Shown piece by piece: positions 1 through 64,000 of a DNA stretch of 64,000 nt. The DNA lies in assembly GCA_009694045.1 (NCBI GenBank), contig SHVY01000001.1, positions 1 through 64,000 of the forward strand. The letters are read 5' to 3'. Source of the DNA: Alphaproteobacteria bacterium. Lineage in GTDB: Bacteria > Pseudomonadota > Alphaproteobacteria > SP197. The position numbers and the translations under genes were made by a program. Every line of letters begins with the position of its first letter. Positions within the stretch are counted from its first letter, which is position 1. The notes under the pieces are model-generated. The model was not told where the DNA came from. It did not search any database and saw only the letters and a program-made list of their open reading frames with translations.

Positions 1-96
1 GAGTTCGTCGACCCCACCCTGTTCCTCGCGTCCGACGCATCGTCCTTCATCACCGGCCACAACCTGATGGTCGACGGCGGCTACACCATCAAGTAG
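1..96 (+). CDS. SDR-family oxidoreductase, C-terminal fragment (cut by window start)
   Basis: An open frame runs from the first base to a TAG stop and encodes 31 residues ending in [12 protein letters not shown]. The pattern '[19 protein letters not shown]' is the classical C-terminal signature of short-chain dehydrogenases/reductases, where the chain closes over the NAD(P)-binding Rossmann fold. The catalytic Tyr-Lys and the glycine motif lie outside the window, so the substrate cannot be told. It converges on the SHMT-like gene with only three bases between the two stop codons. Confidence 0.8.
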
Positions 97-99
97 CCG

Positions 100-1398
100 C
101 TACCCCGGATAGATCGGGCAGCGGCGGGTCAACTCGCCGATGGCGGCCGCGACCGTGCGCTCGACCGTCGCGATCTCGGTCGGGTTCGTGCGCAGACCGT
201 CGAGCAGATCGGCCGCAAGGTCGCCGATGCGGTCGAAGTCGGCCGTCCCGAAGCCCCGCGTCGTGCCCGCCGCGGCACCGAACCGGAGCCCGGAGGTGAT
301 GTTCGGCTTCTCCGCGTCGAACGGCACGCTGTTCATGTTGCAGTCGAGGCCCGCGCGCTCGAGGCTGGCGGCGGCGACGTTGCCCTTGAGGCCGTGGCGG
401 CGCAGATCCACCAGCAGCAGCGGCGTGTCGGTGCCGCCGGTGACGATGTCGTAGCCGCGCCGCGCGAACGCCGCCGCCAGCGCGCGGGCGTTGGCCAGGA
501 CGGCGCGGGCATAGGTCTTGAACTCGGGCCGCAGGGCTTCGCCGAAACAGACCGCCTTGGCGGCGATCGCCGCCACCAGGGCGCTGCCCTGCAGCCCGGG
601 AAATACGGCGGAGTCGAGGCGTTTGGCCAGGGCCTCGTCGTTCGTCAGGATGACGGCGCCGCGCGGACCCCGCAGGGACTTGAACGTGGTGGTGGTGGCG
701 ATGTGAGCGTGCGGAAACGGGTTAGGGTGGGCGCCGCCCACGACCAGGCCGCCGAAATGCGCCATGTCGACCAGGAACAGGGCATCCACGGAATCGGCGA
801 TCCAGCGCAGCCGGGCGAAGTCGATCACCCGTGGATAGGACGACCCGCCGGCGATGACCAGCTTCGGGCGATGGGCCGCGGCCTGCCGCTCCGCCTCGTC
901 GTAGTCGATCAGGCCGTCCTCCCGCCGCACGCCGTAGCTGACCGCCTTGAACCACTTGCCCGACAGGTTCGCAGGCGCGCCGTGGCTGAGGTGGCCGCCG
1001 GCGTTCAGTGCCATGCCGAGGATGGCATCGCCGGGCTTGAGCGCGAGCAGCAGCACCGCCTGGTTGGCCTGGCTGCCCGAATGGGGCTGCACGTTCGCGA
1101 ACCGGCAGCCGAACAGGGTCTTCGCCCGCTCGATGGCCAGGCGTTCGAGCGCATCGGCGTTGCGCGCACCGCTGTGGTAGCGCCGGCCGGGATAGCCTTC
1201 GATGGTCTTGTTGGTGAGGACCGAGCCTTGCGCGTCCAGCACCGCCCGGCTCACCAGGTTCTCCGACGCGATCAGCGGAACCGTGTCCCGCTGCCGGTTC
1301 AGCTCGTCGGCCAGCGCGGCGGCGACCGGCGGATCCGTCTCCGCCAGCGGCGCCGAGAAGAAATTCCGCAGACCGCCGCCGCCGTCATTCGGCGGCAC
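100..1398 (-). CDS. Serine hydroxymethyltransferase-like PLP enzyme (GlyA paralogue)
   Basis: The 432-residue protein has normal SHMT length and fold-type I PLP motifs: LIASENL near residue 42, the '[10 protein letters not shown]' substrate loop, 'SGSQANQAV', '[11 protein letters not shown]' (PLP-ring Asp and His), and the Schiff-base lysine in '[13 protein letters not shown]'. SHMT interconverts serine and glycine using tetrahydrofolate in the cytoplasm. The residue before the lysine is normally His (TTTTHK) but is Phe here, so specificity may be altered, for example towards alpha-methylserine or another beta-hydroxy amino acid. It overlaps the upstream dioxygenase gene by 14 bases, which implies co-translation and a shared pathway. 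It may not be the housekeeping GlyA. Confidence 0.85.
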
Positions 1399-2176
1399 GG
1401 TGGATCCCGGCGAGGCAGTCGTCGGCGAGCGGCACCAGGGGCGTCAGGTCGCGATGGTGCTGATGGTCGGGGCGCCGGTGGCTCGTGCCGGCGTTCGAAA
1501 GAGGATTGACGAGCAGCGAGAAGATGCGCCGTTGCCACGGCGACATGTTGGGTGGCGAGCCGTGCACCAAGCGATCGCCGAAGATCAAGCCGGTCCCCGC
1601 CGGTCCCTTGGCCGAGACGATGCCGCCCCCCTCCGTCAGGCGCGCCACGGTCGCGTCGTCGACCACCCACAGGGGGTAGCTGGTGGTCACCGTGTCGAGC
1701 CGCGCCCCCACGGTCTCGTCGCGGTGCGAGCCGGGGATGAAGTACAGCGGCCCGTTGAACTCGCTCACGTCGTCGAGGAAAACGTGCAGGTTGAGGGCGA
1801 GGGGCAGGGGCGCGCCGTCCTCGGCGTGGTGGGTGGCGAAGTCGTAGTGCCACTGCCAGGTCTCGCCGCCGAACGCCGCCTTGACGTTGACCTTGACCTG
1901 CTGGACATAAAGTTCGTCGCCGGCCAGTTGCATCGCCGGGTCCAGCAGCCGCGGGTGCCGCACCAGGCGCCGGTATACGTCGTTGCGCAGGTGCAGCCCC
2001 ATGGCCGTGCGCACTATCCCGCTGTGCTTCTCGCGGAAGTTCGCCGGCGTGTCCGCGGCGAACAGCGCCGGGAGCTCGGCCCTGAGGATCGCCACCTCCG
2101 CGGCCGAGAACAGGTTGGGCAGGACGAGGAACCCGTCGCGCTCGTAGCGTTCGATCTGCTCGTTCGTCAAAAGCAT
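1385..2176 (-). CDS. Phytanoyl-CoA dioxygenase (PhyH) family Fe(II)/2-oxoglutarate oxygenase
   Basis: The 263-residue protein shows the iron facial triad as 'WHYDF' (His-x-Asp, about residue 119) and a distal His in '[10 protein letters not shown]', followed by a probable 2-oxoglutarate-binding Arg. These enzymes hydroxylate an unactivated carbon using O2 and 2-oxoglutarate; bacterial members act on ectoine, proline, alkyl or CoA substrates. The ATG at 2176 was chosen because AAGGAGG lies about nine bases upstream; the ORF track's earlier Met has no such site. The gene overlaps the SHMT-like gene downstream, suggesting that it hydroxylates or prepares an amino-acid-like substrate that the PLP enzyme then cleaves. 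That substrate is inference only. Confidence 0.82.
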
Positions 2177-2269
2177 GTGTGGCGCCTCCTTGAGGGGACC
2201 CATCTCGGCCGCGGTCGCGAGCCTAACCAATCGGCTCACCCGCGACAATTGCGGCGGCGGTTTTATTGC

Positions 2270-3055
2270 CTAGAAGAACTCCTTGAGGGCGTCCAGCGTG
2301 GCGTCGGGCGCTTCGACCATCATCATGTGGCCGCTGCCGGGAATCGCGTGGCTCCGCGCGCCCGTGATGGCCTTGGTCAGGGCCAGGCCCTCGCGCGGCG
2401 GCGTCATGCGGTCCTCGACGGCGATAAGCACCAGGGTGGGGCAGCGGATCGCCGCCGCCGCGGCGGCCCCGTCGTAGGCGTCGCAGGCCTCGAAGTCGCC
2501 GTGCACAACCCCCGGCGCCGCTTGCCCCAGCAGGCGCACGGCCGTGTCGCGCATCCACAGGCCTGGGGCCTGGTGGCCACCGATGCGCCCGCGTTTGCCG
2601 TGGCCCCAGGCCGAAATCAAGTCCCAGGCACCCGGGTCGTTGGCCGCCGCCAGCCGCAGGAGCTCCGGATGCACGGGGATGCGCAAGGCGCCGCCCAGCA
2701 GGGCCAGACGCTCGACCAGCGCCCCATGGCGCGCCGCCAGGTCGAGGGCGACGAGGGCGCCCATGCTGTGCCCGGCCGCCCGCGCGCGCGCGACGTTCAG
2801 GCTGGCGAGGGCCTCGGCGATCCAATCCGCCATGGCGGGGATCGTGGCGGGCGCCGGCCCTTCGCTGCGGCCGTGGCCCGGCAGATCGAGCGCCAGGACA
2901 GCGTAGCCGTGCCAGGCGAAGAACCGGGTCTGCAGCGCCCAGACGCTGTGGTCCATGCCGGCGCCATGGACGAAGACGACGGCGGTCAGGGCCGGGTTGA
3001 AGGACCGTCCACCGGTGGTTGCGAAGGCTGCCCGGCCGCCTACGGCGAACCTCAT
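2270..3055 (-). CDS. Alpha/beta-fold hydrolase
   Basis: The protein has 261 residues. The oxyanion-hole region 'FVHGAGMDHSVW' near residue 30, the nucleophile elbow 'GHSMGA' near residue 94, an acid in 'AVEDRMTPP' and the catalytic His in 'GSGHMMMVE' give a complete Ser-Asp-His triad. It is smaller than MetX-type acyltransferases (about 370 residues), so a hydrolytic role on an ester or similar bond is more likely than homoserine acetylation. Its ATG overlaps the TGA of the sulfhydrylase gene (ATGA), so translation is probably coupled. The natural substrate cannot be read from the sequence. Confidence 0.85.
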   Translation of the reverse strand: MRFAVGGRAAFATTGGRSFNPALTAVVFVHGAGMDHSVWALQTRFFAWHGYAVLALDLPGHGRSEGPAPATIPAMADWIAEALASLNVARARAAGHSMGALVALDLAARHGALVERLALLGGALRIPVHPELLRLAAANDPGAWDLISAWGHGKRGRIGGHQAPGLWMRDTAVRLLGQAAPGVVHGDFEACDAYDGAAAAAAIRCPTLVLIAVEDRMTPPREGLALTKAITGARSHAIPGSGHMMMVEAPDATLDALKEFF

Positions 3056-4353
3056 GCGGCGGCCCGCTGCGATGCAACCAGCGCCTGGTCGAGGTCGGCG
3101 ATCAGGTCGTCCGGGTCCTCCAGCCCGACCGAGAGCCGCACCAGGTCCTCGCCGATACCCGCGGCCTTCAGCGCGGCCGCGTCCATCTGCTGATGGGTGG
3201 TGCTGCCGGGATGGATGACCAGGGACTTGGCGTCGCCGACGTTCGCCAGGTGCGACCACAGCTTCAGGCGATTGATGAACCGCGCGCCCGCCGCGCGCCC
3301 GCCGCGGATGCCGAAGCTGAAGATCGAGCCCGCGCCCTTCGGCAGCAGCCGCTGGGCCAGGGCATGGTCGGGATGGGAGGGCAGCTCCGGGTGACTCACC
3401 CAGGCGACCGCCCGGTGCGTGCCCAGGAACGCGATCACCGTGCGGGCATTGGCGACGTGGCGGGCGATGCGCAGCGGCAGGGTTTCCAGCCCCTGCAACA
3501 GGTAAAACGCATTGGCCGGGGACAGGCAGGCCCCGAAATCGCGCAGGCCCTCGGCGCGGGCGCGCATAACGAAGGCCTGGGGCCCGAACTCCTCGGCGAA
3601 GTCGAGTCCGTGATAGCCGGCGTACGCCTCGGTCAGGGTCGGGAATTTGCCCGATGCCTCCCAATCGAACCGGCCGCCGTCGACGATCACCCCGCCGATG
3701 GCGACGCCATGGCCGCCGATGAACTTGGTGGCGGAGTGCATCACCAGGTCGGCGCCGTGCTCGATGGGCCGGCACAGATAGGGTGTGGCGAAGGTCGAAT
3801 CGATCAGCAGGGGCACGCCCTGGCCATGGGCGACGGCGGCGACGGCCGCGATGTCCAGGACCTCGAGCCCCGGATTGCCGAGGGTCTCGGCGAACAGCAG
3901 CCTGGTCTCGGGCCGGATGGCGGCGGCGAAGGCCCCGGGTCGGCGCGGATCGACGAAGGTGGTCGTGATCCCGAAGCGCGGCAGGGTGTGGGTGAACATG
4001 TTGTGCGAACCGCCGTAGATCGAGGCGGACGCGACGATGTGATTGCCCGCGCCCAGCAGCGTCGCGATCGCGAGGTGCAGGGCCGCCTGGCCGCTGGCCG
4101 TGGCGACGGCCCCCACGCCGCCCTCAAGGGCCGCGATCCGTTCCTCGAACACGGCGACGGTCGGATTGGAGATGCGCGAATAGATGTGGCCGGCGCGCTC
4201 CAGGTTGAACAGGGCAGCCGCATGTTCGACGTCGGGAAAGACAAAGGACGTCGTCTGGTAGATCGGCACCGCCCTGGCCCCGGTCGTCGGGTCGGGCTGC
4301 TGGCCGGCGTGCAGGGCCATGGTGTCGAAGGCGAGGTGCGGGTTGTCGGCCAT
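3052..4353 (-). CDS. metY: O-acetylhomoserine aminocarboxypropyltransferase (sulfhydrylase), MetY-like
   Basis: The 433-residue protein belongs to the Cys/Met-metabolism PLP family. It starts '[16 protein letters not shown]' and carries 'YQTTSFVF', 'YSRISNPT' (PLP phosphate), 'SGQAALH' and the Schiff-base lysine in '[11 protein letters not shown]' near residue 210. The length and the opening fit the long O-acetylhomoserine sulfhydrylases better than MetB (about 385). These make homocysteine from O-acetylhomoserine and sulfide in methionine synthesis. The ATG at 4353 is preferred over the ORF-track Met because the family's N-terminus begins there. It is transcribed divergently from the EamA gene and is coupled to the hydrolase downstream. 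Some family members act on related O-acyl amino acids. Confidence 0.87.
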
Positions 4354-4420
4354 GGGTCGATCTCGCGGTTGGTTCGGCGGGAAACGTACAGGAGCGCCCC
4401 ACACCGGGCCACGGCTACGA

Positions 4421-4429
4421 TGCTATAAG
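4421..4429 (+). promoter_or_regulatory. Extended -10 box immediately before an EamA start codon (leaderless transcript candidate)
   Basis: TGCTATAAG matches the extended -10 consensus (TGnTATAAT) in all but the last base. The ATG lies only five bases after the hexamer, so transcription would begin at or within a base or two of the start codon. No clear -35 is seen. The purine run AAGGGG between box and ATG is too close to the ATG for ordinary ribosome binding. Confidence 0.5.
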
Positions 4430-4434
4430 GGGCA

Positions 4435-5337
4435 ATGATATCGGAATCCTCGCAGGCCGCCCCGGCGCGCGGCACCCGTGGCGTGGTGCTGGTCCTCGGC
4501 GCGGGCCTGATCTGGAGCACGTCCGGCCCGTTGATCCGCGGCATCGAGGCGGCGGACGTCTGGCAAATCCTGTTCTTCAAGATGCTGTGGTTCCACGTGG
4601 CGCTGACCGTGCTGCTCGTCCTGCGCTATCGCCAGATGGTCATCCGGGTCCTGTTCGACAACATCCGCTGGACGACGCTCGCCGCGCTGTGCCTGGTGGT
4701 GTCCAACGTGGGATGGATCCTCTCGATCACCACGACGACGGTCGCCAACACCTTGCTCCTGCAGGCGGCGACGCCCTTCTTCGCCGCCATGCTCGCCTGG
4801 GTGGCGCTGAAGGAACGGTCGGGGCGGTCCACCTGGATCGCCATGGGCGTCGCGATCGCCGGCATCGCTGTCATGATCGGCGACGGGGCGGTCGATGGGC
4901 GGCTGTTCGGAAACGTGGCGGCGATCGTCGCCACCCTTGGCTTCGCGGCCTTCGCGGTCGTGCTCAGGGCGGGCCGCATGGCGGATTCGACGACCGCACT
5001 CTGGCTGTGCTCGGCGATCGCCTTCGGGGTCGCCGGAGTCATGGCCGGTGATTTCGACGTCACCCTCCGCGACCATGTGCTCTGCTTCGTCATGGGCGCG
5101 CCCGAGACCGGTGTCGGGCTGATCCTGTTCACCATGGGCGCTCGGCTCGTACCCGCCGCCGAACTGGTGCTGCTGACCCTGATCGAGACCGCCCTCGGCC
5201 CCCTCTTCGTTTGGCTCTTGTTCGCCGAAGTGCCGTCCGCCGGTACCTTGGCCGGTGGTACCCTGGTCATCGCCGCGATCGTGGGGCAGGTGGTCGTCGG
5301 CATGCGCGCGACCGGAGCGCGGAGGTCACCGTCATGA
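4435..5337 (+). CDS. EamA/DMT-superfamily transporter
   Basis: The 300-residue protein is almost entirely hydrophobic with about ten membrane segments in two EamA repeats (roughly residues 17-150 and 160-290), the usual size for this exporter superfamily. The first segment holds 'GAGLIWSTSGPLIRGI' and the second repeat contains a 'PAAELVLLTLIETALGPL' segment typical of EamA. Members export amino acids or metabolites across the inner membrane. Its TGA overlaps the ATG of the GMC oxidoreductase remnant (ATGATG), so the two were once translationally coupled. The substrate is unknown. Confidence 0.85.
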   Translation: MISESSQAAPARGTRGVVLVLGAGLIWSTSGPLIRGIEAADVWQILFFKMLWFHVALTVLLVLRYRQMVIRVLFDNIRWTTLAALCLVVSNVGWILSITTTTVANTLLLQAATPFFAAMLAWVALKERSGRSTWIAMGVAIAGIAVMIGDGAVDGRLFGNVAAIVATLGFAAFAVVLRAGRMADSTTALWLCSAIAFGVAGVMAGDFDVTLRDHVLCFVMGAPETGVGLILFTMGARLVPAAELVLLTLIETALGPLFVWLLFAEVPSAGTLAGGTLVIAAIVGQVVVGMRATGARRSPS

Positions 5338-6059
5338 TGGTCGACGAAGACTACGACTACATCGTCGTCGGCGCCGGGTCGGCTGGATGCGCTCTGTCCG
5401 CCCGATTGTCCGAGGATCCCGCGAACCGGGTCCTGTTGCTGGAGGCGGGACCGCGCGATGGCCATTGGACGATCAAGCTGCCGGCGGCGTTCGAAAAGCT
5501 GTGGAACGGGACCCGCTTCAATTGGTCGTACATGGGCGAGCCGGAGCCCCATCTCGACGGCCGCACCCTGATCCAGCCGCGCGGCAAGGTCCTTGGCGGC
5601 TCCTCCAGCATCAACGGGATGTGCTTCAATCGCGGCCATCCCCTGGATTACGAACGTTGGGTCACCGAGGGCGCCACCGGCTGGTCGTATCGCGACGTGC
5701 TGCCGTACTTCCGCCGCATGGAGGCGTGGCAGGATGGCGCCAGCGCGTAACGCGGCGGCGACGGACCCATCGCCGTGCGCAAGGGTGATTACGACTCGCC
5801 GCTCTATCACGCGTTTCTCGATGCCGGGCAGCAGGCGGGGCACCCCGAGATCGACGCCTATGTCCGCGCCCGCGCCGGGACTGATTTTCACCCGGTCGGC
5901 ACGTGCCGTATCGGATCGGGCCGCGATGCCGTGGTGGACCACGAACTTCGCGTGCACGGGATCGCGGGGCTTCGGGTCGCCAACCTGATCCTCGGACGGA
6001 GGTTGCCCCCGGCGGATGTGCCCCTGCCATCGTCGGCGGCACCCGTGAGGAGTGCTTGA
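5334..6059 (+). pseudogene. Decayed GMC oxidoreductase (choline-dehydrogenase-like)
   Basis: The frame begins with the FAD motif 'YIVVGAGSAGCALSARLSE' and continues with 'GKVLGGSSSINGM', both diagnostic of GMC flavoenzymes such as BetA. At 5748-5750 an in-frame TAA replaces an expected codon (probably Tyr); the same frame then resumes with 'GDYDSPLYHAF'. Directly after 'AGHP' it jumps to 'EIDAYVRARAGTDFHPVG', which belongs near the C-terminus, so roughly 300 of about 540 residues are missing. After 'GLRVA' the expected catalytic C-terminus is also lost. No active enzyme can be made. The intact parent probably oxidised an alcohol such as choline, fitting the betaine transporter genes that follow. 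Confidence 0.85.
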
Positions 6060-6156
6060 CCCCGCGCGTGGCGTGGGGGAGCATCGGCCGTTCCCGGCAC
6101 CATTCGAAGAAGCGGGTCGGGGAAGGGGCAAGAATCTCGTAGAGGGAGGTTGGGTG

Positions 6157-7128
6157 ATGGGTGCATGCGTGCGCGTGGCGGCATCCGCCGTTGCTCTAGC
6201 CTTGGCGCTGGGTGGCGGCGCGGCGTGGGCCGAATCGGTCCCTGAATCGTCGGACCCAATCAAGCTCGCCATGAACGAATGGACCGGTCAACACGTCACG
6301 ACGACGATCGCCGGGAAGATTCTCCAGCGCATGGGATACACCGTCGAGTACGTGACCGCCGGCTATTACCCGCAATTCACCGGGATCGCCGACGGCTCGC
6401 TCACCGCGACGTTGGAGCTGTGGGGCACCAATGTCGGCGAGATCTACACGAAAGCGCTGGCCGAGGGCACGGTCGAGGACATCGGCACCCTGGGCCTCGC
6501 TCCGCGCGAGGCCTGGATGTACCCGGCCTATGTCGAGGAAATGTGCCCGGGCCTGCCCAATTGGGAAGCCTTGAAGGACTGCGCCGAGATCTTCGCCTCC
6601 CCGGAGACGACGCCGAGCGGGCGTTTCGTCGACTATCCCGCCGATTGGGGTGATCTGAACAACCCGCGCATCAAGGCGCTCGGGCTCGATTTCGTCGCGA
6701 TCCCGGCGGGCACCGAAGGCGCCCTGGTGGCGGAAATTCAGGCGGCGGTGGAAAAGAAGCAGCCGATCCTGGTGATGTTCTTCAAGCCGCAATGGTTGAA
6801 CGCCATCGTCGATCTCAGGGAGGTCGAACTGCCGGCCTACGACGATGCCTGCTATACGGACCCGGCTTGGGGCATCAATCCCACCGAGACCTATGATTGC
6901 GACTGGATCAAGGGCGCCGCGATCTACAAGGTCACCTGGCCGGGTATGAAGGACAAGTGGCCGGCAGCGTACAACTTCCTCAAGTCCTTCCAGCTCACCA
7001 ACGAGGACCAGACTCCGCTGCTCTACGCCATCGACCAAGACGGCAGGGCCCTCGACGAGGTCGCCGAGGAATGGGTCGAGAACAACAAGGACAAGTGGCA
7101 GGCTTGGGTCGACGCGGCGATGATGTAA
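6157..7128 (+). CDS. Glycine-betaine-type ABC transporter substrate-binding protein (OpuAC/ProX family), copy 1
   Basis: The 323-residue precursor begins with a Sec signal peptide ending near 'GGGAAWA-ESV'. The mature part reads 'IKLAMNEWTGQHVTTTIAGKI' and later 'VEEMCPGLPNW' and 'GRFVDYPADWG', a pattern of quaternary-amine binding proteins, which trap betaine-like cations in a cage of aromatic residues. It carries a Cys-containing insertion ('CYTDPAWGINP') absent from the second copy at 41.9 kb. The ATG at 6157 has GAGGGAGGT six bases upstream. The ATPase gene follows after ten bases, but no permease gene is present here. Confidence 0.9.
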   Translation: MGACVRVAASAVALALALGGGAAWAESVPESSDPIKLAMNEWTGQHVTTTIAGKILQRMGYTVEYVTAGYYPQFTGIADGSLTATLELWGTNVGEIYTKALAEGTVEDIGTLGLAPREAWMYPAYVEEMCPGLPNWEALKDCAEIFASPETTPSGRFVDYPADWGDLNNPRIKALGLDFVAIPAGTEGALVAEIQAAVEKKQPILVMFFKPQWLNAIVDLREVELPAYDDACYTDPAWGINPTETYDCDWIKGAAIYKVTWPGMKDKWPAAYNFLKSFQLTNEDQTPLLYAIDQDGRALDEVAEEWVENNKDKWQAWVDAAMM

Positions 7129-7138
7129 AGGTCGCGCC

Positions 7139-8206
7139 ATGGTCTCGACCGTCGCGGGAGGCCGCGACGTCAAAATTTCCTGCCGCAACGTCTGGAAGGT
7201 CTATGGGGCCGACCCGGGGCGATTCTTCCCGGGCGGCAACGGGGCGGTGGGGGATGCGGCCGGCCTGATCGGGCGAGTGAGGGAATCCGGCCACATCGCT
7301 GCCGCGTGCAACGTGAGCTTCGACGTCCATGAGGGCGAAATCTTCGTCATCATGGGGCTCTCGGGGTCCGGCAAATCGACCATCGTCCGCTGCCTGTCGC
7401 GCCTGGTGGAGCCGACCGCCGGGGAAGTGGTGCTAGACGGCGAGGACCTGCTCAAGGTCAGCCACCAGAAGCTGATCGAGATCCGCCGTCACAAGATGGG
7501 GATGGTCTTCCAGAACTTCGGCCTGCTGCCCCACCTTACGGTCCTCGACAACGTGGCCTTCCCGCTCAAGGTCCAGGGCAAGGAGCGGCCCGAGCGCGAG
7601 GCTCGCGCCCGCGAGATGATCGATCTCGTCGGCCTCGGCGGGCGCGAAGGCTCCTTTCCCCGCGAGCTGTCGGGTGGCCAGCAGCAGCGCGTCGGCATCG
7701 CCCGCAGCCTGGCCGTCGGGCCCGCGGTGTGGTTCCTGGATGAGCCGTTCAGCGCGCTCGATCCCCTGATTCGGCGGCAGATGCAGGACGAATTCCTCCG
7801 CCTGCAGAAGCTCTTGCACAAGACGATCGTGTTCATCACCCACGATTTCCTCGAAGCGCTGCGGCTGGCCGACCGGATCGCCATCATGAAGGACGGCGAG
7901 GTGGTGCAGATAGGCACGCCATCCGACGTGGTGATGCGGCCGGCGACCGACTATGTGACCGAATTCACGCGCGACGTGCCGCGGGTGAAGGTGCTGACCG
8001 TCGGCGATGTCGCCGAATCCGCAGGGCCAGGCCTCAGCCCGCTGCCGTCCGTCACCCGGGACATGACCCTGGAACAGCTCCTGCCGCGCTTCACGGCCGG
8101 GGTCCAGGCGATCGCGGTCGCCGAGGGCGGCGGCCGTGTGACGGGTCAGGTCACGGCCCAGGGCGTGCTGCACGCCCTCTCTAGCTCCCGCGAGGGGGCA
8201 AGCTAG
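7139..8206 (+). CDS. Glycine betaine/proline-type ABC transporter ATP-binding protein (ProV/OpuAA-like)
   Basis: The 355-residue ATPase has Walker A 'GLSGSGKST' near residue 83, Q-loop 'MVFQNFGLL', signature 'LSGGQQQRVGIA', Walker B 'VWFLDEP' and the switch His in 'VFITHD'. The long N-terminal part before Walker A and a C-terminal extension of about 90 residues, where CBS-type regulatory domains usually sit, match the ProV class. The CBS part is short and divergent. It would energise uptake of a quaternary amine, but the permease must come from elsewhere, most simply from 42.8 kb. Its TAG stop is part of a palindromic repeat that begins at the end of the gene. Confidence 0.9.
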   Translation: MVSTVAGGRDVKISCRNVWKVYGADPGRFFPGGNGAVGDAAGLIGRVRESGHIAAACNVSFDVHEGEIFVIMGLSGSGKSTIVRCLSRLVEPTAGEVVLDGEDLLKVSHQKLIEIRRHKMGMVFQNFGLLPHLTVLDNVAFPLKVQGKERPEREARAREMIDLVGLGGREGSFPRELSGGQQQRVGIARSLAVGPAVWFLDEPFSALDPLIRRQMQDEFLRLQKLLHKTIVFITHDFLEALRLADRIAIMKDGEVVQIGTPSDVVMRPATDYVTEFTRDVPRVKVLTVGDVAESAGPGLSPLPSVTRDMTLEQLLPRFTAGVQAIAVAEGGGRVTGQVTAQGVLHALSSSREGAS

Positions 8207-8256
8207 AGCGCTTTCAGGCGAAGTGGGCACCGGTTCGCCGCCCGGAAAGCGCGCTA
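8204..8256. repeat. Palindromic repeat bounded by TA, overlapping the ATPase stop codon
   Basis: A 53-bp imperfect palindrome starts TAGAGCGCTTTC and ends GAAAGCGCGCTA, with an interior CGAAGTGGGCACCGGTTCG. The terminal arms pair over roughly ten bases. It overlaps the stop codon of the ABC ATPase gene. The RNA would fold into a hairpin and may also protect or end the transcript. Confidence 0.6.
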
Positions 8257-8265
8257 AACCAACAA

Positions 8266-8311
8266 CCTAGGGCGGACTCAACGACTCCGTTTTTGCTGAA
8301 TCCGCCCTAGG
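8266..8311. terminator. CCTAGG-bounded inverted repeat; possible bidirectional terminator
   Basis: The arms CCTAGGGCGGA and TCCGCCCTAGG are perfect inverted copies at the ends of a 46-bp element, with a T5 run in the loop. It lies between two convergent genes and supplies the TAG stop of the SprT-like gene (8307-8309). A hairpin terminator for both directions is plausible, although no U-tract follows the stem, so it may instead be a mobile palindrome. Confidence 0.55.
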
Positions 8312-8885
8312 GCGTCTTGCGTTTGGCGCGTTTGGCGCGGGGCGGGGGTGCCGCCTGCCAGTGAAGCGCGAGGCGGCCTTGCCGCGGCCCGCATTTGCCG
8401 CACCAGCAATGTTCGGGGCGGCGGCGCGGCCGGCGCACGAAGTGGTACTCCTGGCCACATTCGCGGCACAGCCAGGTCTCGATCGCATGGGCCTTGGGCG
8501 ACAGGTAGCGGATGGTATGGCAGCGCTCGGGCCGCTCGCCGAGGGTTTCCATCACGTCGCGCCAGCCGCGGCCGTGGCCGCAATCGCGCCGGCGGTGCAG
8601 GTTGGCGATGATATGGGCGCATTCGTGCAGGAACGTGGAGTTCCGATCGGCCTCGCGGCCCAGCTTGAACAACGCGCTATTCAGAACGATGCGCCGTTCC
8701 CGGGTGAAGGCGGTGCCGGCGATCGTCTTGGCGCGGCCGTTGACCTCGACCTCGCAGTCCAGGCAGCGATCGAGCGCCGTCCCATAGGTGGCGGCGCGGT
8801 TCAGCCGCGACTCCAGCCGCCACTTGCGCGACAGCTCGCGCACCGTACCGACGGTCGGTGATGGATCGAACTCTTCGATCGACAC
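8307..8885 (-). CDS. SprT-like zinc metallopeptidase-fold protein
   Basis: The 192-residue protein has the zincin motif 'FLHECAHIIA' (HExxH-like, HECAH) and a C-terminal zinc ribbon with 'CRECGQEY' and 'CWCGKCG', the arrangement of bacterial SprT-like proteins, relatives of the DNA-protein crosslink protease Spartan. The GTG at 8885 is chosen because AGGAGG lies about nine bases upstream; the ORF track's longer form adds 28 unusual residues. The tail is rich in Lys/Arg, suggesting nucleic-acid contact. The TAG stop lies in the CTAG end of a palindromic repeat. The cellular role in bacteria is little known. Confidence 0.75.
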   Translation of the reverse strand: MSIEEFDPSPTVGTVRELSRKWRLESRLNRAATYGTALDRCLDCEVEVNGRAKTIAGTAFTRERRIVLNSALFKLGREADRNSTFLHECAHIIANLHRRRDCGHGRGWRDVMETLGERPERCHTIRYLSPKAHAIETWLCRECGQEYHFVRRPRRRPEHCWCGKCGPRQGRLALHWQAAPPPRAKRAKRKTP

Positions 8886-9077
8886 GGATGCGGCCTCCTC
8901 GCGACCAAACGGGGGTCTCTGCCCCCTTGCCTTGGCCACCACCATGCTCAGGATCGCGGGCGACGGCAAGATCGTCGATCGAGGCCGCTTAAGTATCTGA
9001 AATATATCGATTTCTAATGTTCCAAAATGGGACGGATCCGACCCCCATGGTTAACGGAGGGCTGGACGCGTAAGCCC

Positions 9078-9150
9078 AAGTGTCGCGGTTTCGAAGTTCG
9101 CCCTCGAGGTCTGCCGCGACGTATAGCGAACTTCGAAACAACGACGCTAG
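9078..9150. repeat. Family A palindromic repeat, copy 1
   Basis: AGTGTCGCGGTTTCGAAGTT at the left and AACTTCGAAACAACGACGCT at the right are inverted copies around a short centre. The same palindrome occurs at 10225-10302 and at 53514-53591. Its right CTAG end contains the stop codon of the MBL-fold gene on the minus strand. The rest of the 8886-9077 gap shows no gene. Confidence 0.7.
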
Positions 9151-10031
9151 GCGCCGCCGCCGCCGTCGATATAGCGAAAGCGGAAGGCCCCGGCGTCCGG
9201 GTCGATCCAGCCGATCGACGGCGACGGGAAGTGCGCGGTCATGACCAGATCACGGGTCGCGACGCAGGCTTCCAGGAACGCCCGCCGGGTGATGCGGGCC
9301 TGGGCCTGGTCCGCATCGAAGACCGGACTCCATTCCGGGCGGGCGCATTGGATGGGGCTGTGCATCAGGTCGCCGCACATGACCGCGCCATGGCCGCGCG
9401 AGGCGAAGCGCACCGCCACATGACCCGGCGTATGCCCGGGCGTCGGCTCCAGGCGAACCTGGTCGTCCAACGCATGGTCCATCTCGACCAGCACCGCCTG
9501 GCCGGATTCCAGGATCGGCGCCACGCTCTCGGCGTACACCTGGTCCGGATCGCTCCGGGAGATGTGCTCCGCATGCTCGACCTCGCGGCGGGCCAGCAGG
9601 TACTTGGCATTGGGAAACGTCGGCACCCAGCGGCCGTCGCGCAGCCGGGTATTCCAGCCGCAATGGTCGAGGTGCAGGTGGGTGCAGAACACGTAGTCGA
9701 CCGTCTCCGGCGCGACCCCCGTCGCGGCCAGATCGGACAGGTAGGTGCCGCCCGTGCGCTGGTTCCACCGCGGATCGGACAGCAGGGTCTTGTCGTTGCC
9801 GTAGCAGGTGTCGATCAGGATCGTGTGGTGGCGGGTGCGGATCACGTAGGACTGGTACGGGATGATCATCTTGCCCGTGTCCGGGCAGATTGCTTTCGGC
9901 ACCAGCCAGGGACGCAGCGGCGCCAGATTCTCCGGCGTCGCCTCGGCGAACCACTCGGACGGCAGGGCGGACGGCCCCTCCTCCTCGATCACCCGGTCGA
10001 CCCGGATGTCTCCCAGCTCCAGCGCTGCCAT
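9147..10031 (-). CDS. MBL-fold metallo-hydrolase
   Basis: The 294-residue protein carries the dinuclear metal motif 'THLHLDHCGW' (HxHxDH) near residue 110, 'GHTPGH', 'CGDLMH' and a late His in 'MTAHFPSPS', so all expected metal ligands of a metallo-beta-lactamase fold are present. Size and motif spacing resemble lactonase/alkylsulfatase-like soluble hydrolases, including N-acyl-homoserine-lactone lactonases, but nothing fixes the substrate. The ATG at 10031 has GGAG about nine bases upstream; the longer ORF-track start runs into repeat DNA and is rejected. It is divergent from argD, with a composite repeat between them. Confidence 0.85.
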   Translation of the reverse strand: MAALELGDIRVDRVIEEEGPSALPSEWFAEATPENLAPLRPWLVPKAICPDTGKMIIPYQSYVIRTRHHTILIDTCYGNDKTLLSDPRWNQRTGGTYLSDLAATGVAPETVDYVFCTHLHLDHCGWNTRLRDGRWVPTFPNAKYLLARREVEHAEHISRSDPDQVYAESVAPILESGQAVLVEMDHALDDQVRLEPTPGHTPGHVAVRFASRGHGAVMCGDLMHSPIQCARPEWSPVFDADQAQARITRRAFLEACVATRDLVMTAHFPSPSIGWIDPDAGAFRFRYIDGGGGA

Positions 10032-10137
10032 GGCGTGCTCCAAGGTTCCAGCGTACCCTGCCACTCTACCCCACGCACAGGCTGGCGCGGTCGTTGACTC
10101 GGGCGGGAGAGCCGCCGATACTCTCGCCCTTTTTCCA

Positions 10138-10302
10138 AGTGTCCCAATTCCGGAATTCGCCCGACCTCGCGGCAACCCTCGGAGCGAATTCCGGAATCGA
10201 GGGGATACTGGCGAATCATTGATTCTAGTGTCGTTCTTGGTTTCGAAGTTCGCATCCAAGGGTTGCCGCGTGACAGGGCGAACTTCGAAACCACGACACT
10301 AG
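10138..10302. repeat. Composite palindromic element B-A (165 bp), copy 1
   Basis: Two palindromes stand side by side. B (10138-10209) starts AGTGTCCCAATTCCGG and its right arm is degenerate. A (10225-10302) runs from CTAGTGTCG to CGACACTAG with inner arms GGTTTCGAAGTTCGC and GCGAACTTCGAAACC. The whole unit recurs in inverted orientation at 53514-53677. It fills most of the 10032-10339 gap between the MBL gene and argD; no ORF or transposase is present. Confidence 0.8.
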
Positions 10303-10339
10303 CGCCGGCGAATTTTCCGATGCTGTCAGGGCCACCCCG

Positions 10340-11518
10340 ATGAGCGACATGCCCCCGTTGATGCCGACTTACGCGCGCGCCGATCTGGCGTTCGAGCGCG
10401 GCCAGGGCGCCTATCTGTTCACGGCCGACGGGCGACGCTACCTCGACTTCGGCAGCGGCATCGCGGTGACCGGGCTCGGCCACGCGCACCCGCACCTGGT
10501 GGCGGCGCTGACCGCGCAGGCGGCGAAGGTCTGGCACGTCTCCAACATCTACCGCATTCCCGAACAGGAGCGTCTGGCGCGGCGTCTGGTCGACGCCTCG
10601 TTCGCCGATACCGTGTTCTTCGGCAATTCCGGCGCCGAGGCGATCGAGTGCGGCATCAAGATGGTGCGCAAGTACCACGACGCCACCGGCCACCCGGAGC
10701 GCTATCGAATCATCACCTTCGAAGGCGCCTTCCACGGCCGCACTCTGGCCACCATCTCGGCCGGCAAACAGCCGAAGCACGTCGCCGGTTTCGATCCCCT
10801 CGTGGACGGCTTCGACCAGGTTCCCTTCAACGACGGCAACGCGCTGCGCGCCGCGATCGGCCGGGAGACGGCGGCGATCCTGGTGGAGCCGGTGCAGGGC
10901 GAAAGTGGAATCCGGAGTGCCGACCCGCGTTTCCTGCAGGAGTTGCGGCGGACCGCAGACGAGTTTGGCCTGCTGCTGTTCTACGACGAGGTGCAGACCG
11001 GGATGGGCCGCACCGGCAAGCTGTTCGCCCACGAATGGTCGGGCGCGAAACCGGACGTGATGGCGGTGGCCAAGGCGTTGGGCGGCGGCGTCCCGGTCGG
11101 CGCCTGCCTCGCTACCGCCGCCGCCGCGCAAGGCATGACCGCCGGCACCCACGGCTCGACGTTCGGCGGCAACCCGCTGGCGATGGCGGCGGCGAACGCG
11201 GTGCTGGACGTGATGCTGGCCGACGGATTCCTCGAGAGCGTCCAGAAGCACGCGCGGCTTCTGCGTACCCGCCTCGACGATCTCGCGCGCCGGCATCCCA
11301 AGGTGATCGCTGAGGTGCGGGGCCAGGGTCTGCTCCTGGGGCTGCGCCTGGTGCCGCCCGCCAACGAGATGATCGAGAAGCTGCGCGGCGCGGGGCTGCT
11401 CACCATTCCCGCCGGCGACAACGTGGTGCGGATTCTGCCGCCGCTGATCGTCGGCGAGGCCGAGATCGACGAGGCGATCCGCATCCTTGACGGCGTCTGC
11501 GCCGAGCTTGGCGCATGA
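10340..11518 (+). CDS. argD: Acetylornithine/ornithine-family aminotransferase
   Basis: The 392-residue class-III PLP aminotransferase matches ArgD in length and motifs: '[15 protein letters not shown]', '[15 protein letters not shown]', 'FHGRT', '[13 protein letters not shown]' and the Schiff-base lysine in '[14 protein letters not shown]' near residue 243. ArgD converts N-acetylglutamate semialdehyde to N-acetylornithine with glutamate as amino donor. Its TGA overlaps the ATG of argF (ATGA), and the argD-argF order is a common alphaproteobacterial arginine operon, which supports this assignment over other omega-aminotransferases. It may also serve as succinyldiaminopimelate aminotransferase. 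Confidence 0.92.
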
Positions 11519-12438
11519 CCGCCCTCCGCCATTTCCTGGATCTCGACGTCCTGGAGCCCGTGACCCTGCGCGGAATTCTCGACGATTCCGTCGCGCGGAA
11601 ACGCCGGCGGCGGCTGGGTCAGGTCGAAGCCCCGCTCGTGGGCAAGACCCTCGCCATGATCTTCGAGAAGCCCTCGACGCGGACCCGCGTCTCGTTCGAG
11701 GTTGCCATGCGCCAACTCGGTGGCGAAACCGTCATGCTCAGCCAGGTGGATATGCATCTGGGCCGGGGCGAATCGATCGCCGATACGGCCCGGGTCCTGT
11801 CGCGCTACGTCGATGTGATCATGATCCGCACCCAAAGCCACGACAAGCTCCTGGACCTGGCGGCGCACGCGACGGTGCCGATCATCAACGGGCTGACCGA
11901 CCGCACCCATCCGTGCCAGCTCATGGCCGACATCATGACCTTCGAGGAGCATCGCGGGCCGATCGCCGGCCGGACGATTGCCTGGTCCGGCGACGGCAAC
12001 AACATGGCCGCGTCCTGGATCCAGGCCGCCGTCCGCTTCGACTTCAAGCTCAACATCGCCTGCCCCGAAGCCTACATGCCGGCCACCCCGATCCTCACCT
12101 GGGCGAAGGAGCACCAGGGCAGGATCACGGTCAGCCACGACGTGGCGGCGGCGATCAAGGGCGCCGACTGCGTCGTGACCGACACCTGGGTCTCCATGAG
12201 CGACACCCGCACCGACGGCAAACGCGAGTTGCTCGAACCCTATCGCATCGACCGGGCGGCCATGGCGCTGGCCAAGCCCGACGCGGTCTTCATGCACTGC
12301 CTGCCGGTCTATCGCGGTCAGGAGGTCGTGCCCGAGGTGGTCGATGGGCCGCAATCGGTGGTGTGGGACGAGGCCGAGAACCGCCTGCATGCCCAGAAGG
12401 GAATCCTCGCCTGGTGTTTGAACGTACCGACGATCTGA
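11515..12438 (+). CDS. argF: Ornithine carbamoyltransferase
   Basis: The 307-residue protein contains the carbamoyl-phosphate loop '[12 protein letters not shown]' near residue 50, 'HPCQ' near residue 130 and the ornithine-loop '[11 protein letters not shown]' near residue 262, the three signatures of ornithine carbamoyltransferase. It makes citrulline from ornithine and carbamoyl phosphate in arginine synthesis. 'HCLPVYRG' replaces the commoner HCLPAHRG, a mild change next to the active site. It is translationally coupled to argD and its 3' end overlaps the hslO start by 25 bases. Confidence 0.95.
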
Positions 12439-13343
12439 TCCAGCCGTTCCGGGTCGATTCCCTCGGCGTCGTCGGCCGCGTCGTCCGGCTCGGCGATACC
12501 GTCGATACGGTCCTGCGGCAGCACGACTATCCGGCGCCAGTCTCGCACATGTTGGGCGAGACCCTGGCCCTGACGGCAAGCGTCGCCGGCGCGCTCAAGT
12601 TCGATGGCGTCCTCACCGTGCAGACCAAGAGCGACGGTCCCCTGCGGCTGATGGTCGCCGACTACGCGACCGGTGGCTGGATGCGGGGTTATGCCGCGTT
12701 CGACGCGGAGCGCCTGGCCGAAACCCGGCCCGGGGACTCCCTGACCCGGCTTCTCGGCATGGGCTACCTGGCCGTGACCGTCGACCAAGGGTCGGACACC
12801 GAGCGCTACCAAGGCATCGTCGAGCTGGTCGGTACCACCCTCGCGGAATGCGCCCTCGGTTACTTTCGTCGGTCGGAGCAGCTCCACACCGTCGTCAAGC
12901 TGGCGGCGGGCCTGGCTCCGGGCGGCCGCTGGCGCGCCGGTGCCCTGATGCTGCAACGCGAAGCGAAGGCCGGTGGGACGGGGCCCGTACGCGACGAGGA
13001 CGACGACGAGCCCTGGCGCCGGGCGCTGTCGCTCACCGGCAGCGCCACCACGGCCGAGCTCCTCGACGAGCGGTTGACCCCGGACCGGCTGCTGTACCGG
13101 CTGTACCACGAGGACGGCGTGCGGGCGTTCCAACCCTTGCCGCTGGCGTTCGGTTGTTGCTGTTCGCGCGAACGGGCCGAGGCGGTCCTGATCGCCCTTC
13201 CGGCTGAGGAAATCGGGGGCCTCGGCATCGCCGGCGAGATTCAGGTCACCTGCCAGTTCTGCAATCGTACCGAGGTCTTTACCGAGGACGAAGTGTGGGC
13301 CGCCCGCGCCGAAGAGCACCCCCGCGCCGTGTCGAGGAGCTGA
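12414..13343 (+). CDS. hslO: Hsp33 redox-regulated molecular chaperone
   Basis: The sequence from '[19 protein letters not shown]' onward matches Hsp33 throughout its length (309 residues). The redox zinc centre is visible near the C-terminus as '[10 protein letters not shown]' and 'CQFCNRTE'. Hsp33 is a cytoplasmic holdase that becomes active when these cysteines are oxidised. No ATG fits the N-terminus, so a GTG at 12414 is proposed, 25 bases inside argF; the ORF-track start at 11487 is a read-through of the argF region. Co-transcription with argDF is recurrent in alphaproteobacteria. The exact start is the main uncertainty. Confidence 0.88.
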
Positions 13344-13346
13344 ACC

Positions 13347-14228
13347 GTGAACGTCAATCTCGCGGCCACCCGCGCCGCCATCCTAGAGCACGTCCCGTTC
13401 ATGTTGACCCGCCCCTCCCCCTTCCCCTCCCGCAAGGGGAGGGGGACGCACGGATCATTTCTTGCTTCTCCCCTCCCCTTGCGGGAGGGGAAGGGGGAGG
13501 GGGCCGATCCGCCCGAGTCTACGTGGTCGGAAAGTGCTCTAGGACACGATCTCGGAGTTTCGCGCCACGGGCACGAAGCCCGAGATCGTGTCCTAGCTCA
13601 TGAATCCGTACCGATTTCGCGGCTCCGGAGTCGCCTTCGGCGACTCCGGAACTCGCGCAAGTCGGTACTTGTCGCCATCGCCCTCCTGTCCGGATGCGGC
13701 GGTGCGCCGCCGGCGGATGGCGTGGCCGAGATCACCTTCACCCACCTGCCGCCGCTCAACCTCGACGTCGCTGGCATCGAACTGGACGAGGCGTTCGTGG
13801 CGCCCCTGGAGCCGCCGCACGTCGAGGGCGATCTGCCCGTCGCCCCGGCCGACGCCGCCAAACGCTGGGTGACCGATCGGCTTGTGCCCGTTGGTGCGAC
13901 GCGGGTCGCGCGGGTCACCCTCGAGGACGCCAGCGCGATCGAGCAGGGCCTGGCGACGGAAGGCGGTATCTCCGGGCTGTTCACGGCGGAACAGGCCAAG
14001 CGCTTCGTTGTCACCGTCGCCATGCGGATCGAGATCGTCGACGAGGGCACGCGGTTCGTCGAGGGCTTCGCCACCGGGACGGCCACCAGGTCGGTGACCA
14101 TCGCCGAGGACGCGACGCTCGACGACCGCGACCGCGTCCTGCTGCGCCTGGTCGAGGCCACGATGCAGGAGTTCGACCGGAACCTGGAGCTGAGCATGCG
14201 CCGCCATCTGGCGCGGTTTCTGAGGTAG
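13347..14228 (+). CDS. Putative lipoprotein whose 5' end is interrupted by palindromic repeats
   Basis: The C-terminal part begins with a hydrophobic stretch and lipobox 'VAIALLSGC' at about residue 118. About 175 residues of an unrecognised secreted domain follow, so the product is probably an outer-membrane or periplasmic lipoprotein. Upstream of the lipobox the frame stays open for about 100 codons, but these codons are palindromic repeat DNA (13383-13668). No ATG, GTG or TTG lies between the repeats and the lipobox. The only good start is the GTG three bases after hslO. A six-base direct repeat GCCATC flanks the insert 297 bases apart, and removing 297 bases would restore a compact lipoprotein signal. 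Whether the protein is still exported is unclear. Confidence 0.6.
   Translation: MNVNLAATRAAILEHVPFMLTRPSPFPSRKGRGTHGSFLASPLPLREGKGEGADPPESTWSESALGHDLGVSRHGHEARDRVLAHESVPISRLRSRLRRLRNSRKSVLVAIALLSGCGGAPPADGVAEITFTHLPPLNLDVAGIELDEAFVAPLEPPHVEGDLPVAPADAAKRWVTDRLVPVGATRVARVTLEDASAIEQGLATEGGISGLFTAEQAKRFVVTVAMRIEIVDEGTRFVEGFATGTATRSVTIAEDATLDDRDRVLLRLVEATMQEFDRNLELSMRRHLARFLR
13383..13542. repeat. Family C repeat, copy 1 (CTAGAGCAC...GTGCTCTAG)
   Basis: A 160-bp element has terminal inverted repeats CTAGAGCAC and GTGCTCTAG and an internal pair CTCCCGCAAGGGGAGG / CCTCCCCTTGCGGGAGG. A close copy lies at 21002-21169. Both contain GGATCATTTCTTGCTTCTCC and GTCTACGTGGTC. It lies inside the lipoprotein reading frame. 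Confidence 0.75.
13539..13596. repeat. CTAG-bounded palindrome D
   Basis: A 58-bp element runs from CTAGGACACGATCTCGG to CCGAGATCGTGTCCTAG, 17-base perfect inverted arms. It shares its left CTAG with the right end of the family C repeat, so two elements abut through one CTAG. Confidence 0.75.
13608..13668. repeat. GTACCGA-bounded palindrome G
   Basis: A 61-bp imperfect palindrome runs from GTACCGATTTCGCG to CGCGCAAGTCGGTAC, with a perfect inner hairpin TCCGGAGTCGCC / GGCGACTCCGGA. It is the third palindrome in tandem inside the lipoprotein frame and ends just before the hydrophobic segment. Confidence 0.65.
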
Positions 14229-14239
14229 GAGAGGGGACC

Positions 14240-15211
14240 ATGGACGAGATTCTCGGCGACGCCGCGTTTCGCTCGCGCGACCTGATCGGGCGGCACTACG
14301 AAGTTCCGTACGCGGGCGCGACGAGCTTCCTGCGCACCCGCTACAGCCGCGACCTGAAGGACATCGACGTGGCCGTCCTCGGGGTTCCCCTCGATCTCGC
14401 GACCTCGAACCGGCCGGGAACCCGCTTCGGCCCGCGCGGCGTTCGCCAGGCCTCGGCCCAGATCGCCTGGGGTCCTCAGCACCCCTGGACCTTCGATCCG
14501 CGCGACCGCCTGGCGATCGTCGATTACGGGGACGTGCTGTTCGACTACGGCTACATCGACCGCATGCTCGCGGAAACCGAGCGCATGGCGCGGGAGATCA
14601 TCGATTCGGGGACATCGCTGCTGGCGATCGGCGGTGACCATTTCATCTCGTTGCCGCTGCTGCGCGCCCACGCGAAGCGGCACGGCAAGCTGTCCCTGGT
14701 CCACTTCGACGCCCATTCGGACACCTGGGCCGACGACCTCTACAACCACGGCACGATGTTCTATCACGCCATGAACGAGGGCCTGATCGACCCGGCGCGC
14801 TCGATCCAGATCGGCCTGCGCACCTACAACCCGCAGACCCACGGCTTCACCATCCTCGACAACGCCGCCGTGATTGGCAACGGCGCGGCCTGGGTGGCCG
14901 AGCAGGTGAGGCGCGTGGTCGGCGACGGCAAGGCGTATCTGACCTTCGACATCGATTGCCTGGACCCCTCGTTCGCGCCCGGCACCGGCACGCCGGTGTG
15001 CGGCGGGCTCTCGACCTTCCAGGCGTTCGATATCCTCGTACGGCTGGATTGGGTGAACTTCATCGGCATGGACATCGTCGAGGTCGCGCCAATCTACGAC
15101 GTGGGCGAAATCACCAGCCTCGCCGGCGCCGCCATCGCCATGCACTACCTCAGCCTTCGCGCCAAGAACCTGCCCCACCGCTCGAACGTGAAGATTCGGC
15201 GCGAGGCTTGA
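14240..15211 (+). CDS. Ureohydrolase (agmatinase/arginase family)
   Basis: The 323-residue protein has the complete dimanganese signature of ureohydrolases: 'GGDHF' near residue 132, 'DAHSDTWAD' near residue 156 and 'DIDCLDPSFAPGTGTP' near residue 238. The family hydrolyses guanidino compounds to urea; the long N-terminus and the 'CLDPSFAPGTGTP' form fit agmatinase (SpeB) or guanidinobutyrase rather than arginase. The ATG at 14240 follows AGGAGAGGGGACC; the longer ORF-track version overlaps the lipoprotein gene in another frame. Proximity to argDF hints at arginine or polyamine turnover, but a guanidinobutyrase-like role remains possible. Confidence 0.85.
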   Translation: MDEILGDAAFRSRDLIGRHYEVPYAGATSFLRTRYSRDLKDIDVAVLGVPLDLATSNRPGTRFGPRGVRQASAQIAWGPQHPWTFDPRDRLAIVDYGDVLFDYGYIDRMLAETERMAREIIDSGTSLLAIGGDHFISLPLLRAHAKRHGKLSLVHFDAHSDTWADDLYNHGTMFYHAMNEGLIDPARSIQIGLRTYNPQTHGFTILDNAAVIGNGAAWVAEQVRRVVGDGKAYLTFDIDCLDPSFAPGTGTPVCGGLSTFQAFDILVRLDWVNFIGMDIVEVAPIYDVGEITSLAGAAIAMHYLSLRAKNLPHRSNVKIRREA

Positions 15212-15217
15212 TTGGCG

Positions 15218-16789
15218 TCACCCGAGAGGTGTCAACTCCCCCTTCTCGGCCATCTCGCGCAGGCGCTTCTTGCGGATCTTGCCGCTGGCGGTGGCCGGGA
15301 AGCCGTCGACCGCGAACAGGCGCGCCGGCACCTTGAAGCGGGCGATGCGCTCGCCGCAGAACGCGGCGATTTCGGCGGCGGAGGTTGCGGCCGACAGGCG
15401 GATCGCCGCCGCCACCGCCTCGCCGTAATAACCGTCCGCGATGGCGAAGACCGCGACCTCGGCGATCGCCGGGTGCCGGGCGAGCACGCGCTCGACCTCT
15501 ACCGGATAGATGTTCTCGCCGCCGCGGATGATCATGTCCCCCAGCCGTCCGGCGGCGAGCTGCAGCCGTCCCGTGGGCGTCAGGCGGCCGAGGTCGCCGG
15601 TCTTGAGCCAGCCGTCGGGCGCCAGCACGGCTTCGGTCGCACGGAGATCGCCGTCGTAGCCGAGCATGATGCCGACGCCCCGCGCCTCCACCTGGCCCAC
15701 CGCGCCGATGGGTAGCAGGGCGCCGGTCGCCGGATCGGTGATGCGGGCCTCCATCCCCGGAAGCGGCGGCCCCGCGGTTGCGAACCGCTCGGGGTCGTCG
15801 GGGGTCGGGCAGGCCACCAGAGTGCTGGTCTCGGTCATGCCATAGACCTGCGCCAGGCCGGGGATCGGGAAGTCGCGCGCGCACGCTGCCAGCATGCCCG
15901 GATCGGCATCCGCCCCGCCGCAGGTGCCGACCCGGAGGGTGCCGAGGTCGAAGCGGCCCCGGTTGGGGTGCTGCAACATGGCGAGGTAGGAGGTCGGCAC
16001 GCCGGTCAGGACCGTGCAGCGCTCGGCCGCGACGATCCGCAGCATCTCCTCCGGGTCGAACGCCGGGACCCCCACGTAGCACGCTCGACTCTGCAGGGCA
16101 CCGGTCACATTCATGATGCAGCCGGCACAGTGGAACAGGGGAATGATCGAGGTCCAGCGATCGCCCTCGCCGATGCCGAGCCGGGTGGCCGATCCCCAGG
16201 AATCGCCCAGCATCGCGCGGTGGGTCAGCAGCGCGCCCTTCGGAAACCCGGTGGTTCCGGACGTGTAGAGCAGGCCGGCCACCGCCCCCGCCGCCACCTC
16301 CGGCAACGGCGCCCGCGACGCTCCTCCCGCCTCGACCAGCCCGGCGAAGTCGCCGTCCCTCTCGTCCGCGCCGAACGGGACCACCAGCTCGAGCACCGGC
16401 AACCCGGGCCGCAGCTCCGCGACCATGGCGAGGTAGCGGTTCGAGCGGAACGACGGTGACAAGAACAAGGCGCGGGCGCGGGAGCGGCCAAGCGCGTCCC
16501 CCAGGTCCTCGCGCCGATAGTGGGTGTTGAGCGGCACCAGCACCAGGCCGGCCAGGGCCACCGCCATCTGCACGATCGGCCACTCGATGCGGTTCTCGGC
16601 CAGCAGCGCCACCCGGTCGCCGGGTCGCAAGCCGCGCTCGATCAGGGCGCGGGCGACGGCGCTCGACGCCCGCCACCAGTCGCCATAGGTCGCGCGCCGG
16701 CGGATCCCCGGGAACACCAAGGCCTCGCGTTCGGGGGTCGCCCGCGCGGCGGCGGCCAGCGCGGCGCCCAGGGTCGGAAACGGGCTCAT
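15218..16789 (-). CDS. AMP-dependent acyl-CoA synthetase/ligase
   Basis: The 523-residue protein is a complete ANL-superfamily ligase: P-loop 'LLYTSGTTGFPKGALL' near residue 172, 'YGMTETST' near residue 307, hinge 'DLGRLTPTGRL', 'RGGENIYPVEVE' and the catalytic lysine in 'TASGKIRKKRLRE' near residue 507. It activates a carboxylic acid to an acyl-AMP and then acyl-CoA. The ATG at 16789 overlaps the TGA of the RND pump gene; the 1,129-residue ORF in the track is a read-through of pump DNA in another frame. Coupling to an efflux pump is unusual and might mean the same aromatic or fatty acid is either exported or activated. The substrate is unknown. Confidence 0.88.
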   Translation of the reverse strand: MSPFPTLGAALAAAARATPEREALVFPGIRRRATYGDWWRASSAVARALIERGLRPGDRVALLAENRIEWPIVQMAVALAGLVLVPLNTHYRREDLGDALGRSRARALFLSPSFRSNRYLAMVAELRPGLPVLELVVPFGADERDGDFAGLVEAGGASRAPLPEVAAGAVAGLLYTSGTTGFPKGALLTHRAMLGDSWGSATRLGIGEGDRWTSIIPLFHCAGCIMNVTGALQSRACYVGVPAFDPEEMLRIVAAERCTVLTGVPTSYLAMLQHPNRGRFDLGTLRVGTCGGADADPGMLAACARDFPIPGLAQVYGMTETSTLVACPTPDDPERFATAGPPLPGMEARITDPATGALLPIGAVGQVEARGVGIMLGYDGDLRATEAVLAPDGWLKTGDLGRLTPTGRLQLAAGRLGDMIIRGGENIYPVEVERVLARHPAIAEVAVFAIADGYYGEAVAAAIRLSAATSAAEIAAFCGERIARFKVPARLFAVDGFPATASGKIRKKRLREMAEKGELTPLG

Positions 16790-19700
16790 GGAAAGGTCGT
16801 GGCTCCACGCAGGAACAGCCCCAGCAGCGGGGGAACCACGGCGAGGGTAAGAACCGCCGACAGCGACAGGCCGCCCACCACCACCGATCCCAGGCCGCGA
16901 TAAAGTTCCGATCCGGGTCCCGGCACGATCACCAAGGGCAGCATGCCGGCCACACTGGTCAGGGTCGACATGAAGATCGGCCGCAGACGGTCGTACGTGG
17001 CGGCGAGGATCGCCGCCTCCGGACCCATGCCCTCGTTGCGCCGATGGTGCAGGGTCTGGTGCACCAAGAGGACCGCGTTGTTCACCACCGTGCCGACCAG
17101 GACGATGAAGCCGAGTTGGGTCAGCATGTCGAACGGCTGCAGCACGAACAGGTTCAGGACCGCGAGCCCGGCGACCCCCCCGGCGGTCGCGAGCGGCACC
17201 GACAGCATGATGATGAGCGGATAGAGGAAGCTCTCGAACAGGATCGCCATCACCAGGAAGACGACGGCGACGCCGATCAGGAAGTTGATCTGCATGGCGC
17301 TCCAGGCGCGGGCCAGCTTGTCGGCGGTGCCGGACAGCGTCAGGCGCACGCCGGGCGGCAGCCCGGCCTCGCGCAGGGGCGCGATGACGTCGCGCTCGAC
17401 CCGCAGGATGGCCTCCTCCAACGGCATCGCCGCGGCCGGACGGATCTGCAGCGTCACCGTGCGCTCGCGCTCCTCGCGGCGGATGATTTGCGGCCCTGCC
17501 GTGACGGTGACCCGGGCCAGGGATTCGACCGGTAGGACTTCGCCAGACGGCGTCACCACGGGCAGCCTGCCGATCTCCTGGGTCGAGCCGACCCGCCCGC
17601 CCGGGCTGCCGAGCAGCACGTCGAGCCGCTCGCCCTCGAATTCGGATTCCGTCACCAGAAGCCCGTCGTTGAAGGCATCGATGCTGGCCGCGAGGTCTCC
17701 GGCGCTGACCCCGGCATCCGCCAGGCGAACCCGGTCGGGCTCCACTCTGATCTCGGGGGCCCCGAGATCGAGCCCGGGATTGGGCCGAACCTGGTGGCCG
17801 TCGGCCAGCGGCAACGTCGCGACCACGAGCCCCATGGCGCGGCCAGCCAGCGCGAAGATCGTGTCGAGGTTCGGCCCGCTGATGTCGAGATCGATCGAGC
17901 GGGCGCCGCCGACGTTGCGACCGAACAGCGAGGCCTGCCCGACGAAGCCGAACGTCCCGGGCTCGCGCCGGATTGGCGCGGAGAGGATCGGCGCCAGCTC
18001 CCTGGCCCGCGCCGGGTCCAGGGCCGTGGCGCTGATCCACGAGCCGCCGGGCCTCGCGATGATGAAGAAGTTGTCGATCAGCGGCTGGCCGTCGGCCGAT
18101 TCCGTCGGGCCGCCGGCTGTGCCCCAGAACGGCCGGATTTCCCCCTCGATGCGGGCGGCGATGCCATCGACGGCCGCGAGATTGTACCCGGGCGGCGCCT
18201 GGACCGAGCCGAACACCATGTTGCGGTTGCCTTCCGGCAGGTACTCGAGCCCCGGCAGGAACAACCAGGTCATCAGGGCCGTGGCTCCCGTCAGGCTCGT
18301 CACCAAGAGGATCGCGAAGGTCCGGCTGCGGATCGCCGCGCGGGTGATGGCCATGGTCGCGGCGGCGAAGCCGTCGGCGAACGCGTCGATGATCGGCAGG
18401 CGGATCGGCGCGGGCGTCGGACCCTTGCCGAGGAGCCGCGCCGCGAGCGTCGGGATCAGGGTCGCCGCCATGACCAGGGCAAGGACATTCGACACGGCGA
18501 TCGCCACGGCGATGTCGCGGAACAGCTGCCCGACCTCGTCGGTCATGGCGAGAATTGGCACGAAGACCGCGACCGTGGTCAACGCCGAGCCCAGCACCGC
18601 GCCCCACACCGCGCGGGTCCCCACCTCCGCCGCCGTGACCGGGTCGGAGCCCCGTTCGCGCTGGCGAAAGATGTTCTCAATCACGACGATGCCCGAATCC
18701 ACCAGCATCCCGACCGAAAACGCGATCCCGGCCAGGCTCATCACGTTGATGGTGCGCCCCAGCGCCGTCATCGCCACGAAGGTCCCGACGATCGAGACGG
18801 GAATCGCCAGGCCCGCCACCGCCGTAGCACTCGCCGAGCGCAGGAACAGCAGCAGCATCGCCGCCGCCAGGACGCCGCCCTGCCAGATGTTGTCGGTCAC
18901 CAGTCGGATCGCCGACCTGACGTAGGTCGTCTCGTCATAGGTCTGCGTCATCGTCAGACCCGCATCCGGCAGCACGCCCCGCGCCATGTCCGCGACCGCG
19001 ACGCGCACGCCGTCCATCACCTCAAGGACGTTGGCCCCGGTCTCGCGCACAACGTTGAGGGCGATCGCGGGTTCGCCCCGCACGCGCATGAACATCTCGG
19101 TGTCGCGCAGATCGAAGCCGACCTCGGCGATGTCGCCAACGAGCACCCGACCGATGCGTGACGACACCGCGTCCTGCCCGCTCCGCAGCACCACCTGATC
19201 CACGTCGGCGAGGGAACGGAAGCTCCCCTCGGCCCGCACCACGTAGCGCCGCTTGCCCTCGTCCACGTAGCCGGCGGTGGCGGAAGCATTGGCGTCGCGC
19301 AGCGCCGCGCGAACTTCCGAGATGGTCAGGCGATACCCCGCCATGCGGTAGGGATCGACCACCACCCGCACCTCGCGGCCGCTGCCGCCGAACACATTGA
19401 CCCGGGCCACCCCGGGCACCCGCTCCAGGCGATCCTTGATCACGTCATCGACGAAGTCGCCGTAGGCGATGATCGGCCTCTGGTTGCCCGCCGCCGCGCG
19501 CAGCATGAACCACGCGATCGGGCTGTCCTCGTTGCCCGCCGCCGAAAGGGTCGGCTCGTCGACCTCGTCGGGATAGTCGGCGATGCCGTCCAGGCGGTTG
19601 GCGACCAGCAGCAGGGACCGATCCATGTTGCGGTCCAGCGCGAACTCGAGCGTGATGCTGGCGCTGCCGGGCCGCGCCTGGCCCGAGATGCTGGTCACCC

Positions 19701-19926
19701 CCTCCAGCCCCCGCAGCGCGTCCTCCTGGCGCAGCAGGATCTCCCGCTCCACATCCACCGGCGAGGCGCCCCGCCAGGTCGTATCGATGGTGATGATCGG
19801 CTGGCGCACGTCGGGGGCGAGCTGAATCGGAATGCGCGCCAACGCTAGCAGCCCGAACAGCACCAGCAGCAGCACGCACGCCATCACCGCGGTCGGTCGC
19901 TGGATCGAAAGGCGGATCAGGTCCAT
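16786..19926 (-). CDS. RND-family efflux transporter permease (AcrB/MdtB-like)
   Basis: At 1,046 residues it has full RND length with the expected plan: one N-terminal helix ('RPTAVMACVLLLVLFGLLAL'), a large periplasmic domain, six helices, a second periplasmic domain and the last helices. TM4 carries 'VDSGIVVIENIFRQRERG', retaining one of the two neighbouring acidic residues used for proton coupling (VDD in AcrB) and a Ser in place of the second. It would pump amphiphilic compounds from periplasm to outside with an adaptor and a TolC-like channel. The adaptor gene lies upstream, separated by an SDR gene and repeats; no outer-membrane channel gene is in the window. Confidence 0.92.
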   Translation of the reverse strand: MDLIRLSIQRPTAVMACVLLLVLFGLLALARIPIQLAPDVRQPIITIDTTWRGASPVDVEREILLRQEDALRGLEGVTSISGQARPGSASITLEFALDRNMDRSLLLVANRLDGIADYPDEVDEPTLSAAGNEDSPIAWFMLRAAAGNQRPIIAYGDFVDDVIKDRLERVPGVARVNVFGGSGREVRVVVDPYRMAGYRLTISEVRAALRDANASATAGYVDEGKRRYVVRAEGSFRSLADVDQVVLRSGQDAVSSRIGRVLVGDIAEVGFDLRDTEMFMRVRGEPAIALNVVRETGANVLEVMDGVRVAVADMARGVLPDAGLTMTQTYDETTYVRSAIRLVTDNIWQGGVLAAAMLLLFLRSASATAVAGLAIPVSIVGTFVAMTALGRTINVMSLAGIAFSVGMLVDSGIVVIENIFRQRERGSDPVTAAEVGTRAVWGAVLGSALTTVAVFVPILAMTDEVGQLFRDIAVAIAVSNVLALVMAATLIPTLAARLLGKGPTPAPIRLPIIDAFADGFAAATMAITRAAIRSRTFAILLVTSLTGATALMTWLFLPGLEYLPEGNRNMVFGSVQAPPGYNLAAVDGIAARIEGEIRPFWGTAGGPTESADGQPLIDNFFIIARPGGSWISATALDPARARELAPILSAPIRREPGTFGFVGQASLFGRNVGGARSIDLDISGPNLDTIFALAGRAMGLVVATLPLADGHQVRPNPGLDLGAPEIRVEPDRVRLADAGVSAGDLAASIDAFNDGLLVTESEFEGERLDVLLGSPGGRVGSTQEIGRLPVVTPSGEVLPVESLARVTVTAGPQIIRREERERTVTLQIRPAAAMPLEEAILRVERDVIAPLREAGLPPGVRLTLSGTADKLARAWSAMQINFLIGVAVVFLVMAILFESFLYPLIIMLSVPLATAGGVAGLAVLNLFVLQPFDMLTQLGFIVLVGTVVNNAVLLVHQTLHHRRNEGMGPEAAILAATYDRLRPIFMSTLTSVAGMLPLVIVPGPGSELYRGLGSVVVGGLSLSAVLTLAVVPPLLGLFLRGATTFP

Positions 19927-19983
19927 GGACGGCCCGTGAGCATGCGAGTCCTGCTCATCCTGAGCCAGGCTGGCGCTGCATGG

Positions 19984-20820
19984 TCACGTCGCGGCGAAGG
20001 TCTCGTTCATCCGGGCCCACCAGGCGTGTTGCTCGGCCATGGTGCGGCCGGCGATCATGCCGCCGTCGACCACCAGGTCGTGGGCCGTGACGAAGCGCGA
20101 CTCGTCGCTCGCCAGGTAGAGCGCGGCATTGGCGATGTCCACGGGCATCCCGGTCGTCGGCAGGGCCTGGCTCCTGGCGAACTGGGTCGCCAACGCCGTC
20201 AAACCCCGATCCACGTTGGCGGGGCTTCGTTGCTCGGCGTTGAGAAAGATCGGCGTGACGATCAGCCCGGGCGAGATCGCGTTCACCCGGACGTTGTGCT
20301 CCGCCACTTCCAGGGCGACCGAGCGCGTGAGGTGGGCAACGGCCGCCTTGGCCGCGTTGTAGACGTGCGGCCCATAGCCGTGGCGATGGCCGGCGATGCT
20401 GGCGTTGTTGATGATGCTGCCGGATTTCTGCCGTCGCATGTGGGGCATGGCGTGCTTCATGCCGAACAGCACGCCACCGACCAGCAGATTCATGTCGTAA
20501 TGGAACGCGGCCGTGTCGATATCCTCGATAGCCCGGCCGGCGGTGCTGTCGCCCGCGTTGTTAAAGAGGACATCCAGCCGGCCGAAACGATCGATCGCGA
20601 AGGCGATCAGGTTCGCGACATCCTCCTCCTTCACCACGTCCGCCGCGCGGAACGCCGCGTTAGCGCCCAGCGCCGCCGCGAGCTCCGCGCCCTTGCCCCG
20701 GTTCCGGCCGGAGATGACGACCTTCGCCCCTTCCTCGTGGAACCGCTGCGCCGTCGCAGCACCGATGCCGCTGGTCGATCCGGTGATGACCGCCACCTTG
20801 CCGTCGAGCCTGCCTGTCAT
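19984..20820 (-). CDS. SDR-family NAD(P)-dependent oxidoreductase
   Basis: The 278-residue classical SDR has the cofactor motif 'TGSTSGIGAATA' at residue 13, 'NNAGD' near residue 88, a Ser in 'NNASIAG' and the catalytic 'YNAAK' near residue 158. The C-terminus 'HDLVVDGGMIAG' is typical, with about 20 extra residues. It would oxidise or reduce an alcohol/ketone in the cytoplasm. It stands between the RND pump gene and its adaptor on the same strand, which suggests either a shared transcript or an insertion into the pump operon. The substrate is not evident. Confidence 0.88.
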   Translation of the reverse strand: MTGRLDGKVAVITGSTSGIGAATAQRFHEEGAKVVISGRNRGKGAELAAALGANAAFRAADVVKEEDVANLIAFAIDRFGRLDVLFNNAGDSTAGRAIEDIDTAAFHYDMNLLVGGVLFGMKHAMPHMRRQKSGSIINNASIAGHRHGYGPHVYNAAKAAVAHLTRSVALEVAEHNVRVNAISPGLIVTPIFLNAEQRSPANVDRGLTALATQFARSQALPTTGMPVDIANAALYLASDESRFVTAHDLVVDGGMIAGRTMAEQHAWWARMNETFAAT

Positions 20821-20889
20821 GACATCCTCCTGATTGATGTTCGCGATTTAAGCAGGGTTTCGTTGGCGCCGTTACACCACAGTTTGTCA

Positions 20890-20977
20890 CCCCCGCTTGT
20901 CATCCCCGCGCAGGCGGGGGTCCATGGGCCACGCGACGGAACGGCCGCCCTGGATTTCCGCCTTCCCGGGGGTGGTG
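20890..20977. repeat. Imperfect palindrome of the 'VIPAQAGVHGP' class
   Basis: The DNA contains TCATCCCCGCGCAGGCGGGG followed by TCCATGG, and then TGGATTTCCGCCTTCCCGGG in inverted sense. One frame reads 'VIPAQAGVHGP', familiar from dispersed palindromes of proteobacterial genomes. It lies in the 20821-21145 gap, which holds this palindrome and the adjoining family C repeat and no recognisable gene. Confidence 0.6.
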
Positions 20978-21001
20978 GCAGCCTGATCCCCAGTTCGCCC
21001 G

Positions 21002-21169
21002 CTAGAGCACGTTCCGTTCATGGTGACCCGCCCCTCTCCTTTTTCCTCCCGCAAAGGGGACGCATGGATCATTTCTTGCTTCTCCCCTCCCCTTGCGGGA
21101 GGGGACGGGGGAGGGGGAGGGGGAGGTGGCCGATCCAACCCTAGTCTACGTGGTCAGAACGCCCGCTAG
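21002..21169. repeat. Family C repeat, copy 2
   Basis: The element starts CTAGAGCACGTTCCGTTCAT and ends near CCGCTAG. It shares with copy 1 the segments GACCCGCCCCTC, GGATCATTTCTTGCTTCTCC, CTCCCCTTGCGGGAGGGG and GTCTACGTGGTC. Its right terminal repeat has decayed. It overlaps the 3' end of the small ORF at 21146-21364. Confidence 0.7.
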
Positions 21170-21364
21170 TCCCGCGAGCCCCGCCGGGTCGGCGCCGAAC
21201 TCGCCGCCCATCTCGACCACCGTCGTCGAACCGAACCGCAACAGCGAGGCCAGGCTGTACTGGAGGCTCGCGCCCGCGTCCTTGAAGCCGAACAGGATGC
21301 GGTGGCTCACAGCGTCGAAGGCGACGATCCAACGGCCCGTGATCTTGGTCGTGGCGGTCCCCAT
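21146..21364 (-). CDS. Small hypothetical protein (72 aa)
   Basis: The ORF begins six bases after the stop of the efflux adaptor gene on the same strand, with codon use like its neighbours over the first 55 codons. It encodes 'MGTATTKITGRWIVAFDAVS' followed by a mildly hydrophobic middle. I do not recognise a family. The last part (about eight codons) and the stop are contributed by the family C repeat, so the original C-terminus may have been altered. It could be a minor partner of the efflux system or a chance ORF. Confidence 0.4.
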   Translation of the reverse strand: MGTATTKITGRWIVAFDAVSHRILFGFKDAGASLQYSLASLLRFGSTTVVEMGGEFGADPAGLAGLAGVLTT

Positions 21365-21370
21365 GGCCCC

Positions 21371-22534
21371 TCAGAAGCTCACGGCCTGACCCGGGGCAAG
21401 CCGTTCGTTGCCGCGCACGATCACCGCATCGCCCTCCCGCAGGCCGTCCAGCACCTCGAATCGGTCGCCGGTCGCGGGCCCCAGCACCACCAGCCGCTTG
21501 TCCGCCTGGCCGGCGGCGGCGACGAACACCCAGGACGTGGTCGTATCGCGCAGGATGGCATCCTTGGACACGGTCAGAACGCGGCGCGACGGCCCCACCG
21601 GCAGGGCCACCTCGACCGATTGGCCCGCGGCCAGGCCCGCGCCCGGCGGCGCGGCGAAGGCCAGGCGGACCGGGCGGGTTCGCGTCATGGAGTTCTCGTC
21701 GGCGATGACCGCGCGCACGGTCGCCGTCACGGTAAGGCCGGGCGCCAGGTCCACGCCGACCTCCAGACCGGGTGTCACGGCGGCGAGCCGCTCGGCCGCG
21801 ACCTCGGCCTCGATCTCGAGCTCGGTATCGTTCAGCAGCGTGACCAGGGCGTCGCCGCTGTCGACGTAGGCGCCGATCTCGACCGCGCGAATGACCACGA
21901 CCCCGTCGTAGGGGGCGAGGATGCGGGCATCAGCCACGTCGTCGTCGGCCATGGTCAGGCTGGCGCGGGATCGCTCGATGGCGGCGCGCGACCGGCCGAT
22001 CGCGGTCGCGGCCTTGCGCTTGCCGGCGACCGCCTCGGCGACCAGGCTTTCGGCGACCACGATCTCCTGCTTCAGGTCGTCGTAACGGGCCTGGGAGAAC
22101 GCCGCCGAGTTCACCAGCTTCTCCAGGCGGTCCAGTTCCTGCTGGGCGGCGGCGACCCGGGCCTTGGCGGTGACGATGGCGGCGGCGGCGATGGCTTCGT
22201 CGGCTTCGGCATCGGCCAGTGCCGCCTCGCTCTCGGCGACCTCGGCCGCCGCCAGGGTCCGCATCCCCTGCAGGTGCCCGATGTCGAGGGTGGCGATCAC
22301 GTCGCCTTGGCGCACATGGTCGCCGACGTCGACGTCGAACTCGGCCACCAGTCCCGCCACCCGGGTCGAGACCTCGCCGCGCTGCCGGGCGACCAGGCGG
22401 CCGAGCACGCGCACGGTCTCGGCCATGTCCTCGACCCGGACGGCGTCGACCGCGACCAGCGCCGCCTCCTCGGCCAGCGCGGTGGTCGCGCAAGCCAAAA
22501 GACCGCCAAGAACCGCAAGGGCGCCTCGGACCAT
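21371..22534 (-). CDS. RND efflux periplasmic adaptor subunit (HlyD/AcrA family)
   Basis: The 387-residue protein starts with a signal peptide ('GALAVLGGLLACATTALA'). A biotinyl-lipoyl half-motif ('VSTRVAGLVAEFDVDVGDHV'), a long Ala/Glu-rich coiled-coil hairpin (residues about 95-200), the second lipoyl half ('ARILAPYDGVVV') and a beta-barrel/membrane-proximal part follow. This is the domain order of membrane-fusion proteins. It should link the RND pump (16786-19926) to an outer-membrane channel. It is divergent from the deacetylase-like gene and is the first gene of the minus-strand efflux region. Confidence 0.9.
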   Translation of the reverse strand: MVRGALAVLGGLLACATTALAEEAALVAVDAVRVEDMAETVRVLGRLVARQRGEVSTRVAGLVAEFDVDVGDHVRQGDVIATLDIGHLQGMRTLAAAEVAESEAALADAEADEAIAAAAIVTAKARVAAAQQELDRLEKLVNSAAFSQARYDDLKQEIVVAESLVAEAVAGKRKAATAIGRSRAAIERSRASLTMADDDVADARILAPYDGVVVIRAVEIGAYVDSGDALVTLLNDTELEIEAEVAAERLAAVTPGLEVGVDLAPGLTVTATVRAVIADENSMTRTRPVRLAFAAPPGAGLAAGQSVEVALPVGPSRRVLTVSKDAILRDTTTSWVFVAAAGQADKRLVVLGPATGDRFEVLDGLREGDAVIVRGNERLAPGQAVSF

Positions 22535-22621
22535 GATCGGCCCAGTCTACACGTGGGTGGCCGCGGTGGCCGCCGCTGAAATCGCTGGCGACGCCCCGGC
22601 GATTGGCGGACAGTCCGGTGC

Positions 22622-23548
22622 GTGACGACCCTGCTCTTCACCCACGCCGCCTGCCTGGATCACGATCCGGGCCTGCGCCACCCGGAGCGCCCGGCGCGCC
22701 TCGCCGCGGTGTTGCGGGCGCTGGACGACCCCGCGTTCCGCGCGCTCGACCGCCGCGAGGCGCCGCGCGCCACCATGGAGCAGTTGGGCCGGGTGCACCG
22801 TCCCGATTATGTCGACCAGGTTCTGGCGAGCACCCCCCCGCAAGGCTGCCTGCACCTGGATCCGGACACCGCGATCTCGCCGGGCTCGGACCAGGCGGCG
22901 CTGCGGGCGGCCGGCGCCGTATGCGCGGCGGTCGATGCCGTCGTGGCGGGGGAAGGTGCGAACGCCTTCTGCGCGGTCCGCCCGCCGGGCCACCATGCCG
23001 AACGCGGGGCCGCCATGGGCTTCTGCCTGTTCAACAACGTGGCGGTGGGGGCCGTCCACGCCCAGGCCGCGCACGCGATACGGCGCGTCGCCGTGGTCGA
23101 CTTCGACGTGCACCACGGCAATGGCACCCAGCACATGTTCGAGCACAACGTCGACCTGCTGTACGCCTCGACCCATCAATATCCGTACTATCCGGGAACC
23201 GGCGCGGCCGAGGAAACCGGCATCGGCAACATCGTGAACGTGCCCTTGCGCGCGCACAGCGGCAGCCGGGAGTTCCGCACCGCCTTCCAGCGCACGATCC
23301 TGCCCGCCCTCGACGGCTTCGCCCCCGATCTCCTGATGATTTCGGCGGGTTTCGACGCCCACGTGGCGGACCCGCTCGCCAACCTCGCCCTCGACGAGGC
23401 CGATTTCACCTGGGTCACGACCGAACTCATGGCCGTCGCCCGGCGCCATTCCGGGGGTCGGATCGTCTCGACCCTCGAGGGCGGCTACGACCTCGGGGCC
23501 TTGGCTTCGAGCGCCGCCGCCCACGTCGCGGCGCTGCTGGCGGCCTAG
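22622..23548 (+). CDS. Histone deacetylase family (class II-like) amidohydrolase
   Basis: The 308-residue protein has the zinc-site motifs of the deacetylase superfamily: 'RPPGHHAE' near residue 120, 'GFCLFNNVAVGA', 'DFDVHHGNGTQ' near residue 162 and 'ISAGFDAHVADPL' near residue 240. Bacterial members include acetylpolyamine amidohydrolases and acetoin-utilisation AcuC-like proteins, so the substrate may be an acetylated polyamine or lysine. The start is a GTG because no upstream ATG is in frame. It precedes xseB-ispA-dxs on the same strand. Confidence 0.88.
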   Translation: MTTLLFTHAACLDHDPGLRHPERPARLAAVLRALDDPAFRALDRREAPRATMEQLGRVHRPDYVDQVLASTPPQGCLHLDPDTAISPGSDQAALRAAGAVCAAVDAVVAGEGANAFCAVRPPGHHAERGAAMGFCLFNNVAVGAVHAQAAHAIRRVAVVDFDVHHGNGTQHMFEHNVDLLYASTHQYPYYPGTGAAEETGIGNIVNVPLRAHSGSREFRTAFQRTILPALDGFAPDLLMISAGFDAHVADPLANLALDEADFTWVTTELMAVARRHSGGRIVSTLEGGYDLGALASSAAAHVAALLAA

Positions 23549-23574
23549 GCCTGTACGACCCGGTCGAAGGCCGC

Positions 23575-23580
23575 TATGGT
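23575..23580 (+). promoter_or_regulatory. TATGGT -10-like box six bases before the xseB ATG
   Basis: GCTATGGT lies six bases before the ATG, so a transcript starting at normal distance would begin at the start codon. The same box and spacing occur before pyrD (48798-48803), and a similar box occurs before the EamA gene. No ribosome binding site is seen between the box and the ATG. Confidence 0.4.
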
Positions 23581-23586
23581 CGCGAC

Positions 23587-23838
23587 ATGGCGAAGGAAAA
23601 GACCGCCGCCCCGATCGAGGGGATGAGCTTCGAGGACGCGCTGGCCGAGCTCGAGGGTATCGTGCAACGCCTCGAGCGGGGCGAAGGCAAGCTCGACGAC
23701 GCGATCGCCGCCTATGAGCGCGGCGTCGCCCTGAAGCGCCATTGCGAAGGCAAGCTGCGCGAGGCCCAGGCGAAGATCGAGAAGATCGTGCTCGCCCCCG
23801 ACGGCACGCCCCGGGCCGAGCCCCTGGCGTCGGGCTGA
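23587..23838 (+). CDS. xseB: Exodeoxyribonuclease VII small subunit
   Basis: The 83-residue protein contains 'MSFEDALAELEGIVQRLERG' (first Met of the core at residue 13) and 'LDDAIAAYERGVALKRHCE', the coiled-coil signature of XseB, at normal length. Several small subunits bind each large XseA subunit to form the nuclease that degrades single-stranded DNA. The large subunit is not in the window. The order xseB-ispA-dxs-tlyA is a well-known conserved block, and xseB ends three bases before the ispA start. Confidence 0.95.
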   Translation: MAKEKTAAPIEGMSFEDALAELEGIVQRLERGEGKLDDAIAAYERGVALKRHCEGKLREAQAKIEKIVLAPDGTPRAEPLASG

Positions 23839-23841
23839 GGC

Positions 23842-24729
23842 TTGAACGCGATCCAGTACCAGCTCGGCGAGGTCGCGGACAGGGTCGAGGCGGTCCTGGA
23901 CGCCCTCCTTCCCGCCGGTGGCACCCTGGAGCGGCCGCTCAACGACGCCATGCGCTACGCGGCCCTTGGCGGCGGCAAGCGGCTGCGGCCGTTCCTGGTG
24001 GTGGCCGGAGCGCGCCTGTTCGGGACGCCGGACACCCGCGCGTTGCGCGCCGCCGCGGCCGTCGAGATGATCCACTGCTATTCCCTGGTCCATGACGACC
24101 TGCCGGCCATGGACGACGACTCCTTGCGCCGGGGCCGGCCGACCTGCCACATCGCCTATGGCGAGGCGACGGCGATCCTCGCGGGGGACGGCCTGCTGAC
24201 CCACGCCTTTACCGTCATGGCGGACCCGGCGACCCACCCGGACGGCGGGGTGCGGGCCGATTTGGTCGCGGGGCTCGCCGGTGCCGCGGGGCCGCTCGGC
24301 ATGGTCGCCGGGCAGATGATGGACATGAACGTCGGCTTCGGACCCCTCGACGCCGCTCGGGTCCAGCGGCTCCAGGCGCTCAAGACCGGCGCGCTGATCG
24401 CCTTCGCGGCCGAGGCCGGGGCAATCCTCGGGCAGGCCGGGGCGGCCGATCGCGCGGCCCTTGCCGCCTATGGCCGCCAGCTCGGGGCCGCCTTCCAGAT
24501 CATCGACGATGTGCTTGACGCCACGGGAAGCGCGGCCAAGATGGGCAAGGCCGTTGGCAAGGATGCGGAACAGGGCAAGGCGACGCTGGTCGCCGCCCTG
24601 GGTCTGGATCCGGCGCGCGCGGCCGCCCACGAGGCGGCGGACCGGGCGATCGCCGCGCTCGACTCCTTCCGCGAGCCCGCCGATCCCTTACGCGCGATCG
24701 CGCGTTTCGTCATCGATCGTGAGACCTAG
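23842..24729 (+). CDS. ispA: Polyprenyl synthetase, farnesyl/geranyl diphosphate synthase type
   Basis: The 295-residue protein has the first Asp-rich motif 'DDLPAMDDD' near residue 84, 'GGGKRLRP' near residue 43 and the second Asp-rich motif 'IIDDVLD' near residue 220. These bind the allylic diphosphate through Mg2+. The extra two residues in the first motif are typical of bacterial short-chain (C15) synthases. It uses isopentenyl diphosphate from the MEP pathway whose first enzyme, Dxs, is encoded next. The start is a TTG at 23842; no ATG is available upstream in frame. Confidence 0.93.
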   Translation: MNAIQYQLGEVADRVEAVLDALLPAGGTLERPLNDAMRYAALGGGKRLRPFLVVAGARLFGTPDTRALRAAAAVEMIHCYSLVHDDLPAMDDDSLRRGRPTCHIAYGEATAILAGDGLLTHAFTVMADPATHPDGGVRADLVAGLAGAAGPLGMVAGQMMDMNVGFGPLDAARVQRLQALKTGALIAFAAEAGAILGQAGAADRAALAAYGRQLGAAFQIIDDVLDATGSAAKMGKAVGKDAEQGKATLVAALGLDPARAAAHEAADRAIAALDSFREPADPLRAIARFVIDRET

Positions 24730-24744
24730 AGAGAGGAACGCCCC

Positions 24745-26661
24745 GTGACTCCCCCAAGTCAGACGCCGCTCCTCGACCAGGTCACCTTTCCCGCCGACCT
24801 TCGCCGTCTGTCGGAGGACCAGCTCCGGACCTTCGCCGACGAGCTTCGGCTTGAAACCATCGCCGCCGTCTCCAAGACCGGCGGGCATCTTGGTGCCGGT
24901 CTGGGCGTGGTCGAACTCACCGTGGCGCTGCACTACGTCTTCGACACGCCGCGCGACAAGCTGATCTGGGACGTGGGTCACCAGGCCTATCCGCACAAGA
25001 TCATCACCGGCCGGCGCGACCGCATCCGCACCCTGCGCCAGCCGGGCGGCCTGTCCGGCTTCACCCGGCGGGCGGAAAGCGAGTACGACCCGTTCGGCGC
25101 CGCCCACAGCTCGACCTCGATCTCGGCCGGCCTCGGCATGGCGGCGGCCCGCGACCTCAAGGGCGAGAACTTCGACGTGGTCTGCGTCATCGGTGACGGG
25201 GCGATGTCGGCCGGCATGGCCTACGAGGCGATGAACAACGCCGGCTCCATGCCCTGCCGGCTGATCGTCATCTTGAACGACAACGACATGTCGATCGCCC
25301 CGCCCGTCGGGGCGATGAGCGCCTATCTGTCGCGGGTGCTGTCGTCGAAGTCCTACCTGTCGGTGCGTGAGATCGCCCGGCAGATGGCGGCGAAGTTCCC
25401 GACCCAGGTGCAGAACGCCGCGCGCCGGCTGGAGGAGTACGCCAAGGGTATCACCGCGGGCGGCACCCTGTTCGAGGAGCTGGGCTTCTACTACATCGGC
25501 CCCCTCGACGGTCATAACCTGGACCATCTCCTGCCCGTGCTCCAGAACGTCCGCGCGGACAAGACGGCCCGGGCGATTCTCGTCCACGTCGTCACCCAGA
25601 AGGGCAAGGGCTACGAGCCGGCCGAGAAGTCCGTCGACAAGTACCATGGGGTCGCCAAGTTCGACGTGTTGACCGGCGCCCAGGCGAAGTCCGAGCCGAA
25701 GGCCCCGGCCTACACTTCGGTCTTCGCCGATGCCCTGATCGCCGAGGCGGAGGCCGATCGCCACATCGTCGCGGTGACCGCCGCCATGCCGTCCGGCACC
25801 GGCCTCGACAAGTTCGCCAAGCGCTTCCCCGACCGTTGCTTCGACGTCGGCATCGCCGAACAGCACGGCGTCACCTTCTGCGCCGGCATGGCGTGCGAAG
25901 GCATGAAGCCGTTCGCCGCGATCTACTCGACCTTCCTGCAGCGCGGCTACGACCAGGTGGTGCACGACGTGGCGATCCAGAGCCTGCCGGTACGCTTCGT
26001 CCTCGATCGGGCCGGCCTGGTGGGCGCCGACGGCGCGACCCATGCCGGTTCGTTCGACATCGCCTACCTCGGCACCCTGCCCAACTTCGTCATCATGGCG
26101 GCGGCCGACGAGGCCGACCTCATGCACATGGTGGCGACCCAGGCCGCGATCGACGACCGCCCCTCGGCCTTGCGCTATCCGCGGGGCGAGGGCGTGGGCG
26201 TGCCCCGGCCGGTGCGCGGCTCGATGCTCGAGCTCGGCCGCGGGCGGATCGTCCGCGAAGGCACCAAGATCGCCGTGCTGTCGTTCGGCACCCGGCTCGC
26301 CGAGGCTCTCAAGGCGGCCGAGGAGCTCGGCGCCCATGGCCTGTCCACGACCGTCGCCGACGCCCGCTTCTGCAAGCCGCTGGACCAGGATCTGGTGCGT
26401 CGCCTCGCCCTGGAACACGAGGTGCTGATCACCGTGGAGGAGGGCTCGGTCGGCGGGTTCGCTGCCCATGTCGCCCAGTTTCTCGCCACCAAGGGGCTGC
26501 TCGACACCGGCCTTCGGTTCCGGCCGATGATCATGCCCGACCGCTTCATCGACCACGGCGCGCCCCACGCCCAGTACGACGAGGCCGGCCTCAACGCCGC
26601 CCACATCGTCGCCACCGCCTTCGCCGCGCTGGGCCAGGAGAAGGCCTCGATCCGGGCGTGA
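24745..26661 (+). CDS. dxs: 1-deoxy-D-xylulose-5-phosphate synthase
   Basis: The 638-residue protein has the DXS three-domain layout: thiamine-diphosphate site '[16 protein letters not shown]' near residue 152, 'GHQAYPHKI' near residue 80, a transketolase-type pyrimidine-binding domain with '[17 protein letters not shown]' near residue 365, and the C-terminal domain. It condenses pyruvate and glyceraldehyde 3-phosphate, the first step of the MEP isoprenoid pathway. The GTG start at 24745 has GAGAGAGGAA upstream. Its TGA overlaps the tlyA GTG start. Confidence 0.96.
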
Positions 26662-27389
26662 CCAAGGTCCGGCTCGACCAGATTCTGGTCGGGCTCGGGC
26701 TGGTCGAGAGCCGCGCCAAGGCCGGCGCCCTGATCATGGCCGGCCGGGTGTTCGTGGGCGGGGTCCGGCGCGACAAGCCGGGCGTGCTCCTGCCCGACGA
26801 TGCCGCCATCGAGGTTCGCGGTGCCCTTCACCCCTGGGTCGGTCGCGGCGGCGTGAAGCTCGCCCACGCCCTCGATCACTTTGCGATCGATCCGAAGGGG
26901 TGCCGCGCGCTCGACCTCGGCGCCTCGACTGGCGGCTTCACCGACGTGTTGCTGGCCCGCGGCGCGGCCCGCGTCCATGCCGTCGATGTCGGCCACGGCC
27001 AGCTCGCGTGGAAGCTCCGCACCGATCCGCGCGTGGTGGTGGTGGAGCGGACCAACGCGCGCACCCTTACGTCCGCCCTCGTTCCGGACCCTCCCTCCCT
27101 GATCGTCGCCGACCTCAGCTTCATCAGCCTGACCGTGGCCCTGCCGGCCGCGCTCGCGCTCGCAGGCCCGGGCGCCACCCTCATCGCCCTGGTCAAGCCC
27201 CAGTTCGAGGTCGGCCGGGGCCGGGTCGGCAAGGGCGGCATCGTCCGCGACCCCGCCCTACACGCCGAGGTCTGTGATCGGGTTCGGCGATTCCTGGAAG
27301 AATCCGGCTGGACGATCCTGGACCTGATCGACAGCCCCATCACCGGTGCCGACGGCAACCGCGAGTTCCTGATCGCCGCGCGCCGGTAG
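26658..27389 (+). CDS. tlyA: TlyA-family rRNA 2'-O-methyltransferase (hemolysin-A family)
   Basis: The 243-residue protein starts with an S4 RNA-binding domain ('[19 protein letters not shown]'). A FtsJ-like methyltransferase fold follows, with SAM motif '[16 protein letters not shown]' near residue 80 and '[11 protein letters not shown]' near residue 180. TlyA methylates ribose in 16S/23S rRNA; older notes call the family hemolysin A. The GTG start overlaps the dxs stop (GTGA). Its TAG is followed directly by the aroC stop on the other strand, with no intergenic base. Confidence 0.92.
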
Positions 27390-28493
27390 CTACGCGCGCC
27401 TCGGCCTCAAGGGATCACCCACGCCCGCGCACTGCGCCCGGTGCCGCAGGAAGTGGTCGGCCAGCACGCAGGCCATCATGGCTTCACCCACCGGTACCGC
27501 GCGAATGCCCACGCAGGGGTCGTGCCGTCCCTTGACGGTCACCTCCTGTTCGCGCCCCTGGCGGTCGATGGAGCGCCGGGGAACCAGGATCGAGCTGGTC
27601 GGCTTGACCGCGAAGCGCACCACCACGTCCTGGCCGGTGGAGATGCCGCCCAGGATTCCGCCGGCGTGGTTGGAGAGGAACGTGGGCGCGCCGTCGCCCA
27701 TCCGCATTTCGTCGGAGGCGTCCTCGCCCTCTTGCGCGGCGGCGGCGAGACCCGCGCCGATCTCCACGGCCTTGACCGCGTTGATGCTCATCATCGCCGC
27801 CGCCAGGTCGGCGTCCAGCTTGCCGTAGATCGGCGCGCCCCAGCCCGCGGGCACGCCCTCGGCAACCACCTCGATGGCGGCACCCGCCGAGGAGCCGCGC
27901 TTGCGCACGGCGTCCAGGTACGTTTCCCACAGGGTGGCGGCGCTCGCGTCGGGGCAGAAGAACGGGTTGCGCGCGACCTCGGCCCAATCCCACTTGGCCC
28001 GGTCGATGCCATGGGGCCCGACCTGGATCAGCGCGCCGCGGATGCGCACCCGGGACTCCAGCACGACCCGCGCGATCGCCCCCGCGGCCACCCGCATCGC
28101 GGTTTCGCGGGCGCTCGCCCGGCCGCTGCCGCGCGGATCGCGGTGGCCGTACTTCGCCAAGTAGGTGTAATCGGCGTGCCCGGGCCGGAACACGTCGCGG
28201 ATCGCGTCGTAGTCCTTCGAACGCTGGTCCTCGTTGGCGATCTGGAGCGCGATCGGCGTGCCCGTGGTCAGGCCTTCATGGACCCCCGAAAGGATGCGGA
28301 TCAGGTCGGGCTCGCGCCGCTGGGTGGTGAAGCGCGACTGGCCGGGCTTGCGCTTGTCGAGCCAGGGCTGAATGTCCGATTCGGCCAGGGGAAGCCCCGG
28401 CGGCGTGCCATCGACGACGCAGCCGATCATCGGCCCATGGCTCTCGCCCCAGGTGGTGACCCGGAACAGGTGCCCGAACGTGTTGTGCGACAA
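27390..28493 (-). CDS. aroC: Chorismate synthase
   Basis: The 367-residue protein begins '[20 protein letters not shown]', an AroC signature, and contains '[14 protein letters not shown]', '[13 protein letters not shown]' and '[14 protein letters not shown]'. It uses reduced FMN to convert EPSP to chorismate, the last step of the common aromatic pathway. It lies 19 bases downstream of fabI on the same strand, so the two are probably co-transcribed. The gene is full length with no anomalies. Confidence 0.96.
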
Positions 28494-28512
28494 GGAAGCG
28501 ACCCCGGTGGCC

Positions 28513-29322
28513 CTAAACCACCGAGATGTCCGGCGCGTCCGGGTTCTTCATGCCGACAACATGGTAACCGCAGTCGACGTGGTGAACCTCGCCGGTGACG
28601 GCCGAGGACAGGTCGCTCAACAGATAGACCGCGGCGCCGCCGACCTCCTCGATGGTCACGTTGCGCCGCAGCGGCGCGTTGTAGGCGTTCCATTTCAGGA
28701 TGTAGCGGAAGTCGCCGATCCCCGAGGCGGCCAGGGTCTTGATCGGCCCGGCGGAGATGGCGTTGACCCGGATGTTGCGGTCGCCAAGGTCGGCCGCGAG
28801 ATAGCGCACGCTGGCCTCCAGCGCGGCCTTCGCCACCCCCATGACGTTGTAGTGCGGCGTCACCCGTTCGGCGCCGATGTAGGAGAGGGTCAGCAGGCTG
28901 CCCGCCCCATCCATCAGCCTGACCGCCCGCTGGGCCACGGCGGTGAACGAGTAGCAGGAGATGTTGAGGGTCCGGGCGAAGTTATCCAGGCTGGTGTCCA
29001 GGTACTTGCCCTTGAGCTCTTCCTTGTCGGAGTAAGCGATCGCGTGCACGACGAAATCAAGCCGGCCCCAGCGCTCCTTCAGGGTGGCGAAGGTCCGGTC
29101 CAAGCTCGCGGCATCGGTCACGTCGCATTCGATGACGAAGTCGGAGCCGACACTCTCGGCCAGGGGTGTCACCCGCTTGCCCAGGGCCTCGCCCTGATAG
29201 GTGAACGCGAGTTTGGCCCCGTGCTCGGCGAGCCGAGCGGCGATCCCCCAGGCGATCGAGCGGTCGTTGGCAACGCCCATGATCAGGCCCTGCTTCCCCG
29301 CCATCAGGGCTCCCGCCGTCAT
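28513..29322 (-). CDS. fabI: Enoyl-[acyl-carrier-protein] reductase (NADH)
   Basis: The 269-residue divergent SDR has the FabI nucleotide motif '[17 protein letters not shown]', '[13 protein letters not shown]' near residue 95, the Tyr of '[11 protein letters not shown]' and the catalytic '[19 protein letters not shown]'. It reduces the trans-2 double bond in each fatty-acid elongation cycle. Three starts are possible; the ATG at 29322 was chosen because GAGGGG precedes it and it matches the usual N-terminus length. It lies between an acyl-CoA ligase gene and aroC. Confidence 0.94.
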
Positions 29323-29385
29323 GACCGCTTGTCCCCTCGCCCGCGCCCATTCGCTCGAAGCGCGCATCCTACACGAACTAAGGGG

Positions 29386-31035
29386 TCACACAACCCGAGG
29401 CCCGGCCTTGTCCCAGTCCCAATCCTTGTACATCTCGCGCAGCTTGGTCTTCTGGAACTTGCCGACCGAGGTCTTGGGGATCTCGGCGATAAAGACGTAG
29501 GCGTCGGGCAGGGACCAGGTGGCGAATCGCGGCCGCAGGTGTTCGTTCAGGTCGGTGGGGGTTGCCGTGGCACCCGGCTTCAGGACCACGGCGGCCAGGG
29601 GTCGCTCCTGCCACTTCGGGTGGGCGATGGCGATGACGGCGGCCTCCTTGACGGCCGGGTGATCCATCAAGGCACCTTCCAGCGCGACCGAGCTGATCCA
29701 TTCGCCGCCCGACTTGATCAGGTCCTTGGCCCGGTCCGTGATCTGGATGTAGCCCTCGGCATCGACCGTCGCCACGTCGCCGGTCGCGAACCAGCCGTCG
29801 GCGGTCCATTTGTCGTCGCCTTCCTGGTTGTCGTGATAACCGGCGGCGACCCAGGGTCCACGAAGCTGCAATTCGCCGGTGGCGACCCCGTCCCACGGCG
29901 CCTCGCCGGTGTCGTTGACGATGCGGATGTCGATGAAGGGCAGGGGCAGCCCCTGCTTGGTCAGCACCTGGTACCGGGCATCGCCGGAAACGTCCGCCTC
30001 GGGCATGCTCCGCTTGATCAAGGTGGTCGATCCCACCGGCGTGGTCTCGGTCATGCCCCAGCCCTGGAAACACCGGACACCGAAGCTTTCCAGATCGCGG
30101 TACATCGACTCGGGCGCCGCCGCCCCGCCCGAGATGATCCTGAGGTTGGGCGCGAATGTCCACCGATTGGGGAACTCCTTCAGCTTCTGCACGACGCCGA
30201 GCCACAGGGTCGGGACCCCAGCCGTGAACGTCACCCGCTCGCGGTCGAGGAGATCGAGCAGGCTTTCGGCGTCGAGGAAGGGGCCGGGCATCACCAGATT
30301 GGAGCCGATCATGGTCGCCGTGAAGGGAATTCCCCAGGCGTTGACGTGAAACATCGGCACGACCGGCATCGCCGTGTCGCGATGACCGATGCCGGTACCG
30401 TCCACCAGTGCGGTGGCGAGGGTATGCAGAACGATCGCCCGATGGGAATAGACCACGCCCTTCGGCCGTCCCGTGGTCCCCGACGTGTAGCACATCGACA
30501 CCGGCTCGTTCTCGTCGGCGACCAACGGCGCCAGCTCGCCGCTGGCCTTCGCCAGGAAATCCTCGTAGGCGATGTCCCCCGCCGGCACGGGCTCCTTGCC
30601 GATGCCGACGACGATGACCCGGTCGAGCTTCACCTCGCCGCGGAACTTGGCCAGCAGTGGCAACAGGACGTCATCGACGATCAGGAACCGGTCCTTGGCG
30701 TGGTTGACGATGTAGGCGATGTCGGCGGGCGCGAGGCGCAGGTTGAGGGTGTGCAGCACGCCGCCCGCCATGGGGATGCCGAAGTAGGCCTCCAGATGCG
30801 CGTAGTGGTTCCACATCAGGGTGCCGACCCGATCGCCGCGACGCAGCCCGAGGGACTGCAACCCCTCGGCCAGGGCCTTCGCCCGCCGGTACACGTCGCG
30901 GTACGTGGTGCGGTGCAGCGACCGGTCGGCCAGCCGGGACACGACCGCGCCGGTCGGGAAGATGCGCCCCGCGCGTTCCAGCATCGCCGGGACCAGCAGG
31001 GGCGTCGTCATCATGGTGCTGCGAATGTTGCCCAC
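29386..31035 (-). CDS. Medium/long-chain fatty acyl-CoA ligase (AMP-binding)
   Basis: The protein has about 549 residues. It carries the ANL motifs 'MCYTSGTTGRPKGVVYSHRA' near residue 185, 'GWGMTETTP' near residue 323, 'GEWISSVALE' near residue 448 and the catalytic lysine in 'GKFQKTKLRE' near residue 532. The order and sequence resemble AlkK-type and long-chain fatty acyl-CoA ligases. The GTG at 31035 is preferred because GGGAGGTGGCC precedes it; an ATG at 31011 is possible and the ORF-track start is less likely. It would activate fatty acids for beta-oxidation or lipid synthesis. Confidence 0.88.
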   Translation of the reverse strand: MGNIRSTMMTTPLLVPAMLERAGRIFPTGAVVSRLADRSLHRTTYRDVYRRAKALAEGLQSLGLRRGDRVGTLMWNHYAHLEAYFGIPMAGGVLHTLNLRLAPADIAYIVNHAKDRFLIVDDVLLPLLAKFRGEVKLDRVIVVGIGKEPVPAGDIAYEDFLAKASGELAPLVADENEPVSMCYTSGTTGRPKGVVYSHRAIVLHTLATALVDGTGIGHRDTAMPVVPMFHVNAWGIPFTATMIGSNLVMPGPFLDAESLLDLLDRERVTFTAGVPTLWLGVVQKLKEFPNRWTFAPNLRIISGGAAAPESMYRDLESFGVRCFQGWGMTETTPVGSTTLIKRSMPEADVSGDARYQVLTKQGLPLPFIDIRIVNDTGEAPWDGVATGELQLRGPWVAAGYHDNQEGDDKWTADGWFATGDVATVDAEGYIQITDRAKDLIKSGGEWISSVALEGALMDHPAVKEAAVIAIAHPKWQERPLAAVVLKPGATATPTDLNEHLRPRFATWSLPDAYVFIAEIPKTSVGKFQKTKLREMYKDWDWDKAGPRVV

Positions 31036-31101
31036 GGCCACCTCCCTCACGCGCTGAACGCGCGGATGATCGGCCGCGCATCGTCGCGGCGTCAAGCCAC
31101 G

Positions 31102-31920
31102 CTACGGTGATCGGCCGAACGCGCGCTTCAAGTCCGCGCCGGATGCGCCGTGCACGAACGCCGTGAAGGTGCCGTGCTCGGCGATTTCCCGGGCGGCTCT
31201 GATGAACCCGCCCCAGGCCACGCGGGCGAGCGCGCCGCCGACGCTCACCCGGCGTACGCCAAGTCCCGCCAGCGTCGCAACCGGCAGCCCGAAGGTGAGC
31301 ACGTTGACCGGTTTCGGCGCCACCGCCCGCACCACCTCGGCGATCTGGGATTCCTCGCGCAGGCCGGGGGCGTACAGGCAATCCGCGCCCGCGTCCGCGA
31401 AGGCCTTCAGCCGCCGCAGGGTCTCGCCCATGTCCGGCCGCCCGGCGATGAAGCCCTCGGACCGCGCCGTCAGGACCACGGACCCGCCGGCTCGGTCGAT
31501 GGCCGCGCGCGCGGCGGCGATGCGCGCGACGGCCAGCGTGAAATCGCAGAGGGGTCGGGCGGCATCACCGGTGGAATCCTCGACCGAAAGCCCGGCGATC
31601 CCGGTCGCCACGGCCAGGGCGACATTCGTCGCCACCCCGTCCGGATCGTCGGCATAGGCGTGCTCGTAGTCGGCGTTGATTGGCACATCCACGGCGTCGA
31701 CCAGCATCCCGAGGTGGGCGAGCACGTCGTCGCGCGCGACCTCGCTGTCCAGACGCGCCCGCGACCAGGCCATGCCGGCGCTGGTCGAGGCCAGGGCCTT
31801 GAACCCCAGGCCCGCCAGGAACACCGCCGTGCCCGCGTCCCACGGGTTGGGCAGCACGAAGCAGCCTCCCTCGTGCAGGCGGCGGAACGCGGCGCGTTTG
31901 TCGGCGACGGTTGGACGCAT
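31102..31920 (-). CDS. Isocitrate lyase/phosphoenolpyruvate mutase family protein
   Basis: The 272-residue single-domain protein follows the ICL/PEPM barrel: 'NPWDAGTA' near residue 25, 'STSAGMAWS' near residue 45, 'VPINADYEHAYADDP' near residue 80 (metal-binding Asp) and 'GLSVEDSTG' near residue 113. The catalytic-loop Cys of isocitrate and methylisocitrate lyases (KKCGH) is not seen, so it is closer to the oxaloacetate decarboxylase/phosphonopyruvate hydrolase-like group. The exact reaction on an alpha-keto acid cannot be fixed. It is a separate minus-strand gene between the acyl-CoA ligase and a J-protein. Confidence 0.83.
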   Translation of the reverse strand: MRPTVADKRAAFRRLHEGGCFVLPNPWDAGTAVFLAGLGFKALASTSAGMAWSRARLDSEVARDDVLAHLGMLVDAVDVPINADYEHAYADDPDGVATNVALAVATGIAGLSVEDSTGDAARPLCDFTLAVARIAAARAAIDRAGGSVVLTARSEGFIAGRPDMGETLRRLKAFADAGADCLYAPGLREESQIAEVVRAVAPKPVNVLTFGLPVATLAGLGVRRVSVGGALARVAWGGFIRAAREIAEHGTFTAFVHGASGADLKRAFGRSP

Positions 31921-31944
31921 CCTGGTCTCTCCGTTCGGTGAACC

Positions 31945-32808
31945 CTACCGGGCGCGATAGGGTTGGCGTTTGCGCCAATCCTCGAGGAAGACGATCAACT
32001 CCTCGTCCGGGTGTTCCGGCAGGACGACGCGCAGGTCGACGTATTGGTCGCCCCGCCCATGGCCGCGCCCGCCCGGGACACCCTTGCCCTTGAGCCGCAG
32101 CGGTGATCGCCCGGTCGCGCCCTTGGGCACCGTCATGGTGACCGGCCCGTCGACCGTGGGCACCTCGATCCGGCCGCCGAGGACGGCCTCCGGTAGGGTG
32201 ATGGCCACGCTCGTGTGGATGTCGCGTCCCTGGCGGCGGAAGACCGGATCGGGGGCGACCCGCACAGTCAGGCGGATGTCGCCCGCCCCCCGGCCCCGCT
32301 GCCCGGCCAGGCGCAGGACCTGGCCGTCGGCCACGCCCGGCGGGATGGTCGCGTCGATCGCCGTGCCGTCGCCGAGTTCGAGGCGCCGCTTCGCCCCGTG
32401 CACCGACTCGAGGAAGCTGATGGTCACCTCGCCCTCGCGGCCGGCCTGTTGAACCCGGTCCTCGAAATTCCCGAACAAGTCCGAGAAGATGCCGCCCAGG
32501 TCGTCGAACTGGGCCGAAGGGCCGCCCGGTCCCTGGGCCCGGCCGCGGCTGGCGCGCGCCTGCTGGAACCGGAAGTTGGCGGTCTCGGCCCCGGTCGCGT
32601 CGATCTCGCCGCGGTCGTAGCGGGCCCGCTTGGCGGGATCGCTGAGTATCTCGTGGGCCGCGGTCACGTCCTTGAAGCGGGCCTCGAGCACCTTCTTGCC
32701 GGGGTGCAAATCCGGATGCAGCTCCTTGGCGAGCCGGCGGTAGGTGCGTTTGATATCGTCCGCCGACGCGTCGCGCTTCAGCCCAAGCACTTCGTAGAGA
32801 TTGCGCAT
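31945..32808 (-). CDS. DnaJ-class chaperone, CbpA-like (no zinc finger)
   Basis: The 287-residue protein starts with a J domain ('NLYEVLGLKRDASADDIKRT') containing the HPD tripeptide ('KELHPDLHPG'). A Gly/Phe-poor linker and the two C-terminal beta-barrel substrate domains follow, ending 'VFLEDWRKRQPY'. The four-repeat Cys zinc finger of true DnaJ is absent, so it is of the CbpA/DnaJ class B type. It would stimulate DnaK ATPase; no dnaK or grpE is in the window. Confidence 0.88.
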   Translation of the reverse strand: MRNLYEVLGLKRDASADDIKRTYRRLAKELHPDLHPGKKVLEARFKDVTAAHEILSDPAKRARYDRGEIDATGAETANFRFQQARASRGRAQGPGGPSAQFDDLGGIFSDLFGNFEDRVQQAGREGEVTISFLESVHGAKRRLELGDGTAIDATIPPGVADGQVLRLAGQRGRGAGDIRLTVRVAPDPVFRRQGRDIHTSVAITLPEAVLGGRIEVPTVDGPVTMTVPKGATGRSPLRLKGKGVPGGRGHGRGDQYVDLRVVLPEHPDEELIVFLEDWRKRQPYRAR

Positions 32809-32858
32809 GACGGCCAGTCTAGCCGACGCCGCGCCCCTGACGCGACCGGGCCGTCAGG

Positions 32859-33332
32859 TCAGTTGACGATTTTCCAGGTCCCGTCCGCCTGGCGGCAGGC
32901 CGTGCCATAGGCCTCCTGGATCTGGCTGCCCACGGTCACGGTCTGCTGATACTCGCGGCACTGCTCCCCGGCGGCCGAGGTGTACGCCGGTTCGGGCGTC
33001 AGCGTTCCGGAATGGCCGCTGTCCGGGTTGTTCCAGGTGTTGGTCTGGCCCGACGGCGAGGTCTCCAGGGCGCGCTGCGCGGTCTGGTCCGCGTAACTCT
33101 GGTCGGCCCGGTCCAGCGAGCCGCCGATCTCGTTGCCGAGAAAGGCGCCGAGCAGGGTGCCGCCGGCGACCGCGGCCAGTTGGCCCGAGCCGCTGCCGAT
33201 GGTCGATCCGAGCAGGCCGCCGACGCCCGCGCCGATCAGGGTCCCCAGGGTCTCCTTGGGGCCGGTGTCGTTCGCGCAGGCGCCGAGCGCGAGGCCAAGG
33301 GCGAGGGTCAGTGCGATTCGTCCGGAGGACAT
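32859..33332 (-). CDS. Glycine-zipper surface/outer-membrane lipoprotein
   Basis: The 157-residue precursor has a lipoprotein signal ending in the lipobox 'LALGAC' near residue 18. A glycine-zipper segment follows ('LIGAGVGGLLGSTIGSGSG' and 'GGTLLGAFLGNEIGG'), which inserts in or packs against membranes. The C-terminal part 'GEQCREYQQTVTVGSQIQEA' resembles the conserved domain of proteobacterial 17-kDa/RT0821-type surface proteins, with two Cys that could pair. The ATG at 33332 was chosen because it begins the signal peptide and has GGAGGACATGG nearby; the ORF-track start is 33 codons longer. The function is unknown, probably envelope integrity. Confidence 0.8.
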   Translation of the reverse strand: MSSGRIALTLALGLALGACANDTGPKETLGTLIGAGVGGLLGSTIGSGSGQLAAVAGGTLLGAFLGNEIGGSLDRADQSYADQTAQRALETSPSGQTNTWNNPDSGHSGTLTPEPAYTSAAGEQCREYQQTVTVGSQIQEAYGTACRQADGTWKIVN

Positions 33333-33487
33333 GGCGATCTTACCTTTTGTGGGTCCAGGGTGGTCTTCGACGCGGCAATTCTCTATATCAGAGTGTGGCG
33401 AAACCAAGGCATCGAGGTTGGGATGTTTCACCCGTCACCCTATGGGGATAGGTCCAGCGTCGGCGCGGACGCGGACGACCGCCGCGC

Positions 33488-34078
33488 ATGACCCTGGCGC
33501 CCGCCTCCGAGCCGATCGAGCGCTTCGCGGCCTGGTACAGGGACGCCGCCGACAGCGGCCTGAAGGAGCCGACGGCGGTCGCCCTCGGCACCGCCGATGC
33601 GTCCGGCCAGCCGTCGGTGCGCATGGTCCTGCTCAAGGGCTTTGACGCGGCCGGGTTCACCTTCTTCACGAACACCGAGAGTCGCAAGGGTCGCGAGCTC
33701 GCGGCGAACCCGAGGGCCGCGCTCTGTTTCTACTGGATGCCGCTGGGGCGGAGCATCCGCGTGGTGGGCAGGGTCGAGCCGGTAAGCGCGGCGGAAGCGG
33801 ACGCCTACTACGCCACCCGGCACCGGTCGAGCCAGATCGGCGCCTGGGCCTCGAAGCAGTCCCGCCCCCTCGAATCCCGGTTCGAGCTGGAGAAGCGCGT
33901 GGCGGAATTCGGCATCAAGCACGCCATCGGGACGGTGCCCAGGCCGCCCTATTGGTCCGGCTTCCGCATCGTCCCCGCGACCATCGAATTCTGGGAGGAA
34001 CGCCCGTTCCGCCTGCACGACCGGCAGGCCTACGCCCGCGAGGGCGATGGCTGGCGGGTCGACCGCCTCTATCCCTGA
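33488..34078 (+). CDS. pdxH: Pyridoxamine/pyridoxine 5'-phosphate oxidase
   Basis: The 196-residue protein has PdxH features: 'SVRMVLLKGFDAAGFTFFTN' near residue 44 (FMN-binding), 'SRKGRELAANPRAALCFYW', 'SSQIGAWASKQSRPL' and the C-terminal signature 'EGDGWRVDRLYP'. It oxidises pyridoxine or pyridoxamine phosphate to pyridoxal phosphate using FMN and O2. It overlaps nothing and is followed after seven bases by the metal exporter gene. Several PLP enzymes in the window use its product. Confidence 0.94.
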   Translation: MTLAPASEPIERFAAWYRDAADSGLKEPTAVALGTADASGQPSVRMVLLKGFDAAGFTFFTNTESRKGRELAANPRAALCFYWMPLGRSIRVVGRVEPVSAAEADAYYATRHRSSQIGAWASKQSRPLESRFELEKRVAEFGIKHAIGTVPRPPYWSGFRIVPATIEFWEERPFRLHDRQAYAREGDGWRVDRLYP

Positions 34079-34085
34079 CGTAGCC

Positions 34086-35018
34086 ATGGGCACCCTCGCC
34101 GCCACCGCGCCCGGGTCCCTGCCGGCGGGCCACGCCCGGCTTCTGCGCCTCGCCACTACGGCGTCGGTCACCGTGGCCGTGGTGCTCGTTCTCGGCAAGC
34201 TCGCCACCTGGGCGCTGACCGATTCGGTCAGCCTGCTCTCCAGCCTCATCGACTCGCTGATGGATGTGGCCGCGTCCCTGGTCAACTTCCTGGCCGTGCG
34301 CCATGCCCTGATGCCGCCCGACCCTGAACACCGCTTCGGCCATGGCAAGGCGGAACCCCTGGCTGGCCTCGCCCAATCGGCGTTCATCGTCGGCTCCGCC
34401 GTGTTCCTGCTGATCGAGGCGGTGCATCGCCTGGTGCATCCCGCCCCGGTCGCATACGGGCTCCTCGGCATCGTCGTGATGGGCGGGTCGCTTGTCCTCA
34501 CCCTCGCCCTGGTGGCGTTCCAGGGTCATGTCGTGCGCGTCACTCGCTCCTCCGCGATCGACGCCGATGCCTTGCACTACCGTTCCGACCTGGCGATGAA
34601 CGGCACGGTCATCGCCGCCATCTTGCTGTCCGACCAGCTCGGCTGGACCTGGGCGGACCCGGTCTTCGCCCTCGCCATCGCGGTCTTCATCTTCGTCGCC
34701 GCCGGCCGCATCGCCCGGCGCTCCCTCGACGTCCTCATGGACCGCGAGCTACCCGAGGCCGATCGGGCGCGGATCCGCGATCTCGTTCTCGCCCACCCCG
34801 AAGCCCGCAGCCTGCATGACCTCCGCACCCGGGGGTCCGGCATGGCGCCGTTCATCCAGTTTCACCTGGAGCTCGACCCGGCCCTCACCCTGCTGCGCGC
34901 CCATAGGATTTCCGACGAGATCGAGGCCAGCTTGCGGGGAACCTACCGGGGCTCGGAAATCATCATCCACCAGGACCCGGCGGGGTACGAGACGCCCCCC
35001 GAGCTCCAGGCGACATGA
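34086..35018 (+). CDS. Cation diffusion facilitator (CDF) metal exporter, FieF-like
   Basis: The 310-residue protein has six membrane helices and the CDF motifs 'SLLSSLIDSLMDVAASLVNF' near residue 53 (Asp ligands), 'PEHRFGHGKAEPLAGL' near residue 80 and 'HYRSDLAMNG' near residue 165 (His and Asp). A cytoplasmic ferredoxin-like domain with 'SLHDLRTRGSGMAPFIQFHL' follows. Such proteins export Zn, Fe or Cd in exchange for protons; the motif spacing is most like FieF (YiiP). The ATG at 34086 replaces the earlier ORF-track start. Confidence 0.9.
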   Translation: MGTLAATAPGSLPAGHARLLRLATTASVTVAVVLVLGKLATWALTDSVSLLSSLIDSLMDVAASLVNFLAVRHALMPPDPEHRFGHGKAEPLAGLAQSAFIVGSAVFLLIEAVHRLVHPAPVAYGLLGIVVMGGSLVLTLALVAFQGHVVRVTRSSAIDADALHYRSDLAMNGTVIAAILLSDQLGWTWADPVFALAIAVFIFVAAGRIARRSLDVLMDRELPEADRARIRDLVLAHPEARSLHDLRTRGSGMAPFIQFHLELDPALTLLRAHRISDEIEASLRGTYRGSEIIIHQDPAGYETPPELQAT

Positions 35019-35035
35019 TCGTCGCCCCGACCGCG

Positions 35036-35158
35036 CTAGTGCTTTGACTCCGACGGATCGTTCACGATCCGTCGGGCCAAACCCCTAGGAAGATTCTCAT
35101 CCTGTGGTCCGCCCCAGACACGATGATCGGGAATCTAGCGTTTGGGGCGGACCGCTAG
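35036..35158. repeat. Two adjacent CTAG-associated palindromes
   Basis: The first element (35036-35088) begins and ends with CTAG and contains CGACGGATCG TTCA CGATCCGTCG, a perfect ten-base stem. The second (about 35105-35158) has arms GGTCCGCCCCA and TGGGGCGGACC and ends in CTAG. They fill the gap between the CDF gene and the HD-GYP gene and may act as a terminator for the former. Confidence 0.55.
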
Positions 35159-35203
35159 GTATGCGACAGTGGGTTCGACGGTGACGGCGGGAGGGCCGAC
35201 GGC

Positions 35204-37351
35204 GTGAACGCCGACCAGATCAAGTCCCTGGGCGAGAATTTCAATCATCTGCCCGACAGCCTCTTGGTGTTCGACGGGGAGGATTGCCTAACCCTGTGGA
35301 ACCCGGCGGCCGATGCGCTGTTCGCTCCGTTGGCGGACCGCATGGCGCCGGGGATTACGTTCCAGGGCTTGCTTAAGGCCCTGGTGGTGGCCGGCATGAT
35401 CGATCTCGAGGGGGGCGATCCCGAAGCCTGGATCGCCGATCGGCTGCGCCGGCATTTCGGCCCCGACGGTCCCTACGACCAGCGCCTCGCCGATGGCCGT
35501 TGGCTGCGCGTCAACGAACGGGACCTGGCGGACGGCGGCACCATCGCGAGCTTCGTGGACATCACCGACATCGCCCATCGCGAGGTGTCCTTGCGCGAGA
35601 GCGAGCGGCTGATGCAGCGCCTGGCGACCATCGGCATCGCGCTGTCGGCCGAGAAGAACCTGGACGACCTCCTGGAAATGATCCTGCTCGAGGCCAAGGC
35701 CATCGCCAACGCCGACGGAGGCACCATCTACCTCAAGAGCGAGGCGGCGCCCGATCCCCGGCCCGCCGGCGATCTCGATCGCCGTGCCGGCTCCGATCGG
35801 CGCCACCGCGAGCGCCGCCGCCAGGATCAGCCCCCCCCGGCTGGGCTCGCCGAACGGCGTGGCGGCCGCGGCCGGCGCACCCGGGGCGACCGGCGCCGTC
35901 CCCGCCAGCGGCTCGACTTCGCCATCGTCCGCAACGATACCCTGAACGTGGCGCTGGGCGGCACCACGGGGCGGGGCGGGCCGTTCCCGCCGATCCCCCT
36001 GTTCGATCCGGCTTCGGGCGCCCCCAACTTCACCAACGTCGCCACCTACACGGCGATCACCGGAAACTCGGTCAACATTCCCGATGCCTACGATGCCGAA
36101 GGGTTCGACTTCTCCGGCACCCGCCGCTTCGACGAAATGAACGGCTACCGCTCGACCTCCTTCCTCACTATTCCGATGAAGAGCAAGGGCGACGACGTGA
36201 TCGGCGTGTTGCAGCTCATCAACGCCCGGGATCGCGCCACCGCCGTCGTCCAACCCTTCGAGACGCGCCAGCAGCGGATGGTGGAATCCCTCGCCTCCCA
36301 GGCGGCGGTCGCGCTCGACAACAAGCTGTTGCTGGACGCCCAGAGGAAGCTGTTCGAAGCCCTGATCAAGCTGATCGCCACGGCGATCGACCAGAAATCG
36401 CCCTATACCGGCGGCCATTGCGCCCGCGTGCCCGCCCTGACCGAAATGCTGGCCCAGGCCGCCATCCGCGCGACCGAGGGCCCGTTCAAGACCTTCGACC
36501 TGACCGAGGACGAGCAATTCGAGCTGCACGTCGCCGGCTGGCTCCATGACTGCGGCAAGATCACGACGCCCGAATACGTGGTCGACAAATCGACCAAGCT
36601 GGAAACGATCTACGACCGCATCCACACGGTCGACGCCCGTTTCGAGGTGCTGAAGCGCGACGCCGAGATCGCGGCCCTCCGCCACGTCGTGGCCGGCGGC
36701 GATCGCGCCGCGCTGGAGGCGGAACTGGAGGCGACCCTCGCCGCGCTCGACGACGATCGCCGGTTCCTGCGCGATGCCAATATCGGCGGCGAGTTCCTGG
36801 ACCCGGCCAAGGTCGAACGCATCGCCCGGATCGCCCGGCGGCGCTGGCGCGGACCGGACGGCATCGAGCGCGACCTGCTGAGCGAGGAGGAGGTCTACAA
36901 CCTGTCGATCAGCCGGGGCACCCTGACGACCGAGGAACGCCAGGTGATGAACGGCCACATGGCGGTCACCATCCAGATGCTGGCCCAGCTCCCGTTCCCC
37001 AAGGGGTTGAAGCGGGTCGGCGAGTACGCCGGCGGTCACCACGAGAAGATGAACGGCACCGGTTTCCCGCGGGGTCTCAGGCGCGAACAGATGTCGATCC
37101 CCGCCCGGATGATGGCGATCGCCGACATCTTCGAGGCGCTCACCGCCGGCGACCGCCCCTACAAGAAGGCGAAGACGCTCAGCGAATCCATGGCGATCAT
37201 GGCGCAGATGCGCGACGCCGATCATATCGACCCGGATCTGTTCGAGCTGTTCGTGACCGCCGACGTCTATCTTGACTATGCACGACGGTTCCTGAAACCC
37301 GAACAGGTCGATCCGGTCGATCTCGGCAAGATCCTGCCGCGCCGTGGCTGA
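35204..37351 (+). CDS. PAS-GAF-HD-GYP signalling protein (putative cyclic-di-GMP phosphodiesterase)
   Basis: The 715-residue cytoplasmic protein begins with a PAS-like domain (about residues 10-125) and then a GAF domain (about 145-375) with 'IVRNDTLNVALGG'. The C-terminal HD-GYP domain (about 390-700) has 'HDCGKITTPEYVVDK', 'HHEKMNGTGFPRGL' and 'IPARMMAIADIFEALTAGDR'. The tripeptide after HHEK..G is 'GFP' rather than GYP, a common tolerated variant. It would hydrolyse cyclic-di-GMP in response to a ligand. The GAF domain is split by an Arg-rich insertion of about 60 residues containing a run of eight C bases. Its end overlaps the following SDR gene. Confidence 0.88.
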   Translation: MNADQIKSLGENFNHLPDSLLVFDGEDCLTLWNPAADALFAPLADRMAPGITFQGLLKALVVAGMIDLEGGDPEAWIADRLRRHFGPDGPYDQRLADGRWLRVNERDLADGGTIASFVDITDIAHREVSLRESERLMQRLATIGIALSAEKNLDDLLEMILLEAKAIANADGGTIYLKSEAAPDPRPAGDLDRRAGSDRRHRERRRQDQPPPAGLAERRGGRGRRTRGDRRRPRQRLDFAIVRNDTLNVALGGTTGRGGPFPPIPLFDPASGAPNFTNVATYTAITGNSVNIPDAYDAEGFDFSGTRRFDEMNGYRSTSFLTIPMKSKGDDVIGVLQLINARDRATAVVQPFETRQQRMVESLASQAAVALDNKLLLDAQRKLFEALIKLIATAIDQKSPYTGGHCARVPALTEMLAQAAIRATEGPFKTFDLTEDEQFELHVAGWLHDCGKITTPEYVVDKSTKLETIYDRIHTVDARFEVLKRDAEIAALRHVVAGGDRAALEAELEATLAALDDDRRFLRDANIGGEFLDPAKVERIARIARRRWRGPDGIERDLLSEEEVYNLSISRGTLTTEERQVMNGHMAVTIQMLAQLPFPKGLKRVGEYAGGHHEKMNGTGFPRGLRREQMSIPARMMAIADIFEALTAGDRPYKKAKTLSESMAIMAQMRDADHIDPDLFELFVTADVYLDYARRFLKPEQVDPVDLGKILPRRG

Positions 37352-38087
37352 TTCCGAGGCCCGCACGGTCCTTCTGACCGGCGCGAGCCGCGGCATCGGC
37401 CACGCCACGGTGCAACGATTCGTGGCCGAAGGCTGGCGGATCATCAGTTGCTCGCGCGATGACGTGCCGGCGGAATGCCGGGTGCCGGGTTCGCGTCACG
37501 TCCACATCGCCGCCGATCTCGCCGACCCCCTGGGCGTCGCGGCGTTGATCGAGCGCGGCAACGCGGTGTTGGCGGGCGCCGCCCTCCACGCCCTCGTCAA
37601 CAACGCCGGGGTCTCGCCGAAGGCCGAACACCGGGAACGCCTGGGCTGCCTCAACGGCGATCTCGCCCACTGGCGCCAGGTGTTCGAACTCAACTTCTTC
37701 ACGCCCCTCGCGCTTGCGCGGGGCTTCGCCGCGGCCCTGCACAGGGGCAGCGGCGTGGTGGTGAACGTCACCTCGATCGCCGGCCATCTCGTCCACCCGT
37801 TCGCCGGCAGCGCCTATGCCACGTCGAAGGCCGCGCTCTCTGCCCTCACCCGGGAGATGGCGGCGGAATTTGCCCACCTGGGGGTGCGCGTCAATGCCGT
37901 GGCGCCCGGCGAGATCGAAACCGCCATGCTGTCGCCCGAGACCGAGATCCTGGTGCCGCGCATCCCGCTCGCCCGCCTCGGCCAGCCCGAGGAGGTAGCC
38001 GGCACGATCTACTATCTATGTTCGGACGACGCCCGCTACGTCACCGGCACCGAAATCATGATCACCGGCGGCCAGCATTTGTTTTGA
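37344..38087 (+). CDS. SDR-family oxidoreductase
   Basis: The 247-residue protein has 'LLTGASRGIGHATVQRFVAE' near residue 9, 'NNAGVSPKAEH' near residue 87, the catalytic Ser in 'NVTSIAG', 'YATSK' near residue 154 and the C-terminus 'GTEIMITGGQHLF'. This is a complete classical SDR similar to 3-oxoacyl-ACP reductases, but nothing ties it to fatty-acid synthesis here. The GTG start lies inside the last codons of the HD-GYP gene, an eight-base overlap that implies co-translation. Confidence 0.86.
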   Translation: MADSEARTVLLTGASRGIGHATVQRFVAEGWRIISCSRDDVPAECRVPGSRHVHIAADLADPLGVAALIERGNAVLAGAALHALVNNAGVSPKAEHRERLGCLNGDLAHWRQVFELNFFTPLALARGFAAALHRGSGVVVNVTSIAGHLVHPFAGSAYATSKAALSALTREMAAEFAHLGVRVNAVAPGEIETAMLSPETEILVPRIPLARLGQPEEVAGTIYYLCSDDARYVTGTEIMITGGQHLF

Positions 38088-38515
38088 TCCCCTGGCCGCT
38101 TCGGGGAAGTCCACCCCGACCGGGAGGTTTCATATCCGCCAAGCCCCGCTTCATCGCCGACCAAGCACGGCCGCCTCCTGCCGGCGGTCGTCGATGTTGC
38201 TCCGATCGTACCATTGGTAGGGGGCGGTACGGGCGGGTCTCGGACCCGCCCGTACCGCCCCTACGCCGACGGCACCGCGCCCGCCCCTCGCCCCTTGTGG
38301 GAGAGGGAACATAAACAAAAGTCTCGGCCTCAACCGGACAGCCGTGGACTTGATCGGGGAATCCAATGGAACAGGTGCGGGTCAAGCCGGGTGATCGACA
38401 CTTTTTCACTCTTGCCGTCTAAACCGATAACCTCCTCCGCCGCCCTCCAATCGTTCACGGAAGAGCCGTCGTGGATGTATATTGGCGCCATTATGGAGCC
38501 GATGTGGAACCGAGT
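38088..38515. other. Intergenic region of about 430 bases
   Basis: No convincing gene is present. It holds a strong hairpin (38217-38264), a C-rich stretch resembling the flank of the family C repeats (GCCCCTCGCCCCTTGTGGGA), and then an AT-richer 150-base segment before the antitoxin gene that probably carries its promoter. The short minus-strand ORFs in the track here have no recognisable content. Confidence 0.6.
38217..38264. repeat. Strong hairpin, 19-bp perfect stem
   Basis: GGGGCGGTACGGGCGGGTC and GACCCGCCCGTACCGCCCC are perfect inverted copies separated by three bases, flanked by GTAG and CTAC. It could end the HD-GYP/SDR transcript, though no T-run follows, or be a REP-like repeat. 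Confidence 0.7.
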
Positions 38516-38752
38516 ATGCCCGTGACCTTGTCGATCAAGAGCGCGCCTGATGATGTTGTTCGTCGGCTCAAGGCCCGCGCCGCGAAAAACCACCGATCGC
38601 TGCAAGGCGAATTGATGGTGATCCTGGAACGCGCCGCGGACGAGCAGCCCGTGCTCTCGCCACGCGAGGTTCTCGAGGAAATCAGACGGATGGGCCTTCG
38701 CACTACCCGCGAATCCACAGCCATGATCCGCAAGGATCGAGATGCCCGCTAA
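38516..38752 (+). CDS. FitA/VapB-like ribbon-helix-helix antitoxin
   Basis: The 78-residue protein starts 'MPVTLSIKSAPDDVVRRLKA' and continues 'RAAKNHRSLQGELMVILERA', the Arc-type ribbon-helix-helix fold of FitA-like antitoxins, followed by a C-terminal tail that would clamp the toxin. Its 3' end overlaps the PIN-domain gene by 11 bases, the usual toxin-antitoxin order. The ATG at 38516 fits the family N-terminus better than the upstream GTG in the track. It should repress its own promoter. Confidence 0.8.
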   Translation: MPVTLSIKSAPDDVVRRLKARAAKNHRSLQGELMVILERAADEQPVLSPREVLEEIRRMGLRTTRESTAMIRKDRDAR

Positions 38753-39032
38753 GGTCGTCGATGCGTCCGCATTGGCGAATACCTGTGCGAAGAAGGTCCG
38801 CAGGCATCCCGATGACCGCGCGACCCTGATCCGTGCCCTCGGCTGCTGGACACGCTTGAACGTGGCGATTCTCCCCGTGGATATCGCGGCAGTCGTCGAA
38901 CTTGCGAGTGATACGAAATTGACCGCCTACGACGCCAGCTATCCCTGGCTCGCCGAAAGGTTTTCGTATGAACTGATCACTCTCGACCGCCGCCTGTCCG
39001 CCGCCTACCGCGTCTCGCCGGGCACGCCGTAG
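38742..39032 (+). CDS. Truncated PIN-domain (VapC/FitB-like) toxin, probably inactive
   Basis: The ORF begins 'KVVDASALA', the first Asp strand of PIN ribonucleases, then reads 'NTCAKKVRRHPDD', a segment that normally follows the second acidic helix about 30 residues later. It ends with the conserved 'LTAYDASYPWLAE' and 'LITLDRRLSAAY'. At 96 residues it is about 30 shorter than usual, and the conserved Glu of the missing segment, needed for metal binding, is absent. This looks like an in-frame internal deletion that disarmed the nuclease. The 3' end overlaps the DUF1028 gene on the other strand by 28 bases. Confidence 0.75.
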   Translation: MPAKVVDASALANTCAKKVRRHPDDRATLIRALGCWTRLNVAILPVDIAAVVELASDTKLTAYDASYPWLAERFSYELITLDRRLSAAYRVSPGTP

Positions 39033-39682
39033 GAAGGAGCGGCAGCGGGGTTGATGGCGCGGGTCAGGTACTCGGGCATCTGCGGCTGGTACATGCCCCA
39101 GATGCGGCGCAGCTCGGCCACCGGCGCGTCGTGCCAATCGACCCGCAGATCGCAGATCGGCCAGGGGTAGCGATCGACCACGTAGAGCCCGGCCGAGCGC
39201 ACCGGCCCCATCTCGCCACCGGCGTTGAGCCCGCCCTCCAGGCCCTGCAGCAGACGCTCGGCCAGGTGTTCGGCGGGCTCGCGCAGGAAGCCCGCCACCA
39301 TCGCCTCGGGCACCGCCTTGGACGTCAAGAGGTTGCCGGCGGCGGCGCAGGACTCGCCGACGGCCACGTTGTTGGTGCCCAGCGTCCGCGCGCCGCTGTG
39401 GTGGGCGACGCCGCCCCAGGCATCCACCACGACCACCTGGCGGTACTCGGGGTACGGCCCGGCGGCCAGCGCCTGGTCGAGGGCGGCCTTCGCCCCGAAC
39501 CCGCGCGCCATCAGGTCGAGTCCGAGCGAGCCGATGCGCGGGTCGGTGATGTTCTGCGTCGCGATCGCGCCCACCTGCGCCCGCGCCCAGACGCAGCGCG
39601 ACGCCACGCAGATGCTGGACGTGGTGATCGCGATCCCGAACATGCCGGTCCGCGGGCAGCGGGCGGTGATCGAGAACGTCAT
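39005..39682 (-). CDS. DUF1028 family protein (Ntn-hydrolase-like fold)
   Basis: The 225-residue protein begins 'MTFSITARCPRTGMFGIAIT' and contains 'GAIATQNITDPRIGSLGLDL', hallmarks of DUF1028, a family predicted to have an Ntn-hydrolase-like fold. Full length is normal for the short form. It follows the RidA gene after four bases and the HpaB-family gene, so all three form one operon. A role as an amidase or in removing a toxic intermediate is possible but unproved. Confidence 0.85.
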   Translation of the reverse strand: MTFSITARCPRTGMFGIAITTSSICVASRCVWARAQVGAIATQNITDPRIGSLGLDLMARGFGAKAALDQALAAGPYPEYRQVVVVDAWGGVAHHSGARTLGTNNVAVGESCAAAGNLLTSKAVPEAMVAGFLREPAEHLAERLLQGLEGGLNAGGEMGPVRSAGLYVVDRYPWPICDLRVDWHDAPVAELRRIWGMYQPQMPEYLTRAINPAAAPSYGVPGETR

Positions 39683-39686
39683 GGGA

Positions 39687-40103
39687 TCAGCCCTCGCCCT
39701 CGGGGATCACCGCCTGGACGTCGATCTCCATCACCCATTCCGGGCGGGCGAGCCCGTTGATGATCAGGCCGGTGGAGCAGGGGAACACGCCCTTCAGCCA
39801 CGTGCCGATGGCTTGGTAGACCGGCTCCCGGTAGGCCCGGTCGGTGATGTAGACCGTGATCTTGCAGATGTGGTCGAGCTTCGAGCCCGCCTCCTCCAGG
39901 AGCTGCTTCACGTTGCGCATGGCCTGGTCCGCCTGGGCACCCGGATCGCCGACGCCGACGGTCCGGCCGTCCAGCGTCTGCCCCACCTGGCCGCGCAGGA
40001 AGATGTGGTTGCCCGCCCGCACCACCATGCACAGGTCGTTGTCCAGCTTCTGCTCGGGATAGGTCTCCCGGGTGTTGAACTTGCGCAGCCTCGTATGGGC
40101 CAT
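39687..40103 (-). CDS. RidA/YjgF/YER057c-family protein
   Basis: The 138-residue protein has 'IFLRGQVGQTLDGRTVGVGD', 'ADQAMRNVKQLLEEAGS', 'ITVYITDRAYREPVY' and a C-terminal 'RPEWVMEIDVQAVIP', matching RidA-like trimers. The Arg of 'GLARPEW' corresponds to the residue that binds the carboxylate of enamine/imine intermediates. RidA proteins hydrolyse reactive 2-aminoacrylate-like imines. In this operon it may deaminate a product of the HpaB-type oxygenase route. Confidence 0.88.
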   Translation of the reverse strand: MAHTRLRKFNTRETYPEQKLDNDLCMVVRAGNHIFLRGQVGQTLDGRTVGVGDPGAQADQAMRNVKQLLEEAGSKLDHICKITVYITDRAYREPVYQAIGTWLKGVFPCSTGLIINGLARPEWVMEIDVQAVIPEGEG

Positions 40104-40118
40104 GGTCGCCTCCGTTGC

Positions 40119-41570
40119 CTACTTCTGTTCTAGCACGCGGTCGCTGAGCCCCGCCGCCTTCTTGACGAAATTCAGCGCCGGCTGGAAGTCGAAGTTCATG
40201 TAGACCGCGTTCAGATGGGCAAACGGCGGCGATTGGGCGAACAGCTCGAACGTCACCTTGTGGCCGGCATTGTCGGAGTTGATCAGGTCGCGGGCGAAGG
40301 CCAGCAGCCGGCGCCGGTCCTCGGCCGCCCAGAACTCGTTCACGTGGTAGTACTTGTCGAGCCACGCCTTGATCTCCGGATCGGCGAACGTGGCCGAATC
40401 CGGGGTCACGCAGATCTGTCCGCCGCACAGTTCGCGCGCCAGGTGCACCATCGCCGGCAGTTTGGTGCAGGCATGCACGCGGCCCGTGTACAGCAGCGAC
40501 TGGTTCGGCATCAGCAGGCCGTTGGGGCTCTTCTGCCCGGTGGCGATCGCGGCCGTCAGGTGGGCGTTGATGCCCTCGCGATAGCAGGCGAGCTCGGCCA
40601 GCTTCTCGCGCACCGCCTGCTGCTTGTCGAGCCCGGTCTGGCGGCAATTGAACAACGCCACGCCGATCAGCATGTCGGCGATGTAGAGGATACGGAGCAC
40701 GAACGGGAACGCGCTGTAGCGGTGCAGGGTCCCGCGGATGAACGAGGCCGCCCGGGTGTGACGGTAGAACAGCACGTTCTCCCACGGCACCAGAACGTCG
40801 TCGAACACCAGCAGCGTGTCGACTTCGTCGAAGCGGTTGGCGATCGGGTAATCGGCGATCGGCGCGCGGCCGGCGAACCCGGTGCGGCAGATGTGCTTTA
40901 ACCCGCTCGCGTTCATCGGACAGATGAAGCCGAGCGCGTAGTCCGACAACTTTTCGTCGCCCCAGTTGGCGATGGTCGGCTTGACGAAGGCCTGGTGGGC
41001 GTAGGCCGCCGCCGTCTCGTACTTGGCGCCCCGCACGACGATGCCGGCGTCGGTCTCCTTCACCACGTGCAGCAGCATGTCCGGATCCTGGTCCTGGGGT
41101 CGCTTGGAGCGATCTCCCTTCGGATCCGTGTTGGCCGAGACATGGAAGATGTCGTTCTTCAGGACCCGCTGGATGTGGCCCTCGATGTTCTTCGACCACG
41201 CCGGGTCGACCTCGTTCAGCACGTCCTTGCCGTCCCACAGGGACCACATCTCGCCGACGGTCTCGTCGCCGACGCGGATCACCACCCCGCCCAGCTCGCG
41301 CAGGACCGTGTCGACCCAGCGCCGCTTGGCGTTCCAGTCGTCCTGGGTGAAGGGCAGCTTGTAGGAGACCGGAAACGACTCGGCGCCCTCGCGATACGCC
41401 ATCGCCTCGCGGAACGGGGCCTCGTGCGCCATGTCGTAGATGCGGGCGCGGGCATCGACGATCGGCTTGAACGCCGGGTGGGTGGTGACGTCCTTCACCC
41501 GCTCGCCGTTCATCCACACGTTGCGATCGTCCCGGATCGAATCGCGGTAGGCCTGTCCGGTCATCAACAT
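40119..41570 (-). CDS. 4-hydroxyphenylacetate 3-hydroxylase (HpaB) family FADH2-dependent oxygenase
   Basis: The 483-residue protein begins 'MTGQAYRDSIRDDRNVWMNG' and has the central acyl-CoA-dehydrogenase-like part with 'DVLVPWENVLFYRH' and 'LCGGQICVTPDSATF', typical of HpaB/TftD flavin-dependent hydroxylases. These use FADH2 supplied by a separate reductase to hydroxylate phenols; relatives act on chlorophenols, pyoverdin precursors or 4-hydroxybutyryl-CoA-like substrates. No reductase partner (HpaC) is in the window. It is the first gene of an operon with RidA and DUF1028. Confidence 0.88.
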   Translation of the reverse strand: MLMTGQAYRDSIRDDRNVWMNGERVKDVTTHPAFKPIVDARARIYDMAHEAPFREAMAYREGAESFPVSYKLPFTQDDWNAKRRWVDTVLRELGGVVIRVGDETVGEMWSLWDGKDVLNEVDPAWSKNIEGHIQRVLKNDIFHVSANTDPKGDRSKRPQDQDPDMLLHVVKETDAGIVVRGAKYETAAAYAHQAFVKPTIANWGDEKLSDYALGFICPMNASGLKHICRTGFAGRAPIADYPIANRFDEVDTLLVFDDVLVPWENVLFYRHTRAASFIRGTLHRYSAFPFVLRILYIADMLIGVALFNCRQTGLDKQQAVREKLAELACYREGINAHLTAAIATGQKSPNGLLMPNQSLLYTGRVHACTKLPAMVHLARELCGGQICVTPDSATFADPEIKAWLDKYYHVNEFWAAEDRRRLLAFARDLINSDNAGHKVTFELFAQSPPFAHLNAVYMNFDFQPALNFVKKAAGLSDRVLEQK

Positions 41571-41850
41571 GGCGACGCTCCCCTCGGTATCCCGTGCGAC
41601 GATTTCTTAGACACATTCGCAAGAATGAAAAATACTATTTCGTTCTGAATTGAAGTGAATTTTCCTATCTAGCGTCGCCGAGAGAATATTTCGGCCGTGC
41701 ACGGCCCTCATCGGACCCGAACAACGAATTTCCGGCCGTGCTCGGGCCGATCAATTTGGCGACTGCCGCTGGTCCGGGCATGCTAGGATCGCGTAATTGA
41801 AAGAGGGCGACCATCACCCCTCGCGAACCGCCAAGGGAGGCTCACGAACC
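41571..41850. promoter_or_regulatory. Divergent promoter region between the HpaB operon and the binding-protein gene
   Basis: This 280-base gap contains an AT-rich tract unusual for the window (41610-41690) and a near-repeat of twelve bases, GGCCGTGCACGG and GGCCGTGCTCGG. Upstream of the binding-protein gene an extended -10 candidate TGCTAGGAT is seen near 41780. It probably holds promoters in both directions. No gene is seen. Confidence 0.45.
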
Positions 41851-42771
41851 ATGCTCACGAGAAGGCTATCCGTCGCGGCGCTCGGGCTCGCGGCCGCGCT
41901 CGCCGGCGCCAACGCCGCGCGGGCCGAGGTCCCGGAATCGACCGACGTCATCAAGCTCGCCGTCCTCGAATGGACCGGCCAGCACATCACCGTCTTCATT
42001 GCCGGCGAAATCCTCACCCGCATGGGCTATGCGGTGGAGTACGTGACCGCCGGGTCCTATCCGTCGGCGACCGCCACGGCGGACGGCGACCTGACCGCTT
42101 CGCTCGAGCTGTGGGACAACAATCTCGGCGACTTCTGGCCGAAGCTCGAGGCCGAAGGCAAGGTCGAGAAGCTCACCGATCTCGGTCTCGACGGCCGCGA
42201 GGGGTTCCTCTACCCGAAGTTCGTCGAGGAGATGTGCCCGGGCATGCCCGCCTGGGATGCCTTCGTCGGCTGCGCCGAGCTGTTCGCCACGGCGGAGACG
42301 ACCCCGGCGGGCCGCTTCGTCGAGTATCCGGCCGATTGGGGCACCCGGGCGACCACCCTGTTCACCGAGGAGGGCCTGAACTTCGAGGCCATCCCGGCGG
42401 GCAGCGAAGGGTCGCTCGTGGCCGAGCTGAAGAGCGCGGTCGAGAAGAAGCAGCCGCTGGTCATGATGTTCTGGGCGCCGCACTGGGTGCTCGCGAACTT
42501 CGACACCGGCTGGGTCGAGATCCCCGACGATCTGCGCATCAAATACAGCATCCAGAAGCCGCACATGTGGACCTACGTGTGGCCCGAGATGAAGAACAAG
42601 TGGCCGGCGGCCTACAACTTCCTCAAGGCCTATCGCGTCGATACCGGCGAGCAGCAGATCATGATGGGCCTGGTCGATAACGATGACCAGGACGCCCAGG
42701 AAGTCGCCAAGAAGTGGGTCGACGAGCACGAGGACGTGTGGAAGCCCTGGGTCGATCAGGCAATGATGTAG
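41851..42771 (+). CDS. Glycine-betaine-type ABC transporter substrate-binding protein, copy 2
   Basis: The 306-residue precursor has a signal peptide ending near 'AGANAARA-EVP'. The mature part 'IKLAVLEWTGQHITVFIAGEI' and 'VEEMCPGMPAWDAF' aligns along its length with copy 1 at 6.2 kb. It lacks the Cys-bearing insertion of copy 1. AAGGGAGG lies ten bases before the ATG. It is followed by a hairpin and the permease gene but no ATPase gene. It should deliver a quaternary amine to that permease. Confidence 0.9.
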   Translation: MLTRRLSVAALGLAAALAGANAARAEVPESTDVIKLAVLEWTGQHITVFIAGEILTRMGYAVEYVTAGSYPSATATADGDLTASLELWDNNLGDFWPKLEAEGKVEKLTDLGLDGREGFLYPKFVEEMCPGMPAWDAFVGCAELFATAETTPAGRFVEYPADWGTRATTLFTEEGLNFEAIPAGSEGSLVAELKSAVEKKQPLVMMFWAPHWVLANFDTGWVEIPDDLRIKYSIQKPHMWTYVWPEMKNKWPAAYNFLKAYRVDTGEQQIMMGLVDNDDQDAQEVAKKWVDEHEDVWKPWVDQAMM

Positions 42772-42780
42772 TGCGAGCGT

Positions 42781-42810
42781 GCGATGGGGCCGGGCAACCG
42801 GCCCCATCGC
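42781..42810 (+). terminator. Intercistronic hairpin between binding protein and permease genes
   Basis: GCGATGGGGCCG and CGGCCCCATCGC are perfect 12-base inverted arms around a GGCAAC loop. It lies ten bases after the binding-protein stop and has no T-run. It probably stabilises the upstream mRNA or partly ends transcription, giving more binding protein than permease. Confidence 0.6.
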
Positions 42811-42826
42811 GCATTTGGGGAGCGCC

Positions 42827-44929
42827 ATGACCGTAGCGAATGTCGATGTCGGCCGCCGCGCGGACCGCGTGGCGCGCGATCCCGCGATGGTGCTTTGGGC
42901 GGCGATCGGGGTCGTGGTGGTCGCCGCGTTCGGACTCAGAAGTTCGCTTCCCTGGCTCGACGATCTGCCGAAGGACCTGATCCTGCCGCTGAACGATTGG
43001 TTCAACGCCGGCATGGACTGGTTCGTCGCCACTTTCAAGGTGGTCTTCCGGGCCGTGAGCTGGACCGTCGAATGGCCCATGGTCTGGCTTCAGGCCGTGC
43101 TGGCCTGGCTGCCCTGGCCGGCGACGATGATGGGCTTCGTGGCGCTGGGGCTGGTCGCGGGCGGGGTCCGGCTGGCGATCTTCACCCTGTTCGCGATGCT
43201 TTACATGCTGGTCACCGGCTATTGGGATCCGAGCATGAATACCCTCGCCATGGTGGGGGTTTCGGTGCCCCTGTCGGCGGGCATCGGATTGACCCTCGGG
43301 ATCATCGCGTTCAAGAGCCGGCGGGCGGAGCGCATCGTGCAGCCCACGTTGGACCTGATGCAGACGGTGCCGACGTTCGCCTACCTGATACCGATTCTCC
43401 TGCTGTTCGGGTTCGGCCCCGTGGTCGGCCTGATCGCCGGCGCGATCTACGCCGCGCCGCCGATGGTCCGGAACGTGATCCTCGGCCTGCAGCGCGTGCC
43501 GAGCGACATCGTCGAATCGGGGCGCATGGCCGGGTGCACCAAACGCCAGCTTCTGTGGTGGGTGCAGGTGCCCGCCGCCATGCCGACGATCCTGATCGGC
43601 CTCAATCAGACGATCCTTGCGGCCCTCAGCATGGTGATCATCGCCTCGGTGATCGGCAGCTTCGCCGACGTCGGCTGGGCGCTCCTCAACACCATGCGCA
43701 AGGCCGAGTTCGGGCAGAGCCTGCTCGCCGGGCTGGTGATCGTGCTGATCGCCATGGTGTTCGACCGCATGAGCCGCGGCTTCGCCGAGCGTCAGGGGAT
43801 CAGCCGCGTTCAGGGCGGCGGGTTCCTTGCGCGGCACCGGACGTGGCTGGTGACCTTGGGCGGGATGGTGGTGGCGGTTCTGCTCGCCCAGGCGATCGCG
43901 CCCCTGCACGACTATCCGAAGGGCTGGGTCATCGGCGTGGCCCAGCCGCTCAACGACATGGTCTCGTTCATCAACACCACCTTCCCCGACTCGATCGATT
44001 GGGTGAAGGAGCGCATCCTGTTCTATTTCCTTCTCCCCTTGCGCAGCGGCTTCGCCCTGGTCGTGAAACCCCAGACCTGGGGATTCGATCTCACGCCGAT
44101 GATCTCGGCGATCTACGTCGTCGTCACCGGGGCGGCGGTGCTCCTGGCGGCCCGTGCCTGGTCGTGGCGCGCCGGCGTCGGGGTCGCGATCTTCGTCGGG
44201 CTCTACTACTTCGGAATGGTCAACGTGCCGTGGCTTGCCTTCGCGGCCGTCGTGCTGGCGCTCGCCTGGCAGATCGCCGGCTGGCGGGTGGCGGCCTTTG
44301 CGGCCTTCGCCATGGGGTTCATGCTCCTGACCGGCGTGTGGACCCAGGTGATGATGTCGGTCTACCTGTGCGGCGCCGCGGTGCTGATTGCCAGCCTGAT
44401 CGGCTGCTCGATCGGCATCTGGTCCGCGCGCAACGACCGTGTCTCGCGGGTGGTGAGCCCGATCGTCGACACGCTGCAGACGATGCCGACCTTCGTCTAC
44501 CTGATCCCCGTCATCATGTTCTTCCAGGTCGGTGACCTGCCGGCGCTCCTCGCCATCATCTCCTATGCGATCACCCCGGCGATCCGCTACACCGAGCACG
44601 GCATCCGCAGCGTACGCCCCGAGGTGGTGGAGGCCGCCCAATGCATGGGCTGCTCGAAGCGGCAGCTGCTGTGGCAGGTGCAACTGCCGTTGGCGTTGCC
44701 CGAGATCATGCTGGGGATCAACCAGACGATCATGTTCGGCCTCGCCATGCTGGTGGTCTCCGCCCTGGTCGGGACCAAGGAGTTGGGCCAGCTCGTCTAC
44801 CGTGCGCTCACCTCGGCCGACCCCGGCAAGGGGGCCATCGCCGGGTTGAGCATGGCCTTCATCGCGATCATCGCCGACCGTATCGTCCAGGCCTGGAGCG
44901 CGAAGAAGAAGGCCGCACTGGGGCTCTAA
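42827..44929 (+). CDS. Double-length ProW/OpuAB-type ABC permease (two fused permease domains)
   Basis: The 700-residue membrane protein contains two copies of the betaine-permease domain. The first EAA loop is 'AGCTKRQLLWWVQVPAAM' near residue 240, the second 'MGCSKRQLLWQVQLPLAL' near residue 610. Each is preceded by 'LQTVPTFAYL' or 'LQTMPTFVYL'-like helices, in place of the usual single ProW domain of about 300 residues that works as a dimer. One polypeptide therefore probably forms the whole channel. The gene has a binding-protein gene upstream but no ATPase downstream; the ProV-like ATPase at 7.1 kb is the candidate partner. Confidence 0.9.
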   Translation: MTVANVDVGRRADRVARDPAMVLWAAIGVVVVAAFGLRSSLPWLDDLPKDLILPLNDWFNAGMDWFVATFKVVFRAVSWTVEWPMVWLQAVLAWLPWPATMMGFVALGLVAGGVRLAIFTLFAMLYMLVTGYWDPSMNTLAMVGVSVPLSAGIGLTLGIIAFKSRRAERIVQPTLDLMQTVPTFAYLIPILLLFGFGPVVGLIAGAIYAAPPMVRNVILGLQRVPSDIVESGRMAGCTKRQLLWWVQVPAAMPTILIGLNQTILAALSMVIIASVIGSFADVGWALLNTMRKAEFGQSLLAGLVIVLIAMVFDRMSRGFAERQGISRVQGGGFLARHRTWLVTLGGMVVAVLLAQAIAPLHDYPKGWVIGVAQPLNDMVSFINTTFPDSIDWVKERILFYFLLPLRSGFALVVKPQTWGFDLTPMISAIYVVVTGAAVLLAARAWSWRAGVGVAIFVGLYYFGMVNVPWLAFAAVVLALAWQIAGWRVAAFAAFAMGFMLLTGVWTQVMMSVYLCGAAVLIASLIGCSIGIWSARNDRVSRVVSPIVDTLQTMPTFVYLIPVIMFFQVGDLPALLAIISYAITPAIRYTEHGIRSVRPEVVEAAQCMGCSKRQLLWQVQLPLALPEIMLGINQTIMFGLAMLVVSALVGTKELGQLVYRALTSADPGKGAIAGLSMAFIAIIADRIVQAWSAKKKAALGL

Positions 44930-44997
44930 GGAATTCCGCCGGACGGACCCTGGATTCGCCTGCGGCGGGACCTCTCGGGTCCGCCAGAGAAACCGAT

Positions 44998-45402
44998 ATG
45001 GCCAAATGGCGTCGCGCTGGCGCCGTTCGAACCGCGGCGCGCCGCAGACGTCCACGCCCTCCTGTGCCATGCCTATGCCGGAAGCGCGCGGGACGTCGCC
45101 GCGTTCGACCGCTGGTGGCCGGCGCTTCACGGTGATGGCGAATACGACCCGGCCCTGGTGTTCCTGGCCGAGGGTACCGGCCACCGGCTCCAGGGCTTCG
45201 CCCATTGCTGGACCAGCGCCTTCGTCAAGGACCTCGCCGTGGCGCCGGCCGCGCGCCGCCTCGCATCGGCCGCGCCCTGATGCTGCACGGGTTCGCCGTG
45301 TTCCAAGGTCGGGGCGCGAGCGTGCTCGACCTCAAGGTCGATCGCGACAACCCGGCCTTGCGCTTCTACGACTCGCTCGGGATGCGGCCGGTCGAGGGGT
45401 GA
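44998..45402 (+). pseudogene. GNAT-family N-acetyltransferase, frameshifted
   Basis: The middle frame reads 'ALAPFEPRRAADVHALL' and later 'FVKDLAVAPAARR', and then after about 45270 the homology continues in another frame with 'IGRALMLHGFAVFQGRGASV' and 'NPALRFYDSLGM'. Together these make a normal GNAT domain including the acetyl-CoA loop (expected R-R-R-G-I-G-R-A). One base is lost or gained in that loop. A second shift near the start separates the ATG at 44998 from the domain frame. The gene is dead unless sequencing errors are involved. Confidence 0.7.
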
Positions 45403-46578
45403 TCAGGCGGGGAAGGCCACCTGTTCGTGCTCGTAGAAATGGGCCGCGGCGGCCAGCAGCGCGATCGATATGGTCAGCGTGGACAGGACCGCGACGGCCG
45501 CGTGCAACGGGTCCACGGGATCGCCGCGCATGAGCGCGCCGAATAGGACGGTCTGGCCGAGCGTCGGAATCGCCATCATCCACAGCTTTCCCGTCACCGG
45601 CGCGAACACCATGATCATGCCCGGCAGTGACGGCACCAGCGGCAGGAGCCCAAGATAGGTCTGGGTCTCCTTGAAGCTGCGGGTGATGGTCGCGACGATT
45701 ACCTGCAGCGCCACCGCGAAGGCCATGATCGGCAGGGCGAGCACGAAGATCATCACGAACGTGCCCACGCCCGGGTTCACCTTGATGCCGACGTCCGCCA
45801 GCACGACCATGTGGAACATCAACTTGTAGGCGAACAGTGCCGCGGCCACGGCCACGGCGGTGAACACCAGCGACGCGCCGAACTTGCCCAGCATGAGCTG
45901 CCAGCGCGGCACCGGGTTGATCAGCAGGGGCTCGAGCGAGCCGCGCTCGCGCTCCCCGGCGGTGGTGTCGATCGCCAGGTACACCCCGCCGATGAACACC
46001 GTGAAGATCAGGAATGGCGGCAGCATGTTGAGGAAGATGCTGGCGATGGCGCGCCCGCCGGCGACGCTTACGGTCTCCACCTTGATCACCTCGGCGATCT
46101 CGGGATCGAGCCGCAGCCGGGCGAAGCGCTCCTTGCTGAGGATGCGATTGTATTGCTGCACCAAGTCGAGGGTGCGGCCGATGGCGACGATCGAGCCGAG
46201 GCGGGAAGGATCCACGATCATCTTGACCCGAGCCGTGCGGTCGCCCGCGACCAGCGTCTCGTAGTCCGGGGGAACGACGAGGACGAGCGGAATCTTGCCG
46301 GTACGCACCAGCAACTCCGGATCTTCCGTGGGTTCCTCGATCGTCACGCCGTTGCTTTTCAGATGCTCGACGAGCGCCGGTGCGTGTTCCGCCCCTTCCA
46401 TCCACAGGCGCTTCTCGCGGGCCGAGGGCTGGACCACCATGTTGCCGACGAACATGATGAGGGCGCCCAGCAGCAGCGGACCGATCAGCGGGTAGACCAG
46501 TCCCAGCAGCACGGTCCGCTTGTCGCGGATGTTGTCGAGCACCTCCTTGCGGAAGACGGTCAGCGCGCCGTCAAGCAT
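45403..46578 (-). CDS. ABC exporter permease, NatB-like
   Basis: The 391-residue protein has a helix at its N-terminus ('VLLGLVYPLIGPLLLGALIM'), a soluble extracytoplasmic region of about 130 residues and five or so C-terminal helices, the layout of ABC-2 type NatB permeases. 'DTTAGERERGSLEPLLINP' in the first cytoplasmic loop is the characteristic ABC-2 motif. AAGGAGG lies before the ATG at 46578. It overlaps the end of the ATPase gene by eight bases. It forms an export pump with the ATPase; the substrate (Na+, peptide or drug) is unknown. Confidence 0.88.
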   Translation of the reverse strand: MLDGALTVFRKEVLDNIRDKRTVLLGLVYPLIGPLLLGALIMFVGNMVVQPSAREKRLWMEGAEHAPALVEHLKSNGVTIEEPTEDPELLVRTGKIPLVLVVPPDYETLVAGDRTARVKMIVDPSRLGSIVAIGRTLDLVQQYNRILSKERFARLRLDPEIAEVIKVETVSVAGGRAIASIFLNMLPPFLIFTVFIGGVYLAIDTTAGERERGSLEPLLINPVPRWQLMLGKFGASLVFTAVAVAAALFAYKLMFHMVVLADVGIKVNPGVGTFVMIFVLALPIMAFAVALQVIVATITRSFKETQTYLGLLPLVPSLPGMIMVFAPVTGKLWMMAIPTLGQTVLFGALMRGDPVDPLHAAVAVLSTLTISIALLAAAAHFYEHEQVAFPA

Positions 46579-47329
46579 GGACCGCCTCCTTCTCGCTCGC
46601 GGGATCGCGCTGGCGGCCACCCTGGAAACTGACGAACACGTCTTCCAGGTCCGTCTTGCCGGTTTGGCGCCGCAGCTCGTCGGCCGTTCCCTCGGCGACG
46701 ATGCGGCCGTGGCCCATCACGACGATCCGATCACACAGCGCCTGCACTTCGCCCATGATGTGGCTGGACAGAAGCACGCAGCGGCCCTCGTCGCGGATGC
46801 GACGGATAAGGGCGCGCATCGCGCGGCTGGAGGCGACGTCGAGCCCGTTGGTCGGTTCGTCGAACAGCACGTTGTGGGGCTTGTGAACCAGGCAACGGGC
46901 GAGCGCGACCTTCATGGTCTGGCCCTTCGAGAAGCCCTTCGTGCGGCGGTCGGCGAACTCCTCCATGCCCAATTCGGCGATCAGGTCGACGATGCGGGAT
47001 TCCAGATCGGCCCCACCCAGGCCGTGCAGGCGGCCGAAATAGCGCACGTGCTCCCGCGCCGTGAGGCGCGAATAGAGCCCCCGGCTGTCGGGCAGGACCC
47101 CGATCCGCCGCTGCACCGCCCGGCGGTCGGCGATCGAGTCGAGGCCGTCGATCGTCGCGCTGCCGGCATCGGGCTGGAGGATCGTGTACAGGATGCGGAG
47201 CGTCGTCGTCTTGCCGGCGCCGTTGGGGCCGATCAGACCCGTGACCTCGCCGTCGCGCGCGACGAAGCTAACGTCCTCGACCGCCTGAATGTTGCGAAAC
47301 GCCTTGCGCAGGTTCCTTACTTCGATCAT
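46571..47329 (-). CDS. ABC exporter ATPase, NatA-like
   Basis: The 252-residue ATPase begins 'MIEVRNLRKAF' and has Walker A 'GPNGAGKTTTLRILY', signature region 'GFSKGQTMKVALARCLVH' (LSGG-like, changed to FSKG), Walker B 'NVLFDEPTNGLD' and the switch His in 'LLSSHIM'. The FSKG form is typical of NatA-type exporters. The ATG at 47329 is preferred over the ORF-track start because the fold begins there. It is coupled to the NatB-like permease. Confidence 0.9.
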   Translation of the reverse strand: MIEVRNLRKAFRNIQAVEDVSFVARDGEVTGLIGPNGAGKTTTLRILYTILQPDAGSATIDGLDSIADRRAVQRRIGVLPDSRGLYSRLTAREHVRYFGRLHGLGGADLESRIVDLIAELGMEEFADRRTKGFSKGQTMKVALARCLVHKPHNVLFDEPTNGLDVASSRAMRALIRRIRDEGRCVLLSSHIMGEVQALCDRIVVMGHGRIVAEGTADELRRQTGKTDLEDVFVSFQGGRQRDPASEKEAVHA

Positions 47330-47472
47330 GCCCAGACCATCGGCGGCTGCGGACCAGAGACCGGACGTTACCCGTGGTCTCTTATTGGATTGGTTAACGC
47401 CACGAAACCGAAGGTTTGCCATGGGGTGGACGAAGCGGCAAGCTCCCTCGACCGAAGGATGGAGATGACGTC

Positions 47473-47859
47473 ATGACGGGCGACGACGCGCGACGGGTGG
47501 TGCGCACGGACGGCGACTTCCTGCCGTTCACCCGGTACGGCGCCGTGATCCCCGGAATGACATGGTTGCCGCTGAGCCACGACCAGAGAACGGGGCAGGG
47601 AAGCTTCCTGCTGCGGATGGCGCCGGGCGCCCGGTCCCGTCCGCACGAGCATACCGACGTCGAGGAGTTCGTCGTGCTGGAGGGCGAGCTCGTGGACAAC
47701 GACGGCCGGGTGATGATGGCGGGAGATTTCGTGAGCAACGCGGCCGGAACCCGGCACTTCTCCACCGCGCCGAAGGGCTGTCTGCTCGCGGTATTCATGC
47801 GCGCCCACAACCGCCCCCTGGACGGCGACGAGATCGCGCGGCTGCCCGGCCCCACCTAG
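47473..47859 (+). CDS. Cupin-domain protein (ChrR-like)
   Basis: The 128-residue protein is a single small cupin with the metal motif 'RPHEHTDVEEFVVLEGELVD' near residue 58 and the second motif around 'RHFSTAPKGC'. It resembles the ChrR/anti-ECFsigma cupin family but lacks the N-terminal anti-sigma part. It may bind a metal or a small ligand. Its end overlaps the 3' end of the BCAT gene on the other strand by four bases. Confidence 0.78.
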   Translation: MTGDDARRVVRTDGDFLPFTRYGAVIPGMTWLPLSHDQRTGQGSFLLRMAPGARSRPHEHTDVEEFVVLEGELVDNDGRVMMAGDFVSNAAGTRHFSTAPKGCLLAVFMRAHNRPLDGDEIARLPGPT

Positions 47860-48749
47860 GCTTGCAGGCGCAGGCCGGCGTCCTTTGCCCACTGCATGTA
47901 AAGCGCCCGGGCCTTGCGATAGACCGGGCCCGGTTGCATCGCCCGATCTTCGATCCGGGTCACCGGCGAGACCTTCATGTAGTTCCCGGTCGAGAAGATC
48001 TCGTCCGCTTCGCGCACCTCGTCGTAGGTGATGGCGCGCTCCGCCACCGGCAGCCCGGCATCGCCGAGCAGGCCGAGGACCCGGCGGCGGGTGATGCCGG
48101 CAAGGAAGGTACCGTTGGCGGCCGGGGTCGCGACGGCCCCGTCCTTCACGATGAACAGGTTGGACCCGGCGAACTCGGCGACGTTGCCGTCGAGATCGAG
48201 CATCACCGGGTTCGTGAAACCGCGATCCTCCGCCTCCTTGAAGGCGAGGCCGGTGTTCGGATAGAGGCAGGCCGCCTTGGCCACGGTGGGCGCCGTCCTC
48301 GGATCGGGGCGGCGGAAGGGCGACAGGCAGGTGGCGAAGCCCTGGGGCTCGGGCATCGGCATCGCGTCGAGCACGAGGAGGAACTTCGTGCTGGCGGGCT
48401 CGGGGTACATGAACCCGCCGGTCGCCCAGAACGTCGGGCGGACGTAGATCGCCGTTTCGCGGGGAAAGCGGCGGGACCCTTCGAGCGCCAGGGCCAGAAT
48501 CTCGTCGGCCGCGAGGTTGGGGCGAAGGCCCATGGTCTCGGCCGAGCGGATCGCCCGGGCCATGTGCAGATCGAGGTCGGGGGCCAGGCCATCGAACACG
48601 CGCCCGCCGTCGAACACCATGGTCGCCAGCCAGAACGACTGGTCGAGCGGACCCATGACGGCGGGATTGCCCTCGACCCAGCGCCCCTCGGTGAACACCA
48701 GCGATTGCACGATCGGCACTCCCACGGATGACGCAACAGTATGGCCCAT
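47856..48749 (-). CDS. Branched-chain-amino-acid-type aminotransferase (fold-type IV PLP)
   Basis: The 297-residue protein shows 'FWLATMVFDGGRVFDGLAPD', a catalytic lysine context 'TVAKAACLYPNTGLAFKEAE' near residue 160 and the PLP-phosphate region 'FAGSNLFIVKDGAVATP', typical of BCAT/D-alanine aminotransferase-like enzymes. IlvE-like use of branched-chain keto acids is the most likely role, but class IV paralogues act on other amino acids. The ATG at 48749 is tentative: GTGs a few codons later could serve. The gene is divergent from pyrD. Confidence 0.8.
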   Translation of the reverse strand: MGHTVASSVGVPIVQSLVFTEGRWVEGNPAVMGPLDQSFWLATMVFDGGRVFDGLAPDLDLHMARAIRSAETMGLRPNLAADEILALALEGSRRFPRETAIYVRPTFWATGGFMYPEPASTKFLLVLDAMPMPEPQGFATCLSPFRRPDPRTAPTVAKAACLYPNTGLAFKEAEDRGFTNPVMLDLDGNVAEFAGSNLFIVKDGAVATPAANGTFLAGITRRRVLGLLGDAGLPVAERAITYDEVREADEIFSTGNYMKVSPVTRIEDRAMQPGPVYRKARALYMQWAKDAGLRLQA

Positions 48750-48797
48750 CGGCGGCCGAGTTCCCAACCGAACCGTGAACTCGGGGCCGGGTTCGGC

Positions 48798-48803
48798 TAT
48801 GGT
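48798..48803 (+). promoter_or_regulatory. TATGGT -10-like box five bases before the pyrD ATG
   Basis: GGCTATGGT stands in the 59-base gap between divergent genes, with GTGAAC about 17 bases upstream as a possible -35. The ATG follows after five bases, the same layout as xseB and the EamA gene, suggesting a leaderless message. Confidence 0.4.
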
Positions 48804-48808
48804 TGGGC

Positions 48809-49897
48809 ATGATCGACGTCTTCCCGATCCTGCGCCGGTTGCTGCACGCCCTGCCGGCCGAGACGGCGCATCGGGTGACGGTGCGGGCCCTGGCCATGGG
48901 GATCGCGCCGTTCGCGCGGGCGACCTCGCGGCCTTCGCTCGCCACCTCGGTCCGCGGCCTGGCTTTTCCCAATCCCATCGGGCTGGCCGCCGGGTTCGAC
49001 AAGAACGCCGAGGCGTTCGCGGCTTCGACGGCGCTGGGCTTCGGGTTCGTCGAGGTCGGCACCGTGACGCCGCGCCCACAATTGGGCAACCCCCGGCCCC
49101 GGCTGTTCCGCCTGCCCGAGGATGGCGCCGTCATCAACCGCATGGGCTTCAACAACGACGGGCTCGACGCGGTTGCCACGCGCCTCGCCCGGCGGTCCGT
49201 GCCGGGCATCGTCGGCGCCAACCTCGGCCGCAACAAGGACAGCGCCGACGCGATCGCCGACTACGTGGCGGGGTTCGACCGGCTGTACGGGCTGGCGGAC
49301 TACCTGACGATCAACGTCTCCTCGCCCAACACGCCGGGATTGCGGGACTTGCAAGCCCGGGAACGGTTGGCGCCCCTCTTGGGCGCGCTGGCCGGGGCGC
49401 GCGCGAAACGGCGGGAGGGCCACCGGCCGATCCTCCTGAAGATCGCCCCCGATCTGCTGGGGGACGAAGCCTGCGCGATCGCCGAGCTCGCCCTCGATCA
49501 CGGGATCGACGGCCTGATCATCGGCAACACCACCACCGCCCGGCCCGTGACGCTCCGGGGCCGCCATCGCGGCGAGGCCGGGGGACTGAGCGGCCGACCC
49601 CTGTTCGAACCATCGACCCGGCTCCTGGCGGCGGTCTATCGCGGCCTGGCGGGGCGATTGCCCCTGATCGGCGTCGGCGGGATCGGCGACGCCGAGGATG
49701 CGTACGAGAAGATCCGGGCGGGGGCGAGCCTGGTGCAGCTCTACACGGCGCTCGTCTACCAGGGGCCGGGCCTGCTCGCTCGCATCCTCGATGGGCTGGC
49801 GGCGCGGCTCGCGGCCGACGGGCTCACGACCATCGGCCAGGCTGTGGGCCGCGACGCGGCCCGTTTCGGGGCAGAAAATCCTAAAGAAGGTCGGTGA
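48809..49897 (+). CDS. pyrD: Dihydroorotate dehydrogenase (quinone), class 2
   Basis: The 362-residue protein has the N-terminal helical membrane-attachment segment ('LRRLLHALPAETAHRVTVRAL') that marks class 2 enzymes, followed by the barrel with 'GLAAGFDKNAEA', 'NRMGFNNDG' and the catalytic-base Ser in 'NVSSPNTPGLRDL' near residue 170. 'GVGGIGDAEDAYEKIRAGAS' binds the FMN phosphate. It oxidises dihydroorotate to orotate in pyrimidine synthesis and passes electrons to quinone. A TTG two codons upstream is the track's start. Confidence 0.95.
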   Translation: MIDVFPILRRLLHALPAETAHRVTVRALAMGIAPFARATSRPSLATSVRGLAFPNPIGLAAGFDKNAEAFAASTALGFGFVEVGTVTPRPQLGNPRPRLFRLPEDGAVINRMGFNNDGLDAVATRLARRSVPGIVGANLGRNKDSADAIADYVAGFDRLYGLADYLTINVSSPNTPGLRDLQARERLAPLLGALAGARAKRREGHRPILLKIAPDLLGDEACAIAELALDHGIDGLIIGNTTTARPVTLRGRHRGEAGGLSGRPLFEPSTRLLAAVYRGLAGRLPLIGVGGIGDAEDAYEKIRAGASLVQLYTALVYQGPGLLARILDGLAARLAADGLTTIGQAVGRDAARFGAENPKEGR

Positions 49898-50185
49898 GGA
49901 GGCCTTCGGCGAGCTAGAAGAGGGGCACGGTGGCGATCGCAAGCCACAGGACCTGTAAACCCAGGCCTACAGCCGAGATTGAGGCCATGGCCATGGCCCT
50001 GGTTGGATTTTTGCGATAGGCTCAATGCCTTGGCGTACACGGAACGTCTCCCCGAGGGTGGTCCCCTGCCCGTTAACCAGAAAGATCCTTGCCAACTCCC
50101 CCTGGGATGGGATGTCAACCGCCGCTTAACCCTATTGCAAGACCTGCCGGGGCAAGCTGGGTCAAAGCCGCTGGAACGGGCGACC

Positions 50186-51131
50186 ATGTCGCTGTTGACC
50201 CACGTTTTCGTGGCCTTGTCCTACCTGTCGCTGGCCGTTGGGCTCGGCTTGGGTCTGCCCCAGGCGGCGCCCGACGTGGTGCCGACCGTCGCCGTGGCGC
50301 TGGGCGCCCTGTCGGGCCTCTTCGTCCATCACATCTGCATCCGTTCCGGCCACGATCAGACGCTGCGCGAGGATCTGGCCCTGATGCGGCGATCTCAGGG
50401 GGCCTTGCAGGACGAACTCAACACCTCAGCCGCGCACTTGCTCCGGATCGAGGAGGAGCTTGTCTAGGTCAAGGGGCAAGCCTCCGCCGGCCCCGAGGTC
50501 GTGGCCGAGATGAAGGTGTTGCAGACCATGCTGCACCAGCTGTTCGCCAATGCCGATGTCAAGGGCATCGCCGCCACGGCCGGGACCGCCCAGGGAAAGG
50601 TGGGTGCCGCCGCCGGCGATCAGTCCGCCTGGACCCCGCCGCCGCGCTGGGTGCCGAACGCCGGAACCGACGTTCTGGCCACTATCAAGGAAGCCATCGC
50701 GGTCAACCGGATGGACGTGTATCTCCAGCCCGTGGTCCGGCTGCCCCAGCGCAAGACGATGTACTACGAGGCGTTGACGCGGCTGCGCGCCGCCGACGGT
50801 TCGCTGATCGAGCCGGGGGTCTACCTTCAGCCGGCGGAGGAGCAGGGGCTGATCGGCGCCATCGACAACGCCTTGCTGTTTCGCTGCGTGCAGCTTCTGC
50901 GCATGATCGAGCGGAAACGGCCGGAACTCAGCATCTTCTGCAACGTCTCCGGGACCACCGTGAGCGACACCGCGTTCTTCTCGCAGTTCGTCGAGTTCCT
51001 GGAACAGAACGCTCAGCTCGCCGGCCGGTTGATCCTCGAGTTCCCGTGCGACGGGTTCCTCGCCCAATCCCAGGAGCAGGCGGCCAACCTGGCGCGGCTG
51101 AACGAACTCGGCTACCGCTTCTCCGTGGACC
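50186..51131 (+). pseudogene. EAL-domain protein interrupted by an amber stop and truncated
   Basis: The ATG at 50186 starts an N-terminal pair of hydrophobic segments ('FVALSYLSLAVGLGLGLP' and 'VALGALSGLFVHH') and a coiled coil that ends 'HLLRIEEELV'. A TAG at 50465-50467 follows, and the same frame continues 'VKGQASAGPEVVAEMKVLQ' into an EAL-like domain ('YLQPVVRLPQRKTMYYEALT' near 50730). The EAL part breaks off after 'NELGYRFSVD', so its second half is missing. The typical catalytic residues in that half are lost. The parent was probably a membrane-bound cyclic-di-GMP-related protein of alphaproteobacterial type. Confidence 0.75.
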
Positions 51132-51395
51132 GCGCACTACGGCAAATGGGAATTCACCGCGCAGGCGGACAGCGACGCCGTGAAGGTCCGGGCAATCTCG
51201 AAGTCGGATCAATTCGACCGCTCCGTCACCTTCGAGAAACGTGGCGGCGACTCCATCTACGAGAAGATCGTCGGTAGCAACATCACGATTGTCCTCACCG
51301 GCGCCTTCCCCCGGCTGCACGCCGACGTCGAGAAGGGCGGCGGCTGGATGCAGAAATCCGACACGTTCATGATCGAGTTCACCGAGGTCGAATAA
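51132..51395 (+). pseudogene. C-terminal fragment of an unrelated gene fused to the broken EAL gene
   Basis: After about base 51132 the EAL frame loses homology and another frame becomes protein-like: 'HYGKWEFTAQADSDAVKVRA' through 'MIEFTEVE' and a TAA. Composition is soluble, with Lys, Phe and Asp-rich strands, unlike shadows. I do not recognise the family. The missing 5' end and the abrupt join suggest a deletion fused two genes. A 71-residue ORF from a GTG at 51180 could still be translated. Confidence 0.5.
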
Positions 51396-51419
51396 GCGCG
51401 GTGTGCTAGTTTCCCGGCC

Positions 51420-52319
51420 ATGAACGACATTGCCCGGCGACGACCGCGCGTCCGCATCATCGAAGGCATCGCCGCGATCGCCGATCGGTTCGACGCGTTC
51501 CTGCTCGACCAGTGGGGTGTGATCCACGACGGAGCCAAGCCCTATCCGGGTGTCGTCGCTTGTCTCGAGCGCTTGGCCAGCGCCGGCAAGCGCGTGGTCA
51601 TGCTGTCGAACGCGCCGCGCCGGGCGGCACTCAGTCGGCAGCGGCTGGCGACGTTCGGAATCCCGGCGGACCTGGTGACGGCGATCGTCACGTCGGGCGA
51701 GGCGACCCACCAGGCGATCGCCGCGCGCGACCGGCCCAACACGGCGGCACTCGGGCGGCACTACCTGCACCTCGGCCGCAACGATCATTCCGACGATGTG
51801 CTGGTCGGGCTCTATCATGTCCGGGTCGATGTGGTCGCGGCGGCCGATTTCCTGCTGGCGACCAATCTGGTGCATGAAACCGACGGTCTCGCGCCCTACG
51901 AAGCGACGCTCGGCGCGGCGGTCGGGCGCCGGCTGCCGTTGGTGTGCGCCAATCCCGACGTTGCCGTGGTGCATAACGGCCGGCGCGAGCTGTGCGCCGG
52001 CGCCCTGGCCGCGCGCTACGAGGCGTTGGGTGGCCCGGTGCTGCGCTTCGGCAAGCCGTACCCCGAGGTCTACCGCATGGCGTTCGTCGAGCTGGGACCG
52101 ATTCCGCCGGCCCGGGTGCTGGCGGTCGGCGACGGCCTGGCGACCGACATCGCCGGCGGTATCGCGCAAGGGTTGCCGACGCTGCTGGTCACCGGCGGCC
52201 TGCTCGCCGCCGAATGGGGCGTCGCGGCCGATGTCGCGCCGCATCCGGAACGCCTGGCTGAGGTTTGCGCCGACGCCGGATCCGTGCCGGACTTCGCGAT
52301 CGCGACCTTCGTGTGGTGA
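51420..52319 (+). CDS. HAD-superfamily subfamily IIA hydrolase (TIGR01459-like)
   Basis: The 299-residue protein has the HAD nucleophile motif as 'LLDQWGVIHDGAKPYPG' near residue 30 (first D and following V-x-D-like pattern altered to D-Q-W-G-V), 'MLSNAPRR' near residue 62, 'GKPYPEVY' near residue 210 and 'VGDGLATDIAGG' near residue 236. This is the arrangement of IIA phosphatases related to NagD and TIGR01459 proteins of alphaproteobacteria. It would dephosphorylate a small phosphoester. The GTG of the phytochelatin-synthase-like gene overlaps its TGA. Confidence 0.84.
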   Translation: MNDIARRRPRVRIIEGIAAIADRFDAFLLDQWGVIHDGAKPYPGVVACLERLASAGKRVVMLSNAPRRAALSRQRLATFGIPADLVTAIVTSGEATHQAIAARDRPNTAALGRHYLHLGRNDHSDDVLVGLYHVRVDVVAAADFLLATNLVHETDGLAPYEATLGAAVGRRLPLVCANPDVAVVHNGRRELCAGALAARYEALGGPVLRFGKPYPEVYRMAFVELGPIPPARVLAVGDGLATDIAGGIAQGLPTLLVTGGLLAAEWGVAADVAPHPERLAEVCADAGSVPDFAIATFVW

Positions 52320-52321
52320 CG

Positions 52322-52990
52322 ATGGCGCACGCACCCAAATACGCCCCCTGGGTCAGCCTGTTGGCCGAGGATCGCGCGCACTTCCGCCGCGCATCCGCCC
52401 CCGCCTACTGGCGGCTCGCCCCCCACTACATCGGCCAGTTCAGCGAAGCATCCTGCAGCCTCGCCGCGGCGACCATGGTGCTGAACGGCTTGCGCGGCGG
52501 CCTGGCGGCGAAGCGATTGCTTACTCAGGCGGACATCCTGGCGGCCGTGGGCGACGAGATATGGCGGGCGAACGTCCAGGACGGCGGCCGCGGCGCCACG
52601 GGGCGCGAGCTCGCCGGATACCTGTGGGCGGGGCTCGCGGCGCTCGGCTTGGATGGGGCCGGCGTGGCGGCCTGTCCGGTGACGACACCCGGCGCGGCGG
52701 CGGGTTCGGCGCTGCGGGCGGCGCTCGCCGAGGTCGAAGCCGGCCGGCTCCTGCTCATCGCCCACGTCCACATGGCGACCATGATCGGCGACGGCGAGTA
52801 CGGCCACTTCTCCCCGGTGGGCGCCTATGACGCCGAAGCTGACCGCGCCCTGATCCTCGACGTCTACCGGGTGACCTACGAGCCGTACTGGGTGCCCTTC
52901 GAGCGTCTGCTGGCCGCCATGGCGATCCGCGACCGCGCCAAGGGGGAGCCGCGCGGCTACCTGACGATCACGGTGCCGGCGGGGTCGTAG
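52322..52990 (+). CDS. Phytochelatin-synthase-like cysteine peptidase (family C83)
   Basis: The 222-residue protein carries the triad of phytochelatin synthases in order: Cys in 'FSEASCSLAAATMVLNGL' near residue 45, His in 'GHFSPVGAYD' near residue 160 and Asp in 'LILDVYRVTYEPYWVP' near residue 178. Bacterial one-domain members usually remove the Gly from glutathione or its conjugates rather than polymerise it. It lacks the Cys-rich C-terminal half of plant enzymes. It may help detoxify metals or xenobiotics. ATG at 52322 or a GTG at 52316 are both possible starts. Confidence 0.82.
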   Translation: MAHAPKYAPWVSLLAEDRAHFRRASAPAYWRLAPHYIGQFSEASCSLAAATMVLNGLRGGLAAKRLLTQADILAAVGDEIWRANVQDGGRGATGRELAGYLWAGLAALGLDGAGVAACPVTTPGAAAGSALRAALAEVEAGRLLLIAHVHMATMIGDGEYGHFSPVGAYDAEADRALILDVYRVTYEPYWVPFERLLAAMAIRDRAKGEPRGYLTITVPAGS

Positions 52991-52992
52991 GC

Positions 52993-53475
52993 TCAGGCCT
53001 GCTTGCGCCGAATGGCGATGCCTTGGCCGGATTCGGGCGGGCGGGGGAGGGCCGCGTGCTCGGCCATGACCGCGGCGAGGCGGGTTCGCATGGCGAGCGG
53101 GAAGGGGGTCGGTTTCCGGGTTTCCCGGTCGATGTGGATCTCGACGATTTCGGCCATGGCGGCGACGTAGTCGTTGCGGGCCTGGCGCAGCGTGTGAAAC
53201 GTGATCAGCTTGTTGTGGTCGACGTCGATCAGTCGCGAGACCACCAGCAGGGGGTCGCCGAGCAGCACCTCGCGGCGGTACCAGGCCGATTCCTGGAGCG
53301 CGAAGATGGTGCCGCCGGCGGCGCGGATGGCGGCGTGGGTCAGCCCCATATGGCGGTAGAACGCCCCGATCGCCCGATCCAGCACGCGGGTGTAGGAGCG
53401 GATGCCCATGTGCCCGTTGTGATCGACCCAGGCGGGCTTCACGACGGTGCGAAATTCGGCGAAGGGGGCCGACAT
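52993..53475 (-). CDS. Acyl-CoA thioesterase, hotdog fold (4HBT-like)
   Basis: The 160-residue protein has the hotdog active-site pattern 'AWVDHNGHMGIRSYTRVLDR' near residue 17, followed by 'FYRHMGLT' and a 'VSRLIDVDHNKLITFHTLRQ' strand. This is a 4-hydroxybenzoyl-CoA thioesterase-like enzyme that cleaves acyl-CoA. The ATG at 53475 is preferred over the track's start, which runs into repeat DNA. It converges on the phytochelatin-synthase-like gene. Some alphaproteobacterial relatives act in carnitine or betaine breakdown, which would fit the window theme, but that is inference. Confidence 0.84.
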   Translation of the reverse strand: MSAPFAEFRTVVKPAWVDHNGHMGIRSYTRVLDRAIGAFYRHMGLTHAAIRAAGGTIFALQESAWYRREVLLGDPLLVVSRLIDVDHNKLITFHTLRQARNDYVAAMAEIVEIHIDRETRKPTPFPLAMRTRLAAVMAEHAALPRPPESGQGIAIRRKQA

Positions 53476-53513
53476 GGTCGAGGTCTCCGGGCGGCTTGTT
53501 TCGAGGTGACGAT

Positions 53514-53677
53514 CTAGTGTCGTGGCTTCGAAGTTCTCCCTATCACGGGGCAACCCTTGGACGCGAACTTCGAAACCAAAAAAAGACACTAAAATCAATT
53601 ACTTGCCAGTGTCCCGATTCTGAAATTCGCTCCGATGGTTACCGCGAGGTCGGGCGAATTTCGGAATTGGGACACTA
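53514..53677. repeat. Composite palindromic element A-B (164 bp), copy 2, inverted
   Basis: A (53514-53591, CTAGTGTCG to GACACTA) and B (53608-53677, AGTGTCCCGATTCTGAAATT to GGGACACT) occur in the reverse order of 10138-10302. Read on the minus strand they match that element closely, including the spacer TTGATT. It lies between the thioesterase gene and the SOS operon; only the last 109 bases before imuA are free of repeat. Confidence 0.8.
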
Positions 53678-53742
53678 ACCGGATTGCCGAGACCGCGCCA
53701 GACCGGTGCCACCTCGCTTGACTCTCGGGGTTCTCTCGTATA

Positions 53743-53757
53743 GAACAAAATAAGAAC
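53743..53757 (+). promoter_or_regulatory. Alphaproteobacterial LexA box (SOS operator) upstream of imuA
   Basis: GAACAAAATAAGAAC is the direct repeat GAAC-N7-GAAC, the LexA-binding site known from alphaproteobacteria. It overlaps the likely -10 region; TTGACT at 53718-53723 is a candidate -35. LexA bound here would block the imuA-imuB-dnaE2 operon until DNA damage. AGGAG before the imuA ATG serves as ribosome site. Confidence 0.8.
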
Positions 53758-53786
53758 ATAGAGAGAATTTTAGGAGATCGCTGACC

Positions 53787-54509
53787 ATGGTATCCGTGAC
53801 CCGACCGACCGTTCTCGAGCTGTTGCGTGAACGCATCCTGCGGCTGGAGGGGCTGCCGCCCCTGTTGGCGGGCAGGGAGCAGGCCGCACCCCTCGGTGTG
53901 CCCGAGGTCGATGCGGCCCTGCCCTGGCGGGGCTTGCCCCGGGGCGCGGTGCACGAGGTCGTGGCGCTGGATCGCGGCGCCGGCACCGGCTTCGCGGCAC
54001 TCCTGCTCGCCCGGCTGGCGGGGGCGGGGCCGATTCTGTGGTGCTCGCGGCGGGGGGATCTGCACGCTCCCGGCCTCGCCGCCTTCGAGGTGGCGCCCGA
54101 GCGGGTGATCGCCCTCGCCGCCCCTTCGCCCGAGGCGCTGCTGTGGGCGATGGAGGAGGGCCTGCGGTCGGGCGCGCTCGGCGCCGTCCTCGGCGAGGTG
54201 TCGGCGCTCTCGCTCACCGCCGCCCGCCGGCTGCAGCTCGCGGCCGCAGGTGGGGCGACCCCGGCGATCCTCCTGCGCTCCGCCGGAGCCGAGGCTGGGG
54301 CGAGTGTCGCGGTGACCCGCTGGCAGGTGGCGGCACGGCCCTCGGCAACTTCCGAGCCAGGGGTGGGTCCGGTTCGTTTCCAGGTGACGCTCGCCCGCTG
54401 TCGCGGCGGCGCACCCAACGCATGGCTGATGGAGTGGGACGATGCGACGCTACGTTGCCCTGTGGCTGCCGACGCTGCCGACCGACCGGCTCGCCCGGAA
54501 GCGGCCTGA
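53787..54509 (+). CDS. imuA: ImuA, RecA-like protein of the SOS mutagenesis cassette
   Basis: The 240-residue protein contains 'WRGLPRGAVHEVVALDRGAG' near residue 47, a degenerate RecA/SulA-like fold, and 'SALSLTAARRLQLAAAGG'. The ImuA family is recognised chiefly by its position directly before imuB and dnaE2. It supports error-prone translesion synthesis. Its 3' end overlaps imuB by 68 bases, a feature common in this cassette. The promoter carries a LexA box. Confidence 0.88.
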   Translation: MVSVTRPTVLELLRERILRLEGLPPLLAGREQAAPLGVPEVDAALPWRGLPRGAVHEVVALDRGAGTGFAALLLARLAGAGPILWCSRRGDLHAPGLAAFEVAPERVIALAAPSPEALLWAMEEGLRSGALGAVLGEVSALSLTAARRLQLAAAGGATPAILLRSAGAEAGASVAVTRWQVAARPSATSEPGVGPVRFQVTLARCRGGAPNAWLMEWDDATLRCPVAADAADRPARPEAA

Positions 54510-55971
54510 GTCCAAAATATCCACGCCCTTGGCTTTGGTCGCCCCGGCGACTGGCGGGATGCGGCTCGCGGCCGTGAACGCGGCGGCCGCGGGGGAAGGC
54601 TGCGTGCCGGGGATGTCCCTCGCCACGGCCCGGGCGCTGCTGCCGGCCCTCAAGATCGCCGCCGCCGATCCGCAGGGCGATGCCCGGGCGCTGGCCGCGC
54701 TGGCCGACTGGTGCCGCCGTTTCACCCCTTGGGCCGCGACCGACGGGGCGGACGGGCTGGTGCTCGACATCACCGGCTGCGCCCGGCTGTTCGGGGGCGA
54801 GGACCGGCTGCTCGATCGGCTGCTCGCGGCCTTGCGCCGCTTCCGCATCGCCGCCCGGGCCGGGCTCGCCGACACCCCGGCCGGGGCCTGGGCCCTCGCC
54901 CGCTTCGGGGGCGGCGGGGTCGGCGACCGGACGCTCGCCCCGCCGGGCGGGACGGGGGCGGCCGTCCTGCCCTTGCCGGCGGCGGCGCTGCGGCTTCCCC
55001 CCGCCGTGGTGGCCGAACTCGCCCGCCTGGGCCTCGCCCGGGTCGGGGATCTGGCGGCCCTGCCCCGGGCGCCGCTCGTGGCCCGCTTCGGCGCGGACGT
55101 GCTCAGCCGGCTCGACGCGGCGCTCGGCGAGACCACGGAGCCGATCTCGCCCCGGTCGGAGAGCCGGCCCTGGATCGCCCGCCACGCCTGGTCCCTGCCG
55201 GTGGCGACGGCGGGTGTGGTCGAGGCGGCGCTTACCCGCCTGCTCGTCGGTCTCGGGGCCGAACTGGCGGAAGCCGGCCTTGGCGTCCGGCGGCTCTGCC
55301 TCCGGCTGTTCCGGGTCGACGGCGGCATCGTCCGCCTGACCGTGGGCGCCGGGCGGCCGACCTGCGATCCCGGCCATTTCGCCCGGCTGTTCGCGCTCCG
55401 CTTCGAGGGGCTCGACCTCGGCCTCGGGGTCGAGGCGATGATCCTCGAGGGCCGCGAGCCGGCGCCGCTGGGCACCATACAGCGCGAGCTCGGCGCCCGC
55501 CCGGGCCGGGCGGAGGAGGAGCTTCCCCGGCTCCTCGATCGCCTGGCGACCCGGCTGGGCGAGGGTGCGATCCGACGGTTCGAGCCGGTCGCGAGCCACC
55601 TGCCCGAGCGGTCGGTGCGGGCCGTGCCGGCGATGCTGCCTAGCGCCGTTCCGGCGACGGTGTGGCCGCGCGTGGGCGCGCGTCCGCTCCGACTGTTCCC
55701 CGCGCCCGAGCCGATCGAGGCGGTGGCGGCGATTCCCGACGCGCCGCCGCCGCTGTTCCGCTGGCGCGGTCGGGTGCACCGCGTCGCCCGCGCCGAAGGG
55801 CCGGAGCGCATCGCCGCCGAATGGTGGCGGCGGCGGGAGCCATCGGCCGACGACTTCCGCGACTACTACCGGGTGGAAGACCGCGACGGCGGCCGGTTCT
55901 GGCTCTACCGCCGCGGACCGTATCGGGTCCAGGGGTCGGCATCGTGGTTTCTGCATGGGCTGTTCGCGTAA
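54442..55971 (+). CDS. imuB: ImuB, Y-family DNA polymerase-like protein
   Basis: The 509-residue protein starts 'YVALWLPTLPTDRLARK', keeps the Y-polymerase palm order ('VLDITGCARLFGGEDRLLDR' near residue 108, 'RAGLADTPAGAWALARFGGG') and has a C-terminal region ending 'WFLHGLF'. ImuB proteins lack some catalytic acids and act as a hub that binds the beta clamp, ImuA and DnaE2. The match to a dinB-like domain plus cassette position supports the name. A clamp-binding peptide was not assigned. Confidence 0.9.
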   Translation: MRRYVALWLPTLPTDRLARKRPESKISTPLALVAPATGGMRLAAVNAAAAGEGCVPGMSLATARALLPALKIAAADPQGDARALAALADWCRRFTPWAATDGADGLVLDITGCARLFGGEDRLLDRLLAALRRFRIAARAGLADTPAGAWALARFGGGGVGDRTLAPPGGTGAAVLPLPAAALRLPPAVVAELARLGLARVGDLAALPRAPLVARFGADVLSRLDAALGETTEPISPRSESRPWIARHAWSLPVATAGVVEAALTRLLVGLGAELAEAGLGVRRLCLRLFRVDGGIVRLTVGAGRPTCDPGHFARLFALRFEGLDLGLGVEAMILEGREPAPLGTIQRELGARPGRAEEELPRLLDRLATRLGEGAIRRFEPVASHLPERSVRAVPAMLPSAVPATVWPRVGARPLRLFPAPEPIEAVAAIPDAPPPLFRWRGRVHRVARAEGPERIAAEWWRRREPSADDFRDYYRVEDRDGGRFWLYRRGPYRVQGSASWFLHGLFA

Positions 55972-56070
55972 GGGACAGGGGGGTCATGGGGGGTTAGCCC
56001 CCCGTGACCGCGAGGCCGGCCGTGCCGGCCTGGGAAGGCAAGGGGGCCGGCCCCCTTGGGCCCCCTTTCG

Positions 56071-59000
56071 ATGACGTATGCCGAACTTCAGGTCACCACC
56101 AACTTCAGCTTCCTGCGCGGTGCCTCCCATGCGGACGAGCTGGCGGCGCGGGCGGGGGAGCTGGGCTTGGCGGCCCTCGGTGTCACCGACCGCAACACCC
56201 TGGCCGGGGTGGTGCGCGCCCATGTGGCGGCGAAGGCGGCCGGGGTGCGGCTGGTGGTGGGGGCGCGGCTCGACTTCACCGACGGCACCGCCGTGCTCGC
56301 ATACCCGACCGACCGCGCCGCCTACGGCCGGCTTTCCCGCCTGATCTCGACCGGCGCGCGCCGGGCACCGAAGGGGGAATGCCATCTCGCGCCCGACGAT
56401 CTGATCGCCCAGGGCGGTGGGTTGATCGTCGTGGCCTTGCCCGATTCCGTAGAGGCGGGTCCAGGGCCCATCCCTACGGCCGAGGTCCGACTCGGCCGCC
56501 TGAAGGAGGCGTTCGGCGCCCGCTGCTATCTCGCGCTGCATCACCTCTATCGCGGCGACGACGCCCGCCGGCTGCACCGGTTGGCGGCGCTCGCGAACCG
56601 CCTGGGGGTCGCTCCGCTCGCCACCAACGACGTGCACATGCACGCGCCCGACCGCCGCCCCCTCGCCGACGTGCTGGTCTGCGTCCGCGAGGGCTGCACG
56701 ATCGCGCGCGCGGGCCATCGGCTGCACGCCAACGCCGAGCGGCACCTGAAGGCTCCGGCCGAGATGGCGCGGCTGTTCGCCGACCACGCCAGCGCGATCG
56801 CCGCCACCCTGGAGCTCGCCGAGCGGGCACGCTTCTCCCTCGACGAGTTGCACTACGAGTATCCGGACGAGGTCGCGCCGGGTGGGCTGACCCCGGATGC
56901 GCACCTGCGGGCGCTCGTCTTCGCGGGCGCCGCTGCGCGCTACGGCGAGGCCCCGCCGGAACGGGTGCGCGGACTGCTCGAGCACGAGCTCGCGCTGATC
57001 GCCCGCCTGGCCTACGCACCCTATTTCCTGACCGTCGACGATATCGTCCGCTTCGCCCGCGATCGCGGCATCCTCTGTCAGGGGCGCGGTTCGGCCGCCA
57101 ACTCGGCGGTGTGCTACTGCCTCGGTATCACCGCAGTCGATCCCGGGACCTTCGACCTGCTGTTCGAGCGCTTCGTCTCGGCCGAGCGCAACGAGCCGCC
57201 GGACATCGACGTCGACTTCGAGCACGAGCGGCGCGAGGAGGTGATCCAGTACATCTACGCCAAGTACGGCCGCGAACGGGCCGGGCTCGCCGCCACCGTC
57301 ATCCGCTACCGCGGCCGCAGCGCGATCCGCGACGTGGGCCGCGCCATGGGGCTCGGCGAGGACACGGTCGGTGCGCTCGCCGCCACCCTCGCCGGGCGCT
57401 GGCGCGAGGCCCCGTTCCCGGCCGCGGACGTGCGCGCCGCCGGGCTCGATCCGGCCGATCCCAACCTGGCCCGCGCCCTTGTCCTCGCCCGCGAGCTGAT
57501 GGGCTTCCCCCGCCACCTGTCGCAGCACGTCGGCGGCTTCGTTATCACCCGTGGCCGGCTGGACGAGGTGGTGCCGGTGACCAACGCGGCGATGGCGGAC
57601 CGTACCGTCGTCGAATGGGACAAGGACGACCTCGACGCGCTCGGCATCCTCAAGATCGACGTGCTGGCGCTGGGGATGCTGACCTGCATCCGCAAGGCGT
57701 TCGATCTGATCCGCGACCACGGGGGCCGGACGCTCGATCTCGCCACCGTGCCCGCCGCCGACCCGTGTGTCTACGACATGCTGTGCCGGGGCGATTCCCT
57801 CGGGGTCTTCCAGGTGGAAAGCCGGGCGCAGATGGCGATGCTGCCCCGGTTGAAGCCGCGCTCGTTTTACGACCTGGTGATCGAGGTGGCGATCGTGCGC
57901 CCCGGCCCGATCCAGGGCGACATGGTGCACCCTTACCTGCGCCGCCGCGCCGGGGTGGAGGCGGTGGACTATCCGTCCGAGGGCCTACGCGCGGCGCTCG
58001 GCAAGACGCTCGGCGTGCCGCTGTTCCAGGAGCAGGCGATGCGCATCGCCGTGGTCGCCGCTGGCTTCACCCCCGGCGAGGCCGACGCGCTTCGGCGCGC
58101 CATGGCGGCGTGGCGGCGCCCCGGCCTGATCCAGGCCTTCAAGATCAAGCTGATCGAGGGCATGATGGCGAACGGCTACGCCCGCGACTTCGCCGAGCGC
58201 TGCTTCAACCAGATCCTCGGTTTCGGCGAATACGGCTTCCCCGAATCCCACGCCGCGAGCTTCGCGCTCCTCGTCTACGTCTCCGCCTGGCTCAAGTGCC
58301 ACCATCCGGCGGCGTTCGCGGCCGCGCTCCTCAACAGCCAGCCGATGGGGTTCTATGCCCCGGCCCAGATCGTGCGCGACGCCCGCGAGCACGGGGTCGC
58401 GATCCACCCGCCCGACGTGAACGTCTCCGACTGGGATTGCACGTTGGAGAAAAAGCAGTCCGACCCCGGTTTGGCCGCCCTCGCCGTCCGCCTCGGGTTC
58501 CGGCAGATCGCCGGTTTGCGCGAGGACGAGCTCGGCCGGCTGGTGGCGGCGCGGGGGCCCGGGTTCGCGAGCCCGGCGGATCTTGCCCGCCGGGTGCCCC
58601 TGCGGGCCGAGACGCTTGCGCGCCTCGCCCGGGCCGACGCCTTCGCCTCCCTGGGGATCGATCGGCGCGGGGCGACCTGGGCCGCGAAGGGGCTGAACTT
58701 GGAACCTCTGCCCCTGTTCGCGGCCGCGACGGTTCGAGAGGTGGCGGTCGCCCTACCCCGCCTGGCCGCGAGCGAGGAGGTGGTCGAGGATTACGCCTGG
58801 CTGCGCCTGAGCCTGCGGCCCCATCCGCTCGCGTTCCTGCGCGACGAGCTCGCGCGGGATGGCATGGTGCCCTGCGCCGAACTCGCGACCCGGCCGGTGG
58901 GGCGGCGGCTGGGCGTGGCCGGGCTGGTCACGGTGCGTCAGCGCCCCGGAACCGCGCACGGCATCGTCTTTGCCACCCTCGAGGACGAGACCGGAATCGC

Positions 59001-59247
59001 CAACCTCGTGCTGTTCCCGAACGTGTTCGAGCGCTTCCGCCGGGCGGCCCTGGGAGCCGTGTTGCTGGGGGCATGGGGCAATCTCGAGCGCGAGGGCCTG
59101 GTGATCCACCTGATCGCCAACCGACTGGTGGACCTGACCCCGCGTCTCGAACGTCTGCGGCCCGAGCAAGCACCGCTCGCGCCTACCTTCGTTCCCCGAG
59201 GCGGCGGGGCGCCACCGATCCCGTCGGTCTCGCGCGACTTCCACTAA
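56071..59247 (+). CDS. dnaE2: Error-prone DNA polymerase DnaE2
   Basis: The 1,058-residue C-family polymerase starts with a PHP domain ('AELQVTTNFSFLRGASHADE'). It has the palm with the catalytic aspartates in 'PPDIDVDFEHERREEV' near residue 400, fingers 'FQVESRAQMAMLPRLKPRS' near residue 575, and a C-terminal OB-type domain ('GLVTVRQRPGTAHGIVFATL'). It is shorter than replicative DnaE and sits third in the imuA-imuB-dnaE2 operon, hence DnaE2, which performs mutagenic lesion bypass. The ATG at 56071 is preferred; a TTG five codons upstream is the track's start. The gap from imuB (about 100 bases) contains small GC hairpins. Confidence 0.94.
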   Translation: MTYAELQVTTNFSFLRGASHADELAARAGELGLAALGVTDRNTLAGVVRAHVAAKAAGVRLVVGARLDFTDGTAVLAYPTDRAAYGRLSRLISTGARRAPKGECHLAPDDLIAQGGGLIVVALPDSVEAGPGPIPTAEVRLGRLKEAFGARCYLALHHLYRGDDARRLHRLAALANRLGVAPLATNDVHMHAPDRRPLADVLVCVREGCTIARAGHRLHANAERHLKAPAEMARLFADHASAIAATLELAERARFSLDELHYEYPDEVAPGGLTPDAHLRALVFAGAAARYGEAPPERVRGLLEHELALIARLAYAPYFLTVDDIVRFARDRGILCQGRGSAANSAVCYCLGITAVDPGTFDLLFERFVSAERNEPPDIDVDFEHERREEVIQYIYAKYGRERAGLAATVIRYRGRSAIRDVGRAMGLGEDTVGALAATLAGRWREAPFPAADVRAAGLDPADPNLARALVLARELMGFPRHLSQHVGGFVITRGRLDEVVPVTNAAMADRTVVEWDKDDLDALGILKIDVLALGMLTCIRKAFDLIRDHGGRTLDLATVPAADPCVYDMLCRGDSLGVFQVESRAQMAMLPRLKPRSFYDLVIEVAIVRPGPIQGDMVHPYLRRRAGVEAVDYPSEGLRAALGKTLGVPLFQEQAMRIAVVAAGFTPGEADALRRAMAAWRRPGLIQAFKIKLIEGMMANGYARDFAERCFNQILGFGEYGFPESHAASFALLVYVSAWLKCHHPAAFAAALLNSQPMGFYAPAQIVRDAREHGVAIHPPDVNVSDWDCTLEKKQSDPGLAALAVRLGFRQIAGLREDELGRLVAARGPGFASPADLARRVPLRAETLARLARADAFASLGIDRRGATWAAKGLNLEPLPLFAAATVREVAVALPRLAASEEVVEDYAWLRLSLRPHPLAFLRDELARDGMVPCAELATRPVGRRLGVAGLVTVRQRPGTAHGIVFATLEDETGIANLVLFPNVFERFRRAALGAVLLGAWGNLEREGLVIHLIANRLVDLTPRLERLRPEQAPLAPTFVPRGGGAPPIPSVSRDFH

Positions 59248-59441
59248 GCGCGGGCTTCTCCGACCTCGTGATGGGGATGGCGCAGGTCGCCCCGGGAATT
59301 GCGCTTGCGCACGTAGGTGATCGCCGCGTCGGGATGCCGGCACTTCACCTTGAGCGCGGCGATCAGCGCATCCTCGGCGTCGACGGTCACGGCCTCGGTC
59401 TTGCCCCGGCTCGCCATGCCGACCGTATAATGATGCATCAT
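59244..59441 (-). CDS. Small conserved-looking hypothetical protein (65 aa)
   Basis: The ORF encodes 'MMHHYTVGMASRGKTEAVTV', then 'DALIAALKVKCRHPDAAITYVR', and ends in a basic tail. The charged, evenly coding composition and a GAGCGAGG site before the ATG suggest a real gene. I do not recognise a family name. It overlaps the dnaE2 end by four bases on the other strand and is divergent from the Nudix gene. The longer ORF-track version is an antisense extension through Nudix. Confidence 0.5.
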   Translation of the reverse strand: MMHHYTVGMASRGKTEAVTVDAEDALIAALKVKCRHPDAAITYVRKRNSRGDLRHPHHEVGEARA

Positions 59442-59513
59442 GGACACCTCGCTCCGGCGATCCGCATACCCGAGAGTGTAGACCCGATCCCCGTTGGTGC
59501 CGACAGAAGAACC

Positions 59514-59954
59514 ATGACGCGCGACCGTTTCAAGCAGATCGCCGAGGCGCACCTGGTCCTCGTCCGCGGGGACCGGACGCTGCTTTCGCGCCGCTTCAAC
59601 ACCGGCTGGCAGGACGGCAACTACAGCGTCGTCGCGGGTCACATCGAGGCCGGCGAGACGGCGGCCGGCGCGATGGTTCGGGAGGCGGCCGAGGAGGCGG
59701 GGATCGAGCTCGACCCGGTGGACTTGCGCCTCGTCCACCTGGTGCATCGCAAGTCCGACAGCGAACGCCTGAGCCTGTTCTTCACGACGGAACGCTGGCT
59801 GGGCGAACCCCGGAACCGCGAACCCGACAAGTGCGACGACCTCGGCTGGTTCGCCCGCGATGCGCTCCCTCGGAACATGGTGCCGTACGTCCGCCAGGCG
59901 CTCGGCCTCATCGAACGCGGCGTCACCTACTCGGAGTTCGGCTGGCGGGACTGA
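59514..59954 (+). CDS. Nudix hydrolase
   Basis: The 146-residue protein has the Nudix box starting 'GHIEAGETAAGAMVREAAEE' near residue 43 with the acidic residues that bind Mg2+. A NUDIX fold of usual length surrounds it. It cleaves a nucleoside diphosphate linked to another group, for example oxidised nucleotides or sugar nucleotides. Position next to the mutagenesis operon invites a nucleotide-cleansing role, but it is outside the LexA-controlled strand order and may be unrelated. Its end overlaps the toxin gene on the other strand by 28 bases. Confidence 0.86.
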   Translation: MTRDRFKQIAEAHLVLVRGDRTLLSRRFNTGWQDGNYSVVAGHIEAGETAAGAMVREAAEEAGIELDPVDLRLVHLVHRKSDSERLSLFFTTERWLGEPRNREPDKCDDLGWFARDALPRNMVPYVRQALGLIERGVTYSEFGWRD

Positions 59955-60256
59955 GGCCAGGCGTTTTTCGGCCAGTCTCGTGCTCCGTGGATCACGCAAA
60001 GGACGACGACCTCCTCGTCGCCCGACGGGCTTCGACGCAATGCGTAAGCGACGATGTAGGGCAGCCTGGGGATGACCTCCTCATAGGTTCCCGCGACCCG
60101 CCCACGGCGGCCCGATGGCATCACGGCCAGGTCGCTGACTGTGCGGTCGATACGATCGGCTACGCGCCGGGCCGCGCCGGGATTATCGCGGGCAATGTAC
60201 GCGACGACCGAAACGAACTCCCCAAGTGCATCCTCCGACCAGAGGACTCGCCGCAT
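59927..60256 (-). CDS. RelE/ParE-family toxin
   Basis: The 109-residue protein begins 'RRVLWSEDALGEFVSVVAYI' and has 'ARRVADRIDRTVSDLAVMPS', 'GRVAGTYEEVIPRLPYIVAY' and a beta-strand end, the ParE/RelE fold. These toxins cleave ribosome-bound mRNA or poison gyrase. It begins two bases after the antitoxin stop and belongs to that pair. The tail of about 15 residues after 'GARDWP' is longer than usual and overlaps the Nudix gene. Confidence 0.85.
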   Translation of the reverse strand: MRRVLWSEDALGEFVSVVAYIARDNPGAARRVADRIDRTVSDLAVMPSGRRGRVAGTYEEVIPRLPYIVAYALRRSPSGDEEVVVLCVIHGARDWPKNAWPQSRQPNSE

Positions 60257-60258
60257 CG

Positions 60259-60510
60259 TTACGATCGCCGACTCGCAGTCGCCTTCCGGATGCGGGCCAT
60301 GGCCCGCTCGTGCGGCACCACCCGCCCGTCCCGCATATCGGCGAGCCCGCGGCCGATGCCCTCGATGATCGCCAACTCGCGCCCGACATAGTCCGCCACG
60401 GCCTCGCCGGCCAGGAACGACCGCGTGCGCTTCGTGCGCGTCGCCAGGCGATCGAGGGCATCCTTGGTTTCGGGCGCCACGCGGATCGTGATCGTCGTGC
60501 TCGTGGCCAT
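60259..60510 (-). CDS. Ribbon-helix-helix antitoxin (CopG/ParD-like)
   Basis: The 83-residue protein starts 'ATSTTITIRVAPETKDALDR' and continues 'LATRTKRTRSFLAGEAVADY', the RHH fold in which the first strand contacts DNA. It is followed directly by the toxin gene and should neutralise the toxin and repress the operon. A start at the earlier Met (three codons upstream) is possible. Confidence 0.85.
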   Translation of the reverse strand: MATSTTITIRVAPETKDALDRLATRTKRTRSFLAGEAVADYVGRELAIIEGIGRGLADMRDGRVVPHERAMARIRKATASRRS

Positions 60511-60545
60511 GATGTGCACAAGTGTATCGGTTCATGTACACCATA
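60511..60545 (-). promoter_or_regulatory. Candidate operator of the toxin-antitoxin operon
   Basis: Just upstream of the antitoxin start, GTGCAC and GTACAC-type hexamers form an imperfect inverted pair around AAGTGTATCGGTTCAT. An RHH antitoxin would bind such a site. The region to soxB (60546-60661) shows nothing else that I can name. Confidence 0.35.
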
Positions 60546-60661
60546 GCACGAATGGTCCAAAGTGGGTGAAACACCCATCGGCCCACTCCCCCGTTGACTG
60601 CCATTAAATTTCGTTGCATCCAAGGCACGCCGGGTCGCCGGCGTACTCCAGGGTCTTCGCC

Positions 60662-61918
60662 ATGGTCTTCGCCCTTCTCAAGTACGGGCTCAACCGCCAC
60701 TACCCCCGGGTCCACCAGTTCCCCAAGCCTCGGGACCTGAGGCCGTCCTACGACGTGGTCATCATCGGTGGCGGCGGGCATGGGCTGGCCACCGCCTACT
60801 ACCTGGCGCGCGACTGGGGCATCACCAACGTCGCGGTGCTGGACAAGGGCTACCTCGGCGGCGGCAACACGGCGCGCAACACGGCGATCATCCGGTCCAA
60901 CTACCTGACGCCCGAGGGCGTGCGGTTCTATGACGAATCGGTCCGGCTCTATAAGGACCTGTCGAACGACTTCGACATGAACATCATGTACTCGGAGCGG
61001 GGCCATTTCACCCTCGCCCACACCGATGCCGCGATCCGCACCATGCGCTGGCGAGCCGAGGTCAACAAGCACTTCGGGATCGAGTCCGAGCTGATCTTCA
61101 ACGACGACATCGCCAAGCTTTGCCCCCAGCTCAACCTGTCGGACAAGGCGCGGTACCCGGTGCTGGGGGCGCTCTACCATGTGCCGGGATCGATCGCCCG
61201 CCACGACGCGGTCGCCTGGGGCTATGGCGCCGGTGCCGCCATGCGCGGGGTGGACATCCACCAGCGGACCGAGGTGCTGTCGGTCACGCGCGAAGGGGTG
61301 AACGGCACGGGTGGTCGGGTGACGGGCGTCCTCACCAACCGCGGTCCGATCGCCTGCAAGAAGGTGATCCAGGCCGTGGCCGGCGCCTCGGGCCAGGTCG
61401 CCGCGATGGTCGGGATGCGCCTGCCGATCCGCACCATCCCGCTGCAGGCCTGCGTGTCGCAGCCACTCAAGCCGTTCCTCGACAAGATCATCGTGTCGGG
61501 CTCGCTGCACGTCTACATCTCGCAGTCGAGCCGGGGCGAGCTGGTGATGGGCGGTTCGACCGATCCCTATTCGCTCTACGGCACGCGCTCGACCCTCGAC
61601 TTCAAGGAGGGGCTGATGGCGCACATGCTGGAGCTCTTCCCGTTCCTCGGCAACGTCAAGATCCTGCGGCAATGGGCGGGGATGACCGACATGACCCCGG
61701 ACTTCGCGCCGATCATGGGCGAGACCCAGATCGAGAATTACTACATCGACGCGGGCTGGGGCACCTGGGGGTTCAAGGCGACTCCGGTGTGCGGCAAGCG
61801 CAACGCCGAAATGCTGGCGACGGGCCGGGTGCCCGAGCTGATCCAGGGGTTCACCTATCGGCGGTTCCACGACTACAACCAGCTCGGCGAGAAGGGCGCG
61901 GCGAGCGTCGGCCACTGA
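60662..61918 (+). CDS. soxB: Sarcosine oxidase beta subunit
   Basis: The 418-residue flavoprotein has the FAD motif 'VVIIGGGGHGLATAYYLARD' near residue 32, 'LGGGNTARNTAIIRSNYLTP' and 'ARHDAVAWGYG' near residue 180 with the His that is a candidate for covalent flavin linkage in this family. It belongs to heterotetrameric sarcosine oxidase, which demethylates sarcosine to glycine, formaldehyde (or methylene-THF) and H2O2. The ATG at 60662 is preferred over the longer track start. It is followed by soxD and soxA. Confidence 0.93.
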   Translation: MVFALLKYGLNRHYPRVHQFPKPRDLRPSYDVVIIGGGGHGLATAYYLARDWGITNVAVLDKGYLGGGNTARNTAIIRSNYLTPEGVRFYDESVRLYKDLSNDFDMNIMYSERGHFTLAHTDAAIRTMRWRAEVNKHFGIESELIFNDDIAKLCPQLNLSDKARYPVLGALYHVPGSIARHDAVAWGYGAGAAMRGVDIHQRTEVLSVTREGVNGTGGRVTGVLTNRGPIACKKVIQAVAGASGQVAAMVGMRLPIRTIPLQACVSQPLKPFLDKIIVSGSLHVYISQSSRGELVMGGSTDPYSLYGTRSTLDFKEGLMAHMLELFPFLGNVKILRQWAGMTDMTPDFAPIMGETQIENYYIDAGWGTWGFKATPVCGKRNAEMLATGRVPELIQGFTYRRFHDYNQLGEKGAASVGH

Positions 61919-61926
61919 GGACCAGC

Positions 61927-62220
61927 ATGAAAATTCTCAACTGCCCGTTGAACGGGCCGCGCAACATCTCGGAGTTCGTCTGGGGCGGCGAGGTGAAGGA
62001 GCATCCCGCGCTCGACTGCACCGACGAGCAGTGGGTCGACTACGCGGTCCTGGAGAACAACACGGCGGGCGTGGTGCGCGAGTGGTGGTACCACGTGCCG
62101 ACCGCGTACTGGATCATCGCCGAGCGCAACACCGTGACCGACGAGATCATCCGCACCTATCCGGCCCGCGAGCTGTTCAAGGACCGGGTCGAGTTTCCGG
62201 CACCGGCGGTCAAGCCATGA
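61927..62220 (+). CDS. soxD: Sarcosine oxidase delta subunit, variant
   Basis: The 97-residue protein begins 'MKILNCPLNGPRNISEFVWG' and contains 'WYHVPTAYWIIAERNT', aligned with SoxD, which binds zinc and helps join alpha and beta subunits. The usual CPYCG zinc-knuckle appears as CPLNG, and the later ligand region lacks Cys, so at most one of three Cys ligands remains. Zinc binding is therefore doubtful. It overlaps soxA by four bases (ATGA). Confidence 0.85.
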   Translation: MKILNCPLNGPRNISEFVWGGEVKEHPALDCTDEQWVDYAVLENNTAGVVREWWYHVPTAYWIIAERNTVTDEIIRTYPARELFKDRVEFPAPAVKP

Positions 62221-64000
62221 TGGCGAGCCGCCTGCCGGCCCCGGCCGGCGTCCTCATCGACCGGTCGAAGCCGATCACGTTCAATTTCTGTGGCCAGGAC
62301 TACACCGGGTTCCAGGGCGACACGATCGCCAGCGCGCTCGCCGCCAACGGTGTCGGCATGCTGTCGCGCTCGTTCAAGTACCACCGGCCCCGGGGTCTCA
62401 TGACCGCCGCCGGCCAGGACGCCAACACCCTGGTGCAGATCGGCGACGAGCCCAATGTCCTCGCCGACCTGCGGGCGATCGAGGCGGGCCTGGCGATCAC
62501 CGCCCAGAACGTGTTCGGCAGTTTGGCGAACGACTACGCCAACGTGCTCGACGGGCTCGGGCGGTTCCTGCCGGTCGGGTTCTACTACAAGACGTTTTTC
62601 CGCCCGAAGGGTGCATGGCGGTATTGGGAGAAGCTGATCCGGGCCCTCGCCGGCCTCGGCAAGGTCGACGTGGGCGCCCACCACGGCTACTACGACAAGC
62701 AGTACCTGTTCTGCGACGTGGCGGTGGTCGGCGGCGGTGCGGCCGGCTTGGCCGCGGCGCAGGCCGCGGCCGCGGCCGGCGCGGACGTGATCCTGATCGA
62801 GGAGAACGTGCGGCTCGGCGGTGCGCTCAACTACGCCCGCTTCGACGTGGAGGGCCGCCGTGGCCGCGGTTTGCGCGCCGACCTGGTGCCGCGCATCGAG
62901 GCCGACCAGAACATTCGGGTGCTGACCGGCGCCTTCGCCAATGGCTGGTTCGCCGACCATTGGATTCCGGTCATCCAGGGCAACCGCATGTACAAGCTGC
63001 GGGCCGGCGCGGTCGTCATCGCCAGCGGCAGCTACGAGCAGCCGCTGGTGTTTCGCAACAACGACCTGCCCGGGGTGATGTTCAGCTCGGCGGCGCAACG
63101 GCTGATCAAGCTGTACGGCGTGAAGCCGGGCACCCGCGCCGTCGTGGCGACCGCCAACGCCGACGGCTATGGCGCGGCACTGGACCTGTTGGACGCCGGG
63201 GTCGACGTGGCCTGCATCGCCGATCTCAGGCCCCAGCGCGGCGACGGCCCGCTGGCCGATGCGGTCAGGGATCGGGGCGTCCCGATCGTGCAGGGCGCCA
63301 CGGTCAGCGAGGCGATCCCACAGAAGGGCAACCTCGGCATCGAGGCGGCACGGGTCGCGAAAATCACCGGCCAGGGAACCACGGCGGACGTAGATGACCG
63401 CTTCGGCTGCGATCTGATCGTGACCGCCGTCGGATACAACCCGACCGCGAACCTGATCCATCACGCGGGCGGCACGTTCGTCTACAACGACGACACCGCC
63501 ATGTTCGAACTCACCGCGCTGCCGCAGGGCATGCAGGCCGCGGGCTCGGTGAACGGGTCGTTCGACATCGACGCGGTGATCGAGGACGGGGGCAAGGGCG
63601 GCTGGTCGGCGGCCAGGAACGCCGGATGCAAGGTCGGACCGATGCCAACGGTGCGCAACGATCGCGGCGCCTTCGGCGTCAACCATCCCTGGCCGATCTT
63701 CCCGCACCCGAAGGGTCGCGACTTCATCGACTTCGACGAGGACCTGCAGGTCCATGACATCCTCGACGCGATCGCCGAGGGCTACGACGACGTCGAGCTG
63801 ATGAAGCGGTTCTCGACCTGTGGCATGGGCCCGAGCCAGGGGCGGCATTCCTCGCTCAACTCGGTGCGGCTCACGGCCCGGGCGACGGGGCGGTCGGTGA
63901 CCGATACGGGCACCACCACGTCGCGCCCGCCCTATGCCGCGGAGACCTTCGGCGTGCTGGCCGGGCGCAGCTTCGAGCCCGAGCGGAAGACCGCCATGCA
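62217..64000 (+). CDS. soxA: Sarcosine oxidase alpha subunit (cut by window end)
   Basis: The gene starts ATGATG over the soxD stop and is open to the last base (594 codons). The N-terminal domain 'NFCGQDYTGFQGDTIASALA' is the 2Fe-2S-ferredoxin-like fold of SoxA, followed by the NAD/FAD motif 'VAVVGGGAAGLAAAQAAAAA' near residue 165. The fragment ends 'FEPERKTAMH', where the GcvT-like tetrahydrofolate-binding half normally begins. Full length should be about 1,000 residues. It would complete the enzyme that turns sarcosine into glycine and a one-carbon unit. A soxG gene probably lies beyond the window. Confidence 0.92.
   Translation, partial: MMASRLPAPAGVLIDRSKPITFNFCGQDYTGFQGDTIASALAANGVGMLSRSFKYHRPRGLMTAAGQDANTLVQIGDEPNVLADLRAIEAGLAITAQNVFGSLANDYANVLDGLGRFLPVGFYYKTFFRPKGAWRYWEKLIRALAGLGKVDVGAHHGYYDKQYLFCDVAVVGGGAAGLAAAQAAAAAGADVILIEENVRLGGALNYARFDVEGRRGRGLRADLVPRIEADQNIRVLTGAFANGWFADHWIPVIQGNRMYKLRAGAVVIASGSYEQPLVFRNNDLPGVMFSSAAQRLIKLYGVKPGTRAVVATANADGYGAALDLLDAGVDVACIADLRPQRGDGPLADAVRDRGVPIVQGATVSEAIPQKGNLGIEAARVAKITGQGTTADVDDRFGCDLIVTAVGYNPTANLIHHAGGTFVYNDDTAMFELTALPQGMQAAGSVNGSFDIDAVIEDGGKGGWSAARNAGCKVGPMPTVRNDRGAFGVNHPWPIFPHPKGRDFIDFDEDLQVHDILDAIAEGYDDVELMKRFSTCGMGPSQGRHSSLNSVRLTARATGRSVTDTGTTTSRPPYAAETFGVLAGRSFEPERKTAM

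Follow-up and report, generated by a model that had tools for sequence, protein, structure and literature searches.

A two-hairpin repeat with IS630-type ends in an alphaproteobacterial genome is very probably a miniature transposable element

The Correia elements (NEMIS) of Neisseria occur in a long form of about 155 bp with an internal IHF site and in a shorter form without the internal part, and in both cases are intergenic, form strong hairpins and carry terminal inverted repeats with TA at the ends (PMC2229807, PMC10969869). RUP of Streptococcus pneumoniae, a 107-bp MITE of IS630-Spn1, has terminal repeats that match an IS630-family element and uses a TA target (PMC2229807). IS630 elements themselves duplicate TA on insertion (PMC2170065), and REP sequences are given as 20-40 bp (PMC3733652). 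Here we describe an alphaproteobacterial repeat, the B-A unit, whose architecture is most like that of the Correia elements. It differs from them in its host class, in its CTAG target, its two complete hairpins, its out-of-register inner arms and its 74-bp short form; the terminal sequences also appear to be different, those of the unit matching IS630 relatives. RUP shares the type of terminal repeat and the TA target, but has another length and host, and a double-hairpin layout is not reported for it in PMC2229807. The IS630-family insertion sequences (Shigella IS630 and Bradyrhizobium-type relatives) have the same terminal repeats and CTAG target, whereas the unit has no transposase gene. 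REP, REPIN and BIME repeats likewise consist of palindromes paired in a fixed arrangement, but are of another size, with other ends and another transposase. A literature search of partial coverage found no prior description of the repeat family, which is apparently undescribed; it is a new family of a known kind of element, tied to a named transposase family.

The stretch of DNA analyzed here, referred to as the window, comprises 64 kb and contains two copies of the unit (Table 1). The initial annotation had placed a pair of palindromes at 10138-10302 and the same pair, reversed, at 53514-53677. Both were present at these places, and the copies aligned over their full length of 165 positions and are 87% identical (E-values of 3e-52 against the genome and 1e-53 in a self-search of the window). 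The lone A copy proposed at 9078-9150 is a real hairpin, but not a plain copy of the arm pair of A, as both of its arms are of the outer type described below. Its CTAG end is the source of the TAG stop codon for a metallo-beta-lactamase-fold gene, 9147-10028(-). This gene lies on one side of copy 1; on the other, an argD-like aminotransferase gene is paired with an argF-like carbamoyltransferase gene (+). Copy 2 is flanked by a thioesterase-like gene (-) and by a plus-strand run with an ImuB-like gene (54442-55971), whose neighbors we infer from position and length to be imuA and dnaE2. Both copies thus sit between divergent genes. Between copy 2 and the ImuB-like run, the sequence GAACAAAATAAGAAC at 53743-53757 resembles the alphaproteobacterial LexA box (GAAC-N7-GAAC) and was left intact by the insertion.

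Table 1 Features of the B-A unit copies in the 64-kb window and loci of the C-D repeat family.
Feature	Position	Strand	Basis or remark
B-A unit, copy 1	10137..10302	+	sequence, genome search, flank comparison
Element proper, copy 1	10139-10299		between TA duplications
TA duplication, copy 1, left	10137-10138		AA (decayed)
TA duplication, copy 1, right	10300-10301		TA
B hairpin, copy 1	10138..10209	+	left/outer arm with IS630-type spacing; right/inner arm +3 nt
IHF-like site, copy 1 spacer	10212..10224	-	AATCAATGATTCG, 8/9 consensus positions
A hairpin, copy 1	10226..10301	+	left/inner arm +4 nt; right/outer arm with IS630-type spacing
B-A unit, copy 2	53514..53677	-	reverse orientation, 87% identity to copy 1
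A hairpin, copy 2	53515..53591	-	
IHF consensus match, copy 2 spacer	53593..53605	+	AATCAATTACTTG, 9/9; sole perfect match in the 64-kb window
B hairpin, copy 2	53608..53677	-	inner arm likewise with 13-nt spacing
Single A-like hairpin, short form	9078..9150	.	13/13 spacing
C-D family loci	L018:1365-1500; L052 (C57:7516-7651); L058 (C32 about 16750-16896); L059; L031		

Between a flanking CTA and a flanking TAG, the intact unit consists of GTGTC, the B hairpin, an AT-rich spacer of about 15 bp, the A hairpin and GACAC. Each hairpin is 72-77 bp long. Conservation ends at these boundaries, and the flanks of 20 copies are unrelated; the CTAG has decayed at one end in a few copies, including copy 1. 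A and B are diverged inverted relatives of one another, given that the unit and its reverse complement match at about 71%. The two arms of B change together (CCGGAA/TTCCGG versus CTGAAA/TTTCAG).

A search of the genome (3.02 Mb in 83 contigs, 92% complete) yielded a count of 20 intact B-A units with 80-100% identity to copy 1, two further units interrupted by later insertions (C57:7441-7725 and C69:14591-14900), one copy that has collapsed internally (C63:27081-27179), and some 20 single hairpins of A-like, B-like or hybrid type. The pairing of A and B is therefore far from unique to this locus, and the 20 full-length copies with sharp ends uphold the earlier proposal that the pair moves or is copied as a unit, as do the same layout in other genera and an orthologous site that lacks the whole unit, both described below. 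A control pattern read backwards matched neither this genome nor any of 384 others, which excludes chance. The copies are intergenic, and their gene context varies (divergent, convergent or tandem). Identity between pairs of the 20 units averaged 88% (range 79-98%), suggestive of old activity, and four units of another genome, G381, averaged 95%. The end motif was detected in 9 of 385 genomes of the class. Seven other genera have units built in the same way, with lengths of 160-168 bp, and 130-133 bp in one genus. The latter, in G070 (L074, L082 and L087), are relatives of the two-hairpin unit having the same asymmetry of outer and inner arms in most arms. No match to the unit was found in a plasmid collection. 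At L061 (C69:14668-14828), the spacer of an A-B unit is split by an insert with a CTTCGACAGGCTCAGGGTGAGG-type palindrome.

The outer ends of the unit read C-TA-GTGTC, and we compared them with 80 named IS630 transposase loci, many from Bradyrhizobium and others from further alpha- and betaproteobacteria. Most of these loci with resolvable ends have CTAGTGTC..GAAgTTCGc at CTAG. The B end matched best the right end of L161 from Bradyrhizobium sp. BR13661, TAGTGTCCCGATTCTGAAGTTCGC, at 23 of 26 bases, and the A end matched L187 and L192 at 21 of 26; when the 17 inner bases were shuffled, 0 of 20000 sequences matched as well at either end. In G081, a transposase gene of the IS630 family ends in CTAGTGTCCTGAACCGGAAGTTCG. 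The unit thus has terminal inverted repeats matching IS630 and a TA target duplication, is short (165 bp) and multi-copy, and is too short to encode a transposase, all features of an IS630-derived MITE. Tenzen and Ohtsubo (1991, cited in PMC2170065) reportedly found IS630 to prefer TA within CTAG. Most copies have CTAG at both ends, and the orthologous empty sites have a single CTAG-like site; as the site is palindromic, a TA duplication looks the same as a 4-bp CTAG duplication. Given a CTAG target and a stop codon that survives the insertion, TAG stops would be expected at unit ends, and in 7 of the 20 units one end coincides with the TAG stop of a neighboring open frame. That the target often coincides with this stop and preserves it suggests how insertions between genes can be tolerated.

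To look for empty sites, we used the joined flanks of seven loci out of nine prepared (2268 bases). The joined flanks of the G381 unit L092 are continuous in G304 at 78% identity, with the whole unit absent; those of the single hairpin L097 are continuous in G304 at 79%, and those of the single hairpin L070 in G101 at 71%, where ACTCTAGC is found exactly. These are same-genus comparisons at 71-79% identity with G381, which belongs to another genus than the genome studied here; empty sites were found for that other genus only. No IS630 with matching ends was found in the 92%-complete assembly, in which there are two DDE_3 loci; both were rejected as parent elements, L031 because its ends differ and L032 because it is fragmentary. 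With no matching transposase in this assembly the copies look old, and those in this genome are probably immobile. DDE_3 also had no match in the carriers G029, G137, G154 and G161, and the transposase is consequently postulated from other genomes.

The two arms of each hairpin differ in the distance between GTG and the GAANTTCG core. Among scorable arms of this genome and of G003, G029, G070, G081, G137, G154, G161 and G381, the distance was 13 nt in 65 of 68 outer arms, as in nine of nine IS630 ends, and 15-18 nt in 64 of 68 inner arms, a few of the inner values hinging on the choice of spacer edge. A 13-nt spacing was found in 3 of 20 A inner arms and in the B inner arm of copy 2. The spacer itself is, by its match to the consensus, an IHF-like site. 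Against the IHF consensus WATCAANNNNTTR, 7 of 20 units scored 9/9 and seven more 8/9, so that the unit shares, at the level of a consensus match, the central IHF site of the long Correia form. Three sites in the window scored 8 or 9, and two of these are the two unit spacers. The match is weak (6/9) in some G381 copies, and because copies within one genome share ancestry they do not count as separate lines of evidence for IHF. A gene for IhfA, scoring above the family cut-off, lies at C69:16213-16497, and IHF would be predicted to bind at the spacer.

The above considerations strongly favor the B-A unit being a non-autonomous miniature element of the IS630/Tc1-mariner type, and we hold this reading with high confidence. 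An IS630-type transposase supplied in trans would have excised the unit at its two outer ends (GTGTC) and integrated B, spacer and A in one piece at the TA of a CTAG site, with duplication of the TA. With their register shifted by 2-5 nt, the inner arms are predicted to fail as transposon ends, and A and B would remain joined because the terminal-repeat spacing of IS630 is preserved in just one arm per hairpin, the outer one. The IHF-like site may bend the element such that the outer ends meet, and both this site and the arm asymmetry may keep the pair together. The arm spacing provides a simple, testable rule for how two hairpins could travel as one.

The short form is a hairpin of 71-75 bp that combines a B-type outer end with an A-type one, both at canonical or near-canonical spacing; such hybrids numbered six in the listed set from this genome, three in G381 and two in G154. 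We infer that the short forms are internal-deletion products that kept both working ends. A broader proposal is that selection has maintained the double-hairpin layout across the class as a transposition device, in which the shift of 2-5 nt keeps the inner arms from serving as ends and the IHF-like site at the centre joins the outer ends, such that the hairpins move only as one, with the 74-bp short form a second, independently mobile state. We advance this tentatively and consider it somewhat doubtful. As the host class is a different one, the likeness to Correia elements, with an IHF site in the long form and none in the short, would represent a convergence that merits testing.

Single hairpins bear on whether A and B are independent one-hairpin MITEs that inserted side by side by chance, the pair itself never having been a transposition unit. 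Each hairpin does have CTAG-GTGTC ends on both sides, and single hairpins exist with empty sites of their own; nevertheless, order, orientation and spacer are the same throughout 20 copies as well as in other genera, the inner arms are out of register, one empty site lacks the whole unit, and many short forms are hybrids of a B-outer and an A-outer arm and not pure A or pure B, all of which make chance adjacency highly unlikely. In favor of an origin as REP/REPIN- or BIME-type repeats, with a RAYT (Y1) transposase as the mobilising enzyme, the unit has two palindromes at fixed positions about an IHF-like site, a layout that some enterobacterial BIMEs share. The size of the unit hairpins and the CTAG/TA ends matching IS630 render such an origin extremely improbable, and it was rejected when no Y1_Tnp (PF01797) was found in this genome (G000) or in the carriers G029, G154 and G161.

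The unit might instead be a conserved regulatory or structural DNA or RNA element under selection, such as a terminator, an RNase III site or an IHF bending site, that was mobile only formerly. Strong hairpins, intergenic placement and the coordinated changes in the B arms would agree with this, and such effects are known for Correia elements (PMC10969869), but the gene context is variable and divergence within the genome is broad, leaving selection for such a role a highly unlikely account of the family. A known RNA family was rejected, as there was no Rfam match in the window. Individual copies of the IS630-type element could have been co-opted for regulation.

The inverted orientation of the two copies had also led to the suggestion that they could support recombination that flips the 43-kb segment between them, and their 87% identity speaks for it. 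A flip is possible in principle, but nothing specific to this segment was found to support one. The two copies share no identical stretch longer than 19 bp, many equivalent copies exist genome-wide, with a third unit on the same contig at C47:75783, and nothing marks the segment or links it to a recombinase. Relatives preserve the local argD-argF order, and G003 preserves the 48.8-53.0 kb block, but the neighboring genes of both copies are at unrelated loci in relatives, and there is accordingly no interpretable synteny signal for inversion. We consider this proposal very improbable. The thioesterase gene and argD, which here mark opposite ends of the segment, lie 5 kb apart in G001, a genome of the same family (G001:C67:21086-28857, L283), a single case and an unexplained one.

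A second two-palindrome repeat of about 140 bp, the C-D family (CTAGTG[GC]TTTGACTCCGACGGATC...TTTGTGTCGGACCACTAG), often adjoins the A-B unit and was once found inside one. The latter copy, at C57:7516-7651, lies exactly at a CTAG within the unit, indicating that CTAG is used as a target by this second family as well.

Follow-up and report, generated by a model that had tools for sequence, protein, structure and literature searches.

Two CTAG-ended elements in tandem, very probably acquired by successive insertion, within the signal-peptide codons of an alphaproteobacterial lipoprotein gene

Tenzen and Ohtsubo reportedly found in 1991 that IS630 prefers TA within CTAG as its target. Insertion of the IS630 family at TA, with a preference for CTAG, is described in PMC2170065 and the Tenzen papers cited there, and TT/AA duplications have been observed for ISY100 (PMC2170065). 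MITEPsy1 of Pseudomonas syringae is an IS5-related 100-bp MITE which inserts at CTAG or YTAA and duplicates this target on insertion (PMC3189936). Rickettsia palindromic elements (RPEs) are palindromic repeats of about 130-160 bp that are found in frame in protein-coding genes (PMC10969869). REP sequences, with their RAYT transposases, are defined as palindromes of 20-40 bp of which one end carries a GTAG or CGTC tag (PMC3733652).

In this paper we describe a lipoprotein gene that carries two CTAG-ended repeats, C and DG, in tandem. It is found in a window of 64,000 nucleotides, the whole stretch of DNA under study, from a 3.0-Mb draft genome in 83 contigs. The genes of its relatives and the named genomes with C-type ends also point to an alphaproteobacterium. 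The gene order at 11515-15208 is ornithine carbamoyltransferase gene, hslO, lipoprotein gene and arginase-family gene. The hslO gene (Hsp33; 12414..13343, + strand; Pfam HSP33 E=2.3e-63) is intact and its stop lies just 5' of the lipoprotein start. The lipoprotein ORF (13347..14228, + strand), to which no family was assigned in Pfam or NCBIfam searches, at present has 293 aa, made up of leader codons 1-12, 95 inserted codons, the h-region, the lipobox and the mature part. On the same + strand, 13347..13382 holds the codons of the original start and n-region (M N V N L A A T R A A I), with a start position that agrees with relatives. The original h-region and lipobox are encoded further on, at 13668..13697 (L V A I A L L S G C), where orthology begins, and the lipobox reads LSGC with its Cys codon at 13695-13697. 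The rest of the coding sequence (13674..14225, + strand) comprises 184 intact codons with no internal stop, and in sequence comparison this remainder is 49% identical to the orthologue in G003.

An orthologue was present in 24 of the 40 relatives searched. The ORF 5' of it mostly ends in the HslO C-terminal motif, about 20-135 nt away, and in relatives with a clear reading about 19-27 codons separate the start from the lipobox Cys, the start being in a place that corresponds to GTG 13347 of our gene. This GTG is directly 3' of the hslO stop and has a GGAG upstream at normal spacing. All in-frame ATG, GTG or TTG codons 5' of the lipobox are at or before 13481, within the first element or earlier. 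Because the orthologue starts match, the GGAG is well spaced and in-frame starts occur only up to 13481, the sequence comparison identifies GTG 13347 as the ancestral start and places the insert within the coding sequence. The earlier note had placed the insert between a GTG start and the lipobox with the frame kept open, and this is borne out by GTG 13347, the LSGC lipobox and a frame free of stops from 13347 to 14225. The comparison with relatives that the note proposed for the orthologue next to hslO rules out, by the orthologue start positions, that the insert is simply intergenic. The insert, a net 285 bp or 95 codons, falls within signal-peptide codons.

Element C (13383..13542, + strand) has the form CTAG-AGCACGT...AGTGCT-CTAG, a 156-bp unit plus the shared CTAG, and contains an inner hairpin with perfect 33-bp arms (13412..13502, + strand). 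There are about 12 copies in this genome, mostly of the 156-bp unit plus CTAG, and the terminal repeat is CTAGAGCACGTTCCG. Like the IS630/Tc1-mariner-type MITEs, C is short, present in multiple copies, without a transposase gene and bounded by terminal inverted repeats. At the occupied sites, which are the ones compared, most copies are bounded at either end by a TA within CTAG, and one target can be used in tandem. A remnant of an IS630-family transposase at locus L150 (C63:28695-28990; about 1501-1792; DDE_3 E=5.5e-15) runs, stop codon included, into the repeat CTAGAGCATTTTCCGATCATTCTGG, which is nearly the outer repeat of C. The remnant represents the right end of a truncated element only, and the match to C is confined to the outer repeat (about 13/15 bp) and a few bases beyond. 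Since this terminal repeat is common to C and the remnant, C is on sequence grounds an IS630-type MITE. MITEPsy1 differs in this respect, as its repeats are IS5-type whereas the remnant matching C is IS630-type. The outer repeat of C is also found on short elements in Azorhizobium, Roseococcus, Hyphomicrobium and others. The truncated transposase on C63 ends directly in the terminal repeat CTAGAGCATTTTCCG and is likely a relative of C's parent. A second, degenerate copy of C is present in the window at 21002-21159.

The earlier note had described three palindromes in tandem at the 5' end of the gene. The inverted repeats and the shared CTAG are there, but they belong to two elements and not three; independent palindromes D and G are ruled out by the fact that both travel together elsewhere. 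DG (13539..13671, + strand) is one CTAG-ended repeat with a 129-bp unit, composed of a first hairpin D with perfect 17-bp arms (13539..13596, + strand) and a second hairpin G (13608..13668, + strand). The palindrome G had been correctly delimited, but the element does not end at 13668; its right end is a diverged CTTG at 13668-13671. We find 9 near-full copies of DG in this genome. D and G occur together with an identical 11-bp spacer at C73, C47:76 kb, C35, C77, C62, C56 and C12, and also at C8, but there with a deletion. The consensus starts with CTAGTACC and ends with GGTACTAG; the copy in the window is 9% off this consensus and diverged at both ends (CTAGGACA and GGTACTTG). Among the nine copies, again compared at occupied sites, five are bounded left and right by CTAG and two deviate from this by one base. 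The C77 copy has CTTG at either end, as would be expected given the TT/AA duplications of ISY100, and the C12 copy, with CTCG/CCAG, does not fit. No transposase with DG ends was found beside the transposase remnants of this genome, and the ends of its three IS5/IS4-type DDE_Tnp_1 fragments do not match. DG was found in none of 15 other family members, and its core was not found in a genome collection that may omit this genome itself. DG is probably also an IS630-type MITE. What sets this locus apart from described MITEs of this type is that two unrelated families stand in tandem in one coding sequence and that no parent element was identified for DG. REP palindromes resemble C and DG in being small, present in many copies and mostly intergenic. 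C and DG differ from them in ending in CTAG on either side and in possessing true terminal inverted repeats; at 160 and 133 bp they lack the one-end GTAG or CGTC tag.

We consider it very likely that two different non-autonomous transposable elements inserted successively at one CTAG in the signal-peptide codons. Element C, as a MITE of an IS630/Tc1-mariner-type insertion sequence, would have targeted and duplicated TA, preferably in CTAG. DG seems to behave alike and would probably be of the same type, mobilised by a transposase that we infer. The CTAG kept by what appears to be the first insertion would have become the target of the second, hence the one CTAG common to C and DG, which is found at 13539-13542 between C and D. 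In this way the n-region (MNVNLAATRAAI) and the h-region (LVAIALLSGC) would have come to be separated by 95 additional codons with the ORF still open, and the insertion would be selfish and not adaptive. The mechanism is of a known kind, that of IS630-type MITEs, and tandem elements sharing one CTAG recur elsewhere in the genome. When C and DG are excised to one CTAG/CTTG, a normal 21-residue lipoprotein leader results, MNVNLAATRAAILVAIALLSG followed by the Cys; this leader is a reconstruction, as the nearest orthologue compared is from another genus and 49% identical. A GCCATC direct repeat had been seen as flanking the insert, and it is indeed found at 13377 and 13674, 297 bp apart. It is not a target duplication, because the other copies of DG, whose flanks are unrelated, have GTACTAG as their end, and the right GCCATC sits 2 bp past the DG end, which rules out a target duplication of a composite. 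The original codons ...A-A-I-L-V-A-I... explain the repeat.

The ORF stayed open because each unit has a length divisible by three and contains no stop in the phase set by CTA-G. Element C has three open frames, one of them + phase 0, and in DG phase 0 is open on either strand. The unit length is divisible by three in 9 of 10 aligned copies of C and in 5 of 9 copies of DG, nearly all of them non-genic; these five keep the 129-bp unit, and other lengths include 110, 130 and 131. With unit lengths that are mostly divisible by three in copies nearly all of which are non-genic, a frame left open by insertion at CTA-G is not an improbable outcome and cannot serve as evidence for selection.

The copies of C and DG are intergenic or at gene ends at about 18 of the 20 loci examined, as placed with a codon-usage model for which the window served as training set. 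The elements seem to land preferentially at the rare CTAG sites of gene ends. At C73:20563, C77:77435, C18:9623-9819 and C8:43906 the elements abut genes, and the gene's TAG stop comes from the element's CTAG. In-frame genic copies are found at 2 of about 20 loci. Besides the lipoprotein gene, this is the case at C12:40237-40369 (locus L085, 1501-1633), where DG, in the opposite orientation, splits the leader codons of a Flp/Fap pilin gene in frame, downstream of codon 11 and ahead of the processing site. The pilin matches PF04964 with E=1.2e-7 and 31.8 bits, just below the curated cut-off of 32.2. Its layout is GGAGG, ATG, MRGLHFALRHG, 43 DG codons, RAVVDDRRG and, after the processing site, VTAIEYALVAAGG. 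Without the element the leader would have 20 residues, compared with about 21-22 in relatives. The frame is open through DG and shifted further downstream, so the gene is probably decaying; a second Flp gene at C3:20052 is intact. The right half of DG is also found at C2:19517-19564 (locus L076), in an apparent glutathione S-transferase-like gene that has suffered a deletion and a frameshift. The Pfam search gave no GST family for this gene, and its identity comes from our reading of the residues.

What the insert does to the lipoprotein is a separate question. RNA folding of 13330-13700 gives -235 kcal/mol, far beyond chance (z = -14.7 vs shuffles). Since very stable hairpins follow the start codon in the transcript, expression of the lipoprotein is probably lowered. 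If translated, the protein would have a 116-residue leader with a possibly usable internal lipoprotein signal. The earlier note had suggested that the insert, as it precedes the signal peptide, could block export. It does precede the h-region, but the inserted peptide ends in the strongly basic LRSRLRRLRNSRKS, directly 5' of VLVAIALLSGC, and because basic stretch, h-region and lipobox all remain, an internal, type-II-like signal is possible.

With the same origin of the insert, the gene may be effectively dead, its translation or export abolished and its decay not yet begun, and we regard the chances of this as even. The hairpins right after the start codon fit such a state, as do the downstream frameshift in the Flp pilin gene with the sister DG copy and the frameshift in the GST-like gene with the partial copy. 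Moreover, the unselected chance of finding no stop or frameshift is about 5-50% depending on age, and at 4-8% divergence it is 5-23%, which is not negligible; the lack of stops and frameshifts is weak evidence of function. On the other hand, the 184 codons 3' of the insert do run without a stop or frameshift, the lipoprotein gene is single-copy in this genome and conserved in the family, and the DG copy, being 9% off consensus, may not be very recent.

The earlier note had likened the insert to palindromic elements which enter coding genes without breaking them. This likeness to RPEs, drawn from their description, is real at this locus in repeat size and in-frame position. In both families, however, the majority of copies lie between genes or at their ends, the open frame results from the length and phase of the units, and C belongs to the IS630-type MITEs. 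It is improbable, in our view, that selection for genic insertion keeps the two families open and the inserted peptide is tolerated. The RPE precedent (PMC10969869), units that are multiples of three, an open phase 0 of DG on either strand and the in-frame occurrence of DG in two unrelated genes would agree with such selection. However, genic copies are the exception here, not a large share, and only 5 of 9 DG copies keep the 129-bp unit. The substitutions in the window copies relative to consensus, several of which are paired within the D hairpin and not independent, show no clear synonymous excess either (7 synonymous vs 10 non-synonymous, with 28-31% synonymous expected). We think it most improbable that the insert is intergenic in effect, with translation now starting just 5' of the basic stretch and h-region at a non-standard codon (ATT in DG, for instance). 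Although ISRLRSRLRRLRNSRKSVLVAIALLSGC would be a good lipoprotein signal, there is no in-frame ATG, GTG or TTG between 13481 and the lipobox and no ribosome-binding site at that place, and GTG 13347 has both a well-spaced GGAG and the ancestral position.

The two genes that carry a full copy in frame both have it 5' of a processing site (the lipobox Cys, and the Flp site between G and VTAIEY). This location in the cleaved leaders of two genes is a notable point and hints, as a lead and not a result, that leaders which are removed may put up with such insertions. Removable leaders might be a safe harbour for in-frame transposable elements, a kind of post-translational erasure of selfish DNA, which we consider unlikely. 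If it were true, the foreign peptide would be cut off by LspA or prepilin peptidase, and the mature protein would be the same as without the insertion. We found no report of MITEs extending signal peptides in the literature, and the locus would be a clean natural case of two MITEs adding 95 codons to a signal peptide without breaking the gene. If the lipoprotein is still exported, this would show how much foreign peptide can be accommodated between the n-region and the h-region, and why selfish insertions might be tolerated in leaders; otherwise this is an ordinary gene heading for loss.

The window also holds other families of CTAG-ended palindromic elements at 8181-8310, 10225-10302 and 35036-35158, several of them in tandem with one shared CTAG.
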